From positions 248,001 to 312,000 of the forward strand of contig NZ_VCNL01000004.1 in NCBI RefSeq assembly GCF_007671685.1: a stretch of 64,000 nucleotides of DNA, in the 5' to 3' direction. Below the pieces are notes generated by a model. The model ran no database searches. It saw nothing but the letters and a program-made list of their open reading frames with translations, and was not told the origin of the DNA. The stretch is from Halorubrum salsamenti (GTDB lineage: Archaea > Halobacteriota > Halobacteria > Halobacteriales > Haloferacaceae). This document shows positions 1 to 64,000 of this stretch, one piece after another. The position numbers and the translations under genes were made by a program. Position 1 is the stretch's first letter, and the number at the start of each line of letters is the position of its first letter.

Positions 1-112
1 CGTCCCACCGGTTACCGTTCGACATCCGCCACCACTGCGGCCCGACCCGCTATTTCGCGTTTTTATCTGTTTGTACGGTCTTAACAATAATCCCACGCGG
101 CAAGGAACGTGT

Positions 113-1042
113 ATGCCTCCGAAGATATCTGTCATCATTCCGACCTACTATCGGAACAATCTCCTCCCGAAGGCGATCGAGAGCGTCCTCGACCAGGACT
201 ACGAACCGATCGAGCTGATCGTCGTCGACGACTCCGGAGAGGGGCACGCGGAGCCCGTGATACAGAGGTACGACGAGGTCCAAGGTATCATTCACGAGGA
301 GAACGGCGACTGGAACGCGGCCTACACGTCCGGGATCGAGGCGTCGACAGGCGAGTACGTTCAGTTCCTCGACGACGACGACGAACTCCTCGAGAGTAAG
401 TTGACGAAGACGGCCGAGGTACTCCGAGAGAACCCGGACGTCGGGGTCTCGTACTGCGGCGTCATCAAGGGAGGCGAGCGACACTACCCGAAGCCGAAGG
501 TGTCGGGCGACTTCTTAGAGGAGGCGCTGGCCTTCCAGACGTTCCCGATGTGGACGGGATCGATGCTGATAGAGCGCGATGTCTTGCTCGACTGCCTGCC
601 GCTCGCGGGAATGGATGAAGACGACGATCTCGGTATCGAGTTGGGCGACACCGACCTGAAGATCGAACTGGCCCGGCGGACGGAGGCCGACTACGTCGAC
701 GAGTGCCTCGCCGCGTATCGACAGGAGACGAACGGGAAATGGACCGGTCCCCGGCGATTCGAGAAGGTGAAACAGAACATCGAACACCAGCGCGAACTGT
801 ACGACCAGTATCCGTCGATCCGGCGGGAACTCCTCGAGAACTGGCATCAGCGGCAGGCACGATACTGGCTCGAGGAGAAGACGTGGTCCGCCGAAGCGGT
901 GTCTCACTTCCTGCAAGCCGCCTACTACGCGAACGGACTCACTAGTCGGTTGAAATGCGGAGCCGGAGCCGCAGCGTCCCTGTTCGGCCGGCCGGGCTGG
1001 AGCGTCGCCTGGGCGGTCCGGAACTCCGTCAGCCATAGCTGA
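113..1042 (+). CDS. Family 2 glycosyltransferase
   Basis: This 309-residue protein is a GT-A fold glycosyltransferase that probably adds a sugar from a nucleotide-sugar donor to a surface glycan or lipid-linked glycan. The N-terminus has the family opening (VIIPTYYR, residues 7-14), the VVDDS nucleotide-binding strand (37-41) and a DXD-type metal site, FLDDDDE at 86-91. Acidic residues near 169-181 fit the acceptor/catalytic region. No membrane helix is evident. I chose the ATG at 113 because a TTAACAA box lies about 30 nt upstream, which fits a leaderless transcript; the in-frame ATG at 71 precedes that box. The ABC exporter downstream suggests a glycan assembly and export pair. The sugar and acceptor cannot be told from sequence. 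Confidence 0.9.
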   Translation: MPPKISVIIPTYYRNNLLPKAIESVLDQDYEPIELIVVDDSGEGHAEPVIQRYDEVQGIIHEENGDWNAAYTSGIEASTGEYVQFLDDDDELLESKLTKTAEVLRENPDVGVSYCGVIKGGERHYPKPKVSGDFLEEALAFQTFPMWTGSMLIERDVLLDCLPLAGMDEDDDLGIELGDTDLKIELARRTEADYVDECLAAYRQETNGKWTGPRRFEKVKQNIEHQRELYDQYPSIRRELLENWHQRQARYWLEEKTWSAEAVSHFLQAAYYANGLTSRLKCGAGAAASLFGRPGWSVAWAVRNSVSHS

Positions 1043-1102
1043 CGGCGTGGAGGAAGCGGTAACTCCGTATTAACAATTACTACACAGCGAAACCAGGATA
1101 CA

Positions 1103-2881
1103 ATGCCGGATATACCTCTCCGCGAGAAATTACACGGCCTCTATTTGATCGCGTCGTACAGACCGCGGTTCACCGCCGCGATCGTCGTGTTCAGCGTGTT
1201 GACCGCGCTGCTTGAGGGGATCGGTGTGACCCTGATCGTCCCGCTGATCGAGGTTGCTCAGTCGTCCGGAGCGCCGCCAGACGGCGGTATCGCCGGCGCC
1301 TTCGCACGCGTCTATCAGCTCTTCGGGCTCCCGTTCACGATCGGTTCCATCGTCCTCGGAGTCGGGGTGGTGCTCACCGTGAGATACACGTTCACATTCC
1401 TGACCCAGTGGGCGCGCGTGTATCTACGGACCAACTACGTCGCTGACCTCCAGTCTCGCGGGTTCGAGAACACCTTAGACGCTCGGATCGCCTACTTCGA
1501 CCGCGAGGGATCGGACGACATTCTCAACGCGATCGTCACGCAGGCACAGAAGGCCGGCGAGGCGATCGAGGCGTTCATTCGGGTGTTCCAGAGGAGCATG
1601 CTCATCCTGATGTACCTCGGAATCGCGCTGTACCTCGCTCCGGTCCTGACGGTCGTTTCGGCGGCCTTCGTTGGGCTCTTGACCTTCGGGCTGCGGAACA
1701 CCGTCGAGTCCGCGTACACTATCGGCGACCGCGTCGCCGAGGCCAACGAGCAGATACAGCGGGTCGTTCAGGCCGGCACGCAGGGCATTCGCGAGGTGAA
1801 GACGCTCGGATACGGCGCCGAACTGCGCGACAATTTCGCCGCGGCGATGGAGCAGTACATCGGCTCCTCGATCCGGGTGAAACGCAACGAGGCGCTGATC
1901 GGAAACGTGTACAACCTCTCGATCGCGTTGGTGATATTCGGGTTGATCTACGCTGCGCTCACGCTCACGAGCATGTCGTTCGGTGCGCTCGGGGCGTTCC
2001 TGTTCGTTATGTTCAAGCTCGGCCCGGCGGTGAGCGGCACGAACAAGCGGTTCTACCAGCTCGAGGGGATGCTCCCACACCTCGTCCGCACCGAGGAGTT
2101 CATCGACAACCTGAAACGGAACCCGGAGATCGAGGGGGGTGACGAACCGCTTCCGGACGACCCCTCTCCGATCGCGTTCGAGGATGTCTCCTTCTCGTAC
2201 GACGGAACCGAGGACGTACTCAGGGACGTCTCCTTCCGGATGGACCACGGCGAGTTCGTCGCCTTCGTCGGCGAGTCCGGAGCCGGAAAATCGACCATCG
2301 CTTCGCTTCTCGCGAGGCTGTACACGCCGGACTCCGGGCGTATAACGGCGTCCGGACGATCCGTCGAAGAATACGACATCGACGAGTGGCGCTCGCGGGT
2401 GGCGTACGTACAACAGAACCCGTTCATTTTCAACACGACGCTCGAGGAGAACCTCCTCGTCGCGAACCAAGACGCGAGCCGGCAGGAGATAGAGCGCGTC
2501 TGTGAGATCGCTCAGGTCACGGAGTTCGTCGACGATTTGGCGGACGGGTACGAAACCGAGCTCGGGGACGACGGGGTTCGCCTCTCGGGCGGGCAACGAC
2601 AGCGCGTCGCGCTCGCGCGCGCGCTCCTGGAGGACGCGGACGTCCTCGTACTGGACGAAGCGACGAGCGATCTGGACACGAGCATCGAGACGCAAGTCCA
2701 GGCCGGTATCGAGTCGATGGACCGCGATTTCATGATCCTCGCCATCGCGCACCGCCTCTCGACCATCAGCGACGCTGACCGGATCTACACGGTCAGCGAC
2801 GGGACGATAGTCGAACGGGGCGAACACAAGTCGCTCCTCGAGGACGACGGCCAGTACGCGAAGCTCTACTCCGCGCAGTGA
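1103..2881 (+). CDS. ABC exporter, fused permease and ATPase
   Basis: This 592-residue half-transporter has an N-terminal six-helix exporter domain (about residues 1-330) and a C-terminal ATPase, so it should work as a homodimer in the membrane. The ATPase has Walker A (GESGAGKST, 390-398), a Q-loop (YVQQNP), the signature LSGGQ at 494-498, Walker B VLVLDE at 514-519 and the H-loop histidine at about 550. It resembles MsbA/PglK-type lipid or lipid-linked oligosaccharide flippases, and the glycosyltransferase 60 nt upstream supports a glycan role by inference. A TTAACAATT box sits about 30 nt before the ATG, like the one before the upstream gene, so each may have its own promoter. The substrate is unknown. 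Confidence 0.9.
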   Translation: MPDIPLREKLHGLYLIASYRPRFTAAIVVFSVLTALLEGIGVTLIVPLIEVAQSSGAPPDGGIAGAFARVYQLFGLPFTIGSIVLGVGVVLTVRYTFTFLTQWARVYLRTNYVADLQSRGFENTLDARIAYFDREGSDDILNAIVTQAQKAGEAIEAFIRVFQRSMLILMYLGIALYLAPVLTVVSAAFVGLLTFGLRNTVESAYTIGDRVAEANEQIQRVVQAGTQGIREVKTLGYGAELRDNFAAAMEQYIGSSIRVKRNEALIGNVYNLSIALVIFGLIYAALTLTSMSFGALGAFLFVMFKLGPAVSGTNKRFYQLEGMLPHLVRTEEFIDNLKRNPEIEGGDEPLPDDPSPIAFEDVSFSYDGTEDVLRDVSFRMDHGEFVAFVGESGAGKSTIASLLARLYTPDSGRITASGRSVEEYDIDEWRSRVAYVQQNPFIFNTTLEENLLVANQDASRQEIERVCEIAQVTEFVDDLADGYETELGDDGVRLSGGQRQRVALARALLEDADVLVLDEATSDLDTSIETQVQAGIESMDRDFMILAIAHRLSTISDADRIYTVSDGTIVERGEHKSLLEDDGQYAKLYSAQ

Positions 2882-3114
2882 GTGTTCTTAACGACTCTTC
2901 CGCTTCGGTAAGCGAGCCGTATCGCTGGCGTGTAACTGCCGGGGTGACAGTCTACCGGCGGTGAGTGACCCAACTGGAAACCGATTTATCGGCCGGAAAC
3001 ACGCGACGGGACGGTTTTTAAGGGTTCCAATACGAAAACGTCGAGAGAAAGCGAAACCGGAGGGACGAGGGCGCCGGAGATCGAGAAAGTCAGAGACCGG
3101 GCCGCGTCGTCGCC

Positions 3115-4485
3115 TCAGAACGTCTCCAGGTAGCGGTCCTCCTCCCACTGGGAGACCTGGGTGAGGTACTCGCTGAACTCCTGGGACTTCGCCTCGGCGA
3201 ACTTCTCGGAGGTGTGCGGACCGAGCGCCTCCTGAATCACCTCGTCCGTCTCGAGCTCCTCGACGGCGCCGCCGAGGTTCGGCGGCAGCGTCTCGATACC
3301 GTACTCCTGGCGCTTCTCGTCGTCGAACTCGTAGATGTCCTCGCGGACCGGGTCGCCGGGGTCGGCCTCGGTCTTGATCCCGTCGAGACCGGCGGCGATG
3401 AGCGACGCCAGTCCGAGGTAGGGGTTACAGGACGGGTCGGGACTGCGGACCTCGAACCGGGCGGAGACGCCGGCCGCGTCGGGGACGCGGACGAGCGCCG
3501 AACGGTTCGTGTCGGACCACGCGACGTAGATCGGCGCCTCGTAGCCGGGCACCAGGCGCTTGTAGGAGTTCACGGTCGGGTTGGTGACGGCCGTGAACGC
3601 GGGCGCGTGGTTCAGGATGCCGCCCATGAACTGGTAGGCCGTCTCGCTCAGGTTGAACTCGTCGCCGTCGTCGGAGAAGGCGTTGCCGTCCTCGTCGAAC
3701 AGCGAAATGTGCGTGTGCATCCCCGAGCCGTTGATCTCGGCGATCGGCTTGGGCATGAACGTCGCGTGGAGGTCGTGCTGGCTGGCGACCGCGCGGACGA
3801 CGGCGCGGAACGTCGCGATGTTGTCCGCGGTCGTGAGCGCGTCGTCGTACTTGAAGTTGATCTCGTGTTGGCCCTCGGCGACCTCGTGGTGGGACGCCTC
3901 GATTTCGAAGCCCATGTCCTCTAACGTGAAGATGATCTCCTTTCGGACGTCGCTCGCTAGGTCCTTCGGCGCGAGGTCGAAGTAGCCGCCGTTGTCGTGG
4001 GGGATCGTCGTCGCGTTCCCCTCGTCGTCGGTCTTGAACAGGAAGAACTCCGGTTCGGGACCGATCGAGACGGAGTAGCCCATCTCCTCGGCCTCCTCGA
4101 GGACGCTCTTGAGGACCTGACGCGGGCCGCCGACGAACGGCTCGCCCTCCGTGGTGACGATGTCACAGATGAGCCGCGCGGCCGCGCTGTCGTCGTCGCC
4201 GTCGCTGCGCCACGGGAGCACCGCGAACGTGTCGGGGTCGGGAACGAGCCGCATGTCCGACTCCTGGATGCGTACGAACCCCTCGATGGAGGAACCGTCG
4301 AAGTAGATCCCCTCGGTGAACGCCTTCTCCGCCTGGTGAGCGGGGACGGAGACGTTCTTCACGACGCCGAGGATGTCGGTGAACTGGAGCCGCAGGAAAT
4401 CGACGTTCTCCTCTTCGATCTCGTCGAGCACCGCCTGTTCTTCGGCCGTGAGGCCACCGTCCGGTTTCGTGTGTTCGTCCGTCAT
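3115..4485 (-). CDS. glnA: Glutamine synthetase, type I
   Basis: This 456-residue enzyme makes glutamine from glutamate, ammonia and ATP and is the main cytoplasmic ammonia-assimilation step. Family motifs are present: DGSSIEGF in the N-terminal beta-grasp region, [19 protein letters not shown] for ATP and glutamate binding, and [17 protein letters not shown] in the catalytic barrel. The length matches GSI-alpha enzymes. It is transcribed divergently from an Lrp/AsnC regulator; the minus-strand TATA box (about 4516-4523) lies about 30 nt before the ATG. The regulator pairing suggests, but does not prove, control by amino acids. Confidence 0.97.
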
Positions 4486-4515
4486 GTTCTGGACGCTTCA
4501 TTCCTTATCTGCCAG

Positions 4516-4523
4516 TATAAAGG
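4516..4523 (-). promoter_or_regulatory. TATA box of glnA
   Basis: TATAAAGG on the plus strand reads CCTTTATA on the minus strand, centred about 33 nt before the glnA ATG. This implies a leaderless or very short-leader transcript. It shares the 126-nt divergent region with the Lrp-type gene. Confidence 0.6.
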
Positions 4524-4580
4524 CCTTATCGCTTGGCGCATGAACCGCCAGTCGCGCAAGAATGCTGGACGTTCGTAAAA

Positions 4581-4588
4581 TTATAAAC
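4581..4588 (+). promoter_or_regulatory. TATA box of the Lrp-type regulator
   Basis: TTATAAAC is centred about 27 nt before the start-codon pair GTGATG at 4609-4614, the usual spacing for a leaderless haloarchaeal promoter. Confidence 0.65.
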
Positions 4589-4611
4589 CCCTGACGACAT
4601 GGATCGGTGTG

Positions 4612-5073
4612 ATGACGTACGAAAACCTCGATGCGAAGCTCATCAACTCGCTTCTCAGCAACGGGCGGGCGAGTCTCAGAAGCCTCGGCGACGAGCTAGA
4701 CGTGTCGGTGACGACGGTGTCGAACCACCTTCGGGATCTCGAAGACGAGGGCGTTATCCGGGGGTACACGCCGATCGTCGACTACGACAAGCTCGGCTAC
4801 GACGTGACCGCGGTGCTCCAGCTCAAGGTCGAGGGGAGCGCGCTCCCCAGCGTGACCGAGAAGCTCCGCCAGGAGAAACAGATGGTAAGCGTCTACGAGG
4901 TCACCGGCGATTACGACGTGATCGCCATCGGAAAGTTCACCGACACGGACGGGATGAACGACCAGATCAAGTCGATCCTCACCGACGCCGACATCCGCGA
5001 GTCGAACACCAGCGTCGTCCTCAACGCGGTCACGGAAAACGAGCAGTTCGACCTCGATCTCGAAGCGGAGTAG
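4612..5073 (+). CDS. Lrp/AsnC family transcription regulator
   Basis: This protein of about 153 residues has an N-terminal winged helix-turn-helix (roughly 5-55, with [20 protein letters not shown] as the DNA-binding segment) and a C-terminal AsnC/RAM effector-binding domain (about 65-150, including [13 protein letters not shown]). Such proteins form dimers to octamers and often sense amino acids. It is divergent from glnA, a common haloarchaeal arrangement, so control of glnA and of itself is likely but inferred. The start codon could be GTG at 4609 or ATG at 4612; I prefer ATG. Confidence 0.9.
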
Positions 5074-5117
5074 CCGCCGTCGAGCCCGCGACGACGGTTC
5101 CGCCTTCTCGTTCCCTG

Positions 5118-6341
5118 CTACTGACGCGTCGCCGCCGCCGCTAGCGTTTCGACCGCCGGGAGCGGCTCGCCCGTCAGCGCGCGGATGTACGCCCCGCCCG
5201 CGATAGAGACGTGCGAGAAGTCGTCCTCGTCTAACCCGTACATCTCGATCGCCCGCGAGGTGTCGCCGCCGCCGACCACGGAGAAGCAGTCGGTCTCGGC
5301 GATCGCTTCGAGCACGCCGACCGTCCCGTCCGCGAACCGCTCGTCCTCGAAGACGCCGAGCGCGCCCTTCACGAACACCGCGTCGGACTCCCGGATCGGC
5401 GGCTCGTAGGCCGCCACCGTCTCCGAGCCCACGTCGAGGTACCCCTCCGTCTTCTCGTCGATGTCGCCGACGGCGACCTCCGCGCGGTCGCCGTCGGGGC
5501 CCTCGTACGCGAGGTCGGTCGCGAGCCGGATCGCGTCGCCGCGCTCGTCGAGCACCGACTCGATCAGCTCGCGGTTCTCCTCCCACTGCTCGTCGAACAG
5601 GTCCATCTCTCCCACGTCGTGGCCGACCGGGTGGCCCGCGGCGCGTAAGAAGAGTTCGCCGGCGACGCCGCCGAGCAGGAAACGGTCGACCCGGTCGTCT
5701 AGGGCGTCCATCACGCCGATCACGTCGGTCGCCTTCGTCCCGCCCACGACCATCGTCACCGGCCCGTCGAACTCGCGGGTCGCGATGGCGGTGTTGGCCT
5801 CGTACTCCGTCTCCATCACCCGTCCCGCGTACGACGGAAGGACCAGCGGGAACCCGACCAGCGAGGCGTGCTTGCGGTGGGCCGCCGAGTAGGCGTCGTT
5901 GACGTACGCGTCGAACCGCGGTGCGAGGGTCCGAACGAACTCGGTGTCGGCCTTCTCCTCGGGCGACTCCTCGGGGAGCTCGTCGTCGCACATCCGGGTG
6001 TTCTCCAGCAGGAGCACCTCGCCCGCGCCGAGCGCGTCGATCGCCGCCAGCGCCTCGTCGCCGTAGGTGTCCGCGACGAAGCCGACGTCGCGCCCGACGT
6101 GTTCGGCGAGGATGCCGGCGTGGTCCGCGAGCGACGTGAAATCGTCGCGGCCGGGACGGCCCTGGTGAGCCATGAGTACGACGCGGTGGCCGGCGTCGGC
6201 GAGCTCGCGGACCGTCTCCGCGTGGCGCTCGAACCGGCGGTTGTCCTGCGGTTCTCCGTCCTCGATCGGGGAGTTGAGGTCGAGCCGAACGAGGACGCGC
6301 GACTCGGCCGGGATGTCGTCGATGGTGTCGAAGGGGGCCAT
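5118..6341 (-). CDS. pgk: Phosphoglycerate kinase
   Basis: This 407-residue enzyme interconverts 1,3-bisphosphoglycerate and 3-phosphoglycerate with ATP formation. The N-terminal substrate domain begins with VLVRLDLNSPIEDG and includes the HQGRPG-type basic loop; the C-terminal nucleotide domain has GGTKATDVIG and VVGGGDTSRAI. It lies downstream of gap on the same strand, but a TATA-like ATTTAA about 25 nt before its ATG in the 114-nt gap implies its own leaderless promoter. The terminal cluster of alanines is unremarkable for the group. Confidence 0.96.
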   Translation of the reverse strand: MAPFDTIDDIPAESRVLVRLDLNSPIEDGEPQDNRRFERHAETVRELADAGHRVVLMAHQGRPGRDDFTSLADHAGILAEHVGRDVGFVADTYGDEALAAIDALGAGEVLLLENTRMCDDELPEESPEEKADTEFVRTLAPRFDAYVNDAYSAAHRKHASLVGFPLVLPSYAGRVMETEYEANTAIATREFDGPVTMVVGGTKATDVIGVMDALDDRVDRFLLGGVAGELFLRAAGHPVGHDVGEMDLFDEQWEENRELIESVLDERGDAIRLATDLAYEGPDGDRAEVAVGDIDEKTEGYLDVGSETVAAYEPPIRESDAVFVKGALGVFEDERFADGTVGVLEAIAETDCFSVVGGGDTSRAIEMYGLDEDDFSHVSIAGGAYIRALTGEPLPAVETLAAAATRQ

Positions 6342-6362
6342 GTGCGAACAGTCGTCGATGAG

Positions 6363-6370
6363 ATATTTAA
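6363..6370 (-). promoter_or_regulatory. TATA box of pgk
   Basis: ATATTTAA on the plus strand reads TTAAATAT on the minus strand, centred about 25 nt from the pgk start, which supports transcription separate from gap. Confidence 0.55.
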
Positions 6371-6455
6371 GCGGTGGTTCTTCGGGGGAACGTTGCCGCC
6401 GGGCGTCTCGGACGCGGCGACGGCGTCCCGAGAGGGGGCCGGCCGCGTCGACCGC

Positions 6456-7508
6456 TTACGCCTCGTCGTGGACGTACGCGGCCATGTCGAGCATCCGGTT
6501 CGAGAAGCCGTACTCGTTGTCGTACCACGTGAGGATCTTCAGGAGCTTCCCGCCGGCGATGACGTTCGTCGACTGCAGGTCGACGTAGCTGGAGAAGGGG
6601 AGGCCGACGATGTCACTGGAGACGACCTCGTCGTCGGTGTAGCCGAGCACGCCCGCGAGCGGGCCGGAGTCGGCGGCTTCGCGGAAGGCGGCGTTCACGT
6701 CTTCCTCGGTGACGGTCTCGTCGAGGCTGACGACGAACTCGGTGAGCGAGCCGGACGGGACCGGGACGCGCATCGCCATCCCGTCGATCTTTCCCTCGAG
6801 CTGCGGGAGGACCTCCTGGGCGGCGCCCGCGGCGCCCGTCGAGGTCGGCACGATGTTCTCGGCGGCCGCGCGGCCGCGGCGCGTCTTCGCCTTCGGCCCG
6901 TCGATCAGGCTCTGGGAGCCGGTGTACGCGTGGACGGTGGTGAGGGTGCCGGCGTCGATGCCGAACTCCGCGTCGAGCACCTTCGCGACCGGCGTGATGG
7001 AGTTGGTCGTACAGGAGGCGTTCGAGATCACGTCGTCGCCCTCGTACTCGTCGTGGTTGACGCCGTAGACGAGCTGTTTGACCGGCTCCTCTCCCTTCGG
7101 CGGCGCCGAGATGATCACGGTGTCGGCGCCGCCCTCGAGGTGCGCGCTCGCGTCCTCGCGGGTGCGGAAGACGCCCGTACACTCCAGCGCCACGTCCACG
7201 TCGAGCTCGTCCCACGGGAGGTCCGCGGGGTCCTGCACGTTGTACAGGTCCACCGCGGTGCCGCCGATCGTCAGCGCGTCGCCCTCGCGCTCGACGCCGT
7301 CGAGCCGTCCCATGACGGTGTCGTACTTCGCGAGGTACGCCATGTCGTCGAAGTCCATCACGTCGTTGATTCCGACGAGCTCGACCCGCGGCGACTCCAG
7401 CACCGCGCGGAACACGTTTCGCCCGATTCGACCGAACCCGTTGAGGCCGACCCGGACGACCTCGTCGTCGCTCACGTCATCGCCCGCGGCGAGATATGAT
7501 TTACTCAT
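6456..7508 (-). CDS. gap: Glyceraldehyde-3-phosphate dehydrogenase, type I
   Basis: This 350-residue phosphorylating dehydrogenase acts with the adjacent phosphoglycerate kinase. It is the bacterial-type (type I) enzyme found in many haloarchaea. Visible are the Rossmann motif GLNGFGRIGR (21-30), the catalytic cysteine in SNASCTTN (Cys166) and the active-site histidine in VHAYTG (His193). The first 17 or so residues are an acidic extension before the NAD-binding strand. The ATG at 7508 is supported by a TTTAAGTA box centred about 27 nt upstream on the minus strand. Confidence 0.96.
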   Translation of the reverse strand: MSKSYLAAGDDVSDDEVVRVGLNGFGRIGRNVFRAVLESPRVELVGINDVMDFDDMAYLAKYDTVMGRLDGVEREGDALTIGGTAVDLYNVQDPADLPWDELDVDVALECTGVFRTREDASAHLEGGADTVIISAPPKGEEPVKQLVYGVNHDEYEGDDVISNASCTTNSITPVAKVLDAEFGIDAGTLTTVHAYTGSQSLIDGPKAKTRRGRAAAENIVPTSTGAAGAAQEVLPQLEGKIDGMAMRVPVPSGSLTEFVVSLDETVTEEDVNAAFREAADSGPLAGVLGYTDDEVVSSDIVGLPFSSYVDLQSTNVIAGGKLLKILTWYDNEYGFSNRMLDMAAYVHDEA

Positions 7509-7530
7509 GTTCGAAAAAAGTGAGCCCAGA

Positions 7531-7540
7531 TACTTAAATC
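7531..7540 (-). promoter_or_regulatory. TATA box of gap
   Basis: The minus-strand sequence GATTTAAGTA is centred about 27 nt from the gap ATG, as expected for a leaderless message. Confidence 0.6.
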
Positions 7541-7771
7541 CGACCGAGTCGGCGCGAGACGGTCACTATCGTTCGTATTCGTTACGTCCAGTCCGCACAC
7601 AGGAGAGCGGTTCCGGGGCTCGCGCGACCCCGGCGAGTCCCGACTCCGAGAACGACGACCAGAGGGCAGAGAGAAGACTGCGACCGACCGACAGAGACGC
7701 CGCGTACCGCCCGCACGACCCCGAGCGGCGGCGAAGACGGTCGTGGACAGAAGGCTTATCGGGATCACCAC

Positions 7772-7783
7772 CCTCACGTGAGG
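7772..7783. promoter_or_regulatory. Perfect 12-bp palindrome before Hsp20 gene
   Basis: CCTCACGTGAGG is self-complementary and ends one base before the ATG at 7785. With a CTTATC box about 30 nt upstream and a probable leaderless start, it would cover the transcription start and could be a repressor operator. Confidence 0.5.
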
Positions 7784-7784
7784 T

Positions 7785-8162
7785 ATGGACAGAGACGACC
7801 GTGACGATCCGTTCGGCGACTTCTTCGAGGAGATCGAACGGATGATGAACGAGATGGCCAACGGGAACCCCGGAAGCGAGGACGCCGGCTTCGGGTCGGC
7901 GACGCACGTGGACGCGTACACGACCAACGACGGCGTGCGACTCGTCGCCGACCTCCCGGCCGTCTCGAAGGAGGAGCTCTCCCTGCAGTGCGACGGGGAG
8001 GCGCTCACCATCTCCGCGGCGTCCGACCGGCGGGAGTACGACGAGACCGTCGAGCTCCCCGTTCCGGTCGACGAGCACTCGGCGGACGCGACGTTCAACA
8101 ACGGCGTGCTGGAGGTCGCGTTCGACCGCGACGACGACTCGGCCTCGATCGATCTGGAGTAG
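7785..8162 (+). CDS. Hsp20/alpha-crystallin family small heat-shock protein
   Basis: This 125-residue cytoplasmic protein has a short acidic N-terminal arm (about 1-45) and an alpha-crystallin-like beta-sandwich: VDAYTTNDGVRLVADLP, then LTISAASDRREY, then the final strands VELPVPVDEHS and NGVLEVAFD. Small heat-shock proteins bind unfolding proteins and hold them for refolding. The C-terminal IXI-type anchoring motif of larger oligomers is not obvious. A palindrome sits directly before the ATG. It is transcribed away from gap. Confidence 0.85.
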   Translation: MDRDDRDDPFGDFFEEIERMMNEMANGNPGSEDAGFGSATHVDAYTTNDGVRLVADLPAVSKEELSLQCDGEALTISAASDRREYDETVELPVPVDEHSADATFNNGVLEVAFDRDDDSASIDLE

Positions 8163-8188
8163 GCCGCCGAGCCGTTCCCCCGTCCCCG

Positions 8189-9100
8189 CTATTCTCCCGC
8201 GGCGGTCCGCTCGATCAGTTCCGCGAGCCGGTCGTAGAAACCGGGCTCGTACTTCGTCGCCGCGTCGACCGTCGGCCGCGCGTTCGTCTCGTTGATGACC
8301 GTCCGTCCGCCCGACGCCAGCAGATCGACGCCGAGGAAGTCGACCCCGAGTACCTCCGCGGCCCGCTCGGCCAGTTCGCGTGCGCGGTCGGGGAGATCGA
8401 CGCCGGTCGCCTCGGCGCCGCGGTGGACGTTGTGTTTCCACCGCCCCTCCTCGACCGCGTCCGCGGGGAGCTCCCGCTCGACGGCGCCGACGTACGCGCC
8501 GTCGACGACCATCGCCCGGTAGTCGCGCGCGTCCGGGAGGAACTCCTGGATCAGGTACGACTTGTCGCCGGTCGCGCGGTAGTCGTGGACGAGGTTCAGG
8601 TAGTCGACGACGCCCAAAAGGGAGTCGAGGTCGCTCGCGGTCGCGACGCCGACCCCGCGGGTCGCGGAGTTCGGCTTGACGACGACCGGGTAGGAGAAGG
8701 GTTCGACGGCCTCGGTGACGACCGCCTCGTCGACGGGGTTCGACACCAGCGTCGTCCGCGGCGTCGGGAGGCCGGCGTCGTCGAGCGCGGCGAGCACGCC
8801 CGCCTTGTTCCGGGAGGTGAGGACGGCCTCGCGACCGTTCACCCACGGGACCGAGAGCCGCGCGTCGACCACGGCGCCCTCCATGAGCCGCGAGGGGTAG
8901 ACGAAGCCGACGTCGAAGCCGTCGAACTCGCCGGTAGCGCCCGCCGCGGCCTCGGTGGGCTCGTCCCGCTCCTCACCTCCCGAGACGCGGAGCGCCCGCT
9001 CTTTCGCCTGCACGTGGTCGACGTCGACGCCGCGGTCGGCGAGCGGCTCGCGCACGCGCTCGAACGTCTCGGCGTCCGTCGTCATCGCGAGCCGAAGCAT
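8189..9100 (-). CDS. RimK-family ATP-grasp ligase
   Basis: This 303-residue protein is an ATP-grasp carboxylate-amine/thiol ligase related to RimK and LysX. After an N-terminal pre-ATP-grasp domain (about 1-100), the nucleotide region contains SRNKAGVLAALDDAGLPTP, YPVVVKPNSATRGVGV and QEFLPDARDYRAMVVDG, with metal-binding acidic and asparagine residues near the end (NETNARPTVD). These enzymes join an amino acid or peptide to a carboxylate. The substrate is not predictable: glutamylation of a protein or cofactor is possible. It stands alone, convergent with the Hsp20 gene. Confidence 0.82.
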   Translation of the reverse strand: MLRLAMTTDAETFERVREPLADRGVDVDHVQAKERALRVSGGEERDEPTEAAAGATGEFDGFDVGFVYPSRLMEGAVVDARLSVPWVNGREAVLTSRNKAGVLAALDDAGLPTPRTTLVSNPVDEAVVTEAVEPFSYPVVVKPNSATRGVGVATASDLDSLLGVVDYLNLVHDYRATGDKSYLIQEFLPDARDYRAMVVDGAYVGAVERELPADAVEEGRWKHNVHRGAEATGVDLPDRARELAERAAEVLGVDFLGVDLLASGGRTVINETNARPTVDAATKYEPGFYDRLAELIERTAAGE

Positions 9101-9156
9101 ACGCCCGCTCGGAACCGTTCGGACTTAAAAATCGCGAGTGGCGAGCCGCGCCCGGC

Positions 9157-9447
9157 TCACTGCAGGTGGCCTTCCTCGCGGAGCTGTTCGGCCTCGCTCT
9201 TCTCGTAGCGCCACGAGATGTCGCCCTTCTCGTCTTGCCAGTCCCACGGCTCGACGAGGACGATGTCGTCCTCCCGGATCCAGACGCGCTTCTGCATCCG
9301 GCCGGGAATCCGTGCGGTCCGCTCTTTCCCGTCCGCACAGCGCACTCTGACCCGGTTCGCGCCGAGCATTTCGACGACCTCCGCGAACACCTCGTCGTCG
9401 TCGGGCATCCGGAGGTCGTTTCGACCGCCGCCGTCTCCGTTGCTCAT
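9157..9447 (-). CDS. eif1A: Translation initiation factor aIF1A
   Basis: This 96-residue OB-fold protein is the archaeal IF1/eIF1A homologue that binds the A site of the small subunit during initiation. The core reads [20 protein letters not shown] followed by [16 protein letters not shown], which is diagnostic. I chose the ATG at 9447 because the upstream in-frame extension has no similarity to the family. The C-terminal acidic helix is typical. Confidence 0.95.
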
Positions 9448-9537
9448 GCGTACGCGGTGATACGCGCTCCCGGAAATAAAAGGGCCGCTCTCCGCGCGAA
9501 AACGCCCTTTTAAATCGCGGCGGCGGCGATCGGAGGC

Positions 9538-9717
9538 ATGCGCGACACCCTCGGGTCCGAAGGCATCGCCGGCGTCGCGGTCGTCCTCATCGCGGTCGGA
9601 ATCCTGACCGTCCACGACCCGGTCGTCGGCGCGGGCGTCGCGGTCCTGTTGGCCGGCCTCGCGCTGATCGCGAAGGGGATCGCCGACTCGACGATGCGGG
9701 CGTTTGGACTCAAGTAG
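9538..9717 (+). CDS. Small two-helix membrane protein (59 aa)
   Basis: The ATG at 9538 opens a 59-codon frame ending at TAG 9715-9717. Two hydrophobic helices (about 9-25 and 29-47) are separated by a short HDP turn, and the tail is basic ([15 protein letters not shown]). A TTTTAAAT box lies about 28 nt upstream. Similar tiny membrane proteins are common in haloarchaea; I do not know a function. Confidence 0.7.
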
Positions 9718-9806
9718 CGCCACGCGGCGCGTCTCGGCGTTTGACGCGAGAGCACGTCTCGCCGCGCTCCCGAAAGAGTAATACACCACGGCCGCCGCGG
9801 ACCGGT

Positions 9807-10052
9807 ATGGTCGACGTACCCGCGGTCGCCGTCGAACTGATCGAACTCCTCGCCGTCGTCGCCGGCGCCGGCGCCGCCTCGGTAATCGGCGTCGTGCTCG
9901 AACGCGTCGGGCTCACCGCGGTCACCGCCGGAGACCTCGTGCTCGGTGCGTGGGCGGTCGGAATGGGCCTGCTCGCGCTGTACGTCGGAGTCGTCGCGCT
10001 CGGCTACGAGCAGGCGCTCCCCCGGCTGCAGCGGCTCGCCGCCGGCGAGTGA
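9807..10052 (+). CDS. Small membrane protein (81 aa)
   Basis: This 81-residue protein, starting at ATG 9807, has two or three strongly hydrophobic segments (about 8-30, 38-65) rich in Val, Ala and Gly and ends with a short amphipathic tail ([14 protein letters not shown]). The in-frame start at 9741 is rejected because the extra residues are basic and unlike haloarchaeal protein. No family recognised. Confidence 0.7.
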
Positions 10053-10080
10053 CCGTCTGACTGCGCGACCGCTTGTCGCT

Positions 10081-10102
10081 CGGCCGCGTGATCACGCGGC
10101 CG
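10081..10102. repeat. 22-bp perfect palindrome
   Basis: The half site CGGCCGCGTGA is followed immediately by its exact reverse complement, giving a gapless 22-bp palindrome in the gap between two small membrane protein genes. It could be a dimeric regulator site or a transcript 3'-end hairpin; there is no T tract after it, which argues against a simple terminator. Confidence 0.6.
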
Positions 10103-10177
10103 TTCGACTGCGGCCCGATAGTCCGCCCGACAGACCCGTACCCGCGCCTTTTTACTCGGCCTCGGTGAGGGGGAGGT

Positions 10178-10375
10178 ATGGACGAGATCCTCACGAACTG
10201 GCTCCTCGGTCTGATCGCGGCCCTCCTCGCCGTGCTCGTGCTCGGCTCGACCGGTCAGTCGTTCCTCGAACCGCTCGCTCCGGTCGCGAACGTGCTCTCG
10301 CTCGTGACGTTCCTCGCGTTCGTGCTCCTGACGGGGGCGTTCCTCGTGTACACCGCGTCGTTCCGGGACGACTAG
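10178..10375 (+). CDS. Small two-helix membrane protein (65 aa)
   Basis: This 65-residue protein has two hydrophobic helices (about 8-24 and 38-58) linked by a short loop, and an acidic C-terminal end (SFRDD). A TTTTTAC box lies about 28 nt before the ATG. No function recognised. It is the third tiny membrane protein in a row (9538-10375), each with its own apparent promoter. Confidence 0.7.
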   Translation: MDEILTNWLLGLIAALLAVLVLGSTGQSFLEPLAPVANVLSLVTFLAFVLLTGAFLVYTASFRDD

Positions 10376-10446
10376 GGCGGCCTCGTAGCGGTCCGCGATC
10401 GGCGCGGCGCGGGTAGCTTTTTACTTCTCCTCCGTCTGCTCGCCGT

Positions 10447-11421
10447 ATGGAGTACACGACGCTCGGAAGCACCGGAACGACGGTCTCGAAGATCTGCCTC
10501 GGCTGCATGAGCTTCGGCGACTCGGACTGGCGCGAGTGGGTCCTCGACGAGGAGGAAGGGAAAGCGATCGTCGAGCGCGCGCTCGAACTCGGGGTGAACT
10601 TCTTCGACACCGCCAACATGTACTCGAACGGCGAGTCGGAGCGCGTCCTCGGCGAGGCGTTGGAGGGCCACCGCGAGGAGAGCGTCGTCGCCACGAAGGC
10701 CTACTTCCAGATGGACGAGTCGAACCCGCACTCGGGCGGGCTCTCGCGGAAGGCGATCGAACAGGAGCTGGAGAACAGCCTCGATCGACTCGGGACGGAG
10801 ACGATCGATCTCTACCAGATCCACCGGTGGGACTACGACACGCCGATCGAGGAGACGCTGGCCGCGCTCGACGACGCGGTCCGGCGCGGCAAGGTCCGCC
10901 ACATCGGCGCCTCCTCGATGTGGGCCCACCAGTTCGCCGAGGCGCTCCACGCGAGCGACCGCGAGGGGTACGAGCGGTTCGCCACCATGCAGAACCACTA
11001 CAACCTCGCGTACCGCGAGGAGGAGCGCGAGATACTCCCGTTCTGTGAGAAAGAGGGGATCGGCGTGATGCCGTGGAGCCCCCTCGCTCGCGGGTACCTC
11101 ACGCGGCCGCACGAGGACGTGGACGCCACGCTTCGGGGCGAGACGGAAGACCACCTCTACGAGCATCCCTACCGCGAGGGCGGCGGGCCGGCCGTCAACG
11201 AGCGCGTCGCCGAACTGGCCGACGAGAAGGGCGTGAAGATGGCCCAGATCGCGTTGGCGTGGCTGTTCCACAAGGAGTGGGTCGACACCCCTATCGTCGG
11301 GACGACCAGCGTCGAACACCTCGAAGACGCCGTCGAGGCGCTCGATATCGACCTCTCAGAGTCCGATATCGAGTGGCTCGAAGAGCCGTACGAGCCGGTC
11401 CGCGTCTCCGGGCACGAGTGA
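10447..11421 (+). CDS. Aldo/keto reductase
   Basis: This 324-residue TIM-barrel oxidoreductase reduces carbonyl groups with NADPH. Family features: GSTGTTVSKICLGCMSFG at the start, the catalytic tetrad residues Asp in FFDTANMY and Tyr two positions after NM, Lys in VVATKAYF, His in LYQIHRWDYDTP, and a C-terminal cofactor loop with PIVGTTSVEHL. It resembles the YajO/Tas-like AKR group. The substrate is unknown. It ends before a small CCTAAA/TTTAGG hairpin. Confidence 0.9.
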   Translation: MEYTTLGSTGTTVSKICLGCMSFGDSDWREWVLDEEEGKAIVERALELGVNFFDTANMYSNGESERVLGEALEGHREESVVATKAYFQMDESNPHSGGLSRKAIEQELENSLDRLGTETIDLYQIHRWDYDTPIEETLAALDDAVRRGKVRHIGASSMWAHQFAEALHASDREGYERFATMQNHYNLAYREEEREILPFCEKEGIGVMPWSPLARGYLTRPHEDVDATLRGETEDHLYEHPYREGGGPAVNERVAELADEKGVKMAQIALAWLFHKEWVDTPIVGTTSVEHLEDAVEALDIDLSESDIEWLEEPYEPVRVSGHE

Positions 11422-11456
11422 GCCGCGCGAACGACGAGTTCGGTCCCCCTCAACCG

Positions 11457-11474
11457 CCTAAATGGTGTTTTAGG
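11457..11474 (+). terminator. Small hairpin after aldo/keto reductase gene
   Basis: CCTAAA, a 6-nt loop, then TTTAGG forms a 6-bp stem 35 nt after the stop codon. It may mark a transcript end, or be part of the upstream region of the next small gene. The stem is weak. Confidence 0.3.
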
Positions 11475-11519
11475 GATATGTCGATAAGCTATTTGTATGA
11501 CACTTGTTGACATTGGTGT

Positions 11520-11675
11520 ATGGCCGACGACAGCGAGCAGTCCACCGTTTCGTCGAGCACCGAGTACGCCCGCACTCGGACCCGGTGTCCGAACTGCGGC
11601 GATCACGTACCGGCGGCCGGCCGGGACGCGGAGACAGTGGAGTGTCCGAACTGCCACCGCATGGTTCGGGCGTGA
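11520..11675 (+). CDS. Tiny double-CPNC zinc-ribbon protein (51 aa)
   Basis: This 51-codon gene starts at ATG 11520 and ends at TGA 11673-11675. The product has an acidic Ser/Thr-rich start and two CPNC knuckles (RCPNCGDHV and ECPNCHRMV) that would bind one zinc. It belongs to the haloarchaeal class of small CPxCG-type zinc-finger proteins, several of which affect stress or growth phenotypes in Haloferax. A TATTTGTA box lies about 28 nt upstream. Partner unknown. Confidence 0.75.
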   Translation: MADDSEQSTVSSSTEYARTRTRCPNCGDHVPAAGRDAETVECPNCHRMVRA

Positions 11676-11825
11676 CGCCGGTTTCGGCCCGACCGCGCGG
11701 CAGACGCGGTCTCGCTCCGGGGGGCACGGACTCGTCGGATCGCCGCGGCACGCTGCCCCGCTTATAAACGCACCGTCGCGGGCGGCACGACAACCCTTTT
11801 CGGCCGGGGCGCCGAACCGGGGCCC

Positions 11826-12281
11826 ATGGCAGACGACGACGCCAACGACGCCGACGCCGGCGAAGAACAGGGCGATAGCGCCGCCGGAGCCGAGGGCGAC
11901 GACGGCGAGGAGAAATCCTTCCGCGAGCGCGTCGAGGAGATCCGCGAGCGACGCGAGCAGGAGCGCGAGGAGGGCGACCGGCCCGACCCCGAAGAGATGA
12001 TGGGCGGCGGCGGCCCGCCCGGGATGGGCGGCGGCGGCGGTGGCGGCGGCAACCCCTTCGCGCAGATGATGTCCGGCATGATGGGTGGCGGCGGTCCGGG
12101 CGGCGCGGGCGGCCCGCCCGGGATGGGCGGCGGACCCGGCGGTGCGGGCGGTCGCGGCGAGGAGCGCGGCGATCAGGCCGGCAACGAGGAGCTCGTCCGC
12201 GAGGTGCGCCAGCTCCGCGACGAGGTCCGCGACGCCACCCGCCAGCTCCAGCGTATCGCGCAGGCGCTCGAAGACGACTGA
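11826..12281 (+). CDS. Gly/Met-rich protein with terminal coiled coils (151 aa)
   Basis: This protein has three parts: an acidic N-terminus (about 1-25) leading into a charged helix ERVEEIRERREQEREEG (about 35-55), a Gly/Pro/Met-rich low-complexity centre (about 62-118, with MMSGMMGGGG-type runs), and a C-terminal heptad-rich helix (about 122-151, NEELVREVRQLRDEV). The layout suggests two coiled-coil segments joined by a flexible linker. A CTTTTCGG box precedes the ATG. I recognise no characterised homologue. Confidence 0.7.
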   Translation: MADDDANDADAGEEQGDSAAGAEGDDGEEKSFRERVEEIRERREQEREEGDRPDPEEMMGGGGPPGMGGGGGGGGNPFAQMMSGMMGGGGPGGAGGPPGMGGGPGGAGGRGEERGDQAGNEELVREVRQLRDEVRDATRQLQRIAQALEDD

Positions 12282-12430
12282 TTCGGCGACGGTTCTCTGC
12301 GGTCGCGATTCTCTCCGCTTTTCGACGCGTGGTAGCGTTGCGTTCGCCCGTCGATCGATGACGGGAGTGGATGTTGCAGATCGGTGGCGGTGATGACGTA
12401 TTTAAACGACTGTGAGCGACAGCGACGGTC

Positions 12431-12728
12431 GCTTATAAATGGGTCTGCGGTGGCGCGCGCCCGTGAGCGGCCGACAGGCCGCGAACGGCGCCGCGCGAGG
12501 GAGTCGGCCGGCGCTTATAAGTGCCGGCCGACGAGGCTGGGGAGGCGTGAGGCTGCGGTTGCGGTGCTGGAGGACTCAAAGGGGCAGTCGCGAGGGCGAA
12601 GCACGCCGCAGTAAGCACCGCAGCGAGGGAGCGCTAGCGACTGAGCGAGGAGCACAACAAGGCGCGCGAGCCCTCGCGGCTGGGGCTTTGGAGACCCTCA
12701 CCGCAAAGCCGTCGATCGCTTATAAACA
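12431..12728 (+). ncRNA. Structured element A, possible non-coding RNA (shared with 36331-36594)
   Basis: Bounded by GCTTATAAAT on the left and CGCTTATAAACA on the right. It shares these blocks with element B: GCGGTGGCGCGCGCC (12447-12461), GCGAGGGAG (12495-12503), a 36-nt block identical at 34 positions (12532-12567), GGCTGGGGCTTTG (12678-12690) and the right box. Hairpins: 12467-12472 with 12477-12482 (6 bp), 12504-12512 with 12523-12531 (9 bp), and GCGAGGGC at 12590-12597 with 12670-12677. The region 12568-12677 is absent from element B. Strand is assigned by the left TATA-like box only; the boxes are palindromic, so the opposite strand is possible. Confidence 0.45.
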
Positions 12729-12825
12729 GCCGACAGCAACACCGCGACCCGACTTATAAACGACCAATCAACCGCACCGATATACCTACTCCCGACGTCT
12801 CTCGCGTCCGCGTCGTCCCGATCTG

Positions 12826-12833
12826 AAAAAAAA
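12826..12833 (-). terminator. U-tract terminator after nrdJ
   Basis: Eight consecutive A on the plus strand give a U8 run about 42 nt after the nrdJ stop on the minus strand, a typical archaeal termination signal. Confidence 0.6.
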
Positions 12834-12874
12834 CACCGCGTCGTCGACCGCTCGTTACCGACAGCCCACTCCGT

Positions 12875-15800
12875 CTAACACTCCGACCAGCCGCACGACT
12901 CGCACGTCTTGCAGCCCTCGGAGTAGTAGAGATTCATCCCGCCGCACTCGGGACACTCGGGCGACTCGCCCGCCGCGATCAGCTCCTGGGTCGCGTCGTC
13001 CTCGCCGGCCGCGTCGTCCACGGCCTCGGGACCGCCCGCGGTCGGGGCGTCGACCGGAGCGTCGGTCGCGGTTCCGGCGTCGACCGCGCCGCCGTCGGTC
13101 TGGCTCGGAGGCTCGGTGACGCCCTCCACGTCGTCGAGGCTCTGCTGTTGCGGGATCCCCTTGTCGATCTCGTCGTCGAGGTAGCGGCGAAGCGCGGTGC
13201 CGATCGCGTCCGGGATCGACTGGATCTGCTCGCCTTTGTCCCACGCGACCTTCGGGCTCCGGGTGCCCTGCAGCTCGTCGACGATCTCCTCGGGGTCGAC
13301 GCCCGAACGGAGCGCCGTCGAGATGACCTTCGCGAGCGCCTCCGTGAAGGAGTTGGTGTAGCCGCCGGAGTGGCCGATGTTCGCGAACAGCTCGAACGGC
13401 AGCCCGTTCTCGTCCTCGTTGATGGTGACGTACAGCTTGCCGTAGCCCGTCTCGACCCGCTGAGTGACGCCGTTCAGGGAGTCGGGACGCGGACTGCGCT
13501 CGCTGTAGTCGATCCGGGGCTGCTCGCTGGCTTCGAGCAGGTCCGAGATCTCCGCGTCGATCGCCGCCTGCACGTCCTCGTTGTCAAGGAACGCCTCGAT
13601 GCCGCCGAACACCTCGCCGATCTGCTCGACGATCGCCTCGGCCGCCTCGCTCTCGTCGGCGAACTCGGCGTTCTTCGCGCGCGTCGTGAGGACCTGCTTC
13701 GAGCGGGTGCCGTCGCGGTAGACGGTGACGCCCTTCCCGCCGTGGTCGTAGATGTAGCGGTACACCTCTTCCATCTCCTCGGCGGTGGCGTCGTTCGGGA
13801 AGTTACACGTCTTCGAGATGGCGGAGTCGACGCCCTCCTGGCAGGCGCACTGGACCGCCGCGTGCTGCTTGCCCGAGAGGTCGCCGGTGACGACGAACAG
13901 CTCGCCGATGGCGTCCGGAACCGTCTCCAGCCCGTCGACGCCGTCGAACTCGTTCGTCGCCATCTGCTCTTGGGCCTCCTGCTTGACGGCGTCGACGTCG
14001 ACGTCGTTCTCCTCTAAGGTGCGCAGGAAGTAGTCGTCGAACTCGACGAGCATCTCGTCGCCCTGCACGTCGTCGGAGACGTTCTTGTAGTAGGCGACGT
14101 TGTAGATGGGCTCGCAGCCGCCGGTGGTGTTGCCGATCATCGACGTCGTGCCCGTGGGCGCGATCGTCGTCGTGTTGTGGTTGCGGATCGGGAAGCCGTC
14201 CTCCCACTCGTCGGCGTCGAGCCCGGTGTAGTGCTCGAACCACTCGCGGTACTCGGTGGGGTTCGCGTACTTCGACTCCTCCCAGTCGTTGAACGTGCCG
14301 CGCTCCGTCGCGAGCTCGTGAGAGGTCTGCTTCGACGCGTGGTTGATGTGAGTCATCAGCTGCCGGGCGACCTCGTGGCCCGGCTCGGTGCCGTACTGGA
14401 TCCCGAGCTGGATGTACAGCTGTGCCAGCCCCATGACCCCGAGTCCGATCTTCCGCATGTCGCGGACCTTCTGCTCGATCTTCTCGACCGGGAAGTCCGA
14501 CATCGTGACGACGTTCTCGAGGAACCGCGTGCCGTAGTCGATCCGCTCGTCGAACTCCTCGAAGTCGATCGCCTCCTCGAGGAAGGCGTCGATCGCCGCC
14601 TCCTGGGAGTCGTACTCGTCGGCGTGCTCCGCCGACCAGACCCGCCAGTCCGGCGCGTCCTGCGCCGCGAGCGTCGAGAGGTTGATGTGGCCGAGGTTAC
14701 AGGCCTCGTACTCCTCCAACGGCTGTTCTCCGCAGGGGTTTGTTGCAAGAATTCTGTGATCTGGATTTTCTTCAACATCGAACGAATGTTCCTTGTTCAC
14801 CCGTTCGAGGTAGATGACGCCCGGCTCGCCGTTCTCGTGGGCGCCCTCGATCATGTCGTCCCACAGCTCCTGGGCCGGGATCGAGAGCACCTCGCCGACC
14901 TCGACGTGCTCGCCGAGGCCGAACATGTCGTAGATCTCCTTCGTCTCGGGGGTCGCGACGTGCGGCTCCTCGGTGCGCGGGTTGGTGAAGGTGAACTCCT
15001 CGTCGTTGTACAGCGCCTCCATGAAGTCGTCGGTGACGCCGACGCTGATGTTGAAGTTCGACAGGTGACCCTCGACCGCGTTCCGGAGGTGCTCTGGGAC
15101 CTTCCCGTCCTCGTCGATGAGGCCGCGAGCCTCCTCTAAGGCGTCCGCGAAGGAGTTGTGCGTGAAGTCGTCGGGGTCGTTCAGGCGCAGCGAGTGGGCC
15201 AGCGAGACGTCCTTGTTCTTCGAGTGGATGAACTGGATGACGTCGGGGTGCGAGACGCGCATGACGCCCATCTGGGCGCCGCGGCGCGCGCCGCCCTGCG
15301 CGATCGTCTCGCACATCTGGTCGAACGTCCGCATGAACGTGATCGGCCCGGAGGCGATACCTCCCGTCGAGCCGACGGAGTCGCCGTAGGGGCGGAGCTT
15401 CCAGAACGCGTATCCCATGCCGCCGCCGGACTGGAACACCTCGGCCGCCTCCTTGGCGGTCTGGTGGATGTCGGTGATGTCGTCGCCGGGGGAGTCGACG
15501 AAGCAGGCGGAGAGCTGCTGGAGCTCGTCGCCCGCGTTCATCAGCGTCGGCGAGTTCGGCATGAAGGAGAGCTGCTCCATCCCGTCGCGGAACCGGTCCG
15601 CGGTCGCCTCGACGTGCTCGCGCACGCCCTCGGGCAGTTCGGGGACGACGGTGTCGTACGCGAACTTGTTGACGTTGTGCGCGGTGAGCGTCGTCTCCGC
15701 GTCGGCGTCGGCCGTCGTACCCGCGCCGAAGACCTCCTCGGCGAGCTCGTCGCGCCGCGGGTGATCGGGCTTGAGCTGGTCGGGCGTGACCGTGACCTCG

Positions 15801-16033
15801 ACGTCCTGATTCTCGGCTTCGAAGACCGCCTCCGCGAGCGCGACGTTGCGCGCGACGCGGTCGAACAGCTCCTCGGGGTCCTCGATCGCTTCCCCGTCCG
15901 CGTTCTTCCGGAGGTAACGCGCGGGCAGGATGTTGTGGTACGCGTTGGCCGTGAGCCGCTCCTCCATCGTGTCGCCCGTGGTTCGTTTGATCGGCAGTTC
16001 GAGTTCGTCGGCGGCGACGCCGTCGCTGCTCAT
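12875..16033 (-). CDS. nrdJ: Adenosylcobalamin-dependent ribonucleotide reductase (class II)
   Basis: This 1052-residue enzyme reduces ribonucleotides to deoxyribonucleotides using a B12-derived radical. Recognisable parts are the ATP-cone-like/N-terminal region, FMPNSPTLMNAG, SACFVDSPGD, the active-site loop NPCGEQPLEEYEACNLGHINL (Cys434), GTTSMIGNTTGGCEPIYNVAY, and a C-terminal tail with two CxxC pairs (ECPECGG, CKTCESCGW) that shuttles electrons. A low-GC stretch of codons lies immediately before NPCGEQ (14739-14798), unlike the rest of the gene. No intein is present. The poly-U tract downstream suggests a monocistronic message. Confidence 0.96.
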   Translation of the reverse strand: MSSDGVAADELELPIKRTTGDTMEERLTANAYHNILPARYLRKNADGEAIEDPEELFDRVARNVALAEAVFEAENQDVEVTVTPDQLKPDHPRRDELAEEVFGAGTTADADAETTLTAHNVNKFAYDTVVPELPEGVREHVEATADRFRDGMEQLSFMPNSPTLMNAGDELQQLSACFVDSPGDDITDIHQTAKEAAEVFQSGGGMGYAFWKLRPYGDSVGSTGGIASGPITFMRTFDQMCETIAQGGARRGAQMGVMRVSHPDVIQFIHSKNKDVSLAHSLRLNDPDDFTHNSFADALEEARGLIDEDGKVPEHLRNAVEGHLSNFNISVGVTDDFMEALYNDEEFTFTNPRTEEPHVATPETKEIYDMFGLGEHVEVGEVLSIPAQELWDDMIEGAHENGEPGVIYLERVNKEHSFDVEENPDHRILATNPCGEQPLEEYEACNLGHINLSTLAAQDAPDWRVWSAEHADEYDSQEAAIDAFLEEAIDFEEFDERIDYGTRFLENVVTMSDFPVEKIEQKVRDMRKIGLGVMGLAQLYIQLGIQYGTEPGHEVARQLMTHINHASKQTSHELATERGTFNDWEESKYANPTEYREWFEHYTGLDADEWEDGFPIRNHNTTTIAPTGTTSMIGNTTGGCEPIYNVAYYKNVSDDVQGDEMLVEFDDYFLRTLEENDVDVDAVKQEAQEQMATNEFDGVDGLETVPDAIGELFVVTGDLSGKQHAAVQCACQEGVDSAISKTCNFPNDATAEEMEEVYRYIYDHGGKGVTVYRDGTRSKQVLTTRAKNAEFADESEAAEAIVEQIGEVFGGIEAFLDNEDVQAAIDAEISDLLEASEQPRIDYSERSPRPDSLNGVTQRVETGYGKLYVTINEDENGLPFELFANIGHSGGYTNSFTEALAKVISTALRSGVDPEEIVDELQGTRSPKVAWDKGEQIQSIPDAIGTALRRYLDDEIDKGIPQQQSLDDVEGVTEPPSQTDGGAVDAGTATDAPVDAPTAGGPEAVDDAAGEDDATQELIAAGESPECPECGGMNLYYSEGCKTCESCGWSEC

Positions 16034-16485
16034 TCGACGGCCACCCCGCTCGGTTGGCGTGGGATATGAATCATCTGTAGTGTTGGTGTACTGGCGAGGC
16101 GGGCCCTTGTACGTTCGGATGTTCGGACCCGGCAGGTGTCATATGTGCGATTCGTTATGCAACGTCCGTTCCGCGCGTCTGACGCTGAATTTCGGTACGT
16201 CGGCAATGAACGGACTCGGGACACATAAGCGTAGCCAGACCGGAGTGAAACTGATCGACGACCGAGAAAACCGCATCAATGAGGCGTCTCCCCACCGGAA
16301 CAGAAGGGGGATTGTTCGACGCCGATTCGCCGGGACATGCGGTACGACACCGCGCTCACGGGCGTCACGACGGTGATCGTTCGTCGTCGTCGGCCGTAGT
16401 TCTTTCCGAAGACCTGTCAAAATCGACACCCCGTGGGTCGCACTTTCCCCACAAGCTTATGCCGGGCCTCGCCGTGGACCCGGAC
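16034..16485. other. 452-nt intergenic region between nrdJ and a small membrane protein gene
   Basis: No gene is supported here. It holds the divergent promoters: a TTCATATC-like box before nrdJ (about 16064-16071) preceded by a ACACCAACACTACA stretch, and CTTATG about 28 nt before 16486 for the small membrane protein. The remainder has no hairpin or repeat that I can see. Confidence 0.5.
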
Positions 16486-16698
16486 ATGACCGCTTCGCTC
16501 GCCGCGCTCGCGGCCTCGGTACCGCTTCAGGCCGGCATCCTCGCCAGCCAGACCGGACAGCTCCTCGTCGCGCTCGTCGCGATCGCGGTCGTGATCGTCC
16601 TCGGGAAGTTCGTGTTGAAGCTCGCGTGGCGGCTCGTCACGATCGGAATCTTCGTCGTCGCCGTGCTCTACCTGCTGTCGCTGCTCGGCGTCGTGTAA
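16486..16698 (+). CDS. Small membrane protein (70 aa)
   Basis: Starting at ATG 16486, the 70-residue product has a hydrophobic N-terminus and two long hydrophobic segments (about 25-45 and 50-68, VTIGIFVVAVLYLLSLLGVV at the very end). An alternative ATG at 16459 would overlap the apparent AGCTTATG promoter box, so the later start is preferred. Function unknown; it converges on cdc48. Confidence 0.65.
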   Translation: MTASLAALAASVPLQAGILASQTGQLLVALVAIAVVIVLGKFVLKLAWRLVTIGIFVVAVLYLLSLLGVV

Positions 16699-16713
16699 AT
16701 CGGGCGGCGTCTG

Positions 16714-16719
16714 AAAAAA
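16714..16719 (-). terminator. U-tract after cdc48
   Basis: Six A on the plus strand give U6 on the minus strand about 38 nt after the cdc48 stop, following a GC-rich stretch. It is a weak but plausible archaeal terminator. Confidence 0.4.
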
Positions 16720-16756
16720 CCGCAGCCGCGGGCCGATCCGACCGGGTCCGGACCGA

Positions 16757-19024
16757 CTACTGGAACGCCGTTCCGGGCTCGGTCTCCGCGGACTCGACCT
16801 CCGACCGCCGGAACTGCTTTTCGATCTCCTCGTAGCGCTCGCGCGTCTCGGGAGTGACGCTCGGGTTCACCTCGTCCAAGGCGTCCTCGAAGTGCTGCAT
16901 CGTCACGCGGACGTTGCCCACGGACTCGCCCACTTCCTCGCGCGAGACGCTGCCGATGAACTCCCGGGAGGCGTTCATCGACGCCTCGCGGGCCACCGCC
17001 TCGATGTCGGCCCCGACGTATCCCTCCGTCTTCCGGGCGATCGCGTCGAGGTCGACGTCGTCGGCCAGCGGCTTGTTCCGGGTGTGGACCTCCAGTATCT
17101 TCCGGCGCGCGTCCTCGTCGGGCACGGGGACGTGCACGTGGCGGTCCAGCCGGCCGGGCCGGAGCAGCGCCGAGTCGATCAGGTCCGGGCGGTTCGTCGT
17201 CGCGATGACGACCACGTCCTCCAGCGACTCGAGCCCGTCGAGCTCCGTCAGCAGCTGGGAGACGACGCGTTCGCCGACGCCGGAGTCGCCCGAGTTCTTG
17301 CCGCGCTCGGTCGCGATCGAGTCGATCTCGTCGAAGAACACGATCGTCGGCGCGTTCTCGCGGGCCTTGCTGAACACCTCGCGGACGCCCTTCTCGGACT
17401 CGCCCACGTACTTGTTCAGCAGCTCGGGACCCTTGATCGAGATGAAGTTCGACTCGCTCTCGTTGGCGACCGCCTTCGCGAGCAGGGTCTTCCCCGTGCC
17501 GGGCGGGCCGTACATCAGGACGCCCTTGGCGGCCTGCATGTCGAGCTCCTCGAACACCTCGGGGTACTCGAGTGGCCACTGGATCGTCTCGCGGAGCCGC
17601 TCTTTGGTCTCCTCCAAGCCGCCGACCTGGTCCCAGCTCACGTCGGGGACCTCGACGAACACCTCGCGGAGCGCGGAGGGTTCGATCCCCTTCATCGCCT
17701 CCTTGAAGTCGGACTCCGTGACCTGGATGGAGTTCAGCACGTCGGCGTCGATCTCGTCGCTCTCGAGGTCGATCTCGGGACGGATGCGCCGCAGCGCGTG
17801 CATCGCGGACTCCTTCGCCAGCGACTCCAGGTCCGCGCCGACGAAGCCGTGGGTGTTCTCGGCGTACTCGTCCAGGTCGATCTCGTCGACCAGCGGCATG
17901 TTCCGCGTGTGGACCTGTAGGATCTCCTTTCGGCCGTCGCGGTCGGGGACGCCGACCTCGATCTCGCGGTCGAACCGACCGCCGCGCCGGAGCGCGGGGT
18001 CGATGGCGTCGACGCGGTTCGTCGCCCCGATGACGACGACCTCGCCGCGCTCCTCGAGCCCGTCCATCAGCGAGAGCAGCTGGGCCACGACGCGGCGCTC
18101 CACGTCCCCGCCGGCCTCCTCGCGTTTCGCCGCGATGGAGTCGAGCTCGTCCATGAAGATGATCGCGGGCGACTCCTCGGACGCCTCCTCGAACACTTCA
18201 CGGAGCTTCTCCTCCGACTCGCCGTAGTACTTCGACATGATCTCCGGGCCGGAGATCGTGTGGAAGTTCGCGTCGATCTCGTTGGCGACGGCCTTGGCGA
18301 TCAGGGTCTTGCCCGTGCCCGGCGGGCCGTGCAGGAGCACGCCCTTCGGCGGGTCGATGCCGAGCCGCTTGAACAGCTCCGGGTGCCGCATCGGTAGCTC
18401 GATCATCTCCCGGACCTGTTCGAGCTCGCTGTCGAGCCCGCCGATGTCCTCGTAGGTCACGTCGGGGCCCTCGCTGGCCCCGTCGCCGTCACCGCTCCGC
18501 TCGGTCAGCTCCTCGGCGGGGACCTCCGAGATCTCGATCTCGGTGTCGTCGGTGATGACGACGGTCCCCGAGGGGGTCGTCGAGGCGACCTTCATCGGCA
18601 CCGCCTGCGACTGGCCGCCCATCAGGCCGAAGCCCATCGACGTGCGGATCGTCTGCCCCTCGGTCACCGGCTGGCCGGAGAGCTTGTCGCGGATGAACGG
18701 GGCGATCTGCCCGCGGACGCGGAGCTGGCTCGGGAACGCGATCGTCACCGACTCCGCCCGCGAGACGTCGACGTCTTCGACGGTCACGCGGTCGTCGATC
18801 CCGACGTTGGCCTCCTGACGGAGGCGACCGTCGATACGCACGACGCCGGTCCCGTCGTCCTCCGGGTAGCCCGGCCAGACGCGGGCGATCGCGGCCCCGT
18901 CAGCCCCCTCGACGCGGACGATGTCCCCGCCGGAGAGCCCGAGCTCCTCGGCGGCGACGCGGTCGATCGCCGCGAGGCGACGCCCGGCGTCCTTCTGTTT
19001 CAGCGGCCTGACGGTGAGCTTCAT
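16757..19024 (-). CDS. cdc48: Cdc48/VAT-type AAA ATPase
   Basis: This 755-residue double-AAA protein forms a hexameric unfoldase that feeds proteins to the proteasome or remodels complexes. The N-domain covers about 1-185; D1 has Walker A GPPGTGKT (233-240) and Walker [10 protein letters not shown] (288-296); D2 has Walker A GPPGTGKT (506-513) and Walker [10 protein letters not shown]. Arginine fingers and the GATNR / ATTNR sensor-1 motifs are present. I chose ATG 19024, which begins [14 protein letters not shown] as in family members. The start overlaps the stop of the Hsp20-like gene by 4 nt (ATGA), so translation is coupled. Confidence 0.95.
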
Positions 19025-19272
19025 CGCTGGCCCTCCACGGTGACCACGCCGTTCTCGACGGCGACCGAGTCGGCCTCGCTCGGGAGCTCGAACTCCGACT
19101 CGACGGGCTCGCCGTCGCCCTCGATCACGACGATCGCGGTCTCGCCGACGGTGTCGACGGAGACGTTCTCCGCGTCGGCGCCCAGATCGGCGGCGACGAT
19201 CCACCCGTCCTCGTACTCGTACCGGCGGAGCAACGCGCCGTCGCCGGTCGATCGGGTCTGTTGGTGATTCAT
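19021..19272 (-). CDS. Hsp20-like (alpha-crystallin fold) small protein, 83 aa
   Basis: This 83-residue acidic protein has a short N-terminal arm and a compact beta-rich region reading [38 protein letters not shown] and [14 protein letters not shown], a pattern like a minimal alpha-crystallin domain. Its stop overlaps the cdc48 start by 4 nt, so the two are one operon; it may deliver or hold clients for the unfoldase, which is inference. An inverted repeat and TATA box lie directly upstream. Confidence 0.8.
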
Positions 19273-19273
19273 G

Positions 19274-19288
19274 CTAACTACAAGTTAG
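19274..19288. promoter_or_regulatory. Inverted repeat at Hsp20-cdc48 promoter
   Basis: CTAACT, a 3-nt spacer ACA, then AGTTAG: a perfect 6-bp inverted repeat lying just before the ATG (19272) and downstream of the TATA box. With a leaderless start it covers the predicted transcription start, the position of a steric repressor operator. Confidence 0.6.
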
Positions 19289-19297
19289 GTGCGAGAG

Positions 19298-19306
19298 TAT
19301 ATAAAT
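19298..19306 (-). promoter_or_regulatory. TATA box of the Hsp20-cdc48 operon
   Basis: TATATAAAT on the plus strand reads ATTTATATA on the minus strand, centred about 29 nt from the first ATG. Confidence 0.7.
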
Positions 19307-19420
19307 CTTTCTCTAAAACCGCATGACGTGAGATAGTAACGGCGTATCGGTAGTGTTGCGGTTCGGGGGCGATCGGGGCGCGGCGGCGACCTTTATGAAG
19401 CGGCGCGCGGGAGAACGCCC

Positions 19421-20221
19421 ATGGAGCGGGTCACGCACCACGGCCGCGACACCGCCTACCGGGTCTCCGACCGCGGCGGCGACGGGCCGACGGTCTGTTT
19501 CGTCCACGGGAGCGGCGGGAGCAAGGACGTTTGGAAGGCGCAGGCGCGCGTGAGCGACCGGTTTCCGGTCGCCGCGCTCGATCTGTCGGGCCACGGCGAC
19601 AGCGACGACATCGACGGCGGCGATATCGCCCCGCCCGCCGGCCCCGAGGCGCTCGACGCGTACGCGGACGACGCGGTCGCCGTCGCGGAGGCGACGGGGG
19701 CGACCGTCCTCTGTGGCAACTCACTGGGCGGGGCCGTCGCGCTGTGGGTCGCCTTGGAGCGCGACCTCCCACTCGACGGCCTCGTGCTCGCCGGGACGGG
19801 TGCGAAGCTCGCCGTCGCCGAACCCCTCCGAGACGCGCTCGCGACCGACTTCGACCGGGCGATCGAACTGCTCCACGAGCCCGGTCGGCTGTTCCACGAC
19901 GCGCCGCCGGAGTACGCCGAACTGTCGCGCGCCGAGATGCGAGAGTGCGGGCGGGCCGTCACCGAGCGCGACTTCCGCACCTGCCACGCCTTCGACGTCC
20001 GCGACCGGCTCGACGAGGTCTCGGTCCCGTCGCTCGCGGTCGTCGGCGAGCACGACGCGCTCACGCCCGTCGCCTACCACGACTACCTCGCGGACCGGAT
20101 CGACGACTGCGAGCGCGCGGTGATCGAGGGCGCCGCGCACCTCGCGATGCTCGAACGGCCGGCGGCGTTCAACGCGGCGCTCACGGCGTTCTGTTCGCGT
20201 ATCTCGGAGGGACCGGCGTAG
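19421..20221 (+). CDS. Alpha/beta hydrolase
   Basis: This 266-residue cytoplasmic enzyme has the alpha/beta-hydrolase fold: the oxyanion-hole HGSGGS (29-34), the nucleophile elbow GNSLGG with Ser101, an acid in VVGEHDALTP (Asp212) and the catalytic histidine in GAAHLAM (His240). It could be an esterase or lipase-like enzyme; the substrate cannot be told. A CTTTATG box lies about 30 nt upstream. It is monocistronic. Confidence 0.88.
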   Translation: MERVTHHGRDTAYRVSDRGGDGPTVCFVHGSGGSKDVWKAQARVSDRFPVAALDLSGHGDSDDIDGGDIAPPAGPEALDAYADDAVAVAEATGATVLCGNSLGGAVALWVALERDLPLDGLVLAGTGAKLAVAEPLRDALATDFDRAIELLHEPGRLFHDAPPEYAELSRAEMRECGRAVTERDFRTCHAFDVRDRLDEVSVPSLAVVGEHDALTPVAYHDYLADRIDDCERAVIEGAAHLAMLERPAAFNAALTAFCSRISEGPA

Positions 20222-20294
20222 CGACTCCGAGTTAACGCTCGTCGGCGGCTCGGTGTTTTAAAAGGATACGGCGAGCGAAGCGGTCGTTCGAGAC

Positions 20295-20314
20295 GCGTCT
20301 CCAGGCGGAGACGC
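20295..20314 (+). other. 8-bp hairpin in the 20222-20511 intergenic region
   Basis: GCGTCTCC, loop AGGC, GGAGACGC. It follows a TTTAAAAG box (about 20256) by about 40 nt and lies 75 nt after the hydrolase stop. It may be a terminator for the hydrolase gene or part of a small RNA. The rest of this 290-nt gap holds two further TTTAAA boxes (about 20440 and 20484); the last serves the next gene. Confidence 0.35.
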
Positions 20315-20511
20315 GGCCCGTGACTGGAAGCCGTCTGGACAGAACCCGATTCGGTCCCTCCCGGTCGTCGATTGCTGTCGGTTCCGGTCTTCGATCTCTT
20401 CGGTACTCACCTCGTGTTATACGTTACCATACGACGCTATTTAAAACGTTCGCCGGACTGCTTCGCCGGCCGTCGGCATCCTTTTTAAACAACGCTCTCG
20501 ATCGGAGCCCA

Positions 20512-21237
20512 ATGGACGGCTCCGATGGCGACCCCGATCGCTCCGGGTCCCACGAGGGCCCCGGCTCCCGCGAGGGCGACCGCGTTTCCGGTGCTTCGCA
20601 CGACGTCAATGCCTCGCCCCACGGCCCCGCGGACCCGGACATCAACGATCTACTCGCGAAGCTCGACGCCCTGAGCGACACGGTCGACGAGGGCCACGAG
20701 CGCGAGAAGGTGCGCCAGACCATCTCGCTCGTCGAGCGGATGCCGGGTAGCTCGGCGTTCAGGACCCGGATCACGAAGTACACCTCGCGGGACATGGCCG
20801 AGGCGTTCGTGGGGTCGGTCCTCTTCGCGCTCCCCCTGCTCGTCGAGGGGGGAGTCTTCGAGATCGCGGCGTGGTTCGCCGCGGTGACGCCGGGCGGCGT
20901 CCCCGTCTTTCTGCTCGCACACGTCGGACTCGTACTGGTCATGACCGCCGGGCTGCTGTACTTCGCCGACTTCCGACAGATCGAGATCAGCCATCCGATA
21001 CTCGGCGTCGTCCCGCGGCGCTACGCCGGGATCCTGCTCGTCTCCCTGTTCACGTCCGTGTTCATGCTGTCTCTCTGGGGGCGGCTCCACGCGGGGGACC
21101 CCACCGCGCTCGAACGGGTCTCGCGCGTGGCGGTCGTCTGGGCCGCCGCCGCGTTCGGCGCCGGGCTCGGCGACATCCTCCCGGGCGAGTCGCAGGGCGA
21201 GGACATCAGCGAGATCGACCTCGACTTCGACGACTAA
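20512..21237 (+). CDS. DUF2391-type integral membrane protein
   Basis: This 241-residue protein has an acidic, Gly/Ser/His-rich disordered start (about 1-42), a charged helical segment (about 43-75, DLLAKLDALSDTVDEGHERE), then five or so membrane helices (from about 98 to 220) and an acidic tail. The membrane part resembles the DUF2391 family of putative integral membrane proteins. ATG 20512 is supported by a CTTTTTAAAC box about 28 nt upstream; the earlier in-frame start at 20320 precedes it. Function unknown. Confidence 0.78.
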   Translation: MDGSDGDPDRSGSHEGPGSREGDRVSGASHDVNASPHGPADPDINDLLAKLDALSDTVDEGHEREKVRQTISLVERMPGSSAFRTRITKYTSRDMAEAFVGSVLFALPLLVEGGVFEIAAWFAAVTPGGVPVFLLAHVGLVLVMTAGLLYFADFRQIEISHPILGVVPRRYAGILLVSLFTSVFMLSLWGRLHAGDPTALERVSRVAVVWAAAAFGAGLGDILPGESQGEDISEIDLDFDD

Positions 21238-21303
21238 TCCGGCCCGAGCGGAACCGTCCCCCCTTTCCACACCTTTTTCGCCGCGGCGACCGTACCCGTG
21301 TGC

Positions 21304-21684
21304 ATGTCAGCGTTACGCGACGCGCTCCGGGACCTCCCGGACGCGGTGTTTGCGGACCTGCTCGAATCCGACGAGGGGTACGTGCTCGTCGTCGACCTCC
21401 CGGGCGCCACCGCAGAGACCACCGAGGTCCTCGCGGAGGACGGCCGGATCGCCATCGAGGGGCGCCGCGAGAAGGAGGTCCCCGAGGGGTTCCGCTACGT
21501 GCGCGAAGACCGGCCGCTGTTCCTCGACGCGGAACTCCCCCTCCCCGGCGACGCCGACGGTAGCGGCGCCGACGCCGAGATGGACCGCGGGGTCCTCGAA
21601 GTGACGATTCCCAAGCGGACCGGCGGCGCCTCCCGGACCATCCCGGTCGACGAGGCCGACGACACCAAAATCGACGGCGCCTGA
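21304..21684 (+). CDS. Hsp20-family protein (126 aa)
   Basis: This 126-residue protein has an N-terminal helix (SALRDALRDLPDAVFADLLE), a beta-sandwich with YVLVVDLPGATAETTEVL and GRIAIEGRREKEVP, an insert, and a final strand GVLEVTIPKRTGG, the usual small heat-shock pattern. A GTG two codons earlier (21298) is a possible start; ATG is preferred. The next gene begins 4 nt after its stop, so it is likely cotranscribed with the ABC1 kinase. Confidence 0.82.
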   Translation: MSALRDALRDLPDAVFADLLESDEGYVLVVDLPGATAETTEVLAEDGRIAIEGRREKEVPEGFRYVREDRPLFLDAELPLPGDADGSGADAEMDRGVLEVTIPKRTGGASRTIPVDEADDTKIDGA

Positions 21685-21687
21685 CGG

Positions 21688-23361
21688 GTGGTCACGCTGG
21701 TAAACCTCCGCTCCTACTGGCGGTTCTTCGTGGTCATGCGGCAGTTCTCGCCGCTGATCGTCGCCTACTGGCGGGACCGGAAACGGTACTTCCTGTTCGG
21801 CGGGGGCCGCGAGGTCGACGCCGATACCCAGCGCGAGCGCGCCGCCGTCCTCCTCGACATCCTGCTCACGCTCGGCCCCACGTTCATCAAGCTCGGCCAG
21901 ATCCTCTCGACGCGGCCCGACATCCTCCCGCCGGCGTACATCGAGGTGTTGGAGGGGCTCCAGGACGACGTGCCGCCGGCCCCGTGGGAGGAGTCAAGGA
22001 CCGTCCTCGAAGACGAGCTCGGCCCCGTCGACGAGACGTTCGACGACTTCGACCGAGAGCCGATAAGCGGCGCGAGCCTCGGGCAGGTGTACACCGCCCG
22101 GTACGAGGGGACCGACGTGGCGGTGAAGGTCCGCCGTCCGGGGATCGAGTCGCTCGTCGAGGCCGACCTCCGGACGATCCGGTGGTCGATCCCGCTGGTC
22201 AAGCGGTTCATCGGCAGCGGGCGGGCGTTCTCCCTGGAGAACCTCGCCGACGAGTTCGCGAAGACGATCCGCGAGGAGATGGACTACGAGCGCGAGCGGG
22301 CGATGCTCGAGGAGATCCGCGACAACTTCGGGGACGAGGACCGGATCCGGATCCCGACCGCCTTCGAGGCGGTCTCCGGGCCGCGCGTGCTCACGATGGA
22401 GTACATTCCCGGAACCAAGATCAGCGACATCGACGCCCTCGACGAGGCGGGGCACGACCGGAACGCCATCGCCGAGACGCTCCAAGAGGTGTACCTCCAG
22501 ATGATCATCGAGGACGGCGTGTTCCACGCCGACCCCCACCCCGGGAACCTCGCGGTCGACGACGGCGGGGCCGTGATCTTCTACGACTTCGGGATGGCGG
22601 GGCGGGTGGACCCGTTCATCCAGGAGAAGATCGTCGACTTCTACGTCGCGGTCGCCCGGCAGGACATCGACGGCATCCTCGACACGCTGATCGCGATGGG
22701 TACCCTCTCGCCGGAGGCCGACCGCGAGGTGATGGGGAACGTGATGGAGTTGGCCATCGCTGACGCCAGCGGCGAGGACATCGAGCAGTACCAAGTGAAC
22801 CAGATCATCGAGCAGGTGGAGTCGACCATCTACGAGTTCCCGCTTCGGCTCCCGCCGAACCTCGCGCTCGTGTTGCGCGTCGCCACCGTCGTCGAGGGGG
22901 TCTGCGTCACCCTCGACCCCGAATTCGACTTCATCTCGACCGCGACGGAGTACCTCAAGGAGGAGGGGTACTACGAGCAGACCGCCCGCAACCTCGCCGA
23001 GGACGCCGGACAGCAGGCCCAGAAGACGGCGGAGGCGCTGTTCACGGTCCCCCCGAAGGCCGACGACTTCCTCGACCGGGCGAACCGCGGCGACCTCCAC
23101 GTCGACGTCACGATCGACGACGGTTCGAACGTCCTCGACAAGCTCGCGATGCGGATCGCCTACTCGGTGCTGCTCGCCGTCGGCGTGCTCTCCGCGACTA
23201 TCCTCTACTCGTTCGCCGACGCGTGGCGGCTCGCGGGCGTCGTTCTCCTGCTCGCGGTCCCGCTCGCGATCGCGCTCTACCGCTCTTTCCGGAAGAAACG
23301 CGGGCTCCGGACCACCCCCCAGTTCACCAGACAGGGGATGAAGAAGCGGCGCGAGGACTAG
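21688..23361 (+). CDS. ABC1/UbiB/AarF family atypical kinase
   Basis: This 557-residue membrane-associated protein belongs to the UbiB/ADCK atypical kinase family linked to quinone metabolism and lipid homeostasis. The KxGQ motif (IKLGQILSTRPDILPP), the alanine-rich nucleotide loop SGASLGQVY, the VAIK-like VAVKVRRPG, HADPHPGN and YDFGMAG metal-binding motifs are all present. Two C-terminal hydrophobic helices (about 488-530) would anchor it. It starts at GTG 21688, 4 nt after the Hsp20-like gene. A role in menaquinone metabolism is inference. Confidence 0.9.
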   Translation: MVTLVNLRSYWRFFVVMRQFSPLIVAYWRDRKRYFLFGGGREVDADTQRERAAVLLDILLTLGPTFIKLGQILSTRPDILPPAYIEVLEGLQDDVPPAPWEESRTVLEDELGPVDETFDDFDREPISGASLGQVYTARYEGTDVAVKVRRPGIESLVEADLRTIRWSIPLVKRFIGSGRAFSLENLADEFAKTIREEMDYERERAMLEEIRDNFGDEDRIRIPTAFEAVSGPRVLTMEYIPGTKISDIDALDEAGHDRNAIAETLQEVYLQMIIEDGVFHADPHPGNLAVDDGGAVIFYDFGMAGRVDPFIQEKIVDFYVAVARQDIDGILDTLIAMGTLSPEADREVMGNVMELAIADASGEDIEQYQVNQIIEQVESTIYEFPLRLPPNLALVLRVATVVEGVCVTLDPEFDFISTATEYLKEEGYYEQTARNLAEDAGQQAQKTAEALFTVPPKADDFLDRANRGDLHVDVTIDDGSNVLDKLAMRIAYSVLLAVGVLSATILYSFADAWRLAGVVLLLAVPLAIALYRSFRKKRGLRTTPQFTRQGMKKRRED

Positions 23362-23392
23362 ATCCGCTGGCGCCGGGACCGCCCCGCCGACC

Positions 23393-24544
23393 TCACGCCG
23401 AAACGACTTCGATCGGAACGAGGAGGAAACAGAGCGCGCCGACCGCGAAGGTCACGATTCCAACCGCGAGCCGGGGCCATCCCACCCCCTCCTCGTCCGC
23501 GGGGTTCGCGGGACCGTTGAACGCGATCACGAGTGAGAACACGCCCCAGAACGCCCACAGCCCTACCGACTGATCGAGCCCGAAGCCGCGCCAGAAGTAG
23601 AGGTACGCGGCGATCGAGAAGAGGGCGCCCGGGACGAGCGCCGCGACCGTCTCCTGTCGCGGACCCACCATCGCCCGGACCATGTGGCCCCCGTCGAGCT
23701 GACCGACCGGCAGGAGGTTGAGCAGGGTGAAGAACATCCCGACCCAGCCGCCGATCACCACCGGATGCGCGGAGAGAGTCGGGTCCTCGTACGCCGTCGG
23801 CTGACCGGTGAGATCGGCGATAATCCCCAAAAGCGGCGGGTTGTTGAACCGGATCATCGTCCCCGACGAGTTCGCGATCTCGGCCGGGACCCGGATCGGA
23901 TCCAGCGAGAGTCCGATCGCGGTGACGAGGACGGTCGCGACCAGCCCGGCTATCGGGCCGGCGACCCCGATGTCGAACAGGGCTTTTCGAGAGGGCATTC
24001 GCCCCCGCATCCGGATGATCGCTCCGAGGGTCCCGAAGGGGAACATAAAGGGGATGACGTACGGCAACGAGACGTCCACGCCGTGGTACCGGCCGGCGAC
24101 GTAGTGGCCCAGCTCGTGGGTCATCAGGACGCCGAGCACCGCGGCCGTGAACGGCCACGCTCGCAGCATGACCAGCGGGTTCGCGGCGATCTCCTCCCAC
24201 CCGATGTAGTACCAGCCGTACGCGCCGACGAACAGCGTGGACAGCACCGTCGCGGCGAACATGGCGACGTTGACCCACGGGATCCCGTCGCGACCGTGGT
24301 CGAAGGGCGTCGCGACGACGACGTGGCCGTTCTCGACCGCCTCTACGTCGACATCGTACCCGGCGTCGCGGAACCCCGGGACCAGCTTCCGCAACAGCGT
24401 GCGCTCCGGAATGTATGACTCTCCGACGTACCGAACGTGGCCGTCCTCCCGGCGGACCTCGTCGACCCGGAAGAACGTTCGGAGCGGCTCCGGACGCGGA
24501 ACGTCGGACGTTCCCGACGGCTCCCCGTCCTCGTGTTCTGGCAT
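23393..24544 (-). CDS. M50-family intramembrane metalloprotease
   Basis: This 383-residue membrane protein has the zinc site HELGH (143-147) in one helix and the distal NLLPVGQLDGGH motif that supplies the third ligand, as in site-2 proteases. Around these are six or more hydrophobic helices. The first 80 or so residues form a cytoplasmic alpha/beta domain. It probably cleaves membrane-bound regulators or signal remnants; its substrate is unknown. ATG 24544 is supported by a TATA-like box at 24568-24575, 28 nt away; the longer in-frame version precedes it. Confidence 0.88.
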   Translation of the reverse strand: MPEHEDGEPSGTSDVPRPEPLRTFFRVDEVRREDGHVRYVGESYIPERTLLRKLVPGFRDAGYDVDVEAVENGHVVVATPFDHGRDGIPWVNVAMFAATVLSTLFVGAYGWYYIGWEEIAANPLVMLRAWPFTAAVLGVLMTHELGHYVAGRYHGVDVSLPYVIPFMFPFGTLGAIIRMRGRMPSRKALFDIGVAGPIAGLVATVLVTAIGLSLDPIRVPAEIANSSGTMIRFNNPPLLGIIADLTGQPTAYEDPTLSAHPVVIGGWVGMFFTLLNLLPVGQLDGGHMVRAMVGPRQETVAALVPGALFSIAAYLYFWRGFGLDQSVGLWAFWGVFSLVIAFNGPANPADEEGVGWPRLAVGIVTFAVGALCFLLVPIEVVSA

Positions 24545-24853
24545 CGTCGGTGGTAACTGGTCGGCGAGTATAAACCCCGCGTCGAGCGCTTCGCTCGACG
24601 GGGGCGCTTCGGGAGGGAGGCCGAACCGCGTGCCGATCGGCGGAGACCCCTCCGTCGGCGGAGAAGTGAGGACGGAGAGACCGGTCACCAGCGGGGAGGA
24701 GGCCGGGGAGGAGAGAAATCGGGAACGACGGTCGATGGGCCGGCCGTCAGATCGGCGGTGCGATTGTGGCCGTCAGATCGGCGGTGCGATTGTCAGTGTG
24801 TGAGTGCGGGGACGCGCGCGAACGCGCTGTTCGACATGCGGCGCTTCCGCCGG
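24545..24853. other. 309-nt gene-free region with hairpin and tandem repeat
   Basis: It contains the M50 promoter (TATA at 24568-24575), an 8-bp hairpin GTCGAGCG-CTT-CGCTCGAC (24581-24599) just upstream of it, a purine-rich stretch, and the 26-nt tandem duplication at 24742-24793. No coding frame is convincing. Confidence 0.6.
24742..24793. repeat. Perfect 26-nt tandem duplication
   Basis: Two identical adjacent 26-nt units, each starting GGCCGTCAGATCGG and ending GCGATTGT, occupy 24742-24767 and 24768-24793. This is probably a slippage product; the unit could also be a protein-binding site. Confidence 0.85.
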
Positions 24854-25108
24854 TCAGGCGGGCTCGACGCGCCAGGTCGTCGCGCCCGTGTACGACCACT
24901 TCTCGACGGTGAGCTCCGTGGCGGAGTCGCGGAGCTTCACCATCAGGGCGCCGATCTCCTTCGGCGAGAGGTCGACGTCCTCGGAGATGAACTTCCCTTT
25001 GAAGTACATCTCACCGTCCTCCGCGCGGTTGAGCAGGTACCGCTTCAGCCGCTCTTCCTTGCTGAGGTCGTTGGTTGCGGTCGTGGAGGGGTTCGCAGTT
25101 GCGCTCAT
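24854..25108 (-). CDS. Small winged-helix-like haloarchaeal protein (84 aa)
   Basis: This 84-residue protein is conserved in style with a haloarchaeal uncharacterised family (it resembles DUF7123). It has a helical start (SKEERLKRYLLNRAEDGE), then MYFKGKFISEDVDLSPKEIGALMVKLRD and a C-terminal beta hairpin (KWSYTGATTWRVEPA), which reads like a small winged helix. DNA binding is therefore possible but not shown. A TTATAAAGG box lies about 34 nt before the ATG on the minus strand. Confidence 0.75.
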   Translation of the reverse strand: MSATANPSTTATNDLSKEERLKRYLLNRAEDGEMYFKGKFISEDVDLSPKEIGALMVKLRDSATELTVEKWSYTGATTWRVEPA

Positions 25109-25444
25109 GGTACACTCCTCGCTTGTCTCCGGAGGGTGTTATAAAGGCAAGACCGTTGAGGGGTGTTCAGCAGCTTTCATGGCGTTTCAGGAAACGGGGC
25201 GAGGGTAAAAGGTGTCAGACGAACCGTTCACAAGCGTTTTAAATTCGCTTAGACGTTTTATAACGTTCCGAAATGCTTCGTTTTGGATCGGTCGTGCTCG
25301 ACCGACACCGGCTCGTTCGACGCGATGGTCCGCCGTGTACCAGCCAGAATCTCTTCATCGAGACGCTCAGAACCCTCGTCCGCGCGCGGTCGGTGCCCCG
25401 TTCCGAGCGGCGGCGGTGCCGCCGGCACCGCGCCCTCACCGCGA
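25109..25444. other. 336-nt gene-free region with nested inverted repeats
   Basis: It holds the promoter of the 84-aa gene (about 25138-25146), then two AT-rich inverted repeats: AAGCG-9-CGCTT at 25232-25250 and ACGTT-4-AACGT at 25253-25266, each with a TATA-like core. A 74-codon plus-strand frame from 25273 is Arg-rich and runs antisense into the molybdopterin gene, so I do not call it. Confidence 0.5.
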
Positions 25445-26317
25445 CTACTCCCGCTGGTGGACCCAGAACTCCTCGGTCTCAGTGGTCTCCTTTTTGAATA
25501 TCGGAACCTCGTCTTTCAGCCGGTCGATCCCGTCCTCGACCGTCCGGAACGCCTCCCGACGATGGCCCGCGAGGACGACGACGAACACGATGTCCTCGCC
25601 CGCCTCGATCACGCCCGTCCGGTGGTACATCCGGACCTCGAACACCCCGTCTCGCTCGGCCAGCTCGGCCTCGATGGCATCCATCCGCTCGGCGGCGACT
25701 CCCTCGTACTTCTCGAACGCGAGGTGGGTCGTCCGGTTGTCGTCCGGGGCGTCACGCGCTCGAACGCGCCCGGTGAACGTCGCGATGGCGCCGGAGCGGT
25801 CCGCGTCCGCGGACGCCTCCACGCGGCGCACGAGCGTCTCCCGGGTGATCCACGGCTCCGCGTCGGTCAGATCCGCGACGAGCCGGTCGAGGTCGACCTC
25901 GTCGAGACCGTCGGCGACGGCGACGACCGAACCGGGGACGTCCGCCGGCTCCGCGTCCGCACCGAGCAGGACCGTCGGGACGCGCAGGCGGGACTCGCCG
26001 ACGGCGACGAGGTAGTCGTGATCGGGCGCGAGCCCGTCGAGGAGGTCGTCGAGCCCGTCGACGCGGCCGCGACCCGTCCACGAGCCGTCGGCGTGGAGCG
26101 AGAGCGTCGTGTCCGCGGTCGCCGCCGTTCCACCGTCGCCGTCGGGGTCGTCTCGTCTCACCGCGACACCTCCATCGGTCACCTCGGAATCGGCGGATCG
26201 GCGGACGCGCTCACTCTCACCCGCGCAGTCGACGACGGCCACCTGCCCGTCGAGCCGGTCCACGAGCGACCCCGCGAGGTCGGCCGCTCCAGGGCCGACG
26301 ATCGATATCGGTTGCAT
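25445..26317 (-). CDS. moaE: MobB-like / MoaE fusion, molybdopterin synthase large subunit
   Basis: This 290-residue protein has a C-terminal MoaE domain (about 160-290) that, with a MoaD sulfur carrier, converts precursor Z to molybdopterin. The active-site lysines sit in PIFKKETTETEEFWV, and GEDIVFVVVLAGHRREAF is the family core. The N-terminal half (about 1-150) begins ISIVGPGAADLAGSLVDRL and resembles a degenerate MobB P-loop domain; the canonical GxxGxGK(S/T) is not intact (GPGAADLAG), so nucleotide binding is doubtful. Such fusions are known in haloarchaea. It stands alone here without moaD. Confidence 0.87.
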   Translation of the reverse strand: MQPISIVGPGAADLAGSLVDRLDGQVAVVDCAGESERVRRSADSEVTDGGVAVRRDDPDGDGGTAATADTTLSLHADGSWTGRGRVDGLDDLLDGLAPDHDYLVAVGESRLRVPTVLLGADAEPADVPGSVVAVADGLDEVDLDRLVADLTDAEPWITRETLVRRVEASADADRSGAIATFTGRVRARDAPDDNRTTHLAFEKYEGVAAERMDAIEAELAERDGVFEVRMYHRTGVIEAGEDIVFVVVLAGHRREAFRTVEDGIDRLKDEVPIFKKETTETEEFWVHQRE

Positions 26318-26450
26318 ACCCGAAGACGGGCTGCGAGCGGCTTAGGCGTTTCCCGGCGTGTCAGGGCGGACCGCGCTCGCGCCGCTATCCCTCCTCGCCG
26401 CCTGTCCCGCTTGATAATCCTTAAGACCGCGACAGGGGTATTCGACCGTA

Positions 26451-27176
26451 ATGAGAGTCGTCGTTTCTATCGGCGGGAGCGTACTCGCGCCCGATCTCGA
26501 TCCCGACCGGGTGACCGCGTACGCCGAGGCGATCGAGCGGCTGGCGACCGACGGCTGCGAGGTCGGCGTCGTCGTCGGCGGGGGCGGCGTCGCGCGCGAA
26601 TACATCGAGACGGCGCGCAATCTGGGCGCGAACGAGGTCGAGCTCGATCAGCTCGGCATCGGGACGACCCGGCTCAACGCCCGCCTGCTCATCGCCGCGC
26701 TCGACGGCGGCGCGAACCTCTCGCCGGCGACGGGGTACGACGAGGCGGCCGCCGCTCTCCGCCGCGGGGAGGTGGCGGTGATGGGCGGCCTGACTCCCGG
26801 GCAGACCACCGACGCGGTCGCCGCCGCCTTCGCGGAGTCGGTCGACGCCGACCTGCTCGTGTACGCGACGAGCGCCGACGGCGTGTACGACGCCGATCCC
26901 AACGTCGACGACGACGCGACCCAGTTCGGATCGATGTCGCCGGCGGAACTCGTCGACGTCGTCCTCCCGATGAGCCGGAACGCGGGGGCGTCCGCCCCCG
27001 TCGACCTGCTCGCGGCCAAGCTGATCGACCGCGGGGGAATCCGGTCCATCGTCCTCGACGGCACCGACCCGAGCGCGGTCGTCGACGCGGTGCTCCGCGG
27101 CGAACACACCGGTACCGACGTGGTCCCGACCGGAAGCGACGAGCCGACCTACTGGACGGGGGCGAGCGACGCGTGA
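26451..27176 (+). CDS. pyrH: UMP kinase
   Basis: This 241-residue amino-acid-kinase-fold enzyme phosphorylates UMP to UDP. It opens with VVVSIGGSVLAPDLDPD, then VGVVVGGGGVAREYI and GGLTPGQTTDAVAA and YATSADGVYDADP, matching the archaeal PyrH subgroup. A CCTTAAG box lies about 30 nt upstream. The stop overlaps the lysS start by 4 nt (GTGA), so the two are translationally coupled. Confidence 0.94.
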   Translation: MRVVVSIGGSVLAPDLDPDRVTAYAEAIERLATDGCEVGVVVGGGGVAREYIETARNLGANEVELDQLGIGTTRLNARLLIAALDGGANLSPATGYDEAAAALRRGEVAVMGGLTPGQTTDAVAAAFAESVDADLLVYATSADGVYDADPNVDDDATQFGSMSPAELVDVVLPMSRNAGASAPVDLLAAKLIDRGGIRSIVLDGTDPSAVVDAVLRGEHTGTDVVPTGSDEPTYWTGASDA

Positions 27177-28882
27177 GCGCCGACGACTCCCCCCACATCC
27201 TCTCCGAGCAGGCGCGAGAGGCCGGCGGCGCGGCGGGCGCCGCCGACGAGGGCGACGAGGACGACGGTGAGGGGTTCCGCGCCTTCTGGGCCGACGTGGT
27301 CGCCGACGAGATCGAGGCGCGCGACCCCGACGAGCCGATCGTGATCAAGGGCGGCGTCTCGCCCTCGGGGGTCGCGCACCTCGGCAACTTCAACGAGATC
27401 ATCCGCGGGTACTTCGTCGCGGCGGTGCTGCGCGAGCGGGGCCACGAGGTCCGCCAGGTGTTCACCTCCGACGACAAGGACCCGCTCCGAAAGCTACCGC
27501 GGAAGCTGGCCAACGCCGACGGCGAGATCGTCGGGCTCGGAGAGGTGGACGCGGGCGCGCTCGGCCGGAACCTCGGGAAGCCGTACACCGCGATCCCGGA
27601 CCCGTTCGGCGAGCGCGACTCGTACGCCGCGCACTTCGCCGCCCTGCTGAAGGCCGACGCCGACCGGCTGTCGATTCCGGTCGAGATGGTCTCGAACACG
27701 GAGCTGTACGCCGACGGCGCCTTCGACGACGTGACTCGAACCGTCCTCTCCGACCTCGACGGCGTCCGCGAGGTGCTCTCGAAGTATCAGGACAAGGTCG
27801 ACGGCGAGTACGTGCCCTTCAATCCGGTGTGCGCCGAGTGCGGGAAGATCACGGAGACGGTCACGAGCGTCGACCTCGACGCCGAGACCGTCGAGTACGT
27901 CTGCACGGACATGGAAGTCGGCGACGAGGTGATCGACGGGTGCGGCCACGAGGGGACCGCGACGTTCCGCGAGGGGAAGCTCCCGTGGCGGCTGGAGTGG
28001 CCCGGCCAGTGGGACGTGCTCGGCGTCGACTTCGAGCCGTTCGGGAAGGACCACGCGGAGGGGTCGTGGCCCTCGGGCGTCGACGTGGCGCGGAACGTCC
28101 TCGATAGCGAGCCGCCGGTGCCGATGGTGTACGAGTGGTTCACGCTCAACGGCGAGCCGCTCTCCTCGTCGGCCGGCAACATCGTCACCGTCCCCGAGCT
28201 GCTCGAACTGCTCGAACCCGCGGTGCTCCGGTACTTCTTCGCGCTCCATCCGAAGAAGGCGCGCGACCTCGACGTCGAACGACTCGACCAGCTCGTCGAC
28301 CGCTTCGACCGGTTCGAGCGCGCGTACTTCGGCGAGGTCGACGACGAGGACCTGACCGCCTTCGCCGAGCGCGCCTACCCGTTCGTCGTCGGGCGCGCGG
28401 ACGACCCGCCCGCCGAGAAGCCCGTGCGGCTCCCGTACACCTTCGCGGCCGTGCTCGGCATGGTCGACGACCCCGCGTTCCGGGAGCGACTCGCCCGCGA
28501 CGAGGGACACATCCCCGACGACGCCTCCGACGAGACGGTCGAGGCCGCGCTCGCCCGCGTCGAGAAGGCGCGGAACTGGGCGGAGCGCACCGGAAACGAG
28601 TACGACTACCGGCTCCAGACGGACCTGCCAGACGTGGACTTCGACGACGCCGTCGCGGCCGCGCTCGACGACCTCGCCGACTTCGTCGCGGCCGGCCACG
28701 ACGGCGACGCGATCCAGTCGGAAATGTACGAGACGGCCCGTTCCCACGACGTGGAGGTGAGCGACTTCTTCGCCGCCGGCTACCGGCTCTTCTTCGACGA
28801 CACGCAGGGACCCCGGCTCGGGGAGTTCCTCGGCGAACTGGAGCGCGACTACGTCGTGGCGCGGCTCCGCCGGGAGGCGTAG
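27173..28882 (+). CDS. lysS: Class I lysyl-tRNA synthetase
   Basis: This 569-residue enzyme charges tRNA-Lys. It is the archaeal class I type: the HIGH-like motif is SPSGVAHLGN (GGVSPSG preceding), the KMSKS-like loop is SSSAGNI, and CAECGKI / CGHEG suggest a zinc site. An acidic extension of about 40 residues precedes the Rossmann core. I chose GTG 27173, which overlaps the pyrH stop by 4 nt; the in-frame upstream sequence is Arg-rich antisense shadow. A short zinc-ribbon gene follows with no gap. Confidence 0.95.
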   Translation: MSADDSPHILSEQAREAGGAAGAADEGDEDDGEGFRAFWADVVADEIEARDPDEPIVIKGGVSPSGVAHLGNFNEIIRGYFVAAVLRERGHEVRQVFTSDDKDPLRKLPRKLANADGEIVGLGEVDAGALGRNLGKPYTAIPDPFGERDSYAAHFAALLKADADRLSIPVEMVSNTELYADGAFDDVTRTVLSDLDGVREVLSKYQDKVDGEYVPFNPVCAECGKITETVTSVDLDAETVEYVCTDMEVGDEVIDGCGHEGTATFREGKLPWRLEWPGQWDVLGVDFEPFGKDHAEGSWPSGVDVARNVLDSEPPVPMVYEWFTLNGEPLSSSAGNIVTVPELLELLEPAVLRYFFALHPKKARDLDVERLDQLVDRFDRFERAYFGEVDDEDLTAFAERAYPFVVGRADDPPAEKPVRLPYTFAAVLGMVDDPAFRERLARDEGHIPDDASDETVEAALARVEKARNWAERTGNEYDYRLQTDLPDVDFDDAVAAALDDLADFVAAGHDGDAIQSEMYETARSHDVEVSDFFAAGYRLFFDDTQGPRLGEFLGELERDYVVARLRREA

Positions 28883-29206
28883 ATGCCCGAGGACCGCTCG
28901 CTCGACGAGTTCGGGGGGGCGGAGGGGAACAGCGGAACCGACGACGCCGGGTCCACCGACACCGAACCCACCGAAACCGGCCCCGACGACACCGAACCCA
29001 CCGAAACCGACCCAGCCGGTGCCGCTGACGCGGACTCGTCGTCCGCGGAACCGGACGGCGACGACGTCGTCACCGATCCCGATCCCGCGACCGCGACGGC
29101 GACGTGGACCGCCGGCGGCGCCGACTGCGAGCGGTGCGGCGACCGCGTCGAGCGGCGCTGGCTCGACGGTGGGGACCGCGTTTGCCCCGACTGCAAGTCG
29201 TGGTGA
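28883..29206 (+). CDS. Acidic protein with C-terminal zinc ribbon (107 aa)
   Basis: The ATG follows the lysS stop directly (TAGATG). The product has a long acidic, Thr/Pro-rich disordered region with repeated TEPTETxP-type units (about 15-60) and a C-terminal zinc knuckle pair, CERCGDRVERRW and VCPDCKSW (about 80-107). It resembles haloarchaeal uncharacterised proteins found after lysS. Zinc binding is likely; a role with LysRS is only inferred from cotranscription. Confidence 0.75.
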   Translation: MPEDRSLDEFGGAEGNSGTDDAGSTDTEPTETGPDDTEPTETDPAGAADADSSSAEPDGDDVVTDPDPATATATWTAGGADCERCGDRVERRWLDGGDRVCPDCKSW

Positions 29207-29283
29207 TTTGAATCAAAACTTAATACGAAACGGGGTCAGTCGTTAGTTACGATAACGAGCACCTGATGTGTAGTTGGAGATAA

Positions 29284-30276
29284 ATGAGATTGGAATCCGA
29301 CCTCGTCTTGGGCCGACCCCCGCGGGAGCTCGCCGCCGCGTACTTCTGTCTGGGGACGCTGTTCGTCGTCGCGGCCGACCTCGCGGTGGCGTCCGCGGTC
29401 GGGTCGCTCCCGAGGTGGACCCCCGTTCACGTCGTCCGCGGGTGGACACTGGTCGCCGTCTCGTCGGTGGTCCTCTACGGCGCGACGACGTATCAGAAGC
29501 GTCGGGCGGTCGCCGCTCGGAGCGAGCTCGAAACGTCGAACCAGCAGTTGCAGGTGTTGAGCCGGGTGTTCCGTCACAACGTCCGGAACGACCTCAACGT
29601 CATTCAGGGGTACACGGACCTGCTCGTCGACCGGGTCGACGACGAGCGGAGCCGGGAGTGCCTGGAGACGATCCGAGAGACGACCGACGACGTGATCGAG
29701 ATCAGCGAGAAGCTGCGCGTCATCGAGGACACGTCGCCAGCCCCCCCGGACGGGCGGGTCGACCTCGTCGACGTGGTCCGTGAGGCGGCCACGAACGTCG
29801 ATCGCGCGGACGTCGCGCTCACCGTCGACGCGCCCGCCGAGGCGTGGGTCCGCGCGGACGAGTCGATCGAGTACCCGATCCGAGAGGTGTTCGAGAACGC
29901 CGTCACGCACAACGACGAGTCGGTGCGCCGGGTCGACGCCCGCGTCACCGAGAACGGGTCGACGGCCTGCTTGGAGGTCCGCGACAACGGCCCCGGGCTC
30001 CCCGACGACGAGCGAGCCGTGTTGCGCGCCGAGGAGGAGACGCCGCTGTCGCACGCGAGCAGCATCGGGCTGTGGCTCGTCAAGTGGATGTGCGAGACGC
30101 AGGGCGGAACCGTCGGGTTCGAGACGAGCGACGACGGGACGACGGTCAGACTCCGGTTCGAGTCGGTCGACGGTCCGGCGGCGCCGACGGAAGGAACGGA
30201 CAGCGGAACGGCGAGCGGGATCAAAACGAGCGGTTTGGGCGCGGAAAGGAAGGCCGACCCGGGGGCGCGAAGCTAG
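29284..30276 (+). CDS. Membrane histidine kinase, orphan
   Basis: This 330-residue protein has two membrane helices (about 17-40 and 52-70), no recognisable sensor domain, then a HisKA-type dimer helix with the phospho-acceptor in FRHNVRND (His98) and an HATPase domain: N-box VFENAVTHND, G-box DNGPGLP, and SSIGLWLVKWM. The C-terminal tail is low complexity. No response regulator is nearby, as is common for haloarchaeal kinases. Its stop TAG overlaps, tail to tail, the stop of the opposite-strand small gene at CTAG 30273-30276. Confidence 0.87.
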   Translation: MRLESDLVLGRPPRELAAAYFCLGTLFVVAADLAVASAVGSLPRWTPVHVVRGWTLVAVSSVVLYGATTYQKRRAVAARSELETSNQQLQVLSRVFRHNVRNDLNVIQGYTDLLVDRVDDERSRECLETIRETTDDVIEISEKLRVIEDTSPAPPDGRVDLVDVVREAATNVDRADVALTVDAPAEAWVRADESIEYPIREVFENAVTHNDESVRRVDARVTENGSTACLEVRDNGPGLPDDERAVLRAEEETPLSHASSIGLWLVKWMCETQGGTVGFETSDDGTTVRLRFESVDGPAAPTEGTDSGTASGIKTSGLGAERKADPGARS

Positions 30277-30407
30277 TCGAGTTCCGTGATCGTCACCGCG
30301 TACACCGCGCCGCAGTTGCCGCATTCGACGTGGACCCCGCGGCTCGTCTCCCCGCGAGTGAACTCGGAGATCTCTTCCGAACACGAGCACTCGAACTGGA
30401 CTTTCAT
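30273..30407 (-). CDS. Tiny zinc-ribbon-like protein (44 aa)
   Basis: The ATG at 30407 opens a 44-codon frame ending in TAG (30273-30275). The product reads KVQFECSCSEEISEF, then VECGNCGAVYAVTITELD: four cysteines as CxC and CxxC that can bind one zinc. A TTTAAATACC box lies about 28 nt upstream on the minus strand. Strong haloarchaeal codon use. Function unknown. Confidence 0.72.
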   Translation of the reverse strand: MKVQFECSCSEEISEFTRGETSRGVHVECGNCGAVYAVTITELD

Positions 30408-30506
30408 CAGTTCCAGTACGTCGTTCCGGTATTTAAAAGAATCCGTCCCAAAATCGCGTCTGAAAATCGAGGCGAGACGGTCGGAAACGCTCGGCGTCTA
30501 CGACGG

Positions 30507-30800
30507 TCAGTCGTCGTCGACGATCACTTCGACCGGCTCGTCGCTCGCGTCCGCGTCGTCGTCGGACGCTCCGGCGGCCCCGGCCGACTGCGTCTGCTGG
30601 TAGTAGAGCCCGCCGGCGACGGCGAGGACGATCCACGACCGCCAGTTCGCGAGGTTCAGCGTGTAGCCGATGCCGAACGGCTTCTCGACGAGCATTCCCT
30701 CGTCGGGCTGCCAGTACGACGAGAGCAGCCGGCCGAGGCTCGGCCGCTCGAAGTTGTACGGGATCCCGAGTATCTCTCCCGAGGACGGTTTGTCTGCCAT
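30507..30800 (-). CDS. DUF5808 domain protein
   Basis: This 97-residue protein carries the DUF5808 signature: ILGIPYNFERPS, then SYWQPDEGMLVEKPFGIGYTLN, followed by one membrane helix (about 55-70) and an acidic tail. In other organisms the domain occurs in small membrane or secreted proteins; its role is unknown. A CTTTATATG box lies about 27 nt before the ATG. Confidence 0.82.
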   Translation of the reverse strand: MADKPSSGEILGIPYNFERPSLGRLLSSYWQPDEGMLVEKPFGIGYTLNLANWRSWIVLAVAGGLYYQQTQSAGAAGASDDDADASDEPVEVIVDDD

Positions 30801-30891
30801 ACCGGTACATCACTCGCCGGGCATATAAAGCGTGGCGCAACTCCGCGTCGTTCGTCGTCCGCCGACGACTCACCGGTCGACTCCCGACCGC

Positions 30892-32619
30892 TCACCGGTA
30901 CCGTCCGCGTCCCTCCACGTCGCGAAGCCGTTCGAGAACGTCGTCGTCGCCCACGGCCGCGTACCCGGCCTCGAACGCCTCGATAAGCGGGTCCGGGTCG
31001 GTCGCGGTCGCGCGGACGGACCCCTCGAACACGTGGAGGTCCATCGCGTGGTCCTCGACGTGGCCGGTGTGGTAGGCGAGCCCGAAGTCGATGAGCGCGG
31101 CTCGGTCGGCGGTGTTCGTCGCGCGCCTCGTTTCGCTCGCCGCCGCCGAGCCCTCACCGGCCGCTTCCGCTCCTACCCGCGCGTTCCGCGTGGTCGGGTC
31201 CCCGTGAACGATCCCCGCGTCGTGGAGCCGAGCGAGGTGGCGACCGATCGACGCCGCGCGCTCCCTCCCCCCGTCGAGGGCGGCGGCGAGGTCGCGGTCA
31301 CCGACGTGTTGGAGGGTCAGCGTCGCGTTCGGCACGTCGGCGTCGTACACCAGCGGCGTCGGCACGCCCGCCCGGCGTGCCTCGCTCGTCAGCCGGGCCT
31401 CCGCGACGGTTCGGTCGCGCCTGAGCGTTCGGTCGAGCGTGGGATGGCGGTACGCCTTCGGGACGCGGCGTTTGATCACGCGGCGGTCGGCGGGACCTCC
31501 ACCAGTGCCGTCTTCCGAGACGATCGCTACCGTCGCCTCGGCGCCCCGCCGATCGGCGTCCGTCTCGACGCCCTCCCCTCCGGGAGCGCGTCCGACAGCG
31601 ACCGACTCGCCGCTCCGCCACGTCACGGGCACCTGATCCGGGCGGAAGTTCGGGTCGATCGCGGATCGGGGAATGGGGATCGTGTCGCCGGCCTCCGCCA
31701 TCTTCGCTCCCAACACGGCGATCATCCCGGCGTTGTCGCGGAGAAATCGCGGCTCCGGGGCGTGGAACTTCGCGTCGCGGGCCGCACACATCGACGCCAG
31801 CATCTCGCGGAGCCGATCGTTCTGCGCGACCCCCCCGCCCAACACGAGCTCGTCGGCGCCCGTCAGCGAGAGGGCGCGCTCCGAGACCTCGGTGAGCATC
31901 GCGAACACGTGCTCCTGCAGCGAAAAGCAGATCTCCTCGACGGGGACCCCGTCGTCGTACGCGTCGTTGGCGGCGGAGCTGATCCCGGAGAAGGAGAAGT
32001 CCATCCCCTTGACGACGTACGGGAGATCGAGGAGGTCCTCCGAGCCGTCGCTCTCCTCGACGTACCGCCGCGCCGCCGCCTCGACCTTCGGCCCGCCGGG
32101 ATGGTCCCAGCCGACGTGGCGCGTGAACTTGTCGATCGCGTTGCCGACGCCGGCGTCCATCGTCTCCCCGAGCACGCGGTAGCGCCCGTCGTGGTAGCCG
32201 AGCAGGTGGGCGTTCGCGCCGGAGGCGTTCAGACACACCGGGTTCTCGAAGCCAGAGCGATGGCGGCCGATCTCCAGATGGGCGACCATGTGGTTGACGC
32301 CGACGAGCGGCACGTCAAGCGCCCCCGCGAGCGCCCGGGCGGCGGTGCCGACGGTGCGGAGACAGGGTCCGAGTCCCGGACCCTTCGAGAACGCGACCGC
32401 GTCGATCGCGTCGGGACCGTGTTCGGCCTCGGCCGCGGTCAGCACCGCGTCGACGACCTCGGGGATCGCCTCGGACATGTGTTCGGCGGCCTCGCGCGGG
32501 TGAATGCCGCCGCTGTCCGGCTCGTACGGGTTCGATTCGATGAGAACGGAGTCCGTCTCGGCGTCGTACAGGGCGGCGCTCGCGCACCACGCGGTTCCCT
32601 CGATGCCGAGAACGCGCAT
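30892..32619 (-). CDS. Kae1-Bud32 fusion of the KEOPS complex
   Basis: This 575-residue protein joins Kae1 (about 1-330), the threonylcarbamoyl transferase that makes t6A37 in ANN-decoding tRNAs, to Bud32 (about 345-575), its regulatory kinase/ATPase. Kae1 has VLGIEGTAWCASAAL and the metal-binding histidines in NHMVAHLEIG; Bud32 has IVHGDPTTRNARV and LIDFGLAYHT kinase motifs. An acidic/Gly linker joins the two. The fusion is well known in haloarchaea. It sits 10 nt after rps24e; the S27ae gene often found between them is absent here. Confidence 0.96.
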   Translation of the reverse strand: MRVLGIEGTAWCASAALYDAETDSVLIESNPYEPDSGGIHPREAAEHMSEAIPEVVDAVLTAAEAEHGPDAIDAVAFSKGPGLGPCLRTVGTAARALAGALDVPLVGVNHMVAHLEIGRHRSGFENPVCLNASGANAHLLGYHDGRYRVLGETMDAGVGNAIDKFTRHVGWDHPGGPKVEAAARRYVEESDGSEDLLDLPYVVKGMDFSFSGISSAANDAYDDGVPVEEICFSLQEHVFAMLTEVSERALSLTGADELVLGGGVAQNDRLREMLASMCAARDAKFHAPEPRFLRDNAGMIAVLGAKMAEAGDTIPIPRSAIDPNFRPDQVPVTWRSGESVAVGRAPGGEGVETDADRRGAEATVAIVSEDGTGGGPADRRVIKRRVPKAYRHPTLDRTLRRDRTVAEARLTSEARRAGVPTPLVYDADVPNATLTLQHVGDRDLAAALDGGRERAASIGRHLARLHDAGIVHGDPTTRNARVGAEAAGEGSAAASETRRATNTADRAALIDFGLAYHTGHVEDHAMDLHVFEGSVRATATDPDPLIEAFEAGYAAVGDDDVLERLRDVEGRGRYR

Positions 32620-32629
32620 TCAGCGAGCG

Positions 32630-32938
32630 TTAGGCTTCCTCGGCGTCCGCCTCGCCCTCGCCGCCGATCTTGTTGCGTTCGAGCATGTACTCCTGCTCGA
32701 CGTCGAGTGCGTCCTCTGCGCTGTCGTACACCTTCGCGTAGCCGACCGTCTTGCGCATGCCGAACTTCGTGTCCAGCTCGTGGACGACGACCTCCTCGGA
32801 GGCCTTATCGAGCTTGGCCGCGAGCGAGTCGCGAACCGACAGACGAGAGGGCGTCGCCTCCTCGTGAGTCGTCTCGAAACGGATGTCCGTGCGGTGCAAC
32901 ATCGGGTTCTCCTCCTCGGAGATGATATCGACGTCCAT
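32630..32938 (-). CDS. rps24e: 30S ribosomal protein S24e
   Basis: This 102-residue archaeal/eukaryotic-type small-subunit protein has the family pattern PMLHRTDIRFETTHEEATPSR and VVHELDTKFGMRKTVGYAKVY. Its acidic tail is typical for halophiles. It is upstream of and 10 nt from the Kae1-Bud32 gene on the same strand, so the two are likely cotranscribed. Confidence 0.95.
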   Translation of the reverse strand: MDVDIISEEENPMLHRTDIRFETTHEEATPSRLSVRDSLAAKLDKASEEVVVHELDTKFGMRKTVGYAKVYDSAEDALDVEQEYMLERNKIGGEGEADAEEA

Positions 32939-33033
32939 GGTTCAGTTAGGCGTATATCCCCTCGAAAGCTGTAAAAGGATTTCGAAGCGGGGGTGCCGTC
33001 GAGATCCGGATTTCGGTCGCCTCCGTCCGGGTC

Positions 33034-33612
33034 TCACTGGTCTTCGTCGGGGACACGACCGAGCGCCTTGTAGGCCGCCTCGACGTCGCCGTCGAGCGCC
33101 TCGAACAGCTCTCGCGCCTCCGTACGGGACTCGGGGGTGACCGCGACGCGGACCATCCCCTCACCCGGCTGGCCGTAGACGACGCTCGCGCCGTCTGGCG
33201 CGGCGAGGATCGCCGGCAGAGCGGCCAGATCCTCCTCGCCGGCCACCTCGATAATGACCGGTTCGACGTCGGAGAGCGCCTCGGCGAGCGCCTCGAGCAG
33301 CTCCGCCGACAGCGACGCGGCGGGGTTCTCCACCGAGATCCGGCGGTCGTCCGCGGCCGCGAGCGCGGACTCGATCGCCGCGTCGACCGCCTCGCGCTCG
33401 GTCTTCCCGTCGATCAGCGCGACGTCGGGGACGCGGCCCGCCTCCCGCAGGTGGTACGTGACCACGTCGCCGACCGCGATGAGGGGGGCGTCGGGCGCGG
33501 CCCGCTCGCCGCGGGTCTCCGCCGCGCCCGCGAGCAGTTCGTCGGCGTCCGACGTCACCGGACCGAGCGGCTCCTTAAAGGCGTCGCGCAGGGAGTCGGG
33601 GAGTGTAAGCAT
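33034..33612 (-). CDS. GTP-dependent dephospho-CoA kinase (DUF359 family)
   Basis: This 192-residue protein matches the archaeal DUF359 family, shown in Thermococcus to phosphorylate dephospho-CoA using GTP, the last step of CoA synthesis. Family features include IAVGDVVTYHLREAGRVPDVALIDGKTERE near 45-75, the VENPAASLS segment, IEVAGEEDLAALPAI and VVYGQPGEGMVRV. It lies between Spt4 and S24e in a run of minus-strand housekeeping genes, a common archaeal neighbourhood. Confidence 0.92.
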   Translation of the reverse strand: MLTLPDSLRDAFKEPLGPVTSDADELLAGAAETRGERAAPDAPLIAVGDVVTYHLREAGRVPDVALIDGKTEREAVDAAIESALAAADDRRISVENPAASLSAELLEALAEALSDVEPVIIEVAGEEDLAALPAILAAPDGASVVYGQPGEGMVRVAVTPESRTEARELFEALDGDVEAAYKALGRVPDEDQ

Positions 33613-33660
33613 GGGTGAGGTAGTGGTTGAAACCGTAAACCGTTGCCGCGAACCGCCGCC

Positions 33661-33858
33661 CTACCGGACCTTCAGCGCGTACGAGCCGGGCTTCGTGACG
33701 TTCATCTCCTCCGCGATCTGGCTCTCCTCGGGCTGGGTGATGATGACGTAGCCCGCCCAGTCCTCGGTGAGCGACGACGACCCGCAGTGCTCGCAGGTCT
33801 GGGAGTCGGGGTCGTTGACGTGGTGGCACTCACGGCACGCCAGGCGGTCCTCGGCCAT
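33661..33858 (-). CDS. spt4: Transcription elongation factor Spt4 (RpoE2)
   Basis: This 65-residue zinc protein pairs with Spt5 to bind RNA polymerase and aid elongation. The zinc site is CRECHHVNDPDSQTCEHCG, followed by WAGYVIITQPEESQIA and the C-terminal PGSYALKVR, which is diagnostic. Its ATG overlaps the rpoE1 stop by one base, so the pair is coupled. Confidence 0.95.
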   Translation of the reverse strand: MAEDRLACRECHHVNDPDSQTCEHCGSSSLTEDWAGYVIITQPEESQIAEEMNVTKPGSYALKVR

Positions 33859-34433
33859 CAGTCGGCCTCCTCACCGGTCTGTTCGCGGTGTTGGCGCTGA
33901 CCCTCCAGCCACTCGTGCTTCCCGAGGCCGGGCTGTTTCGCGGTGAGCCCGATCTTCGAGTCGCGGGGGTTGCGCTCGTCGATGCTCTTGGTCACCACGC
34001 GCACCCGGACGGCGTCGTCGACGCCGAGGGTCTTGTCGGAGTCCGAGGAGGCGAGCTGCTGGTTCGCTCCGTCGAACGTGAGGTACTCGTCGGTGATCTG
34101 CGAGACGTGCAGCAGGCCGTCGACCGGGCCGATACCGACGAAGGCGCCGAACTCGACCGTCTCGACGACCGTTCCGTCGGCGACTTCCTGCATGTCGGGG
34201 TCGTACGTCAGCGCGTCGAACTCGGCCTCGTAGTAGACGCCGGGTCGGTTGTGTAACACCGCCCCGTCGCCGATGTCGTGGACCTCGATGACGCTCACGA
34301 CGCTCCCCACGTCCTCGTCCATTCGTCCTTCCAGTTTGTCCTGCAGCAGGGCTTTCACCCGCTCGTCGGTGACGTCCGCCAGGTGTTTCGGCGGTACCTC
34401 GACCGTATCCTTGAGTCGAACTCGTTTGTACAT
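33858..34433 (-). CDS. rpoE1: RNA polymerase subunit Rpo7 (RpoE1)
   Basis: This 191-residue subunit forms the stalk of archaeal RNA polymerase with RpoF. It has the N-terminal RNP-like tip (YKRVRLKDTVEVPPKHLAD) and a C-terminal S1 RNA-binding domain (about 80-170, FGAFVGIGPVDGLLHVSQITDEYL). It is followed by spt4 with a one-base overlap, the standard archaeal pairing. Confidence 0.96.
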   Translation of the reverse strand: MYKRVRLKDTVEVPPKHLADVTDERVKALLQDKLEGRMDEDVGSVVSVIEVHDIGDGAVLHNRPGVYYEAEFDALTYDPDMQEVADGTVVETVEFGAFVGIGPVDGLLHVSQITDEYLTFDGANQQLASSDSDKTLGVDDAVRVRVVTKSIDERNPRDSKIGLTAKQPGLGKHEWLEGQRQHREQTGEEAD

Positions 34434-34455
34434 ATTCGTTGGTTGTCCGCGTCCG

Positions 34456-34926
34456 CTAGGGTTCCGTTATCGCCAGTGTGTTCCGACCCCTTAAACCGAT
34501 TACTGGTGCGCCCGCCTCCAGCACCCGGTTCGCCAGCGGTCGATCGTTGGTGACGACGCCGTCGACCCGACCCTCGGCGGCCAGCTCGACGAGCGCGTCG
34601 TCGGCGTACGATTCTGCCGTCTCCACCGCCTCCGCCCGCGTCGCGAGGTCCGCACCCACGCTCGCCGCGGTCGCCGCCTCGCCGTTCCCGCCTTGGAGCC
34701 GGTCCAGCTCCGACACGACGGCGGTCGGGACCACGGCGTCATAGCCTCCGAGGAGCCGATCGAGCTCCTCGAACAGCCGCAGGTCCGCTTCGACCGGCGC
34801 CATCAGCGCGCTCGCGTCGAGCGCGACGACCGGAGCGCCGTCGGGACCGTCACCCGTGAGGCCATCGGTAGGGGCGTCGCCCGCGGGAGCCGACTCCGAT
34901 CCGTCCGCGCGGGCGTCGTCGGTCAC
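34456..34926 (-). CDS. PIN domain protein
   Basis: This 156-residue protein has an acidic disordered start (about 1-32) and a PIN nuclease domain with the usual acidic residues: VVALDASALMAPV (Asp), VVSELDRL (Glu), YADDALVELA and GVVTNDRPLANR (Asp). It resembles the Fcf1/Nob1-like archaeal PIN group that lies next to aIF2 gamma, so a role in RNA processing or ribosome maturation is plausible but unproven. It is 1 nt from the aIF2 gamma stop, within the same operon. Confidence 0.85.
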   Translation of the reverse strand: MTDDARADGSESAPAGDAPTDGLTGDGPDGAPVVALDASALMAPVEADLRLFEELDRLLGGYDAVVPTAVVSELDRLQGGNGEAATAASVGADLATRAEAVETAESYADDALVELAAEGRVDGVVTNDRPLANRVLEAGAPVIGLRGRNTLAITEP

Positions 34927-34927
34927 G

Positions 34928-36172
34928 CTACGACAGGGTCCCGACGCCGATGAGTCGCCAGCGCGCGCCGACGCGCCGGTTGATCGCGATCTGTGCGCCC
35001 TCCTCGGCGCAGACCGGCCGTTTGAGGCTGACCTCGCACTCGCCGTCGCGCGCGCTCGTCACCGCGCCGACCGTCGTCGCGGTGCCGACCGTGAGCATCA
35101 GGGGCTCGCCGGTGTTGATGTCCTCGATGTCGCTCTCACCGCTCTCGTCGTCCTCCTTCCCGACGACGCGGTCGAGGAGGTCGACCTGCATCTCGAACTC
35201 GTTGCGCGTCGGCGGGAGCGTCCCGGGCTCGCCGGCGACCTGCCCCGCGAGCGCGTCGCCCTTCGTCAGGCTCGGGTCGAGCCCGGTGCCGACGCCGAGC
35301 AGCCCGCCCGGCCGCGCGGACTCCACGTCGCTGCTGCCGGCCTGTAGCGAGCGCACCGTGGTTTCGAGGGGGCGCCACTCCGTCTGGCCCTCCTCGTCGA
35401 CCTCGCGGCCCGGTCGGATCTCCAGCCCGTCGCCGACGGACAGCTCGCCGCTGACGAGCGAGCCGCCGACGACGCCGCCCTTGAGGTCCGCCGCGGTCGC
35501 GCCCGGACGGTTGATGTCGAACGAGCGGGCCGCGTACATCCGGGCGTTCTCGCCGGGATCGCGATCGGGGGTCGGGATCTCCGTCTCGATCGCGTCGATG
35601 AGGAGGTCCATGTTGACCTCCTGTTGCGCGGAGACGGGGACGATCGGCGCGTCCTCCGCGACGGTGCCCTCGACGAACTCCTGTATCTGCCGGTAGTTGT
35701 CGACGGCGCGGTCGCGGTCGACCAGATCGACCTTGTTCTGCGCGATGACGATGTTCTCGATCCCGATGAGATCGAGCGCCATCAGGTGCTCTTCCGTCTG
35801 CGCCTGCGGGACGTCCTCGGTCGCGCTCACGACGAGCACGGCCCCGTCCATGATCGAGGCGCCGGAGAGCATCGTCGCCATGAGCGTCTCGTGGCCGGGC
35901 GCGTCGACGAACGAGACCGTCCGGATCGGCTCGCTCTCGGAGCCGTCCTCGCACTCCTCGTCGACGGTGTAACACTCGGGCGCGTCGACGCCGGGACAAC
36001 GTCGGAACGTCGCGTCCGCGTACCCCAGCCGGATCGAGATGCCGCGTTTCATTTCCTCGCTGTGCTGGTCGGTCCACGAGCCGGACAACGCCTGCACGAG
36101 CGTCGTCTTCCCGTGGTCGACGTGACCGACGAGACCGATGTTCACCTCCGGTTGTGTGTTGGCTTCAGTCAC
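34928..36172 (-). CDS. eif2g: Translation initiation factor aIF2, gamma subunit
   Basis: This 414-residue GTPase delivers initiator tRNA to the small subunit as part of aIF2. G1 [10 protein letters not shown]3 DAPGHE and G4 NKVD are present, followed by two beta-barrel domains. The zinc-knuckle region keeps three cysteines ([18 protein letters not shown]), fewer than the four of some relatives. The start is GTG 36172, supported by GGAGGT six bases upstream; a TATA-like box (36224-36229) gives a leader of about 28 nt, unlike the leaderless neighbours. It heads an operon with the PIN gene. Confidence 0.96.
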
Positions 36173-36178
36173 TGTTGG

Positions 36179-36184
36179 ACCTCC
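36179..36184 (-). promoter_or_regulatory. Shine-Dalgarno site of aIF2 gamma
   Basis: GGAGGT on the minus strand, six bases before the GTG start, decides the start codon and shows a leadered transcript. Confidence 0.7.
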
Positions 36185-36223
36185 TAACGGAGTAGTCTTA
36201 CCGGAAATTCGCTCCGTGCGAGT

Positions 36224-36229
36224 GATAAA
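36224..36229 (-). promoter_or_regulatory. TATA box of eif2g operon
   Basis: GATAAA on the plus strand reads TTTATC on the minus strand; start of transcription is expected near 36200, consistent with the Shine-Dalgarno leader. Confidence 0.5.
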
Positions 36230-36330
36230 GTTGCTGTTATAGTGGCGCCCGCGGCGTCGACGACGGCGGACGCCCGAACGGGAAGAGCGACGAAACGATA
36301 CGTAAACCGATGAGCGCAGCCCAGAGGTCT

Positions 36331-36594
36331 ATTTATAAATGTGCGACGCGGGGCGGTGGCGCGCGCCTCCGAGCGCCCCGTGGGCGCGAGTAGTGAGGGA
36401 CCGAAGGTCCCTCTGACAGCCGGCGGCGAAGCCGCCGGCGAGGAGCGCGTGCGAGGGAGGCGGCGGACCGGCGCGGCGTCGCCCGCGCCGGTCTGTCCGC
36501 CGAGGCTGGGGAGGCGTGAGGCCGCGGTGGCGGTGCGGGCTGGGGCTTTGTGGGTATTCGGCGTCGAGTCACCGATCTCAACCGCTTATAAACA
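36331..36594 (+). ncRNA. Structured element B, possible non-coding RNA (shared with 12431-12728)
   Basis: It lies in the gene-free 36173-36657 region between two divergent genes. Left box ATTTATAAAT, right box CGCTTATAAACA (36583-36594). Blocks shared with element A: 36353-36367, 36451-36459, 36501-36536, 36538-36550. Hairpins: GCGCCC/GGGCGC (36373-36387), GAGGGACC-GAA-GGTCCCTC (36395-36413), a 9-bp stem with GAA loop (36419-36439), and a 10-bp stem 36467-36476/36483-36492 extended by 36462-36466/36497-36501. The first and last replace element A hairpins at the same places with different paired sequence. Strand is uncertain. Confidence 0.45.
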
Positions 36595-36657
36595 AATCCC
36601 GGCGTCGCCGGCGTCGTCCGACGCCGATTTACGCCTCACGCATCAACTCGAAACGTA

Positions 36658-37146
36658 ATGGGATACGCGTGCCCCGTCTGCGAGACGCCCCAGCGCGACG
36701 GCGAACACCTCGCGCATCACCTCGCGTTCACGGCGATGTTACACGGCGGCGACCACGAGGCGTGGCTCGACGACCACGTCTCCGACTGGAGCGATCGGGA
36801 GCCCGCGGGGCTCGCGGCCGAGGTGACGCCCCACGCCGAAGACGCCGAGTACCACGAGGTGTTCGAGGACACCGTCGATCGCGGGCGCCCCGACGTCGAC
36901 CTCGGGGCGCACGACCACGTGGGGCACGACCACTCGGGACACACCCGCGCGGATCGCGCCGGTCACGACCACGCCGCGGGCGGCGGCCCGGGCGCGGTCG
37001 ACTCGACCGGCGAGACCGATCCGAAGGTGGCCGAGGCGATCCGCGAGGCCCGCGAGATGGCGCGGGAGGTGAGTGACGACGAGAACGACGAAAGCGACCC
37101 GAGCAACAGCGACGACTCCGACGCCGCCGACGACCCGTCCGCGTAA
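36658..37146 (+). CDS. DUF5810-like protein with zinc-finger start and His-rich linker
   Basis: This 162-residue protein begins ACPVCETPQRDGEHLAHHL, a CxxC...HxxHH pattern suggesting a small zinc finger, and continues with a helical domain to about residue 75. A His/Asp-rich stretch follows (about 80-107, HDHVGHDHSGH), then a charged helix and an acidic tail. It resembles haloarchaeal DUF5810. A GATTTACG box lies about 28 nt before the ATG. The next gene (DUF5809-like) follows after 36 nt. Function unknown; metal binding is likely. Confidence 0.78.
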   Translation: MGYACPVCETPQRDGEHLAHHLAFTAMLHGGDHEAWLDDHVSDWSDREPAGLAAEVTPHAEDAEYHEVFEDTVDRGRPDVDLGAHDHVGHDHSGHTRADRAGHDHAAGGGPGAVDSTGETDPKVAEAIREAREMAREVSDDENDESDPSNSDDSDAADDPSA

Positions 37147-37182
37147 CGGAACGCCCTTTTCAGTCGACGGCGAACGGCGGGT

Positions 37183-37620
37183 ATGGACACCAGAGGGACG
37201 TTCGCCCCGGAGACCCGCGCCGACGCGCTCGAACGCTACGAGGAGGTCGGGCCGGTCGCGCAGGTCGTCGTCCGCGAGGCGACGAAGGCGATGTCGTTCG
37301 ACGCCGACGAGTACGACGAGCGGGTCACGCCCGAGGTGATCCGGACCGCGCGCGACGCGACGTTCGCAGAGCTGCTCGCGGTCCACGTCGGCGAGGGCGG
37401 GGAGTTCGACGAGTGGCTCGCCGACAGCGAGTTCGACGAGGGCGACGTGGTCCGGATCGGGTCCGACAACGTCGACAACGTCGTGTGGCACCCGATCCCC
37501 TTCGCCGACACCGTGATCGCGGCGACGTATCAGGAGGAGCCGGACGCGGCAGCCAGCACCCTCCGCCGGAACGCGTTCGGGCGAGTGTACCGCGAGGAGT
37601 TCTACGAGTCCGGGCGGTAG
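37183..37620 (+). CDS. DUF5809-like haloarchaeal protein (145 aa)
   Basis: This 145-residue acidic alpha/beta protein has no membrane helix or known catalytic motif. Conserved-looking segments are RGTFAPETRADALERYEEVGP, VREATKAMSFDADEYDERVTPEV and VVWHPIPFADTVIAATYQ. It resembles DUF5809 and is paired with the DUF5810-like gene, as in other haloarchaea. A CCTTTTC box precedes its ATG, so it may have its own promoter. Confidence 0.78.
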   Translation: MDTRGTFAPETRADALERYEEVGPVAQVVVREATKAMSFDADEYDERVTPEVIRTARDATFAELLAVHVGEGGEFDEWLADSEFDEGDVVRIGSDNVDNVVWHPIPFADTVIAATYQEEPDAAASTLRRNAFGRVYREEFYESGR

Positions 37621-37744
37621 GCCGGTTCAGTTACAACCCACACAGCCGCCGCTTTCGGACGAGAAAACGGGAAAAATTCGAGGCCGCGGACGGAACGATG
37701 GCCGCCGACCGAGAGATCGTCAGCTACAACGAGGTCGTCGACGC

Positions 37745-38293
37745 CTAGTCGAGCGTGCCCTGAGTGACGAGGGTGTCGTCCTCCAGGTAGTGCTCGATGT
37801 GGTGGCCGTGTTCCTCGACGCCCTCGAGGATCTCGCGGAGCTGCTCCTCGGTGGCGTAGTCGCCGAGGTTGTTGGCGAGTTGGATGTGCTCGCGGAGCTG
37901 CTCGATGATGTCGCCGAAGATCTCTAGGTCGTTCTCCAGCGACGTGCGGATGTCGTAGGCGTCGGCGTCCTCGGGGCTCACGGGCGCGTGTTCCTCGTAG
38001 TTCGCGCCGCCCGAGAGCGGGACACCACCGAGCGCCTGCGCGCGTTCGGCGATCACGTCGGCGTCCTCCTCGAGGTCCGCGGCGACCTCGCCGAGGTACT
38101 CGTGGATGTCGTGGAACTCGGCTCCCTCGACGAGCCAATGGTGCTTTTTCACCTGATGGTAGAGCACGTACGTCGCCGCGAGGTCGGAGTTGAGCGCGTC
38201 GACGAGCTGTTCGGCTTTCTCCTCCGGGATACGCAGCGCTTCGCTTTCGTGAACGTCGCCGTACCGTTGGCGGGCCTCTTTCTGGGTGCTCAT
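37745..38293 (-). CDS. dpsA: DPS-family ferritin-like protein
   Basis: This 182-residue protein forms a dodecamer that stores iron and protects DNA from peroxide. The ferroxidase-site residues appear in YHQVKKHHWLVEGAEFHDIHEYLGEVAADLEEDADVIAERA (given here in part: KKHHWLVEGAEFHDIHEYL). It is close to Halobacterium DpsA in length and pattern. The ATG has an ATAGTTAAG box about 33 nt upstream in an AT-rich divergent region. Iron- or oxidant-dependent control is likely but not visible as a known operator. Confidence 0.94.
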   Translation of the reverse strand: MSTQKEARQRYGDVHESEALRIPEEKAEQLVDALNSDLAATYVLYHQVKKHHWLVEGAEFHDIHEYLGEVAADLEEDADVIAERAQALGGVPLSGGANYEEHAPVSPEDADAYDIRTSLENDLEIFGDIIEQLREHIQLANNLGDYATEEQLREILEGVEEHGHHIEHYLEDDTLVTQGTLD

Positions 38294-38460
38294 AGCTACT
38301 TCGACGTACGCGCGCGACCCACTTAACTATTCTTACTTTAGAAAGATAAATTCCAGACATTGAAAAATATCTTCTGTATTTTCGATAGTAGGGGGGTACT
38401 ACCGTCGACTCCGTCCGGAAGGGAAACGTCTTAATGGACAACGCGCGCAGTTCTGGGTAT

Positions 38461-39909
38461 ATGAGCAACGGCGACGACGACCCGGCCGACGCCTCCGAGG
38501 GGGCCGACGCCGCGGACAACGCGGAGGAGGCGGGCGGCGCCGGCGAGTCGACGGACGCGGCCGCCGCGCCCACGCTTCCCGACGAAGCGACCGAGGAGTC
38601 CCTGAACGAGTACCTCGACGACATCGAGGCGCTTCTCGACGACGCCGAGACCGAGGCGGACCTCGACGACATCGAGGCGCTTCTCGACGACGCCGAAGAG
38701 GGGCTCACCGGGGCCGATCTCCCCGAGCCGGACGAGGACGACGAGGACGCCGACGACCCGCGCGGCGACCTCGAAGACCGGATCGCGGAGCTCCGTGACG
38801 GCGTCGAGGAGGCCCGCGGCCCCTACGCCGAAGACGTGATCGACGCGATCGAATCGGCGGCTTCGACGCTCGAAGACACCGAGTGGACCGCCGCCGGCCG
38901 CGACGACGCCGCGGACGCGGTGGTGGCGTTCGTTGACGCGGCCGCGGACGCCGTCGACGACGAGGTCGACACGGACGATCTCGACCGGGACACCATCGAT
39001 ACGGACGAACCCGACGCGGATGCCGACGACGCGGACGCCGACGGTACCGGCGGTGACTCCCTCGACGATTTCGTCGCCGCACTCGACGCGGTCGCCGCAG
39101 CGGTCGCGGACGCCGGTCTCGACCCCGACGACGACGCTGAGACGATCGCGGCCCTGCTCGATGCGACCGACGGGCTCGAAGCGGGGCTCGACGACGCCGA
39201 GGAGTGGGACGACCTCGAAACGCACGAGCAGCTCCGCGCGCAGGAGTACTACGACGTGCTCGGCCACTACAAGGACTACCCGGTCGAGTGGGCCGCGCTG
39301 AAAGAGCACGAGACGCGTGACAACGTCGACATGATCCTGCTCGCGCTCGACTCGCTGCAGTCGGACTTCATGGAGCGCCACTGTCTCGAGGCACTCGAAC
39401 GCATGGGGAAACGCGGGAAAACCGAGGCCTCGGTCGAGGAGCTGCTCGGCCGCGCCGAGAAGCGCGACCAGCCGGCGATCCGGATCCTCGGCAAGATGGC
39501 GGCCGAGGAGGCGACGGAGACCCTCGTCGAGTACGTCCCGGAGGACTCGAACCCGCAGCTCCAGAAGGCCGTCTTCAAGGCCCTCGGCGAAATCGGCGCC
39601 GCGGAGGCCGTCCAGCCGCTCGCGAACCAGCTCGACCCCGAAGGTGACACCGACAGCCTCGTGCGGCCCCACGCCGCCCGGGCGCTCGGTCTGATCGGCG
39701 ACACCCGCGCGATCGACCCCCTCGCCGACGCGCTCGCCGAGGACGACTCCGACGACGTCCGTGCCGCCGCCGGCTGGGCGCTCCGCCAGATCGGCACGCG
39801 CGAGGCGCTCGAAGCGGTCGCCGAGTACGGCGACGAGCACTCCTTCATCGTCTCCACCGAGGCCGAGAAGGCCGAGCGCGCGCTCGACGAGGCGGCGCCG
39901 ACCGCCTGA
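38461..39909 (+). CDS. HEAT-repeat protein with acidic coiled N-terminus
   Basis: This 482-residue protein has a very acidic N-terminal half with duplicated LDDIEALLDDAE units (about 50-80) and Asp/Ala-rich linkers, and a C-terminal alpha-solenoid of HEAT/PBS lyase-like repeats (about 255-475; for example LGEIGAAEAVQPLANQL, ALGLIGDTRAIDPLADAL). It is probably a protein-protein scaffold. ATG 38461 is preferred over the in-frame ATG at 38434 because a TTAATGG box lies about 28 nt before it. Seven T follow at 39933. Confidence 0.85.
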   Translation: MSNGDDDPADASEGADAADNAEEAGGAGESTDAAAAPTLPDEATEESLNEYLDDIEALLDDAETEADLDDIEALLDDAEEGLTGADLPEPDEDDEDADDPRGDLEDRIAELRDGVEEARGPYAEDVIDAIESAASTLEDTEWTAAGRDDAADAVVAFVDAAADAVDDEVDTDDLDRDTIDTDEPDADADDADADGTGGDSLDDFVAALDAVAAAVADAGLDPDDDAETIAALLDATDGLEAGLDDAEEWDDLETHEQLRAQEYYDVLGHYKDYPVEWAALKEHETRDNVDMILLALDSLQSDFMERHCLEALERMGKRGKTEASVEELLGRAEKRDQPAIRILGKMAAEEATETLVEYVPEDSNPQLQKAVFKALGEIGAAEAVQPLANQLDPEGDTDSLVRPHAARALGLIGDTRAIDPLADALAEDDSDDVRAAAGWALRQIGTREALEAVAEYGDEHSFIVSTEAEKAERALDEAAPTA

Positions 39910-39932
39910 CGGCCACACGCCGTTCGGTCGAC

Positions 39933-39939
39933 TTTTTTT
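39933..39939 (+). terminator. T7 tract after HEAT gene
   Basis: A run of seven T 23 nt after the HEAT gene stop can end transcription; with the following AAT it also forms the TATA-like box of the next gene. Confidence 0.45.
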
Positions 39940-39964
39940 AATCCATACCGCGGGCAGACCCCTC

Positions 39965-41758
39965 GTGTCGCCCGTATCATTCCATCCCGGAAACGAGTCT
40001 GTCACGGGTGTCGTCGCGGTCAAGAGCGTCGTCGCCGTCGCGCTCGGGCTGCTCGTCCTGACGACCGCCGCGCCGGTCGGGGGTACCGCCGCGCCGGTCA
40101 CAGGTGACACCGCGTCGACCGCGGGTGACGCGGGCACCGACCTGAAGGTCGGCGGGACCGACTCGGAGCCCGGCGTCGCGCAGTCGAACGACGGCCCGGA
40201 AAACCGGACGCTCGTAGCGATGGAGCCGCGGATCATCGAGCTGTTCCCGAACCCGACAGCGGTGGAGAACCGCGGCGAGTACCTCGTCGTCCGGCTCCCC
40301 GAGCGCGGGAACTGGTCGCTCTCCGACGGCTACTACGAGGCGAGGATCCCGGCGAACGCGAGCGGCGTCGTCGCGCTCTCGATGGACCCCGCGAACACGA
40401 CGCCCCTACTCGACGACGGGACCGCGGTCGCCGGTAGCGGCGGCGTCGGCGAACCGGAACTCCGCGCGCTCGACGGCTACTTCCCGCTCGCTGCATCCGG
40501 CGATCGGGTCGAGCTCCGCCGAAACGGGACGGCGGTCGCCGTGGTCGACTACGACCGCGCACCCGAGGGGCACCGCTGGCGAGCGGACTGGGGAGAGTGG
40601 CGACCGCGGGGGTACGACCCGCGACCCGCGACCAGAACGGAGAACGCGACCGTGACTCCGTTCGTGCTTCCGGACAGTCCAGGGATGCCGGTCGAGCCGC
40701 TGCGCGCCGCCGATGACCGTCTGCTGCTCGCCGGCTACACCTTGGGATCCGAGCGCGTCGCCGACCTGCTCGTCGCCGCCGCCGATCGCGGCGTCGACGT
40801 GCGGGTCCTCGTCGAGGGGTCCCCGGTCGGCGGCTTTTCCGCGCGGAGCGCGCGGCTCCTCGACCGGATCGCGGCCGCCGGCGTCGAGGTCCGCGTGCTC
40901 GACGGAAACCCCGAACGGTTCCGCTTCCACCACGCGAAATACGCCGTCGCCGACGACCGCGCGATCGTTCTCACAGAGAACTGGAAGGCGTCCGGTACCG
41001 GCGGACAGACCAACCGGGGGTGGGGAGTGACGACGGACGGATCGACGGGTGAAACGGGTTCCGAAACCACCGCAGACGACCTCGCTGCCCTGTTCCAGGC
41101 GGACGCCGCGGCGTCCGACGCCCGGGCGTGGTCGTCGTTCCGGACCGACACCGAGTTCCACGAGTCGGGGACGGCAAACGAGTCGTATCCGGCGCGGTTC
41201 GAGCCGCCAGCGGCGACGACGGCAGATGTCGAGCTTCTGACGACTCCGGGGAATGCCGCCGATCGGTTAGTCGAGCGGATCGACGCCGCCGACGACCGCG
41301 TGTTAGGCGTGGTCCCGCGGACCGGTGGGCCGGACAACCGGATCGTCCGCGCGCTTCGCCGGGCCGCAGACCGCGGCGTCGACGTTCACCTCCTGTTGTC
41401 CGGTGCGTGGTACGACCGCGAGGAGAACCGGGCGCTCGTCGACGAGCTCGCCGACGAGCCGATCGAAGTGACCGTCTCCCAGCCGCGGGGACGATTCGGG
41501 AAGATCCACGCGAAGGGGCTCGTCGTCGACGACACCGCCGTCGTTGGAAGCCTCAACTGGAACGAGGGCGCGGCGACAGAGAACAGAGAGGTGTTACTCG
41601 CGATCGAAGACGGATCAGTTGCAGACTTCTACGCTCGAGCGTACGCGGCGGACTGGCGCGGCGGCGGGGTTCACCTGCCGATCGGGTTACTCGGAGGACT
41701 GGCGACGGCCGCCGTCGGCGCCGGCGCCGTCGCGCGCCGGGAGGTGGCGTTCGTGTGA
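39965..41758 (+). CDS. Exported phospholipase D-family protein
   Basis: This 597-residue protein is predicted to be surface-anchored: it has an N-terminal hydrophobic signal (about 19-38), a C-terminal helix (about 575-592) and a basic end. A beta-rich domain with a lamin-tail-like opening (IIELFPNPTAVENRGEYLVV) is followed by two PLD catalytic half-sites: HHAKYAVADD (about 322) with ENWKASG, and HAKGLVVDD (about 515) with GSLNWNEGA. It is likely a nuclease or phosphodiesterase acting outside the cell. GTG 39965 is the only start near a TATA-like box that keeps the signal; the upstream extension is Arg-rich shadow. Confidence 0.82.
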   Translation: MSPVSFHPGNESVTGVVAVKSVVAVALGLLVLTTAAPVGGTAAPVTGDTASTAGDAGTDLKVGGTDSEPGVAQSNDGPENRTLVAMEPRIIELFPNPTAVENRGEYLVVRLPERGNWSLSDGYYEARIPANASGVVALSMDPANTTPLLDDGTAVAGSGGVGEPELRALDGYFPLAASGDRVELRRNGTAVAVVDYDRAPEGHRWRADWGEWRPRGYDPRPATRTENATVTPFVLPDSPGMPVEPLRAADDRLLLAGYTLGSERVADLLVAAADRGVDVRVLVEGSPVGGFSARSARLLDRIAAAGVEVRVLDGNPERFRFHHAKYAVADDRAIVLTENWKASGTGGQTNRGWGVTTDGSTGETGSETTADDLAALFQADAAASDARAWSSFRTDTEFHESGTANESYPARFEPPAATTADVELLTTPGNAADRLVERIDAADDRVLGVVPRTGGPDNRIVRALRRAADRGVDVHLLLSGAWYDREENRALVDELADEPIEVTVSQPRGRFGKIHAKGLVVDDTAVVGSLNWNEGAATENREVLLAIEDGSVADFYARAYAADWRGGGVHLPIGLLGGLATAAVGAGAVARREVAFV

Positions 41759-41794
41759 GGCGACACGGCAGCCGAACGGCCGTTCGGGGCCGCG

Positions 41795-43741
41795 TCAGTC
41801 GTCGATCGCGACCGTCGACGAAAGCGATTCGTCGATCTCCGCTTCGGCCATCTTCTCGACGAGGGCCTCGATGACGGCGCCCCGGCGACCCTTCACGAAC
41901 TTGATGGAGCCGACGACGAGGTGGCCGCCGCCCGAGACGCCCGCCTCGGGAAGCTCCTCGTTCAACTCGGTCACCATGTTCGGGATGTCGAGCCGGACGC
42001 CGTCGGACCGGAGCACGCAGAAGTCGGGGCCGTAGCCGATTGTGATGACGGGGTCGCCCGTCTCCTGCACGCGGGTGTCGTGAAGCTCGCCGGTCGTCTT
42101 CCCGGGCGCGGGGTAGGTGAACCGGTGGGCGTACTCGTCGAGATCGATGCGGTAGAGGTGCGCGCCGGAGGCGAGCCGCTCGTGTTCGACGTGGTCGTCG
42201 ACGGCATCGAGCTGGCGGTCGACGTCGCGTTCGGCCCGTTCGGAGAGGAATTCGACCAGCTCCTCGTGCCGGGCTTCGTCCTCACAGCCCACGTTGAGAG
42301 CGTCGTTGACGAGCGTTTTCCCCTCGGAGTAGCGCAGCCAGTGGGCGGCGTAGTCGAGTGCCTCGCCGATATCGAACAGGTCGGACTCGTCGTAGCCGGC
42401 CTCCTGTGCGAGCGCGATATAGTCGTCCATCGCCTCCGCCTTCGAGCGGTCGGAGAGCCCGGCGACGGCCGGGACGTGCTCCAGCTCCTCGGTGATCGAC
42501 GGGTCGATTAGCCGGGCGAGCTCGACGCACATCATCCCCGTGGTGACCCGGTAGTCCTCGTCGTGGAGGTACGGGTTGACGTGCGCGTCGAGCAGCGGCT
42601 CGACCGCCTCGGGGTCGGGGTGGTGGTGATCGACGGCCGCGATGGGGATGTCGTAATGCGCGAGGTTCTCGTAGGCGGGCACGTCCTCCTCGGTCGACCC
42701 GTTGTCGAGCATCAGGAGGAAGGGGAGCTTCTGGCCGTGGCGGGCTCGGCCCTCCAGCGCGAAGTTCAGGTCGCGGGTCACGTCCTCCATCTCGTAGTAC
42801 GGCGCCTTGCTCGGGAGCCGCTTGAACAGGTGCCGGGCAGCGTCCGGGTCCTCGTGCACGTCGCGGACGAAGTTCTCTAAGGCGAGCTGCACGGGAATCG
42901 CGGCGCACATCCCGTCGCCGTCGGCGTGGTGCCGGACGCGGATCGGGCGACCGGCGAGCACGGTGCGACGGAGCAGCCGCGCCAGCTCCCGGAGGTCGTC
43001 GTGGATCGGCTCGAACGCCTCCCACTCGACGAGCGGGTCGACGTCGGCGGGTGCGGCGCGCTCGTCGAGAGCCGTCTCGAAGCGCTCACGGGCCGCAGTC
43101 GCCCGCTCCTCGGGGAGTCGCTTCAGCGAATCGACCTCCAGCTGGAGGGCGTTCTCGCGCGTTTCGATCGTCCCGCTGACGTGGACCATGTCGCCGACCT
43201 CGACCTCGGGGTACGCCCGGACGCCGGCCTCTTCGAAGGCGGCACAGGAGACGACGCCGGAGGCGTCCGCGACGGCGAATATCGTCGGGCCGCCCGTCTG
43301 TTTCGCCTGGACGACCTCACCCTCGACGGTGACCTCGTCGCCGGGAGCGAGCCCGCGGACGCGGGAGACAGACGGTTCGTGGGCGACGGCCTCAGTGCGG
43401 TAGTCGTCGAGACTCTCGTCGTCGAAGGCCACGTCGCCGTTCTCTTTCACCTCGGTCAGCCGGACGACCAGCCGGTCGCCGACGGCGTAGTCGTCGGCGA
43501 GGTTCGACTCGTGGACGAGTCCCGAGAGGGCGTCTGAGACGTCGACGAAGATCCCGTAGTCGACGACGCCGTTGACTTCGGCGTGGTACAGCGCGTCGAC
43601 CTCGGCGTCTTCGAGGGTGCAGTCCGGTGCCAGATCGTAGACGGTCGGCCGGTCGTCGGCCGCCCCCTCCGCCCCGTCGGCGTCGAGTTCGGGGCTCGAA
43701 TCGCCCCGCGTGCCGGAATCCCCGGCGGTGTTCTCGCTCAT
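41795..43741 (-). CDS. RecJ-like DHH phosphoesterase with S1 domain
   Basis: This 648-residue protein has an N-terminal S1 RNA-binding domain (about 45-115, VDYGIFVDVSDALSGLVHES), an OB-fold tRNA-anticodon-type nucleic-acid domain (about 135-200), a coiled segment and a DHH/DHHA1 phosphoesterase. Catalytic motifs are HHADGDG, MLDNGS and AVDHHHPD. It belongs to the archaeal RecJ-like nucleases; members act in replication or RNA turnover. The S1 domain favours RNA or mixed substrates, which is inference. Confidence 0.9.
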   Translation of the reverse strand: MSENTAGDSGTRGDSSPELDADGAEGAADDRPTVYDLAPDCTLEDAEVDALYHAEVNGVVDYGIFVDVSDALSGLVHESNLADDYAVGDRLVVRLTEVKENGDVAFDDESLDDYRTEAVAHEPSVSRVRGLAPGDEVTVEGEVVQAKQTGGPTIFAVADASGVVSCAAFEEAGVRAYPEVEVGDMVHVSGTIETRENALQLEVDSLKRLPEERATAARERFETALDERAAPADVDPLVEWEAFEPIHDDLRELARLLRRTVLAGRPIRVRHHADGDGMCAAIPVQLALENFVRDVHEDPDAARHLFKRLPSKAPYYEMEDVTRDLNFALEGRARHGQKLPFLLMLDNGSTEEDVPAYENLAHYDIPIAAVDHHHPDPEAVEPLLDAHVNPYLHDEDYRVTTGMMCVELARLIDPSITEELEHVPAVAGLSDRSKAEAMDDYIALAQEAGYDESDLFDIGEALDYAAHWLRYSEGKTLVNDALNVGCEDEARHEELVEFLSERAERDVDRQLDAVDDHVEHERLASGAHLYRIDLDEYAHRFTYPAPGKTTGELHDTRVQETGDPVITIGYGPDFCVLRSDGVRLDIPNMVTELNEELPEAGVSGGGHLVVGSIKFVKGRRGAVIEALVEKMAEAEIDESLSSTVAIDD

Positions 43742-43891
43742 AGAGACTCATCGGGAACGGCCGGTGTTAAGCCTGTTCTCTCGCGTCTCGGGCGTCGTCC
43801 GGTGCAGAGCGCCGGCAGCGATGACGGCAGGCCGGCGCCGTCCGCCCCGCGGTCCGGAATCCATATGGGGCGACAGTGCCTCCCGTCGCGT

Positions 43892-44413
43892 ATGCGACTG
43901 TTCCGCTCGGACGAACTCCTCGGGATCGCCCGGGAGACCATGGAGTTCGTCCTCGAGGCGAGCGAGGAGAGCCACCCCGACGAGTACATGGGGTTCCTCC
44001 GCGCGGACGACGCCCGAAAGCTCGACCTCGACCGGGACGGACAGGTGATCACCGACGTGCTCGTCATCCCGGGGACGGAGTCGAACCCGACGAGCGCCAG
44101 CGTCCGCACCCACATGAAGCCGAACGACATGCGCGCGGTCGGCTCGGTCCACTCCCATCCGAACGGCGCGCTTCGACCGAGCGACGCCGACCTCGCGACG
44201 TTCGGACAGGGGCGGGTCCACATCATCGTCGGCGCGCCCTACGGGTGGGGGGACTGGAAGGCGTTCGACAACGAGGGAAAGCAGACCACCCTCGACGTGC
44301 TCGACGTGGAGGTCCCCGACGAGCACTTCTTCGACTTCACACAGGAGGACATCGACCGCGAGATCGGCGAGGAGCGACGGGACGGCGGCGGCTTCCTCTC
44401 GTGGTTCCGATGA
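43892..44413 (+). CDS. JAMM/MPN metalloprotease
   Basis: This 173-residue protein carries the complete JAMM zinc site [17 protein letters not shown] (HxHx7SxxD) plus an upstream glutamate in DEYMGFL. In haloarchaea such enzymes remove SAMP ubiquitin-like modifiers from proteins, so desampylation is a reasonable inference. ATG 43892 follows an ATATGG-like box; the upstream in-frame extension is rejected as unconserved. Its stop overlaps the FAD synthase start by 4 nt (ATGA). Confidence 0.87.
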
Positions 44414-44898
44414 AGCGGGTCGTCGCGCAGGGGACCTTCGACCTGCTCCACCCCGGCCACGTCCACTACCTGGAGGACGCGGCGGCGTACGGCGACGAGC
44501 TTCACGCCATCGTCGCCCGCCGCACCAACGTCACGCACAAGCCGGCGCCGATCCTCTGTGCCGAGCAGCGCCGCGATATGGTCGCCGCGCTCGACGCCGT
44601 CGACGAGGCCCACCTCGGCCATCCGGAAGACGTGTTCGTCCCGATCGAGCGCCTCGATCCCGACGTGATCGTGTTGGGCTACGACCAGCACCACGACGAG
44701 GCCGACATCGCCGACGCGCTCGCGGAGCGCGGGATCGACTGCCGGGTCGAACGCGCTTCGGGCCGCGACCCACGGTACGAGGACGAACTGCTCTCCAGCG
44801 GCGACATCGTCGAGCGGATCCTGGAACGGCGTGGCCCCGACCGCGACGTCGACCGTGACCGGCAGAACAGCGATCGGCCCCGCGACGAACGGAGATAG
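44410..44898 (+). CDS. ribL: FAD synthase (archaeal RibL type)
   Basis: This 162-residue nucleotidyltransferase is predicted to adenylate FMN to FAD. It has the [15 protein letters not shown] motif (8-22) and the conserved cysteine and basic residues [11 protein letters not shown], with [11 protein letters not shown] in the middle. Length and pattern match archaeal RibL; a related cytidylyltransferase cannot be excluded. It is translationally coupled to the JAMM gene upstream. The C-terminal Arg/Asp tail is disordered. Confidence 0.85.
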
Positions 44899-44976
44899 CG
44901 ACCGTTCCAGAACGACGAACGCGGGCGGTACGGTGAAGCGCGGAACATATATGGATCGGTTCCTAAGACTCTCCAA

Positions 44977-46380
44977 GTGACGATACCCGATCGATTCCCC
45001 GCAGTCCTCGTGGCGGCGGCGATGGGCGTGTACCTGCTCATCGTCGTCGGCGCGACCACCTCTCTCACGGAGGCGGCGACCGCCTGCGGCGGCTGGCCCG
45101 CCTGCGGGAACGGCGCCGAACTCCCGACGGCGACCGAGGGCTGGATCGCCCTCGGCCACCGCGTTCTCGCGGTCGTCGTCGGCCTCCTCGTGGCTCTCTC
45201 CGCTGCGCTCGCGTGGCGGGACGGTGCGAGCCGCCGGACCCGGACCGCGCTCACTCTCGCCCTGACCGTGTACCCCGCGCAGGCCGGCGTGGGCGCGCTC
45301 GTCGCGGTCGGCGGCCTCCCGTCCGCGCTCGGCTCCGTGCACCTCCTCCTCGGCGTGGCCATCTTCGCGGCCGTGCTCGCCGGGCTCGCGTGGTGGCTGG
45401 AGGCCGAGACCGGTGACCCGAACGACGCTCCCGTCGACTTCGAGCCCGGCACCGACGACCTCCCGCCGATCGAGGAGGCGCCCGATCCGGACGTGCCGAC
45501 CGCGGCGGTCCCTCGGCTGAGAGCGACCGCGGCGGCGTACTTCCGGCTGATGAAGCCGCGGCTGATGTGGCTGCTCTGTCTGGTCGCCGCCGCCGCGATG
45601 GCGCTGGCCGGCGGCGCCGGGTTCACCCCTCGCGTCGTGACCGCGACGCTCGTCGGCGGCGCGCTTTCGATCGGCGCCTCCGGTACGTTCAACCACGTCC
45701 TCGAACGCGACGTGGACAAGCGGATGCAGCGCACGAACGACCGCCCGCTGGCGACCGACCTCGTGCCGGTGTCCCACGCGCTCGCGTTCGGCGGGTTCCT
45801 CACGCTCGTCTCGGTGGGTCTGTTCTGGACGGTGAACCTGCTGACGGCAGCGCTCGGGCTGGTCGCGATCGTGTTCTACAGCGTCGTGTACACGCTCATC
45901 CTGAAGCCGAACACGGTGCAAAACACCGTGATCGGCGGGGCCGCCGGCGCGCTCCCGGCCCTCATCGGCTGGGCCGCGGTGACGAGTGAGATCGGCGGCG
46001 GCGGGCTGTTGCTCGCCTTAGTCATCTTCCTGTGGACGCCCGCGCACTTCTACAACCTCGCGCTGGCCTACAAGGACGACTACGAGCGCGGCGGCTTCCC
46101 GATGATGCCCGTGGTCCGCGGGGAGACGACGACGCGCCGGCACATCGTCTGGTACCTCGGCGCGACGCTCGTCGCGGCGGTCGCGCTCGCGGCGGTCGCC
46201 GAGCCGCTCGGTGCGCTCTACGCCGTCGTGGGCGTCGCCGTCGGCGCCCTGTTCCTCTGGACGGTCGTCCGGCTCCACTACGAGCAGACCGAGGGCGCGG
46301 CGTTCCGCGCGTTCCACGCGTCGAACGCCTATCTCGGACTCCTGCTGTTCGCCGTCGTCTTCGACGCGCTCGTGGTCTGA
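44977..46380 (+). CDS. ctaB: Half-CtaA / heme O synthase (CtaB) fusion
   Basis: This 467-residue membrane protein joins a four-helix CtaA/COX15-like half domain (about 1-140, with the cysteine pair CGGWPAC, histidine in GHRVLA and another in GSVHLLLG) to protoheme IX farnesyltransferase (about 180-467). The prenyltransferase has NHVLERDVDKRMQRT and ALAYKDDYERGGFPM. The product converts heme B to heme O and possibly A for the terminal oxidase. It starts with GTG 44977 after a CATATATGG-like box. A linker rich in Pro and Asp joins the halves. Confidence 0.9.
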   Translation: MTIPDRFPAVLVAAAMGVYLLIVVGATTSLTEAATACGGWPACGNGAELPTATEGWIALGHRVLAVVVGLLVALSAALAWRDGASRRTRTALTLALTVYPAQAGVGALVAVGGLPSALGSVHLLLGVAIFAAVLAGLAWWLEAETGDPNDAPVDFEPGTDDLPPIEEAPDPDVPTAAVPRLRATAAAYFRLMKPRLMWLLCLVAAAAMALAGGAGFTPRVVTATLVGGALSIGASGTFNHVLERDVDKRMQRTNDRPLATDLVPVSHALAFGGFLTLVSVGLFWTVNLLTAALGLVAIVFYSVVYTLILKPNTVQNTVIGGAAGALPALIGWAAVTSEIGGGGLLLALVIFLWTPAHFYNLALAYKDDYERGGFPMMPVVRGETTTRRHIVWYLGATLVAAVALAAVAEPLGALYAVVGVAVGALFLWTVVRLHYEQTEGAAFRAFHASNAYLGLLLFAVVFDALVV

Positions 46381-46435
46381 GCGGTGTTTCGGCGAGGCGT
46401 CGGAGGTATCGTCGGTGATAGCCGGGGCGGCGTGG

Positions 46436-46443
46436 TTTATATA
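46436..46443 (+). promoter_or_regulatory. TATA box of second histidine kinase
   Basis: TTTATATA, centred 31 nt before the ATG at 46471, supports that start over the in-frame upstream GTG/ATG codons. Confidence 0.6.
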
Positions 46444-46470
46444 GCTTCGCGAGAAAGCCAACGCAGTCGA

Positions 46471-47553
46471 ATGAATTGCACGTCGAGCGCGGCCGTACGC
46501 TCGCTGTGGCCCGTCTGGGGACTCAGCGTCGTACTCCTTCTCTCGCTCGTCGCTGAAGCCGCGACCGTCTCGCTCGGACTCGTTCCCGTCCCGGGCGGCT
46601 ACTGGGTGGGTTTTCTCTCCTCGATACTGGTCGTGTTCGGCGTCGGGTACGTTGTCTACTGGATCTCGAGGGCCGATCTCTCGACCGGCCGGTACCAGCG
46701 GATCAACCGCTGGTGGGTCGCCGGCGGGGTGGGGTATCTCCTCGTCAACATCGGGTTCATGGCGGCGCTACCGACGGAGTCCGCGTTTCAGGTGTTCGGC
46801 TGGATCCGCTGGGCGATCGGTTTCGGCGGCGGTATCGGACTGCTTATCGGCCTGTTCGAGGCGAGAGCGATCGAACGCGAGGTCACGGCGGAGCGGAGCC
46901 GGGTCCGACAGGCCGAACTCCGTCGAGAGCGGGATCGGCTCGAAGAGTTCGCGAGCGTCGTGTCACACGACCTTCGGAACCCGCTCAACGTCGTCCACGG
47001 GCGGGTCGACCTCGCCCAGCAGGCGCATCCGGACGACGAGCATTTGGCGGCGGTCGAGCCCGCTCTCGATCGGATGGACGAGATAATCGAGGAGACGCTG
47101 ACGCTCGCCCGCGAGGGGAAGATCGTCGACGACGCCGACAACGTCGATCTCGCCGAGTGCGCGCGCGAGTGCTGGTCGCGCGTGGACACGGCGGACGCGG
47201 CGCTCCGCGTGAACGGATCGATGACTGTGCGGGCCGACCGCGACCGGCTGTCGCACGTCTTCGAGAATCTCCTCCGAAACGCGGTCGAGCACGGCGGGAG
47301 CGACGTGACCGTTCGCGTCGACGCGCTCGACGGGGAGAACGGGTTCTACGTCGAGGACGACGGCGTCGGCATTCCGGAGGGAGACTTCGATCGGGTGCGC
47401 GAGACCGGGTACACGTCGTCGACCGACGGGACGGGGTTCGGCCTCTCGATCGTGGACCGGATCGTCGAGGCGCACGGGTGGGAGCTGCAGATCGGTGACG
47501 GGGACGAGGGCGGTACGCGGTTCGAGATCAGCGGCGTCGACCGGGGATCGTAG
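46471..47553 (+). CDS. Membrane histidine kinase, orphan
   Basis: This 360-residue kinase has four membrane helices (about 12-35, 45-64, 82-100, 110-130), a coiled linker, a HisKA helix with the acceptor in VVSHDLRNPLNVV (His166) and an HATPase domain: N-box ENLLRNAVEHG, DDGVGIPE and GTGFGLSIVDR. The membrane part is the only candidate sensor, so it may sense membrane state or a respiratory signal. No response regulator gene is adjacent. Confidence 0.88.
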   Translation: MNCTSSAAVRSLWPVWGLSVVLLLSLVAEAATVSLGLVPVPGGYWVGFLSSILVVFGVGYVVYWISRADLSTGRYQRINRWWVAGGVGYLLVNIGFMAALPTESAFQVFGWIRWAIGFGGGIGLLIGLFEARAIEREVTAERSRVRQAELRRERDRLEEFASVVSHDLRNPLNVVHGRVDLAQQAHPDDEHLAAVEPALDRMDEIIEETLTLAREGKIVDDADNVDLAECARECWSRVDTADAALRVNGSMTVRADRDRLSHVFENLLRNAVEHGGSDVTVRVDALDGENGFYVEDDGVGIPEGDFDRVRETGYTSSTDGTGFGLSIVDRIVEAHGWELQIGDGDEGGTRFEISGVDRGS

Positions 47554-47612
47554 AGAGCGGCAAACGGCACGCGGTTCGTTTTTAAGTTCGTTCGGCACGA
47601 ACCAGAGGGCGT

Positions 47613-47855
47613 ATGACACGCATCGAAGTCGAGTACTGCGTCCCGTGCGGCATGTTGAATCGCGCCCGAGACGTCTCGGAGGCGATCTTAAAGCAGTTCG
47701 GCGAGCGGATCGACGAGGTCGCGTTGGTGACCGGCGACGACGGCGTGTTCGTCGTGCGCGCCGACGGCGAGGTCGTCTTCGACAAGGCGGAAGACGAGTA
47801 CGACGTGGACGCCATCGTGCGCGCGGTCAGACCGTACGTCGGCGCGGCGGCGTGA
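47613..47855 (+). CDS. Rdx/SelW-like thioredoxin-fold protein
   Basis: This 80-residue protein has the CxxC redox motif in VEYCVPCGML (about 8-11) and the Rdx family pattern: EAILKQFGERIDEVALVTGDDGVFVV and FDKAEDEYDVDAIVRAV. It probably exchanges electrons or binds metal in the cytoplasm. It lies beside a copper ATPase, transcribed toward it; a role in metal or oxidase assembly is conjecture. A TTTTTAAG box lies about 30 nt upstream. Confidence 0.82.
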   Translation: MTRIEVEYCVPCGMLNRARDVSEAILKQFGERIDEVALVTGDDGVFVVRADGEVVFDKAEDEYDVDAIVRAVRPYVGAAA

Positions 47856-47879
47856 CGCCACCGTAGACCCGTCCTTCCG

Positions 47880-50360
47880 CTACTCGCCTTTATAAACGGC
47901 TCGCGCCGAGTTCGACACCACGAGGAGGCTGCTCGTCGCCATCGCGGCCGCGGCGAACAGCGGGTTGAGGGCCCCCGAGACGGCCATCGGGATCGCGACC
48001 GCGTTGTAGACGAACGCCCACCCGAGGTTCTGCTTGAGCCGGCGGTTCGTCCCGCGGGTGACCGCGAACAGTTCCGGGACCGCCGAGAGGCGGTCCTCCA
48101 GCAGGACGGCGTCGGCGGCGTCGGCCGCCAGATCGGTCCCGCTGGCGACGGAGACGCCGATGTCTGCCGCTGCGAGCGCGGGCGCGTCGTTGCTCCCGTC
48201 ACCGACCATCGCGACGCGTTCGGTCAGGGTCAGCCGTCGGACCGTTTCAGCCTTCGCCTCCGGTGGGACTTCCGCAAACGTCTCGTCGATCGCGGGATGC
48301 TCCTCGAACTGGCGGGCCGCGGCCGGCGAGTCGCCGGTGAGCACGACGACCCGGCGCCCGCCTGCCGCCAGGTCCTCGACGACCGCCTCCCAGCCGTCGC
48401 GCACCTCGTCGCCGACGACGAGCACCCCCCTGACGGTCCCGTCCCAGCCGACGTACACGGGGACGCGACCCGCCTCGCGGGCGTCCGCGCCGGCCGCGTC
48501 GAGCGGCTCGGGCACGGCCCACGCGTCGCACTCGAACAGCGAGCGGTGGCCGACGACAACCTCGTCGCCGTCGATCCGACCGGAGACGCCCCTGTCCGTG
48601 ACCGTCACGTCCGCGGCGGCGAGCGACGGCTCGGCCGGGGCCGCCGTGTCGGCGTCGGTTGTCGTGCCGTCGTCGGACCGCGTTCCGTCATCAGTGGCCG
48701 TCCCTCCGTCGGTCGCCGCGGCCGGACGGGGAGGGGTCTCGTCGGGTTTCGCCGCGTGTCCCGCCACCCCCGCGACGATCGCCTCCGCGATCGGGTGGAC
48801 CGAGGCGCGCTCCAGCGCCGCGGCCCGTCTCCGGACGGTTTCTCGGTCGGTCCCGTCCGTCGCGGTGTCGAGCAGCCGCATCTCCCCGTCAGTGAGGGTC
48901 CCGGTCTTGTCGAGCACGACCGCATCGACGTCGGCGGCCTCCTCGAAGACGGCGTCGGAGACGATCACGATCCCCCGCCGGGCCGCGTCGCGGATCCCGG
49001 CGGCGACCGCGAGCGGGGTCGCGAGCCCGAGCGCGCACGGACACGAGACGATGAGCACCGTGAGTCCGACAAGCGCCGCCTCGGTGGGTGCGGCGCCGAA
49101 CGCAAGGGTCGCGCCGGCCGCGAGGACCGCGACGGCGACGACGAGTGGGACGAACACCGTCGCCAGTCTGTCGACGAGCCGCTGGACCCCCGACCGCGAG
49201 CTCTGGATCTCCCACAGCATCCGCACGAGCGTGTCGAGAGTGCTCTCGGCGTCCTCGCCCACCTCGACGACCACCGGGGCGTCGGTGACGACGGTGCCGC
49301 CGCGGACCGCGTCGCCCTCGCGTTTCGTCGCCGGGAGCGACTCGCCGGTGACCAGCGCCTCGTCGACCGCGGCGCTCCCCTCGACGACGGTCCCGTCGAA
49401 CGGGACGCGATCGCCGGGGCGAACGAGGAGCCGATCGCCCGGCTCCACCGCGTCGGCCGCGACCCTCTCGCCCGCCTCGGTCCGGACTTCTCGATCGGTC
49501 GCGGTCGTCAGCTCCGAGAGAGAGCCGGTCGCGCGCCGCTTGATCAGCGACTCGTAGTGGTTGCCGGCGGTGACCACCAGAACGACGGCGATCGTCACGT
49601 CGAAGTAGAGATCGGTCTGACCGAGGAACATCGCGAGGGTGCTGTACGCGTACGAACTCACCGCCGCGAGCGACACCAGGAGGTCCATGTTCGGCTGTCG
49701 CGCGCGGAGGCTCACGTAGGCGCCCCGCAGGATGGGGTATCCCGTGTAAAACAGGACGACGGAGGCGAACACCCAGATCTGCGTGAACAGGTACTGCCCC
49801 GAGACCCCGCCCAGATCGAGGAAGGGTTCGTAGCCGAAGTAGGTGGGGTACAGGAAGACGACGTACCACAGCATCGCCATCATCCCGAAGAAGCCGCCGC
49901 CGATCAGGAACCGGACGACGGCGTCGTCGCTCTCGGCGTCCGGATCCGCGCGGTGGCTCGCCGAGTACCCGGCGACGGAGAGGCGCTCGGGGAGTTCGTC
50001 GGCGCCGACGGCCTCGGGGTCGTAGTCGACCCGGATCGTGTCGGTGGCGTAGCTCGCCTCCGCGGCCGCGACCCCGGGCTGTTCGCCCGCCGTCATCTCT
50101 AAGAAGGACTCGCAGGTCGCACAGTGCATCCCGTCGACGTGGAGGAACGCCGTCTCACCGTCGAAGCCGTCGTCCGGCTCCGCGGCCGGCCGCCGCTCCT
50201 CGACCTCGTCGAGCCCCTCGTCGAGCCCGTCAAACCCCTCGGCGTCGCCGAGCGACCGCGCGACGGCGAGACAGCCCCGGCAGCAGAACTCGCCGTCGAC
50301 GTCCGGGGCCGTGTGGGGGTCGTCCCCGGTCGGCAGGTCACAGAGTGTACAGCCTGACAT
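47880..50360 (-). CDS. Copper-type P1B ATPase, CcoI/FixI-like
   Basis: This 826-residue membrane pump has an N-terminal cysteine cluster like CcoI/FixI (CTLC near 4-7 and FCCRGC at 25-30), an HMA metal-binding domain with MHCATC (Cys80, Cys83), eight membrane helices, the transport motif SCPCALGLATP (about 440), the phosphorylated DKTGTLTDGE (about 485), a Gly/Thr-rich insert, and GDGSNDAPALAAADIGV. The CPC motif marks Cu+ transport. Proximity to the ba3 oxidase and ctaB suggests copper delivery for oxidase assembly rather than only detoxification; this is inference. Confidence 0.92.
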   Translation of the reverse strand: MSGCTLCDLPTGDDPHTAPDVDGEFCCRGCLAVARSLGDAEGFDGLDEGLDEVEERRPAAEPDDGFDGETAFLHVDGMHCATCESFLEMTAGEQPGVAAAEASYATDTIRVDYDPEAVGADELPERLSVAGYSASHRADPDAESDDAVVRFLIGGGFFGMMAMLWYVVFLYPTYFGYEPFLDLGGVSGQYLFTQIWVFASVVLFYTGYPILRGAYVSLRARQPNMDLLVSLAAVSSYAYSTLAMFLGQTDLYFDVTIAVVLVVTAGNHYESLIKRRATGSLSELTTATDREVRTEAGERVAADAVEPGDRLLVRPGDRVPFDGTVVEGSAAVDEALVTGESLPATKREGDAVRGGTVVTDAPVVVEVGEDAESTLDTLVRMLWEIQSSRSGVQRLVDRLATVFVPLVVAVAVLAAGATLAFGAAPTEAALVGLTVLIVSCPCALGLATPLAVAAGIRDAARRGIVIVSDAVFEEAADVDAVVLDKTGTLTDGEMRLLDTATDGTDRETVRRRAAALERASVHPIAEAIVAGVAGHAAKPDETPPRPAAATDGGTATDDGTRSDDGTTTDADTAAPAEPSLAAADVTVTDRGVSGRIDGDEVVVGHRSLFECDAWAVPEPLDAAGADAREAGRVPVYVGWDGTVRGVLVVGDEVRDGWEAVVEDLAAGGRRVVVLTGDSPAAARQFEEHPAIDETFAEVPPEAKAETVRRLTLTERVAMVGDGSNDAPALAAADIGVSVASGTDLAADAADAVLLEDRLSAVPELFAVTRGTNRRLKQNLGWAFVYNAVAIPMAVSGALNPLFAAAAMATSSLLVVSNSARAVYKGE

Positions 50361-50453
50361 GTGTTTGATTCCGGAATTCCGCAGGAGGGATTCGCTACTC
50401 GGACGCGACGGACGAGGCTCGACGCGGTCCGGTCACTGGCCGTATCCGGGCGA

Positions 50454-50657
50454 CTACGCTCGATCCGGATCCGCTGCGTCGCCGTCGCCGAACCCCAACA
50501 GGCTCCCGCCGGTCGCGATCCGGAGACTCGCCCAGATGAGCAGCACGTTCACCAGCGTGATCGCGACGAAGATCTCCGCGCGGTCCGCGATGAACACCGC
50601 CGCGGGGACGAGCCCGCCGAGCACGAGGAGTATGGCCTGTTGAAGCGAGAAGTCCAT
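50454..50657 (-). CDS. Small two-helix membrane protein (67 aa)
   Basis: Starting at ATG 50657, the 67-residue product has two hydrophobic helices (about 6-24 and 28-48) and an acidic tail (FGDGDAADPDRA). An ATTATATATG box lies about 28 nt upstream on the minus strand, and the gene is divergent from the ba3 oxidase operon. Likely an accessory membrane protein of oxidase or copper handling by position only. Confidence 0.68.
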   Translation of the reverse strand: MDFSLQQAILLVLGGLVPAAVFIADRAEIFVAITLVNVLLIWASLRIATGGSLLGFGDGDAADPDRA

Positions 50658-50680
50658 GTCGTAACCAACGGTCCGCGGGA

Positions 50681-50690
50681 CATATATAAT
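50681..50690 (-). promoter_or_regulatory. TATA box of the 67-aa gene
   Basis: The minus-strand sequence ATTATATATG is centred about 28 nt before ATG 50657. It shares the 97-nt divergent region with the oxidase operon. Confidence 0.6.
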
Positions 50691-50724
50691 ATCCGTGTTT
50701 TCAGGGTTCGGGAACGGATAGATC

Positions 50725-50732
50725 TTATATAG
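50725..50732 (+). promoter_or_regulatory. TATA box of ba3 oxidase operon
   Basis: TTATATAG, centred about 27 nt before ATG 50755, drives the oxidase genes as a leaderless transcript. Confidence 0.65.
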
Positions 50733-50754
50733 TTGTTTACCATCAACACGTACC

Positions 50755-50931
50755 ATGGGCCGAAACGAAACCGCACACGGGTCGGCGAACGACGTGAGCG
50801 GTGACATCGAGGAGTTCGATCCGATCGGGACCCTCACGCTCATCGGGATATACTTCGTCATCCTGGTGCTTTCATGGGTGTACATCTACTACATCGAATT
50901 CCTCGGCCGCGATCTGGTCATCGTGGGGTAA
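50755..50931 (+). CDS. cbaD: ba3-type oxidase small subunit (CbaD, subunit IIa-like)
   Basis: This 58-residue protein has a hydrophilic acidic start and a single membrane helix (about 27-50, GTLTLIGIYFVILVLSWVYI), the shape of the one-helix subunit IIa of ba3 oxidases. It precedes the subunit II gene by 7 nt. The assignment rests on position and topology more than on sequence. Confidence 0.78.
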   Translation: MGRNETAHGSANDVSGDIEEFDPIGTLTLIGIYFVILVLSWVYIYYIEFLGRDLVIVG

Positions 50932-50938
50932 TCACAGC

Positions 50939-51454
50939 ATGCATATTCACGCCTACGAGAAGCTCTGGCTCGCGGCGTCGCTGCTTCTGATACTGTTCCT
51001 CCTCGGATCGGTCACGTACGGCGCCGTCGGTCCCGGCGTCGCGATGGTGACCGACAGCGAACCGGCGATCGACGCCGGCGCGCTCGACGAGGACGAACGG
51101 TTTTCGGAACCCCGAGTCGAACAGGTCGGCGAGAACGAGTACGAGGCGTACGTTCTCGCCTTCCAGTTCGGATTCCAGCCCGACCCGATCGTGGTACCAG
51201 AAAACAGCACGGTGACGTTCTACGTCACGTCCCGGGACGTGATCCACGGGTTCGAGGTCGTCGGGACGAACGCGAACACGATGGTCGTTCCCGGCGAGGT
51301 CTCGGAGATCACCGTCGAGACCGACGGCCCGGCCGAGTACGGGATCGTCTGTAACGAATACTGCGGCGCCGGCCACCACGCGATGGAGGGGAAACTGGAG
51401 GTCGTGCCTCAGTCCGAGTTCGACGAGCGGACGAACGGAGGTGACGGCGAATGA
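50939..51454 (+). CDS. cbaB: Cytochrome ba3 oxidase subunit II
   Basis: This 171-residue subunit carries the CuA centre that receives electrons. It has one N-terminal membrane helix (about 10-32) and a cupredoxin domain with CuA ligands: His in VIHGFEVVG and the cluster CNEYCGAGHHAM. Its stop overlaps the subunit I start by 4 nt (ATGA). The short size and single helix match ba3 rather than aa3 oxidases. Confidence 0.93.
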   Translation: MHIHAYEKLWLAASLLLILFLLGSVTYGAVGPGVAMVTDSEPAIDAGALDEDERFSEPRVEQVGENEYEAYVLAFQFGFQPDPIVVPENSTVTFYVTSRDVIHGFEVVGTNANTMVVPGEVSEITVETDGPAEYGIVCNEYCGAGHHAMEGKLEVVPQSEFDERTNGGDGE

Positions 51455-53244
51455 GCGAGGCCATCGAGGGCGAACGGACCTTCGCCGATAAGTTCCCCGA
51501 AGAGGCGCGGATCGTCCGCGCCGCGCTGCTCGGGTCATTCCTCGCGCTCACGCTCGGCGCGATCTTCGGGATCATCCAGACGCTCCACCGAACCGGGGTC
51601 TTCCGGGGGCTCATCGACTCCACCGACTACTACACGTCGCTCACCGCACACGGGGTGTTCCTCGCGCTCAGCTTCACGACGTTCTTCCTCGTCGGGCTGT
51701 TCACGTGGGCGGTCGTGCGGAGCCTCGACCGACCGCTGATCAACACCAAAATCACGTGGACGTGGTACGGGCTCATGGCCGCCGGGATGACGATGACCGG
51801 CATCTCGATCCTCGCCGGCTTCGTCGACTCCATCGAGATGAGCGCGGACGTGCTGTTCACCTTTTACGCCCCGCTGCAGGCGCATCCGATGTTCTACGCG
51901 GGGCTCGCCGTGTTCATCGTCGGGTCGTGGATCGCCGGCGCCGACTACTTCCGGACGTGGCTCGCGTGGAAGCGCGAGCACCCCGACGAGCGGATCCCGC
52001 TGCAGACGTTCATGGTGTTGACGACGATGGCGATGTGGTACATCGCGTCGTCCGCGGTGGCGGCGTCAGTGCTCATCTTTCTGCTGCCGTGGTCGCTCGG
52101 ACTGATCGATCAGGTGAATCCGACGCTGACCCGGACGCTGTTCTGGTTCTTCGGCCACCCGGTGGTGTACTTCTGGCTGATGCCGGCGTACCTGCTGTGG
52201 TACACCGTGCTCCCGAAGATCGCCGGCGGGCGGCTGTTCAGCGACCCGCTTGCCCGCGTCGTGTTCGTGCTGTTCCTCCTCCTCTCTACCCCGGTCGGGA
52301 TCCACCACCAGTACCTCGATCCGGGGATCGCGGAGGGGTTCAAGTTCATCTCGATGACGAACACGATGTTCCTCCTGCTGCCGAGCCTGCTCACCGCGTT
52401 CACGGTGGTCGCGAGCGTGGAGTACGGCGCCCGCCAGCGCGGCGGGAGCGGGCTCCTCGGCTGGCTCACCGACCTCCCGTGGCGGAAGCCCGAGTTCACG
52501 GGGATGATGCTCGCGGGACTGATGTTCGCTGCCGGCGGCTTCTCCGGGATGGTGAACGCCGGGATGAACATCAACTACATGATCCACAACACGATCTGGG
52601 TCCCGGGACACTTCCACCTCACCGTGGGGACCGCGGTCGCGCTCACCTTCATGGCGGCCACCTACTGGCTCTGGCCCCAGATCACCAACAAGCCGATCTA
52701 CAGCCGGTCGGTCGGGCTGTTCCAGGTCGTACTCTGGTTCATCGGTATGGCACTGATGTCCAACGCGATGCACGCACAGGGGATCTTGGGCGTCCCGCGG
52801 CGGACCGCCGAGCCGGAGTACTCCGGGTTCGACTACCCGACAATGTTCGGCGGGTTCGAGGAGCTCAACATTCAGATCGCGATCGGCGGGACGCTGCTGT
52901 TCGTCTCGACGGTCCTGTTCATCGGGAACCTCGTACTCACGATGGGGAACCCGAAGGTCTCCGGGCTCGCGGAGACGTTGCCCCCGGCGCTGTCCGGGCC
53001 CGACGACGCACCGCGCGTGCTCGATAACCTCCGGCTGTGGGTCGGTATCGCAGTCACGCTCGTCGTCCTCGCGTACATGCTCCCGCTGGCGGCGATTATC
53101 AACCGCGGCGGACTGCTCGGGCCGGGAGTCGGCACGTACCCGGTGTGGCTCTCGCCCATGCTCGACGCGCTCGCGAACGCGGCAACGGCGCTGCTCGGTG
53201 CGATCGGCGACGAGTCGGCCGCGCTCGTCGAGGTGATCCGATGA
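51451..53244 (+). CDS. cbaA: Cytochrome ba3 oxidase subunit I
   Basis: This 597-residue subunit houses heme b, heme a3/o and CuB and reduces oxygen while pumping protons. About 13 membrane helices are visible. Ligand motifs include LTAHGVFLALSF, FFGHPVVYFWLMPAY (the CuB His with the cross-linked Tyr pattern), GIHHQYLDP for CuB, and PGHFHLTVGTA near the hemes. It is coupled by 4-nt overlaps to the genes on both sides. Confidence 0.95.
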   Translation: MSEAIEGERTFADKFPEEARIVRAALLGSFLALTLGAIFGIIQTLHRTGVFRGLIDSTDYYTSLTAHGVFLALSFTTFFLVGLFTWAVVRSLDRPLINTKITWTWYGLMAAGMTMTGISILAGFVDSIEMSADVLFTFYAPLQAHPMFYAGLAVFIVGSWIAGADYFRTWLAWKREHPDERIPLQTFMVLTTMAMWYIASSAVAASVLIFLLPWSLGLIDQVNPTLTRTLFWFFGHPVVYFWLMPAYLLWYTVLPKIAGGRLFSDPLARVVFVLFLLLSTPVGIHHQYLDPGIAEGFKFISMTNTMFLLLPSLLTAFTVVASVEYGARQRGGSGLLGWLTDLPWRKPEFTGMMLAGLMFAAGGFSGMVNAGMNINYMIHNTIWVPGHFHLTVGTAVALTFMAATYWLWPQITNKPIYSRSVGLFQVVLWFIGMALMSNAMHAQGILGVPRRTAEPEYSGFDYPTMFGGFEELNIQIAIGGTLLFVSTVLFIGNLVLTMGNPKVSGLAETLPPALSGPDDAPRVLDNLRLWVGIAVTLVVLAYMLPLAAIINRGGLLGPGVGTYPVWLSPMLDALANAATALLGAIGDESAALVEVIR

Positions 53245-53456
53245 CCGTCGACGTGACCCGCGGCGGGCTCTTAGTGGTGCTCGCGATCTTCGGCGTGATC
53301 ATCTACGAGTTCCGGACGGTGCTCGACTTCGTCGGGATCGAGCTCCCGCTGATTCCGTACATGGCCGGCGTCTTCATCCTCGCCGGTCTCGCGGTCTGGT
53401 TCGTCACGCTGAAGGGCGGCTGGCGGACCGATCCCGAGGGTGACGACCCGGCGTAG
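53241..53456 (+). CDS. Small membrane protein of the ba3 operon (CbaE-like)
   Basis: This 71-residue protein starts within the last codon of the subunit I gene (ATGA overlap). It has two hydrophobic helices (about 9-25 and 37-56) and a polar C-terminus (GGWRTDPEGDDPA). Small proteins at this place are common in haloarchaeal cba operons; a structural or assembly role is likely. Confidence 0.75.
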   Translation: MTVDVTRGGLLVVLAIFGVIIYEFRTVLDFVGIELPLIPYMAGVFILAGLAVWFVTLKGGWRTDPEGDDPA

Positions 53457-53554
53457 CGACGCAGGTACCGCCAGATTCGACAATCGGCGTTTTTGGGTTC
53501 CACCGGATCGCCGGTGACCGCGGTGGTTATGTCGAAGTAGCACAAGAGACGGGC

Positions 53555-53812
53555 ATGGACGAGACGCGCGTCGCGGTCCGGTGTGGCGACTGTTCGTTCG
53601 CGGCGACGTACGACCGGCTTCGGGACGCCCGAACCGCCGTGGACGACCACGAGTCGACGACCGGTCACGACGTCGACTGGGACATCGAGTCGCTCGACGC
53701 CGGCGTCTCGCGGGCCGGCGCCGACGCCGGCGTCTGCGGTCGTCCCGAGTGCGTCAACGAGGACTCCCCGCTCGTCGAGCCGGCGCCGCCGGAACCGGAA
53801 CGGGAGTCGTAG
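53555..53812 (+). CDS. Small Cys-containing haloarchaeal protein (85 aa)
   Basis: This 85-residue acidic protein has a C2-type start (VRCGDCSFAATYDRLRDA), a His pair (VDDHESTTGHDV) and a C-terminal CGRPEC. The CxxC...HxxxxxH pattern near 10-38 is reminiscent of a C2H2-like zinc finger. No characterised homologue recognised. It lies alone between the oxidase operon and secY. Confidence 0.7.
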   Translation: MDETRVAVRCGDCSFAATYDRLRDARTAVDDHESTTGHDVDWDIESLDAGVSRAGADAGVCGRPECVNEDSPLVEPAPPEPERES

Positions 53813-54037
53813 TCAAAGCCGGATTCACCGCCAGCGTCGCGACTGGCCGCGGTTCCGAAAGCACCGAAACGGTTCTGAAGGCGACCGGAACGAGAAGTGC
53901 GGAGACGGCGCGACACCAGACGTGGCGCCGTTTCGTCGGCCCGCTAGACACTCAGCTGAGACGCGTCACTGGCGGGAAGTAAATAAAAGATCCGTCGAGA
54001 GATGGCCCGAAACGGTGTCGAGGAACGAACCTCGTTC

Positions 54038-55516
54038 TTACTCGTTGCCGAACATCTGGCGCATCATCGGGTGCATCTCCATCAGCTGCTCTTCCGCGAT
54101 CTCCTCGTACAGCTTGTACGTGATAGAGACCGCGAGTAGCAGTCCGGTTCCGGAGACTTGCCCGATGGTACCGAGCAGGTTCGCCATGACGGCGAGCAGC
54201 CCGACGAGGGCACCGCCAATGACGGTCACCTGCGGGATGTACCGCTCCATGACCTTCTCTACGACCTGTGGGTTCCGTCGGAATCCGGGGATCTGCATCC
54301 CGGAGTTCTGGATCTGTTTCGCCGTCGCCTCCGGGCCCATACCGGTGGTTTCGACCCAGAAGATGGCGAAGATCGCGCCGCCGACGACCATGAACGTGAG
54401 ATCGATGATCAGCCGAATCGCGATCATCCACGGTTCGACCGACGCCGGTATCTCACCCAGGAACCACATCCAGTCGGTTCGGGCCTGAATCGGGTTCAGG
54501 TAGTAGAACAGCCCGGAGATGGGCTGGCCTTGATCGCTGTAGACACCGAGCCAGCCCGGCATCCCCGCCCACTGCGAGGAGAGGAGCTGCCCGAGGAACT
54601 GGATGTTCGCCTGCAGCGCGCGAACGAGGATCATCGGCAGGACGGACGCGTAGATCAGCTTCACCGGGAAGCGTCCGCGAGCGCCCTTCACCCGCGCGTG
54701 CGACAGCGGGATCTCGACGCGGACCGACTCCGCGTACACGACGATCCCGAAGATGAACAGCGTGGTGAAAAGCGCCAAGATGTTCCCCGGATCGAACAGC
54801 AGGTTCTGGAGTCCTTCCGCCGTGAACGGCGACAGCGACACCGGCACGTCGCCGACGATGATGCCGTACCAGCTCGCGAAGAAGCCTGACGCGCCGAGCG
54901 CGGAGAAGCTGAAGAACCCGCCGACGATCTGCTGGCTCACGGCCGCGATGATGAACAGCCCGACGCCGGAGCCGACGCCCCACTTGCTCACGATCTCGTC
55001 CATGAACAGGATGAGGATGCCGCCGACGAACACCTGCGCGAAGATCAGCAGTTCGACGCCGAACGTGCCAATCCCGAGCGCCCCCGCGACCGCGTCGTCC
55101 GCTGGAAGGAACTCGCCGGTGAACACCATCGGGGCCGCCGTCAGGGCGGTGACGATGATCACCAGGAGCTTCTGGAGGCCCTGATACAGGACCTGGTCGC
55201 GCGGGTCGTCGGTGTCGAGTCCCAGCAGGTTCGCACCGCCCAACAGCTGGAGGACGATGGACGCCGTGACGATCGGCCCGATACCGACCTGCAACAGCGA
55301 GCCGGACGAGCCGGCAAGCACCGACCGGAACTGCCCGAAGAAGTCAGACCCCTGACCGACAGCCAACCCGAACGGGTTGATGTTGGTCAGGAAGAAGTAG
55401 ACGACCAAGATACCGGCCGTCCACATGAGCTTCCGCTTGAACGGAACGTGACCCGCGGGTCGCTCCACGACGGGCATCCGCGTGAGCACCGGTTCGGCGA
55501 CCTCCTTCCAACTCAT
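54038..55516 (-). CDS. secY: Protein translocase subunit SecY
   Basis: This 492-residue protein is the central channel of the Sec translocon, with ten membrane helices. Recognisable segments are the N-terminal RPAGHVPFKRKLMWT, the plug region after helix 1, GVGSGVGLFIIAAVSQQ, and the cytoplasmic loop KGARGRFPVKLIY. It is the last gene of the ribosomal operon, 3 nt after rpl15. The adk gene that follows secY in many archaea is not next to it here. Confidence 0.97.
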   Translation of the reverse strand: MSWKEVAEPVLTRMPVVERPAGHVPFKRKLMWTAGILVVYFFLTNINPFGLAVGQGSDFFGQFRSVLAGSSGSLLQVGIGPIVTASIVLQLLGGANLLGLDTDDPRDQVLYQGLQKLLVIIVTALTAAPMVFTGEFLPADDAVAGALGIGTFGVELLIFAQVFVGGILILFMDEIVSKWGVGSGVGLFIIAAVSQQIVGGFFSFSALGASGFFASWYGIIVGDVPVSLSPFTAEGLQNLLFDPGNILALFTTLFIFGIVVYAESVRVEIPLSHARVKGARGRFPVKLIYASVLPMILVRALQANIQFLGQLLSSQWAGMPGWLGVYSDQGQPISGLFYYLNPIQARTDWMWFLGEIPASVEPWMIAIRLIIDLTFMVVGGAIFAIFWVETTGMGPEATAKQIQNSGMQIPGFRRNPQVVEKVMERYIPQVTVIGGALVGLLAVMANLLGTIGQVSGTGLLLAVSITYKLYEEIAEEQLMEMHPMMRQMFGNE

Positions 55517-55519
55517 TGG

Positions 55520-56017
55520 TTACGCCTCGTCGTCCTCGTCGTCGGAAGTGTTTTCCGGTTCGTCAGCGGCCTCCTCGGCGCGTTCGGAGAGCGCCGCCTC
55601 GCCGTCGGCTTCCTCGATGAGTTCGACCGCTCCGGCGGTGAACGCGTCGGCAGTGACGCGAAGCTCGCGGCGAACCTGGCCGCCGCCGAGCACTTTCACA
55701 ACATCGGCCTCGTGCCCGTCTTCGACGACGTCTCGCGCGTCGATGACGTACGCGTCGCCGTCCTCCTCGGCGAGGTCCTCAGCGGCGTACAGCGCCGCGT
55801 CCTCGTCGAGCTTCTGGACCTTCACTTCGAGGACCTCGGTCTGCGAACTCTCGGGGCGCTTGAAGCCGTACTTGCCGAGCGGGCCGTAGTTGTGGAACTC
55901 GTGTTTCGCGCGACCGGCCGCGCCGCGTCCGCCGCGGTGACCGGCGCCGCGCCGGTTCTTGTGCGTTCCGCCGCCGTGCGTTCGAGATCCGCGCTGTCGA
56001 CGTTTCTTGCTCGTCAT
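55520..56017 (-). CDS. rpl15: 50S ribosomal protein L15
   Basis: This 165-residue uL15 has the basic, Gly-rich start TSKKRRQRGSRTHGGGTHKNRRG and the L15e/L18-like core (VVEDGHEADVVKVLGGGQV). The acidic C-terminal tail is a halophile trait. ATG 56017 overlaps the rpl30 stop by 4 nt (ATGA). Confidence 0.95.
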   Translation of the reverse strand: MTSKKRRQRGSRTHGGGTHKNRRGAGHRGGRGAAGRAKHEFHNYGPLGKYGFKRPESSQTEVLEVKVQKLDEDAALYAAEDLAEEDGDAYVIDARDVVEDGHEADVVKVLGGGQVRRELRVTADAFTAGAVELIEEADGEAALSERAEEAADEPENTSDDEDDEA

Positions 56018-56478
56018 CGCATCGCCTCCAGGAGACTGTCGATCTCCTCGGTCGTGTGTTTCCCGAGTTCGCCGCCCTCGATCACGGGGTGCTTGATTCC
56101 CTCGTGACCGCCGCGGGGGGCGTGGAGCCGGAGCGTCGGCGAGAGCCCCTGCTCGCGCAGAGTCGTCTCCTCGTCGACAAGTGCCTCGGCCAGCGCCTCC
56201 AGGTCGGCGTAGTCGGTGTTGTCGTCGATCCACTCGTCGTCGATGTCGGCCGAGCCCTCCAGGGGCTCGCCGCGTCGCGCGACGGTGGTTGCGACCGCGT
56301 CGACGCTCGGTTCCCCGAACGCGACGACGTCGTTCACCTTGGTGATCATGCCGCGGTACGAGTCCGTCTCGGGGACGAGCGTCGCGTGATTGACGCGCCC
56401 GATGTTCAGCATGTCGAGGGTGTCCTCGACGCCGTACTCGAGATTCACGTCACCGCGGAGCTGCACGATCGCTTGCAT
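56014..56478 (-). CDS. rpl30: 50S ribosomal protein L30
   Basis: This 154-residue uL30 begins [12 protein letters not shown] and contains DTLDMLNIGRVNHATLVPET and LHAPRGGHEGIKHPV, as in haloarchaeal L30. A GTG one codon earlier (56481) is possible. It overlaps the rps5 stop by one base. Confidence 0.95.
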   Translation of the reverse strand: MQAIVQLRGDVNLEYGVEDTLDMLNIGRVNHATLVPETDSYRGMITKVNDVVAFGEPSVDAVATTVARRGEPLEGSADIDDEWIDDNTDYADLEALAEALVDEETTLREQGLSPTLRLHAPRGGHEGIKHPVIEGGELGKHTTEEIDSLLEAMR

Positions 56479-57125
56479 CACTCGCTCACCTCGTCGTAGT
56501 GGACCTCACGCGCGTGCTGCGGAGTGCGGGACTGCGCCGCGTTCTCTAAGGCGTTGAACGTCGCCTTCGCGAGGTTCACGGTCGTGCGAGTGTTGCCGTC
56601 GGAGTTCGTCCAGGCGTCCTCGACGCCGGCGAGCTCCAGGATGTTCCGGACCGTCTCCGCCGCGGCCAGCCCGAGCCCCTGCGGGGCGGGCTGGATCTCG
56701 ACGGTGACGGACCCGGCCTTCCCCTCGGCCTTGCGGGTGAGGGAGTTCGTGCCGCCGGGCTGGTCCTCCCAGGACCCGGAGCCGCGGTCGACCTTGATGA
56801 TGTTCAGCTTCGCGACGTCGATCGCCTTCTGGATGGCGCCGCCGACCTGATCGTCCCGGGCCTGCGCGTAGCCGAGGTAGCCGTCGCGGTTGCCCACGGC
56901 GACCACGCAGCGGAACTTCACGCGGCGGCCGGAGTCAGTCATGCGCTGGACCATGTTGATGTCCAGCACCTCGTCTTCCAGCCCCGGGAGGAGCTGGTCG
57001 ACGATCTCGGCCTCCTTCATGGGGAGACCGGAGTCGAGCGCCTGTTCCATCGACGAGATGTCGCCGTTCTGTACCTTGCGGCCGAGTCGCGTCCGCGGTT
57101 CCCAGCCGTCGTTGTGTCTACTCAT
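56478..57125 (-). CDS. rps5: 30S ribosomal protein S5
   Basis: This 215-residue uS5 starts at [19 protein letters not shown] and has the double-stranded RNA-binding region [17 protein letters not shown] and the C-terminal [16 protein letters not shown]. The longer in-frame ATG at 57245 falls inside rpl18 and is rejected. It overlaps the rpl18 stop by 8 nt. Confidence 0.96.
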
Positions 57126-57675
57126 GGTCCTCCTGGATTGTGGCGAGCACGTCGTCGAAGTGCTCGGGTAAGTCGGCGGCGTCGAAATCGCCGCTGTACA
57201 GCGGCTCGTCGAGCTGCTCGGCGTACGCGGCGATGTGCTCGCCACGCGTGCGCGACCAGTCGGCCAGCACGTCGTCGTTGTGCGGGATCTCGAGGCCGGC
57301 GTCGATCGCTCCTTCCTGTACTGCGAACGTCTTGTTGCCGGGCGTCGCCGTGTTGAGTCCGATGTCGAGGACGGCCTCGTCGAGGCCGGCGTCGACGGCG
57401 CGGGCGCCCGCGAGGTAGCCGGTGAGGTACGCGCTGGGGAGGTTGCCCGTGGGGGCGTCCCAGTCGTACTCGCCGAGCTCCTCGCTGGAGGCGGCCGCGT
57501 GGGTCTCGTCGCCGTCGGGTCCGGGAGTCACCAGCTGCGCCCTGACGTGAGCGTTGCTCACCCGGGCGACCAGGCGAGGCTTGCCCGATTTCAGCAGGCG
57601 CAACCTCTGATGGTAGTCCGTCCGGACCTCGCGGCGGCGCCGCATCGGCACCTTGTATCGTGGTCCTGTGGCCAT
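57118..57675 (-). CDS. rpl18: 50S ribosomal protein L18
   Basis: This 185-residue uL18 binds 5S rRNA. Start [21 protein letters not shown] and [21 protein letters not shown] are typical of archaeal L18. It overlaps the rpl19e stop by one base. Confidence 0.96.
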
Positions 57676-58136
57676 TAGTCCGTCACCTCGTAACCGTACT
57701 GCGTCTGGATGTACGCCTCCAGCCGCGCGACGTCCTCGAACTCGCCGCCGCTCGACTTGTTGTAGAGCGTGCGGTACTCGCTGGCGTCGAGTACGTCTTC
57801 GTCGTCGCGGAGTTCCTTCAGGCGGGCGCGCTGCGCGCGGATCCGCGCCTTCCAGTCGTCCTTCGTGTTCTGTCGTGCACCGGCCTTCCCCTTCCGGGTA
57901 CCGGCGCCGGACTGGTGTCCGTACGAGCGCTTCTCGGCGCGCTCGCGGGCCTGACCGCGCGAGTTCGTCTTCGCGTCCTTCGCGCGGATGGTGCCCTGCT
58001 CGATGAGCTCGCGGACGTCCTCTCGCGTGATGGCGTCCTCGATCTCCTCCTGTGCCTCGGGGTCGAGCCAGACGCGGCCCTTGCCGACGTCGAGCTCGTC
58101 CGCCGCGAGCCGCTTCTGCGCCTTCAGATCACTCAT
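57675..58136 (-). CDS. rpl19e: 50S ribosomal protein L19e
   Basis: This 153-residue eL19 is archaeal/eukaryotic only. It reads [35 protein letters not shown] and [16 protein letters not shown], with a long C-terminal helix. Its start overlaps the rpl32e stop by 8 nt. Confidence 0.96.
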
Positions 58137-58836
58137 CGTTGACCTCCACTTCGACGTAGGTCGGGTTCAGCACGCGGATACCGCGCTCCTCCGCCTCGTC
58201 TTCGATCAGTTCGCGCTTGCGACCGCCGACCTTCGAGGCGATCCGCACCGCCTGCGTGTCACCGTCGACGCCTTCGAGGTCGTCCGTGTTGTGTACGCGG
58301 ACCTCTTCGAAGCCGCTCGGGTGCAGGTCGCGCGACGCCTTCGGCGAACGGAATCCCGCCTCGACGACGGGGCCTTTCGCCTTCATGCGGCGGCGCTGCT
58401 TGGAGAGCCCGCCGCGCGGCTTGCGCCACGACGTCGGGATGCGCTTCTTCTTGTGGTAATCCTGCCGGTTGAACTGCGGTTTCCCCTCGCGGTGCTTCTG
58501 TGCGAGCGCGCGAGCGGTCTCGTCGTCCAGGTCCGGCGTCTTGTCGGCGTGACCGCGGGGGCGAAGCTCCGTCTCGACGTCCTCGTCGGCCGCCTCGTCG
58601 GCGGCCTCCTCCTCGTCCGTCTCGTCTTCGATCTCCGCGTCCGCCTCCTCGTCGACCTCCAGTCCGCCGACGTCGGCCTTGATACGCGCTGCGAGCGCGT
58701 TGCCGACGCCGTCGACCTCGGAGAGCTCCGACTGGGAGGCGGCCTTCACGTCCTCGACCGTCTCGTAGCCGGCCTCACGAAGGGCGTCCGCCTTCGAGGG
58801 ACCGACACCGCTGATGTCTTCCAGTTCTTCGGCCAT
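58129..58836 (-). CDS. rpl32e: 50S ribosomal protein L32e with HhH extension
   Basis: This 235-residue eL32 has the conserved core in its C-terminal half (about 110-235, [20 protein letters not shown]). The N-terminal half begins with a helix-hairpin-helix domain ([23 protein letters not shown], about 6-28) followed by a very acidic linker. This N-terminal addition is a known haloarchaeal feature. Confidence 0.95.
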
Positions 58837-58839
58837 TGG

Positions 58840-59373
58840 TTAGGCACCTCCGGTGGGCTTCTCGACGATGTACACGCCGTCTTGGAAGACGCGCGTGTCC
58901 TTGTCGGTCACCTTCGTCAGCTGTTCGATGTCGGCGGCGGTCTGCCCGACGGCCTCCTTGTCGGAGCCCGAAAGCGTGACCGTCTCGCCGTCGATCTGTA
59001 CGTCCGTGTCCCCGCGAATCGGGGTGCGTCGCTGTGCTCGCTCGCCGAGGAAGTTCTCGATGACGACCTCGTCGCCCTCCACGGTCACCTGCATCGGGAA
59101 GTGGGCGTAGTACACTTCCATCGTGTACTCCCATCCGTCGGTGACGCCGTGGATCATGTTGGCGACATGGCTCTCGAAGGTGCCGACCGTGGCGTTCGTC
59201 TTCGCGTCCTCGTTCTCGGAAGCGATCGCGACGACACCGTCCTCGACCGTGACCTCGACGTCGGGGTACCAGAGGCGTCGCGTGACGCTCCCGTTGGGAC
59301 CCTCGACGGTGAGTTCGAGGTGGTCGGTCTCGGCGGAGACGTCGTCCGGAATCTCGATTTCGACTCTGTTCAT
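58840..59373 (-). CDS. rpl6: 50S ribosomal protein L6
   Basis: This 177-residue uL6 has two L6 domains: LELTVEGPNGSVTRRLWYP and DVQIDGETVTLSGSDKEAVGQTAADIEQ. It binds helix 97 of 23S rRNA. It lies 2 nt after rps8 and 3 nt before rpl32e. Confidence 0.96.
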   Translation of the reverse strand: MNRVEIEIPDDVSAETDHLELTVEGPNGSVTRRLWYPDVEVTVEDGVVAIASENEDAKTNATVGTFESHVANMIHGVTDGWEYTMEVYYAHFPMQVTVEGDEVVIENFLGERAQRRTPIRGDTDVQIDGETVTLSGSDKEAVGQTAADIEQLTKVTDKDTRVFQDGVYIVEKPTGGA

Positions 59374-59375
59374 TG

Positions 59376-59768
59376 TTAGTAGACGTATGCGATCACTTGG
59401 CCGCCGATGCCCTCTTCGCGGGCCTCGTAGTGGCTCATGACGCCGTGGCTCGTCGTGACGATGAGCGTCCCGTAGTCACGGGCGGGGAGGTATCGCTTCT
59501 CCCACTTCTCGAACTCGTCGGCACCCGCGGAGTAGCGGGGCTTGACGGCGCCACACTCGTTGATCGCTCCTTTCAGTTCGACCTCGAACTTCCCGGCTTT
59601 CCCGTCGTCGACGTACTCGAAGCCGTCGACGTACCCGCGGTCGTAGAGGACCTCGAGGACGGAGCCGATGATGTTGGAGGCGGGCTCAACCGTGTACGAC
59701 AGGTGGCCAACGCTCTCGGCGTTGTCCATGCCGGCCAGCGCGTTGGTGAATGGATCGTTTCCCGTCAT
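59376..59768 (-). CDS. rps8: 30S ribosomal protein S8
   Basis: This 130-residue uS8 starts at ATG 59768 (TGNDPFTNALAGMDNAE) and ends GTLIVTTSHGVMSHYEAREEGIGG, the rRNA-binding loop. The in-frame ATG at 59819 lies inside rps14 and is rejected. Confidence 0.96.
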   Translation of the reverse strand: MTGNDPFTNALAGMDNAESVGHLSYTVEPASNIIGSVLEVLYDRGYVDGFEYVDDGKAGKFEVELKGAINECGAVKPRYSAGADEFEKWEKRYLPARDYGTLIVTTSHGVMSHYEAREEGIGGQVIAYVY

Positions 59769-59770
59769 GA

Positions 59771-59944
59771 TCAGCTGTACTTCTCGAATCCCATGTCTCG
59801 GGCGACCTCGCGGAAACACTGCCGGCAGAGGTTAATGTCGTACTTGCCGACGAGCCCCTGCTCGCGGTCGCACCGCCGGCACGTGTGCCGGGAGTCGGTG
59901 CGTTTCGACGCGTGCTCGCCCGTGTCGTTGTTCGCTTCGCTCAT
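59771..59944 (-). CDS. rps14: 30S ribosomal protein S14, zinc type
   Basis: This 57-codon gene runs from ATG 59944 to TGA. The product has two zinc knuckles, TCRRC and LCRQC, and ends MGFEKYS, the short C+ uS14 form of archaea. It sits between rpl5 and rps8, its normal place in the operon, and overlaps the rpl5 stop by 4 nt. Confidence 0.95.
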
Positions 59945-60465
59945 TCCGTTACCTCAACGTCGAAGTTCGTTTCGAGGAACGCGGCCGCGTCCTCGGCGGT
60001 CATCCGGTGTTTGGACGGGATCGAGGCCGTCGCCTTGTCCCGCTTCGACACGCGGTAGCCGGGACGGACGATCGTCGTCGTCACGTCGAGGCCGTAGATG
60101 CCGATGTTCGGGTTGTACTCCTGGCTCGGGAAGTCGGTGTGGTCCTCGACCCCGAAGCTCAGGTTGCCCGTGTCGTCGAACTGGCTGCGCGAGACGTCGA
60201 CGATGTCGAGCGCGGTCGCGAGGAACTCGTGTGCGTCCTCGCCCCGTAGCGTCACCTTGACGCCGATCGGGTCGCCCTTACGGATCCCGAACTCGGCGAT
60301 GGTGCGCTTCGAAGTGGTCCGGACCGACTGCTGGTCCGTGATCTCCTCGATGATCTCCTCGGCGTCCGCGAGCGGCTCACCGCCCTGCCCGACGCCCATG
60401 TGGACGACGACCTTCTCCAGGTACGGCTCGCGCATCTCGTGCGGCGCGCTCTCGGATTCACTCAT
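59941..60465 (-). CDS. rpl5: 50S ribosomal protein L5
   Basis: This 174-residue uL5 binds 5S rRNA. It reads [22 protein letters not shown] and [21 protein letters not shown] chose ATG 60465 (MSESESAP) over the in-frame start three codons earlier. It overlaps the rps4e stop by 8 nt. Confidence 0.95.
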
Positions 60466-61183
60466 CCGAATCACCCGCCTCGTCGGCGTCGTCGCCGGTG
60501 AAGTTCTCGTCGATGACGACGAGGTACTCCTCGACCGTCTCGTAGCCGTCCTCGTCGTCGCCGACGAAGACCGTGTTCGAGCCGGAGCCGAGCGTCACGT
60601 CGATGTCGGTCACCTCGCCGATGCGACCGGCGTGCTGGCCGGCGACGGCGGTGACGAGGGCACCCTCTTCGTACTCGAAGTGGGCGACGATCTCCTTCGA
60701 CTCGTTGTCGACGACGATCGAGTCCTTCGTGTCGTACTCGGTGTCGGCGTCCACGAGGACGTTCGTCCCGTCGTGGAGCGTCAGCTGGGCGTCGCCACCG
60801 GGGACGACGGACTTGTTCGTGATCTTCCCGAGCCGGCTTCCGGCGGCTTCCTCGTCGACGGGGGTCAGCGCGAGCCGACCGCCCTCGTCGGGGAAGACGC
60901 GGAAGAACTCCCCGCGCTCGGGGAACGCCAGGATGTCGAACATCCCGATCGGACGCTGCTCGTCCGAGACCGCGTCCCCGTTCACGAGGACCGAGTCGTT
61001 GTTCAGCGCGTAGCGCGCCTCCTTCGTCGAGTCGACGTAGCCGAGCACGTCCCGCAGCAGGACGACGAGCGGAACGCCCGCCTCACCGTGCGGGCCGGCG
61101 CCGGCCTTGACGGTGAACGTGTTCGTCTTTCGCTCGACCGGCCAGGAGTTCGGTACTGCCAGTCGCTTCTGATGTCGCGTCAT
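60458..61183 (-). CDS. rps4e: 30S ribosomal protein S4e
   Basis: This 241-residue eS4 has an S4-type RNA-binding region ([20 protein letters not shown]) and a C-terminal KOW segment ([18 protein letters not shown]). The start [18 protein letters not shown] is diagnostic. It overlaps the rpl24 stop by 4 nt. Confidence 0.96.
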
Positions 61184-61536
61184 TCGTTATCCTCCTGGAG
61201 CCGCGCCTCCCGGCGCTCGTCTTCCAGGTCCAGTCCGGTCACCCGGACGTTGCTCGCCGGGATGGGACGGGGAACTTCCTCCCCGTCCGCCTTCTCGACG
61301 GTGACGTCCTCGACGGTGATCCGTTCCGCGGACAGGTCGACCGAGATGACCTCGGCCTCCGTCCCGGCCGCGTCGCCGCGAAGCACCTCGACGGTGTCGC
61401 CGGCGTTGACGCGGACGTTCCGCTGGCCGTACTCCTCGCGGAGCTCGTCCGTGAGGGTGGCCCGGACCTGGTTCTGCCGCTCGTGGAGCGGCGCGGTCTC
61501 CGACCGTTTTCGCTGTTTTCGTGGCTGTTTCGTCAT
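61180..61536 (-). CDS. rpl24: 50S ribosomal protein L24
   Basis: This 118-residue uL24 carries the KOW motif ([21 protein letters not shown]) and the conserved start [16 protein letters not shown]. It lies between rpl14 and rps4e. Confidence 0.96.
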
Positions 61537-61538
61537 GA

Positions 61539-61937
61539 TTAGACGATCATCGTCGCGGTCGAGGCGATGCTCCCGAACCGTTCGGCGACCTCGCGGGCGA
61601 CGGGGCCTTTGATCTCCGTGCCCCGCGGCTCCTCGAGGTCGTCGATGATGACGGCCGCGTTGTCCTCGAACTTCACGCGCGTGCCGTCCGGACGGCGGAT
61701 CGGCTTGCGCTGGCGGACGACGACCGCCTCCAGCACCTGCCGCCGCATCTCCGGGGTCCCTTTGGTGACCGAGACGGTCACCTTGTCGCCGATACCTGCC
61801 TTCGGGTGGCGGTTCTTCGTACCGGAGTAGCCGGCCACCGAGATCACCTTCAGCTCACGGGCGCCGGTGTTGTCGGCGCACGTGATGAGCGAGCCCTTCG
61901 AGAGGCCCTGCGTGACGTCGGCCTTGAGCGCCTCCAT
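61539..61937 (-). CDS. rpl14: 50S ribosomal protein L14
   Basis: This 132-residue uL14 has [19 protein letters not shown] and [21 protein letters not shown] 61937 overlaps the rps17 stop by one base (TGATG); a GTG one codon earlier is possible. Confidence 0.96.
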
Positions 61938-62281
61938 CACAGATCACCCGACAGGTTCTCGACGACGACGTGGGACTTCGTCTTCGAGAGCGGTCGCGTC
62001 TCCGCGATTTTCACTTCGTCACCGACTTCGAGCGAGTCGAGCACGCCCGGCACGTGAGCCGGGATGCGCGACCGACGCTTCATGTACCGGTCGTATTTCG
62101 GTACGAACACGTCGTATTCTCGCTCGACGATGACGGTCTTTTCCATATCCGTCGACACGACCGTCCCCTCACGGGTCTGGCCGCGGACGGAGAGCTGCCC
62201 GTAGAACGGGCATTTCTCATAGTCGTAATCCTCCGGGTTGTCTGGCTCCGGAGGCGTGGGTACGTCGATTCCTATCGCCAT
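61937..62281 (-). CDS. rps17: 30S ribosomal protein S17
   Basis: This 114-residue uS17 is an OB-fold protein: [38 protein letters not shown] and [19 protein letters not shown] 62281 ([13 protein letters not shown]) overlaps the RNase P gene by 10 nt; the longer in-frame start lies inside that gene. Confidence 0.95.
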
Positions 62282-62730
62282 TGTGTGACACCTTGTTCGG
62301 TGCGTTCGGCGGGTCGATACCGCAACCGCTCGCCATCCACCGTCGCGTAGACCACGTCTTTGCACTCGCCGCGGTGGCTCGCCGGACCCACGCCGTCACC
62401 GGTGACGACGCTTGTGGATCCGGACGGGCCAGACTGACGGGGGCGGACCCCCGTAGTATCCGACCCGAGTTGGGACGCGGACCCCGACGACTGATCGCCG
62501 TCGGCGGCTTCATCTGTGCGGGCGGTCGGTCGATCGACGACCGCGAACTCGAACGTCGCGCCCGACTTGGGCACGCGTTTGTCCCCCGATCCCGTTCGCA
62601 CCACGAGGGTGCCGAACGTCTCGGACAGCACGCGACCGGCGATACCCACGTGGGCGTCGCTGTCGGCGTCGGCCACCCGAACCGGGAGGCCGACGAGTTC
62701 GTGCCGAACGAGTGTGTCGGGGGAGATCAT
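62272..62730 (-). CDS. rnp1: RNase P protein component 1 (Rpp29/Pop4)
   Basis: This 152-residue protein is the archaeal Rpp29 subunit of RNase P, which trims the 5' leader of tRNA. The barrel is visible in two parts: TLVRHELVGLPVRVADADSD to ATFEFAVVDR (about 6-66) and VDGERLRYRPAERTEQG (about 129-147). Between them lies a low-complexity Ser/Gly/Thr-rich insert (about 67-118). Its place between rpl29 and rps17 is the conserved archaeal one. Confidence 0.92.
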   Translation of the reverse strand: MISPDTLVRHELVGLPVRVADADSDAHVGIAGRVLSETFGTLVVRTGSGDKRVPKSGATFEFAVVDRPTARTDEAADGDQSSGSASQLGSDTTGVRPRQSGPSGSTSVVTGDGVGPASHRGECKDVVYATVDGERLRYRPAERTEQGVTQWR

Positions 62731-62732
62731 CG

Positions 62733-62945
62733 TTATTCGTCGTCGAAGTCGCCTTCTTCCGCCTGAATCGTCTTGATCCGCGCGATCGTCTTCTTCATCT
62801 CCTTGACGCGGCCCGGACTTTCCGGCATGCCGCCGGCGGCCCGCTGCGCCTTCGAGTTGAGCAGCTCGGTCTCGAGCTCCTCGAGTTCGACCTGGCGCTC
62901 GGCCGCGGTCATGTCGCGGATTTCGTCGGTGTAGAGGATCGCCAT
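62733..62945 (-). CDS. rpl29: 50S ribosomal protein L29
   Basis: This 70-residue uL29 is a helical hairpin: [20 protein letters not shown] and [20 protein letters not shown]. It abuts the rps3 stop directly. Confidence 0.96.
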
Positions 62946-63890
62946 TTATTCGTCCTCCTCGTCTTCGTCCGCCGCTTCCATCTCTGCGACGAGGTCCGCG
63001 GCTTCCTCTTCGATCTCTTCGTCGAGCTCATCGACATCGTCGGCGTCGACATCCTCGTCGCCGACCGGCTCCTCTTCGGTGACGTCGGTCGCCTCCGTGG
63101 CCGTGTCTTGGGTCTCCTCGGCGACTTCCTCGACGACCTCCTCGTCGATGACGTCGGCGGGGTCCTCGTCGGGGACCTCGACATCGTCGTCGGCGCCCAC
63201 GTCGGGCACCTCCTCGGGCTCCTCTTCGAGCAGCGACTCGACGCCCTCGTCGGCGTCGACGTCGACCGCCGCCTGCTCGACCTCCGGAACTTCGGCGTCC
63301 TCGCGGATGTCGAAGTCGTCCGGGAGCTGCGCGCCCGGCGGGATGATCTTCACGTTGACGCCGATCGTCCCGAGCTTCATCACCGCGACGCCCTGGCCGT
63401 GGTCGACGACCTCCTCCGCGGGCTCGCCGTTGTGCTTGATGTAGCCGCGGTTGAACTTCTCGACGCGCGAACGCGCGCCGGTGACCTTCCCGGACAGGAC
63501 GATCTCGGCGCCCAGCGCGCCCGCGTCCATGATCCGGTCGATCGTCGTGTGCCCGGCCTTCCGGAAGTACCAGCCGCGCTCCAGTGCGTTCGCGAGACGG
63601 TCCGCGACGATCTGAGCGTTCAGGTCGGGCTCGTCGACCTCCTGAACGTCGATCTGCGGGTCGTCCATGTCGAAGCGGTCCTCGAGCTCGGTGGTGATCT
63701 TGCGGATGTTCTTCCCGCCCTTCCCGATCACCATGCCGGGCTTTTCGGCCTTCAGGACGATCTGCGTGCCCATCGGCGTCTGGGCGACGTCCATGCCGCC
63801 GTAGCCGGCGCGGCCGAGCTCGTCCGCGAAGAACTCGTTGATCTGTGAACGGCGCAGGCCGTCCTCGATGAATTGGTGTTCGTCAGCCAT
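62946..63890 (-). CDS. rps3: 30S ribosomal protein S3
   Basis: This 314-residue uS3 has a KH domain ([19 protein letters not shown]) and the C-terminal S3 domain ([20 protein letters not shown]). After about residue 200 comes a roughly 110-residue Glu/Asp/Val-rich tail, longer than in non-halophiles. Its ATG overlaps the rpl22 stop by one base. Confidence 0.96.
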
Positions 63891-64000
63891 TATTCGTCAG
63901 CCTCCGGCTCTTCGATGATGAGCTCGACATCGGCGAGGGTGGTGTTCCACCCGGTGGCGCCCGCGGCTCGCGGGTTCCGGCCGGGTCGCTCGCCGACCTT
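63890..64000 (-). CDS. rpl22: 50S ribosomal protein L22 (partial, cut by window edge)
   Basis: Only the last 36 codons are inside the window: [19 protein letters not shown] followed by an acidic ending, [12 protein letters not shown] and TAA. This is the C-terminus of archaeal uL22, the gene that precedes rps3 in the operon. Confidence 0.9.

Follow-up and report, generated by a model that had tools for sequence, protein, structure and literature searches.

A dispersed, mobile and noncoding element family with a strand-specific fold in Halorubrum and other Halobacteria

Two elements, A and B, located in a 64,000-nucleotide stretch of the Halorubrum salsamenti genome (the window, in whose coordinates all positions are given) are members of a dispersed haloarchaeal element family. 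The family is large, class-wide, mobile and noncoding, and it folds strand-specifically. Judging from sequence, we consider it probable (about 0.68) that this is a mobile family of structured RNA elements whose folded strand is RNA and which function as an RNP. The word RNA in this reading rests on strand-specific covariation.

Elements A and B

The initial annotation had described five ordered blocks common to A and B, and a direct check located each of them where it had been placed. GCGGTGGCGCGCGCC lies at 12447 in A and at 36353 in B and is found nowhere else in the window. GCGAGGGAG lies at 12495 and 36451, and again at 12623. The 36-nt block spans 12532-12567 and 36501-36536 with 34 matches, and the set is completed by GGCTGGGGCTTTG (12678 and 36538) and CGCTTATAAACA (12717 and 36583). 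When A is compared with random 264-base stretches of the window, no 36-mer matches at more than 23 of 36 positions, and the 34/36 match is therefore not a product of chance; in blastn of A against B, the 36-nt block alone gives 1e-13. The hairpins are also as described: h1 reads GCGGCC-GACA-GGCCGC in A and GCGCCC-CGT-GGGCGC in B, and h2 of each element is a perfect or near-perfect hairpin. The extent of 12431-12728 assigned to A is too small, as sister copies align across approximately 12352-12800. The elements had been called TATA-bounded, and TTATAA does stand at the bounds, but another TTATAA lies inside the h2 loop of A. The boundary AT boxes keep fixed offsets in many copies.

A is a complete copy. 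The gap that holds it is bounded by an ORF at 11826-12281 (plus strand) and a gene at 12875-16033 (minus strand) that we take, from its translation, to be a class II ribonucleotide reductase. B is degenerate. It is without the 5' half of the right domain, with no CTCAAAGGGGC, and has an extra double-hairpin insert (approximately 36391-36442) that is also found in other copies; truncation is frequent among copies, B included. The gap around B is divergent, with a gene at 34928-36172 (minus strand), presumably translation initiation factor 2 gamma, on one side and an ORF from 36658 (plus strand) on the other. These are the two family copies of the window, and no third strong match was found there by either of two covariance models, R1 (64 right domains) and R2 (74 left domains), both built from sequence-based alignments. 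The features of A and B are as follows.

12351..12368, plus strand: A, left inner terminal inverted repeat TCGATCGATGACGGGAGT (family form TTGATCGATAGCGGGAGT); left limit of identity to four sisters, termini aligned across copies
12399..12406, plus strand: A, AT box 1 TATTTAAA, about -50 from GTGGCG; positional profile across copies
12432..12439, plus strand: A, AT box 2 CTTATAAA, about -17 from GTGGCG, the left TATA bound of the initial annotation; positional profile
12450..12552, plus strand: A, left domain with P1/h1 stem, GCGAGGGAG, h2 hairpin and conserved core; R2 96.8 bits, fold z -4.89, covariation
12467..12482, plus strand: A, h1 hairpin GCGGCC/GGCCGC; columns 20-25 covary with 40-45 in alignment A2
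12503..12532, plus strand: A, h2 hairpin GTCGGCCGGCGCTTATAAGTGCCGGCCGAC; anchor-based test across copies
12533..12552, plus strand: A, nearly invariant core block GAGGCTGGGGAGGCGTGAGG; kept in Halorubrum, elsewhere as GAGGYTGGGGAGGYGTGAGG
12573..12691, plus strand: A, right domain, an elongated rod-like stem that has a GGG/GGG internal loop and GA/GA mismatches at intervals; R1 136.2 bits, 30 pairs, 23 changed on both sides
12720..12725, plus strand: A, right TTATAA box 1; in many copies at +38/+41 after GGGGCTTTGG
12754..12759, plus strand: A, right TTATAA box 2; recurs at +69/+72 after GGGGCTTTGG
12788..12794, plus strand: A, right inner terminal inverted repeat ACTCCCG; identity of the sisters ends here
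36332..36339, plus strand: B, left AT box TTTATAAA; positional profile
36353..36390, plus strand: B, P1 5' strand and h1 hairpin (h1 36373-36387); direct check
36391..36442, plus strand: B, double-hairpin insert, GAGGGACC/GGTCCCTC at 36395-36413 and GCCGGCGGC/GCCGCCGGC at 36419-36439; in a subset of copies, either orientation
36443..36501, plus strand: B, P1 3' strand, GCGAGGGAG and h2 hairpin (36462-36501); direct check
36502..36521, plus strand: B, core block GAGGCTGGGGAGGCGTGAGG; sequence
36538..36550, plus strand: B, right-domain 3' strand remnant GGCTGGGGCTTTG, 5' partner missing; no R1 match here
36586..36591, plus strand: B, right TTATAA box; positional profile

Range, movement and turnover of the family

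R1 gives 79 matches and R2 96 in the own genome, where blastn with B as query returns 85 matching pieces. Copies are present in all 34 same-genus relatives searched. Counts of R1 matches (E<=1e-6) in individual Halorubrum genomes range from 10 to at least 110. Across the class, R1 (E<=1e-5, with E-values to be read as rough) matches 178 of 242 genomes and 59 of 73 genera. The distant matches inspected, in Halorussus, Halosimplex, Haloparvum and Halobellus, are convincing; they keep the general layout and the core, the latter as GAGGYTGGGGAGGYGTGAGG. Natrinema and Halobaculum retain the right domain with the outer stem replaced and the inner motifs unchanged (63-83 bits), and in other families, among them Halorussus, Natrinema and Halobaculum, the architecture is the same with wholly different stem sequences. 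In L213, L237, L200 and L219 (Halorussus, Haloparvum, Halosimplex) the distal right domain is swapped for another stem with strands like CCCCTATC/GATATGTC. The viral contigs and phage records searched held no family copies. Plasmid records held few, a single Halorubrum plasmid having a copy, and the family seems depleted on plasmid-like replicons.

Mobility is visible in the four sister copies of A, which are 98-99% identical and lie at unrelated sites. Their identity stops at inner inverted repeats, CGGGAGT/ACTCCCG, which in several copies are longer (TTGATCGATAG/CTATCGATCAA); both inner repeats are present in 22 of the 87 own-genome copies and a single one in 12. Some copies also carry transposon ends that lie outside the inner repeats. 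One of them, L057, measures 588 bp and has a perfect 17-bp GGCTCTGTTGAAATCCT at each end, so that the family-type terminal inverted repeats characteristic of IS6-type MITEs are present. Its flanking 8-mers, TTATAACT/TTATAATT, match at 7/8 positions; those of L052 and L054 match at 6/8 each, and those of other copies more poorly. The outer ends GGCTCTGTTGAAATCCT are degenerate or absent in most copies, A included. Since near-identical copies share only the part within the inner repeats, the outer ends may not drive movement.

Over 56-72 bp, the ends of L057 are 77-84% identical to those of own-genome elements with unrelated cargo. Five such elements (L315, L328, L330, L336 and L344, on contigs C1, C16 and C17) are short, end in GGCTCTGTTGAAATCCT and carry unrelated cargo, in some cases small ORFs. 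They apparently form a cargo-carrying element family moved in trans. Perfect 8-bp flanking repeats are found around L315, L328 and L330, which have the same ends and other cargo. Such transposon ends are dense on C17 (323 kb), a contig with only 2 right-domain matches, compared with well over 20 for C1 (949 kb). IS6-family elements, including Halobacterial ones, have terminal repeats that start with GG, a CTGTT motif and 8-bp target duplications (PMC7986276, PMC6807381). The outer ends of the present family share the GG start and the CTGTT motif, and some copies have 8-bp duplication-like flanks; unlike IS6 insertion sequences, the family has no internal transposase, and none matching is found in this genome. 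PF13610 detected no IS6 transposase in this draft genome, and no IS6-type transposase is named in the four annotated plasmid regions around outer ends, one of which has other transposase genes close by.

Small mobile repeats of haloarchaea have been described before. The MITEs of Haloquadratum walsbyi are short and multi-copy, have terminal inverted repeats and lack a transposase, and one haloarchaeal element tends to insert into another (PMC3119063). The present family resembles them in these traits. Unlike MITEs, which are defined by their ends only (PMC3119063), it has an interior with a conserved two-domain fold and strand-specific covariation that extends over most of the class. The double-hairpin module seen in B (GAGGGACC/GGTCCCTC and GCCGGCGGC/GCCGCCGGC) also occurs in L002, L004, L007, L008 and L011, and inverted in L016, L020, L023 and L033, as if it were a small mobile repeat itself. 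PATEs are palindrome-bearing, IS605-related elements without inverted repeats or target duplications (PMC3119063), and a 489 bp PATE has been reported as expressed in a study of a Halorubrum lacusprofundi virus and its host (PMC10544981). Compared with PATEs by description, the family is similar in size, noncoding nature, haloarchaeal hosts and palindromic stretches, and unlike them carries two sets of inverted repeats, inner and outer, with duplication-like flanks on at least some copies. The inner and outer inverted repeats of type I copies argue against classification as a PATE.

Comparison of fixed sites points to turnover. Among other Halorubrum species, site A is without an element, carries one in the same orientation, or carries an inverted one (L139, L142); orthologs have similar junctions and unrelated interiors. 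No clean empty site was found at A. The gaps of element-free species are rearranged or replaced, and for this reason an exact target duplication is unreadable for A. Site B holds a copy in many species, with the orientation kept and the stems strongly divergent, and lacks one in others. Orthologous copies are seldom nearest relatives of each other, the exception being L140/L141; 51 of 84 copies have their best match within their own genome, other genomes having been sampled in part. The orthologous-site comparison, with interiors that differ and a fold that is kept, implies overwriting or recombination of interiors under a persisting fold, which accounts for the block-replaced look of the A and B hairpins. 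The initial annotation had them replaced and still paired, which is correct, but the differences between A and B are largely wholesale stem replacement and not point-by-point compensation between two genes. In L013, two copies (575-821 and, on the minus strand, approximately 1383-1700) flank one small gene in opposite orientations. The layout recurs in L067, and the presence of the pair in two species suggests that some insertion sites are old.

A fold carried by one strand

The right domain forms an extended rod, CAAAG-GGG-CAG..., whose short stems are split by conserved GA/GA mismatches and which also contains an internal loop rich in G. In the MAFFT sequence alignment of this domain, 98.0% of cells are paired against 85.8% after shuffling, both sides have changed in 23 of 30 pairs, and cells with a double change number 228 against 53.5, values that 0 of 500 shuffles reach. 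The left domain is paired at 97.5% against 86.5%. P1 and h1 were judged on alignment, and the alignments were not fitted to structure; h2 is of variable length and is not resolved by alignment, so it was tested by fixed anchors, by which its main class is paired at 94% against 75% in shuffles. Single copies have RNA fold z values of -4.2 to -4.9 against dinucleotide shuffles. The shuffle controls ignore kinship of the sequences, whereas the sliding and strand tests do not depend on kinship in the same way, and sliding the right-domain partners by 1-3 columns lowers pairing to 28-41%. More than 100 copies were examined, and their stems covary; the initial annotation would have been refuted had no other covarying copies turned up, which is clearly not the case.

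The fold belongs to one strand. On the plus strand, G-U exceeds A-C by 85 to 9 in the right domain and by 65 to 8 in the left, and 24 columns have G-U ahead against 4 with A-C ahead. A structure picked on the plus strand could favor G-U, and the minus strand was therefore folded independently. The consensus energy is -41.7 for the plus and -21.0 for the minus strand, whose own best right-domain structure has 7 G-U and 43 A-C. A double-stranded palindrome cannot yield such asymmetry, which requires a single folding strand, be it RNA or DNA. Further evidence in this direction comes from the conserved GA/GA mismatches that separate covarying 2-bp stems. With covariation far above shuffled and slid controls and a strand-specific fold, the proposal of a structured RNA family is supported. 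The statement that no named RNA matches also holds, since Rfam 15 gave nothing credible at gathering or permissive thresholds. No tRNA or tmRNA was detected in the window, a literature search returned neither a description of the family nor expression data for it, and Weinberg 2010 names no motif from haloarchaea in its main text. A protein-coding gene was considered and rejected: taken modulo 3, domain lengths give every residue, which means that the ORFs spanning A and B are not conserved frames, and no reading frame is kept across homologues. In many copies (e.g. L066, L071, L172, L203, L219) a 3' tail GGCTGGGGCTTTGGAGGTGTTCACCG... occurs in tandem in one to three units, each of which can pair with a lone 5' strand CAAAGGGGCAG.

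The main rival, which we judge unlikely, is that the folded strand is single-stranded DNA that serves transposition or replication of IS200/IS605 or rolling-circle type, the RNA being incidental. GA/GA tandem mismatches are stable in DNA as well, and strand-specific folding would be expected for DNA too. G-U or G-T pairs are kept at many positions, which is better tolerated in RNA. The family is mobile, and haloarchaea possess the palindrome-bearing, IS605-related PATEs, but, unlike IS605 and PATEs (PMC3119063), the family in its mobile form is bounded by terminal inverted repeats with 8-bp duplication-like flanks.

It is highly improbable that the family is selfish double-stranded MITE-like DNA in which palindromes are perfected by template switching and shuffled by gene conversion, with no selected fold. 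Palindrome perfection is strand-symmetric, and both the 85 to 9 ratio of G-U to A-C and the twofold greater stability of the plus-strand fold speak against it. Repair of palindromes would also erase the GA/GA mismatches, yet the 2-bp stems between them covary. Such DNA would account for the frequent wholesale swapping of stems, the unrelated interiors at orthologous sites, the insertion of the double hairpin in either orientation, and an excess of convergent gaps with no orientation bias, as for tolerated insertion.

Genomic context and a possible RNA function

The flanks of the folded part contain phased AT boxes: TTTAAA at about -50 and TTATAA at about -18 of GTGGCG, and TTATAA at about +41 and +72 after GGGGCTTTGG. 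TTTAAA occupies -51..-48 from GTGGCG in most type I copies. A TATTTAAA-like box lies at -75..-35 in 51 of 57 type I copies (0/57 in a control window) and is scarce in other copies (21/172). Box 2, at -34..-4, is found in 57/57 type I and 107/172 other copies, with controls of 4 and 6. The -50 box would be compatible with a transcription start shortly before P1, while the more widely kept -18 box would place the start within P1 by usual archaeal TATA spacing. The boxes may be promoters, protein sites or transposase sites.

The least credible rival takes the copies for REP/BIME-like sequences, dispersed by transposition, that act in cis on mRNA as terminator, 3' stabiliser or leader. It draws on the intergenic position of copies near gene ends and on their preference for convergent gaps (44/105 copies against 111/577 in the background, counts that are approximate because genes were predicted by codon-position GC), but orientation to flanking genes is unbiased (++ 21, -- 23), there is no T-run, and site A has both orientations, by species.

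Under the mobile structured-RNA reading, the functional part would be a structured RNA of approximately 250-270 nt made off the plus strand. The left domain comprises P1 with h1, the hairpin h2 and the nearly invariant core GAGGYTGGGGAGGYGTGAGG. AT boxes in the left flank of a copy would drive its transcription, and retention of the fold may reflect a need for the RNA to bind protein or act as an RNP, which could serve either spread of the element or the host in trans. Copies would spread as cargo between transposon ends, with the transposase acting in trans, and resident copies may be overwritten or inverted through recombination between terminal repeats.

Among mobile RNAs, the omega/reRNAs of TnpB/IscB and the HEARO RNAs are likewise structured noncoding RNAs spread with mobile elements. 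Here the ORFs that flank A and B do not look like nucleases in translation, and conserved boxes and repeats, in place of a variable guide, adjoin the structured part at both ends. The family is SINE-like in being dispersed, multi-copy, noncoding and structured with promoter-like boxes; unlike eukaryotic SINEs, it gives no hint of retroposition, as it has no tail and no reverse transcriptase is seen, and its ends are DNA-transposon-like. A bolder reading, which we find possible if doubtful, is that these are SINE-like interspersed noncoding RNA genes of archaea, spread over most of Halobacteria with one or few copies in many genera and about 100 in Halorubrum, which produce an abundant two-domain RNA that acts in trans with a protein.

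Transposon-dispersed elements and structured RNA families are each known, and their combination at such scale in archaea is new. A class-wide structured element with up to approximately 100 copies per genome has stood uncatalogued, probably hidden from catalogues by repeat masking and spurious gene calls. Its natural copies constitute a very large set of compensated variants, and structure and partner are directly testable. If the fold is instead one of single-stranded DNA, it would represent an unusual transposon architecture. Transcription, if it occurs, would place the family with the most copy-rich noncoding RNAs of archaea and would connect transposon biology to RNA function.
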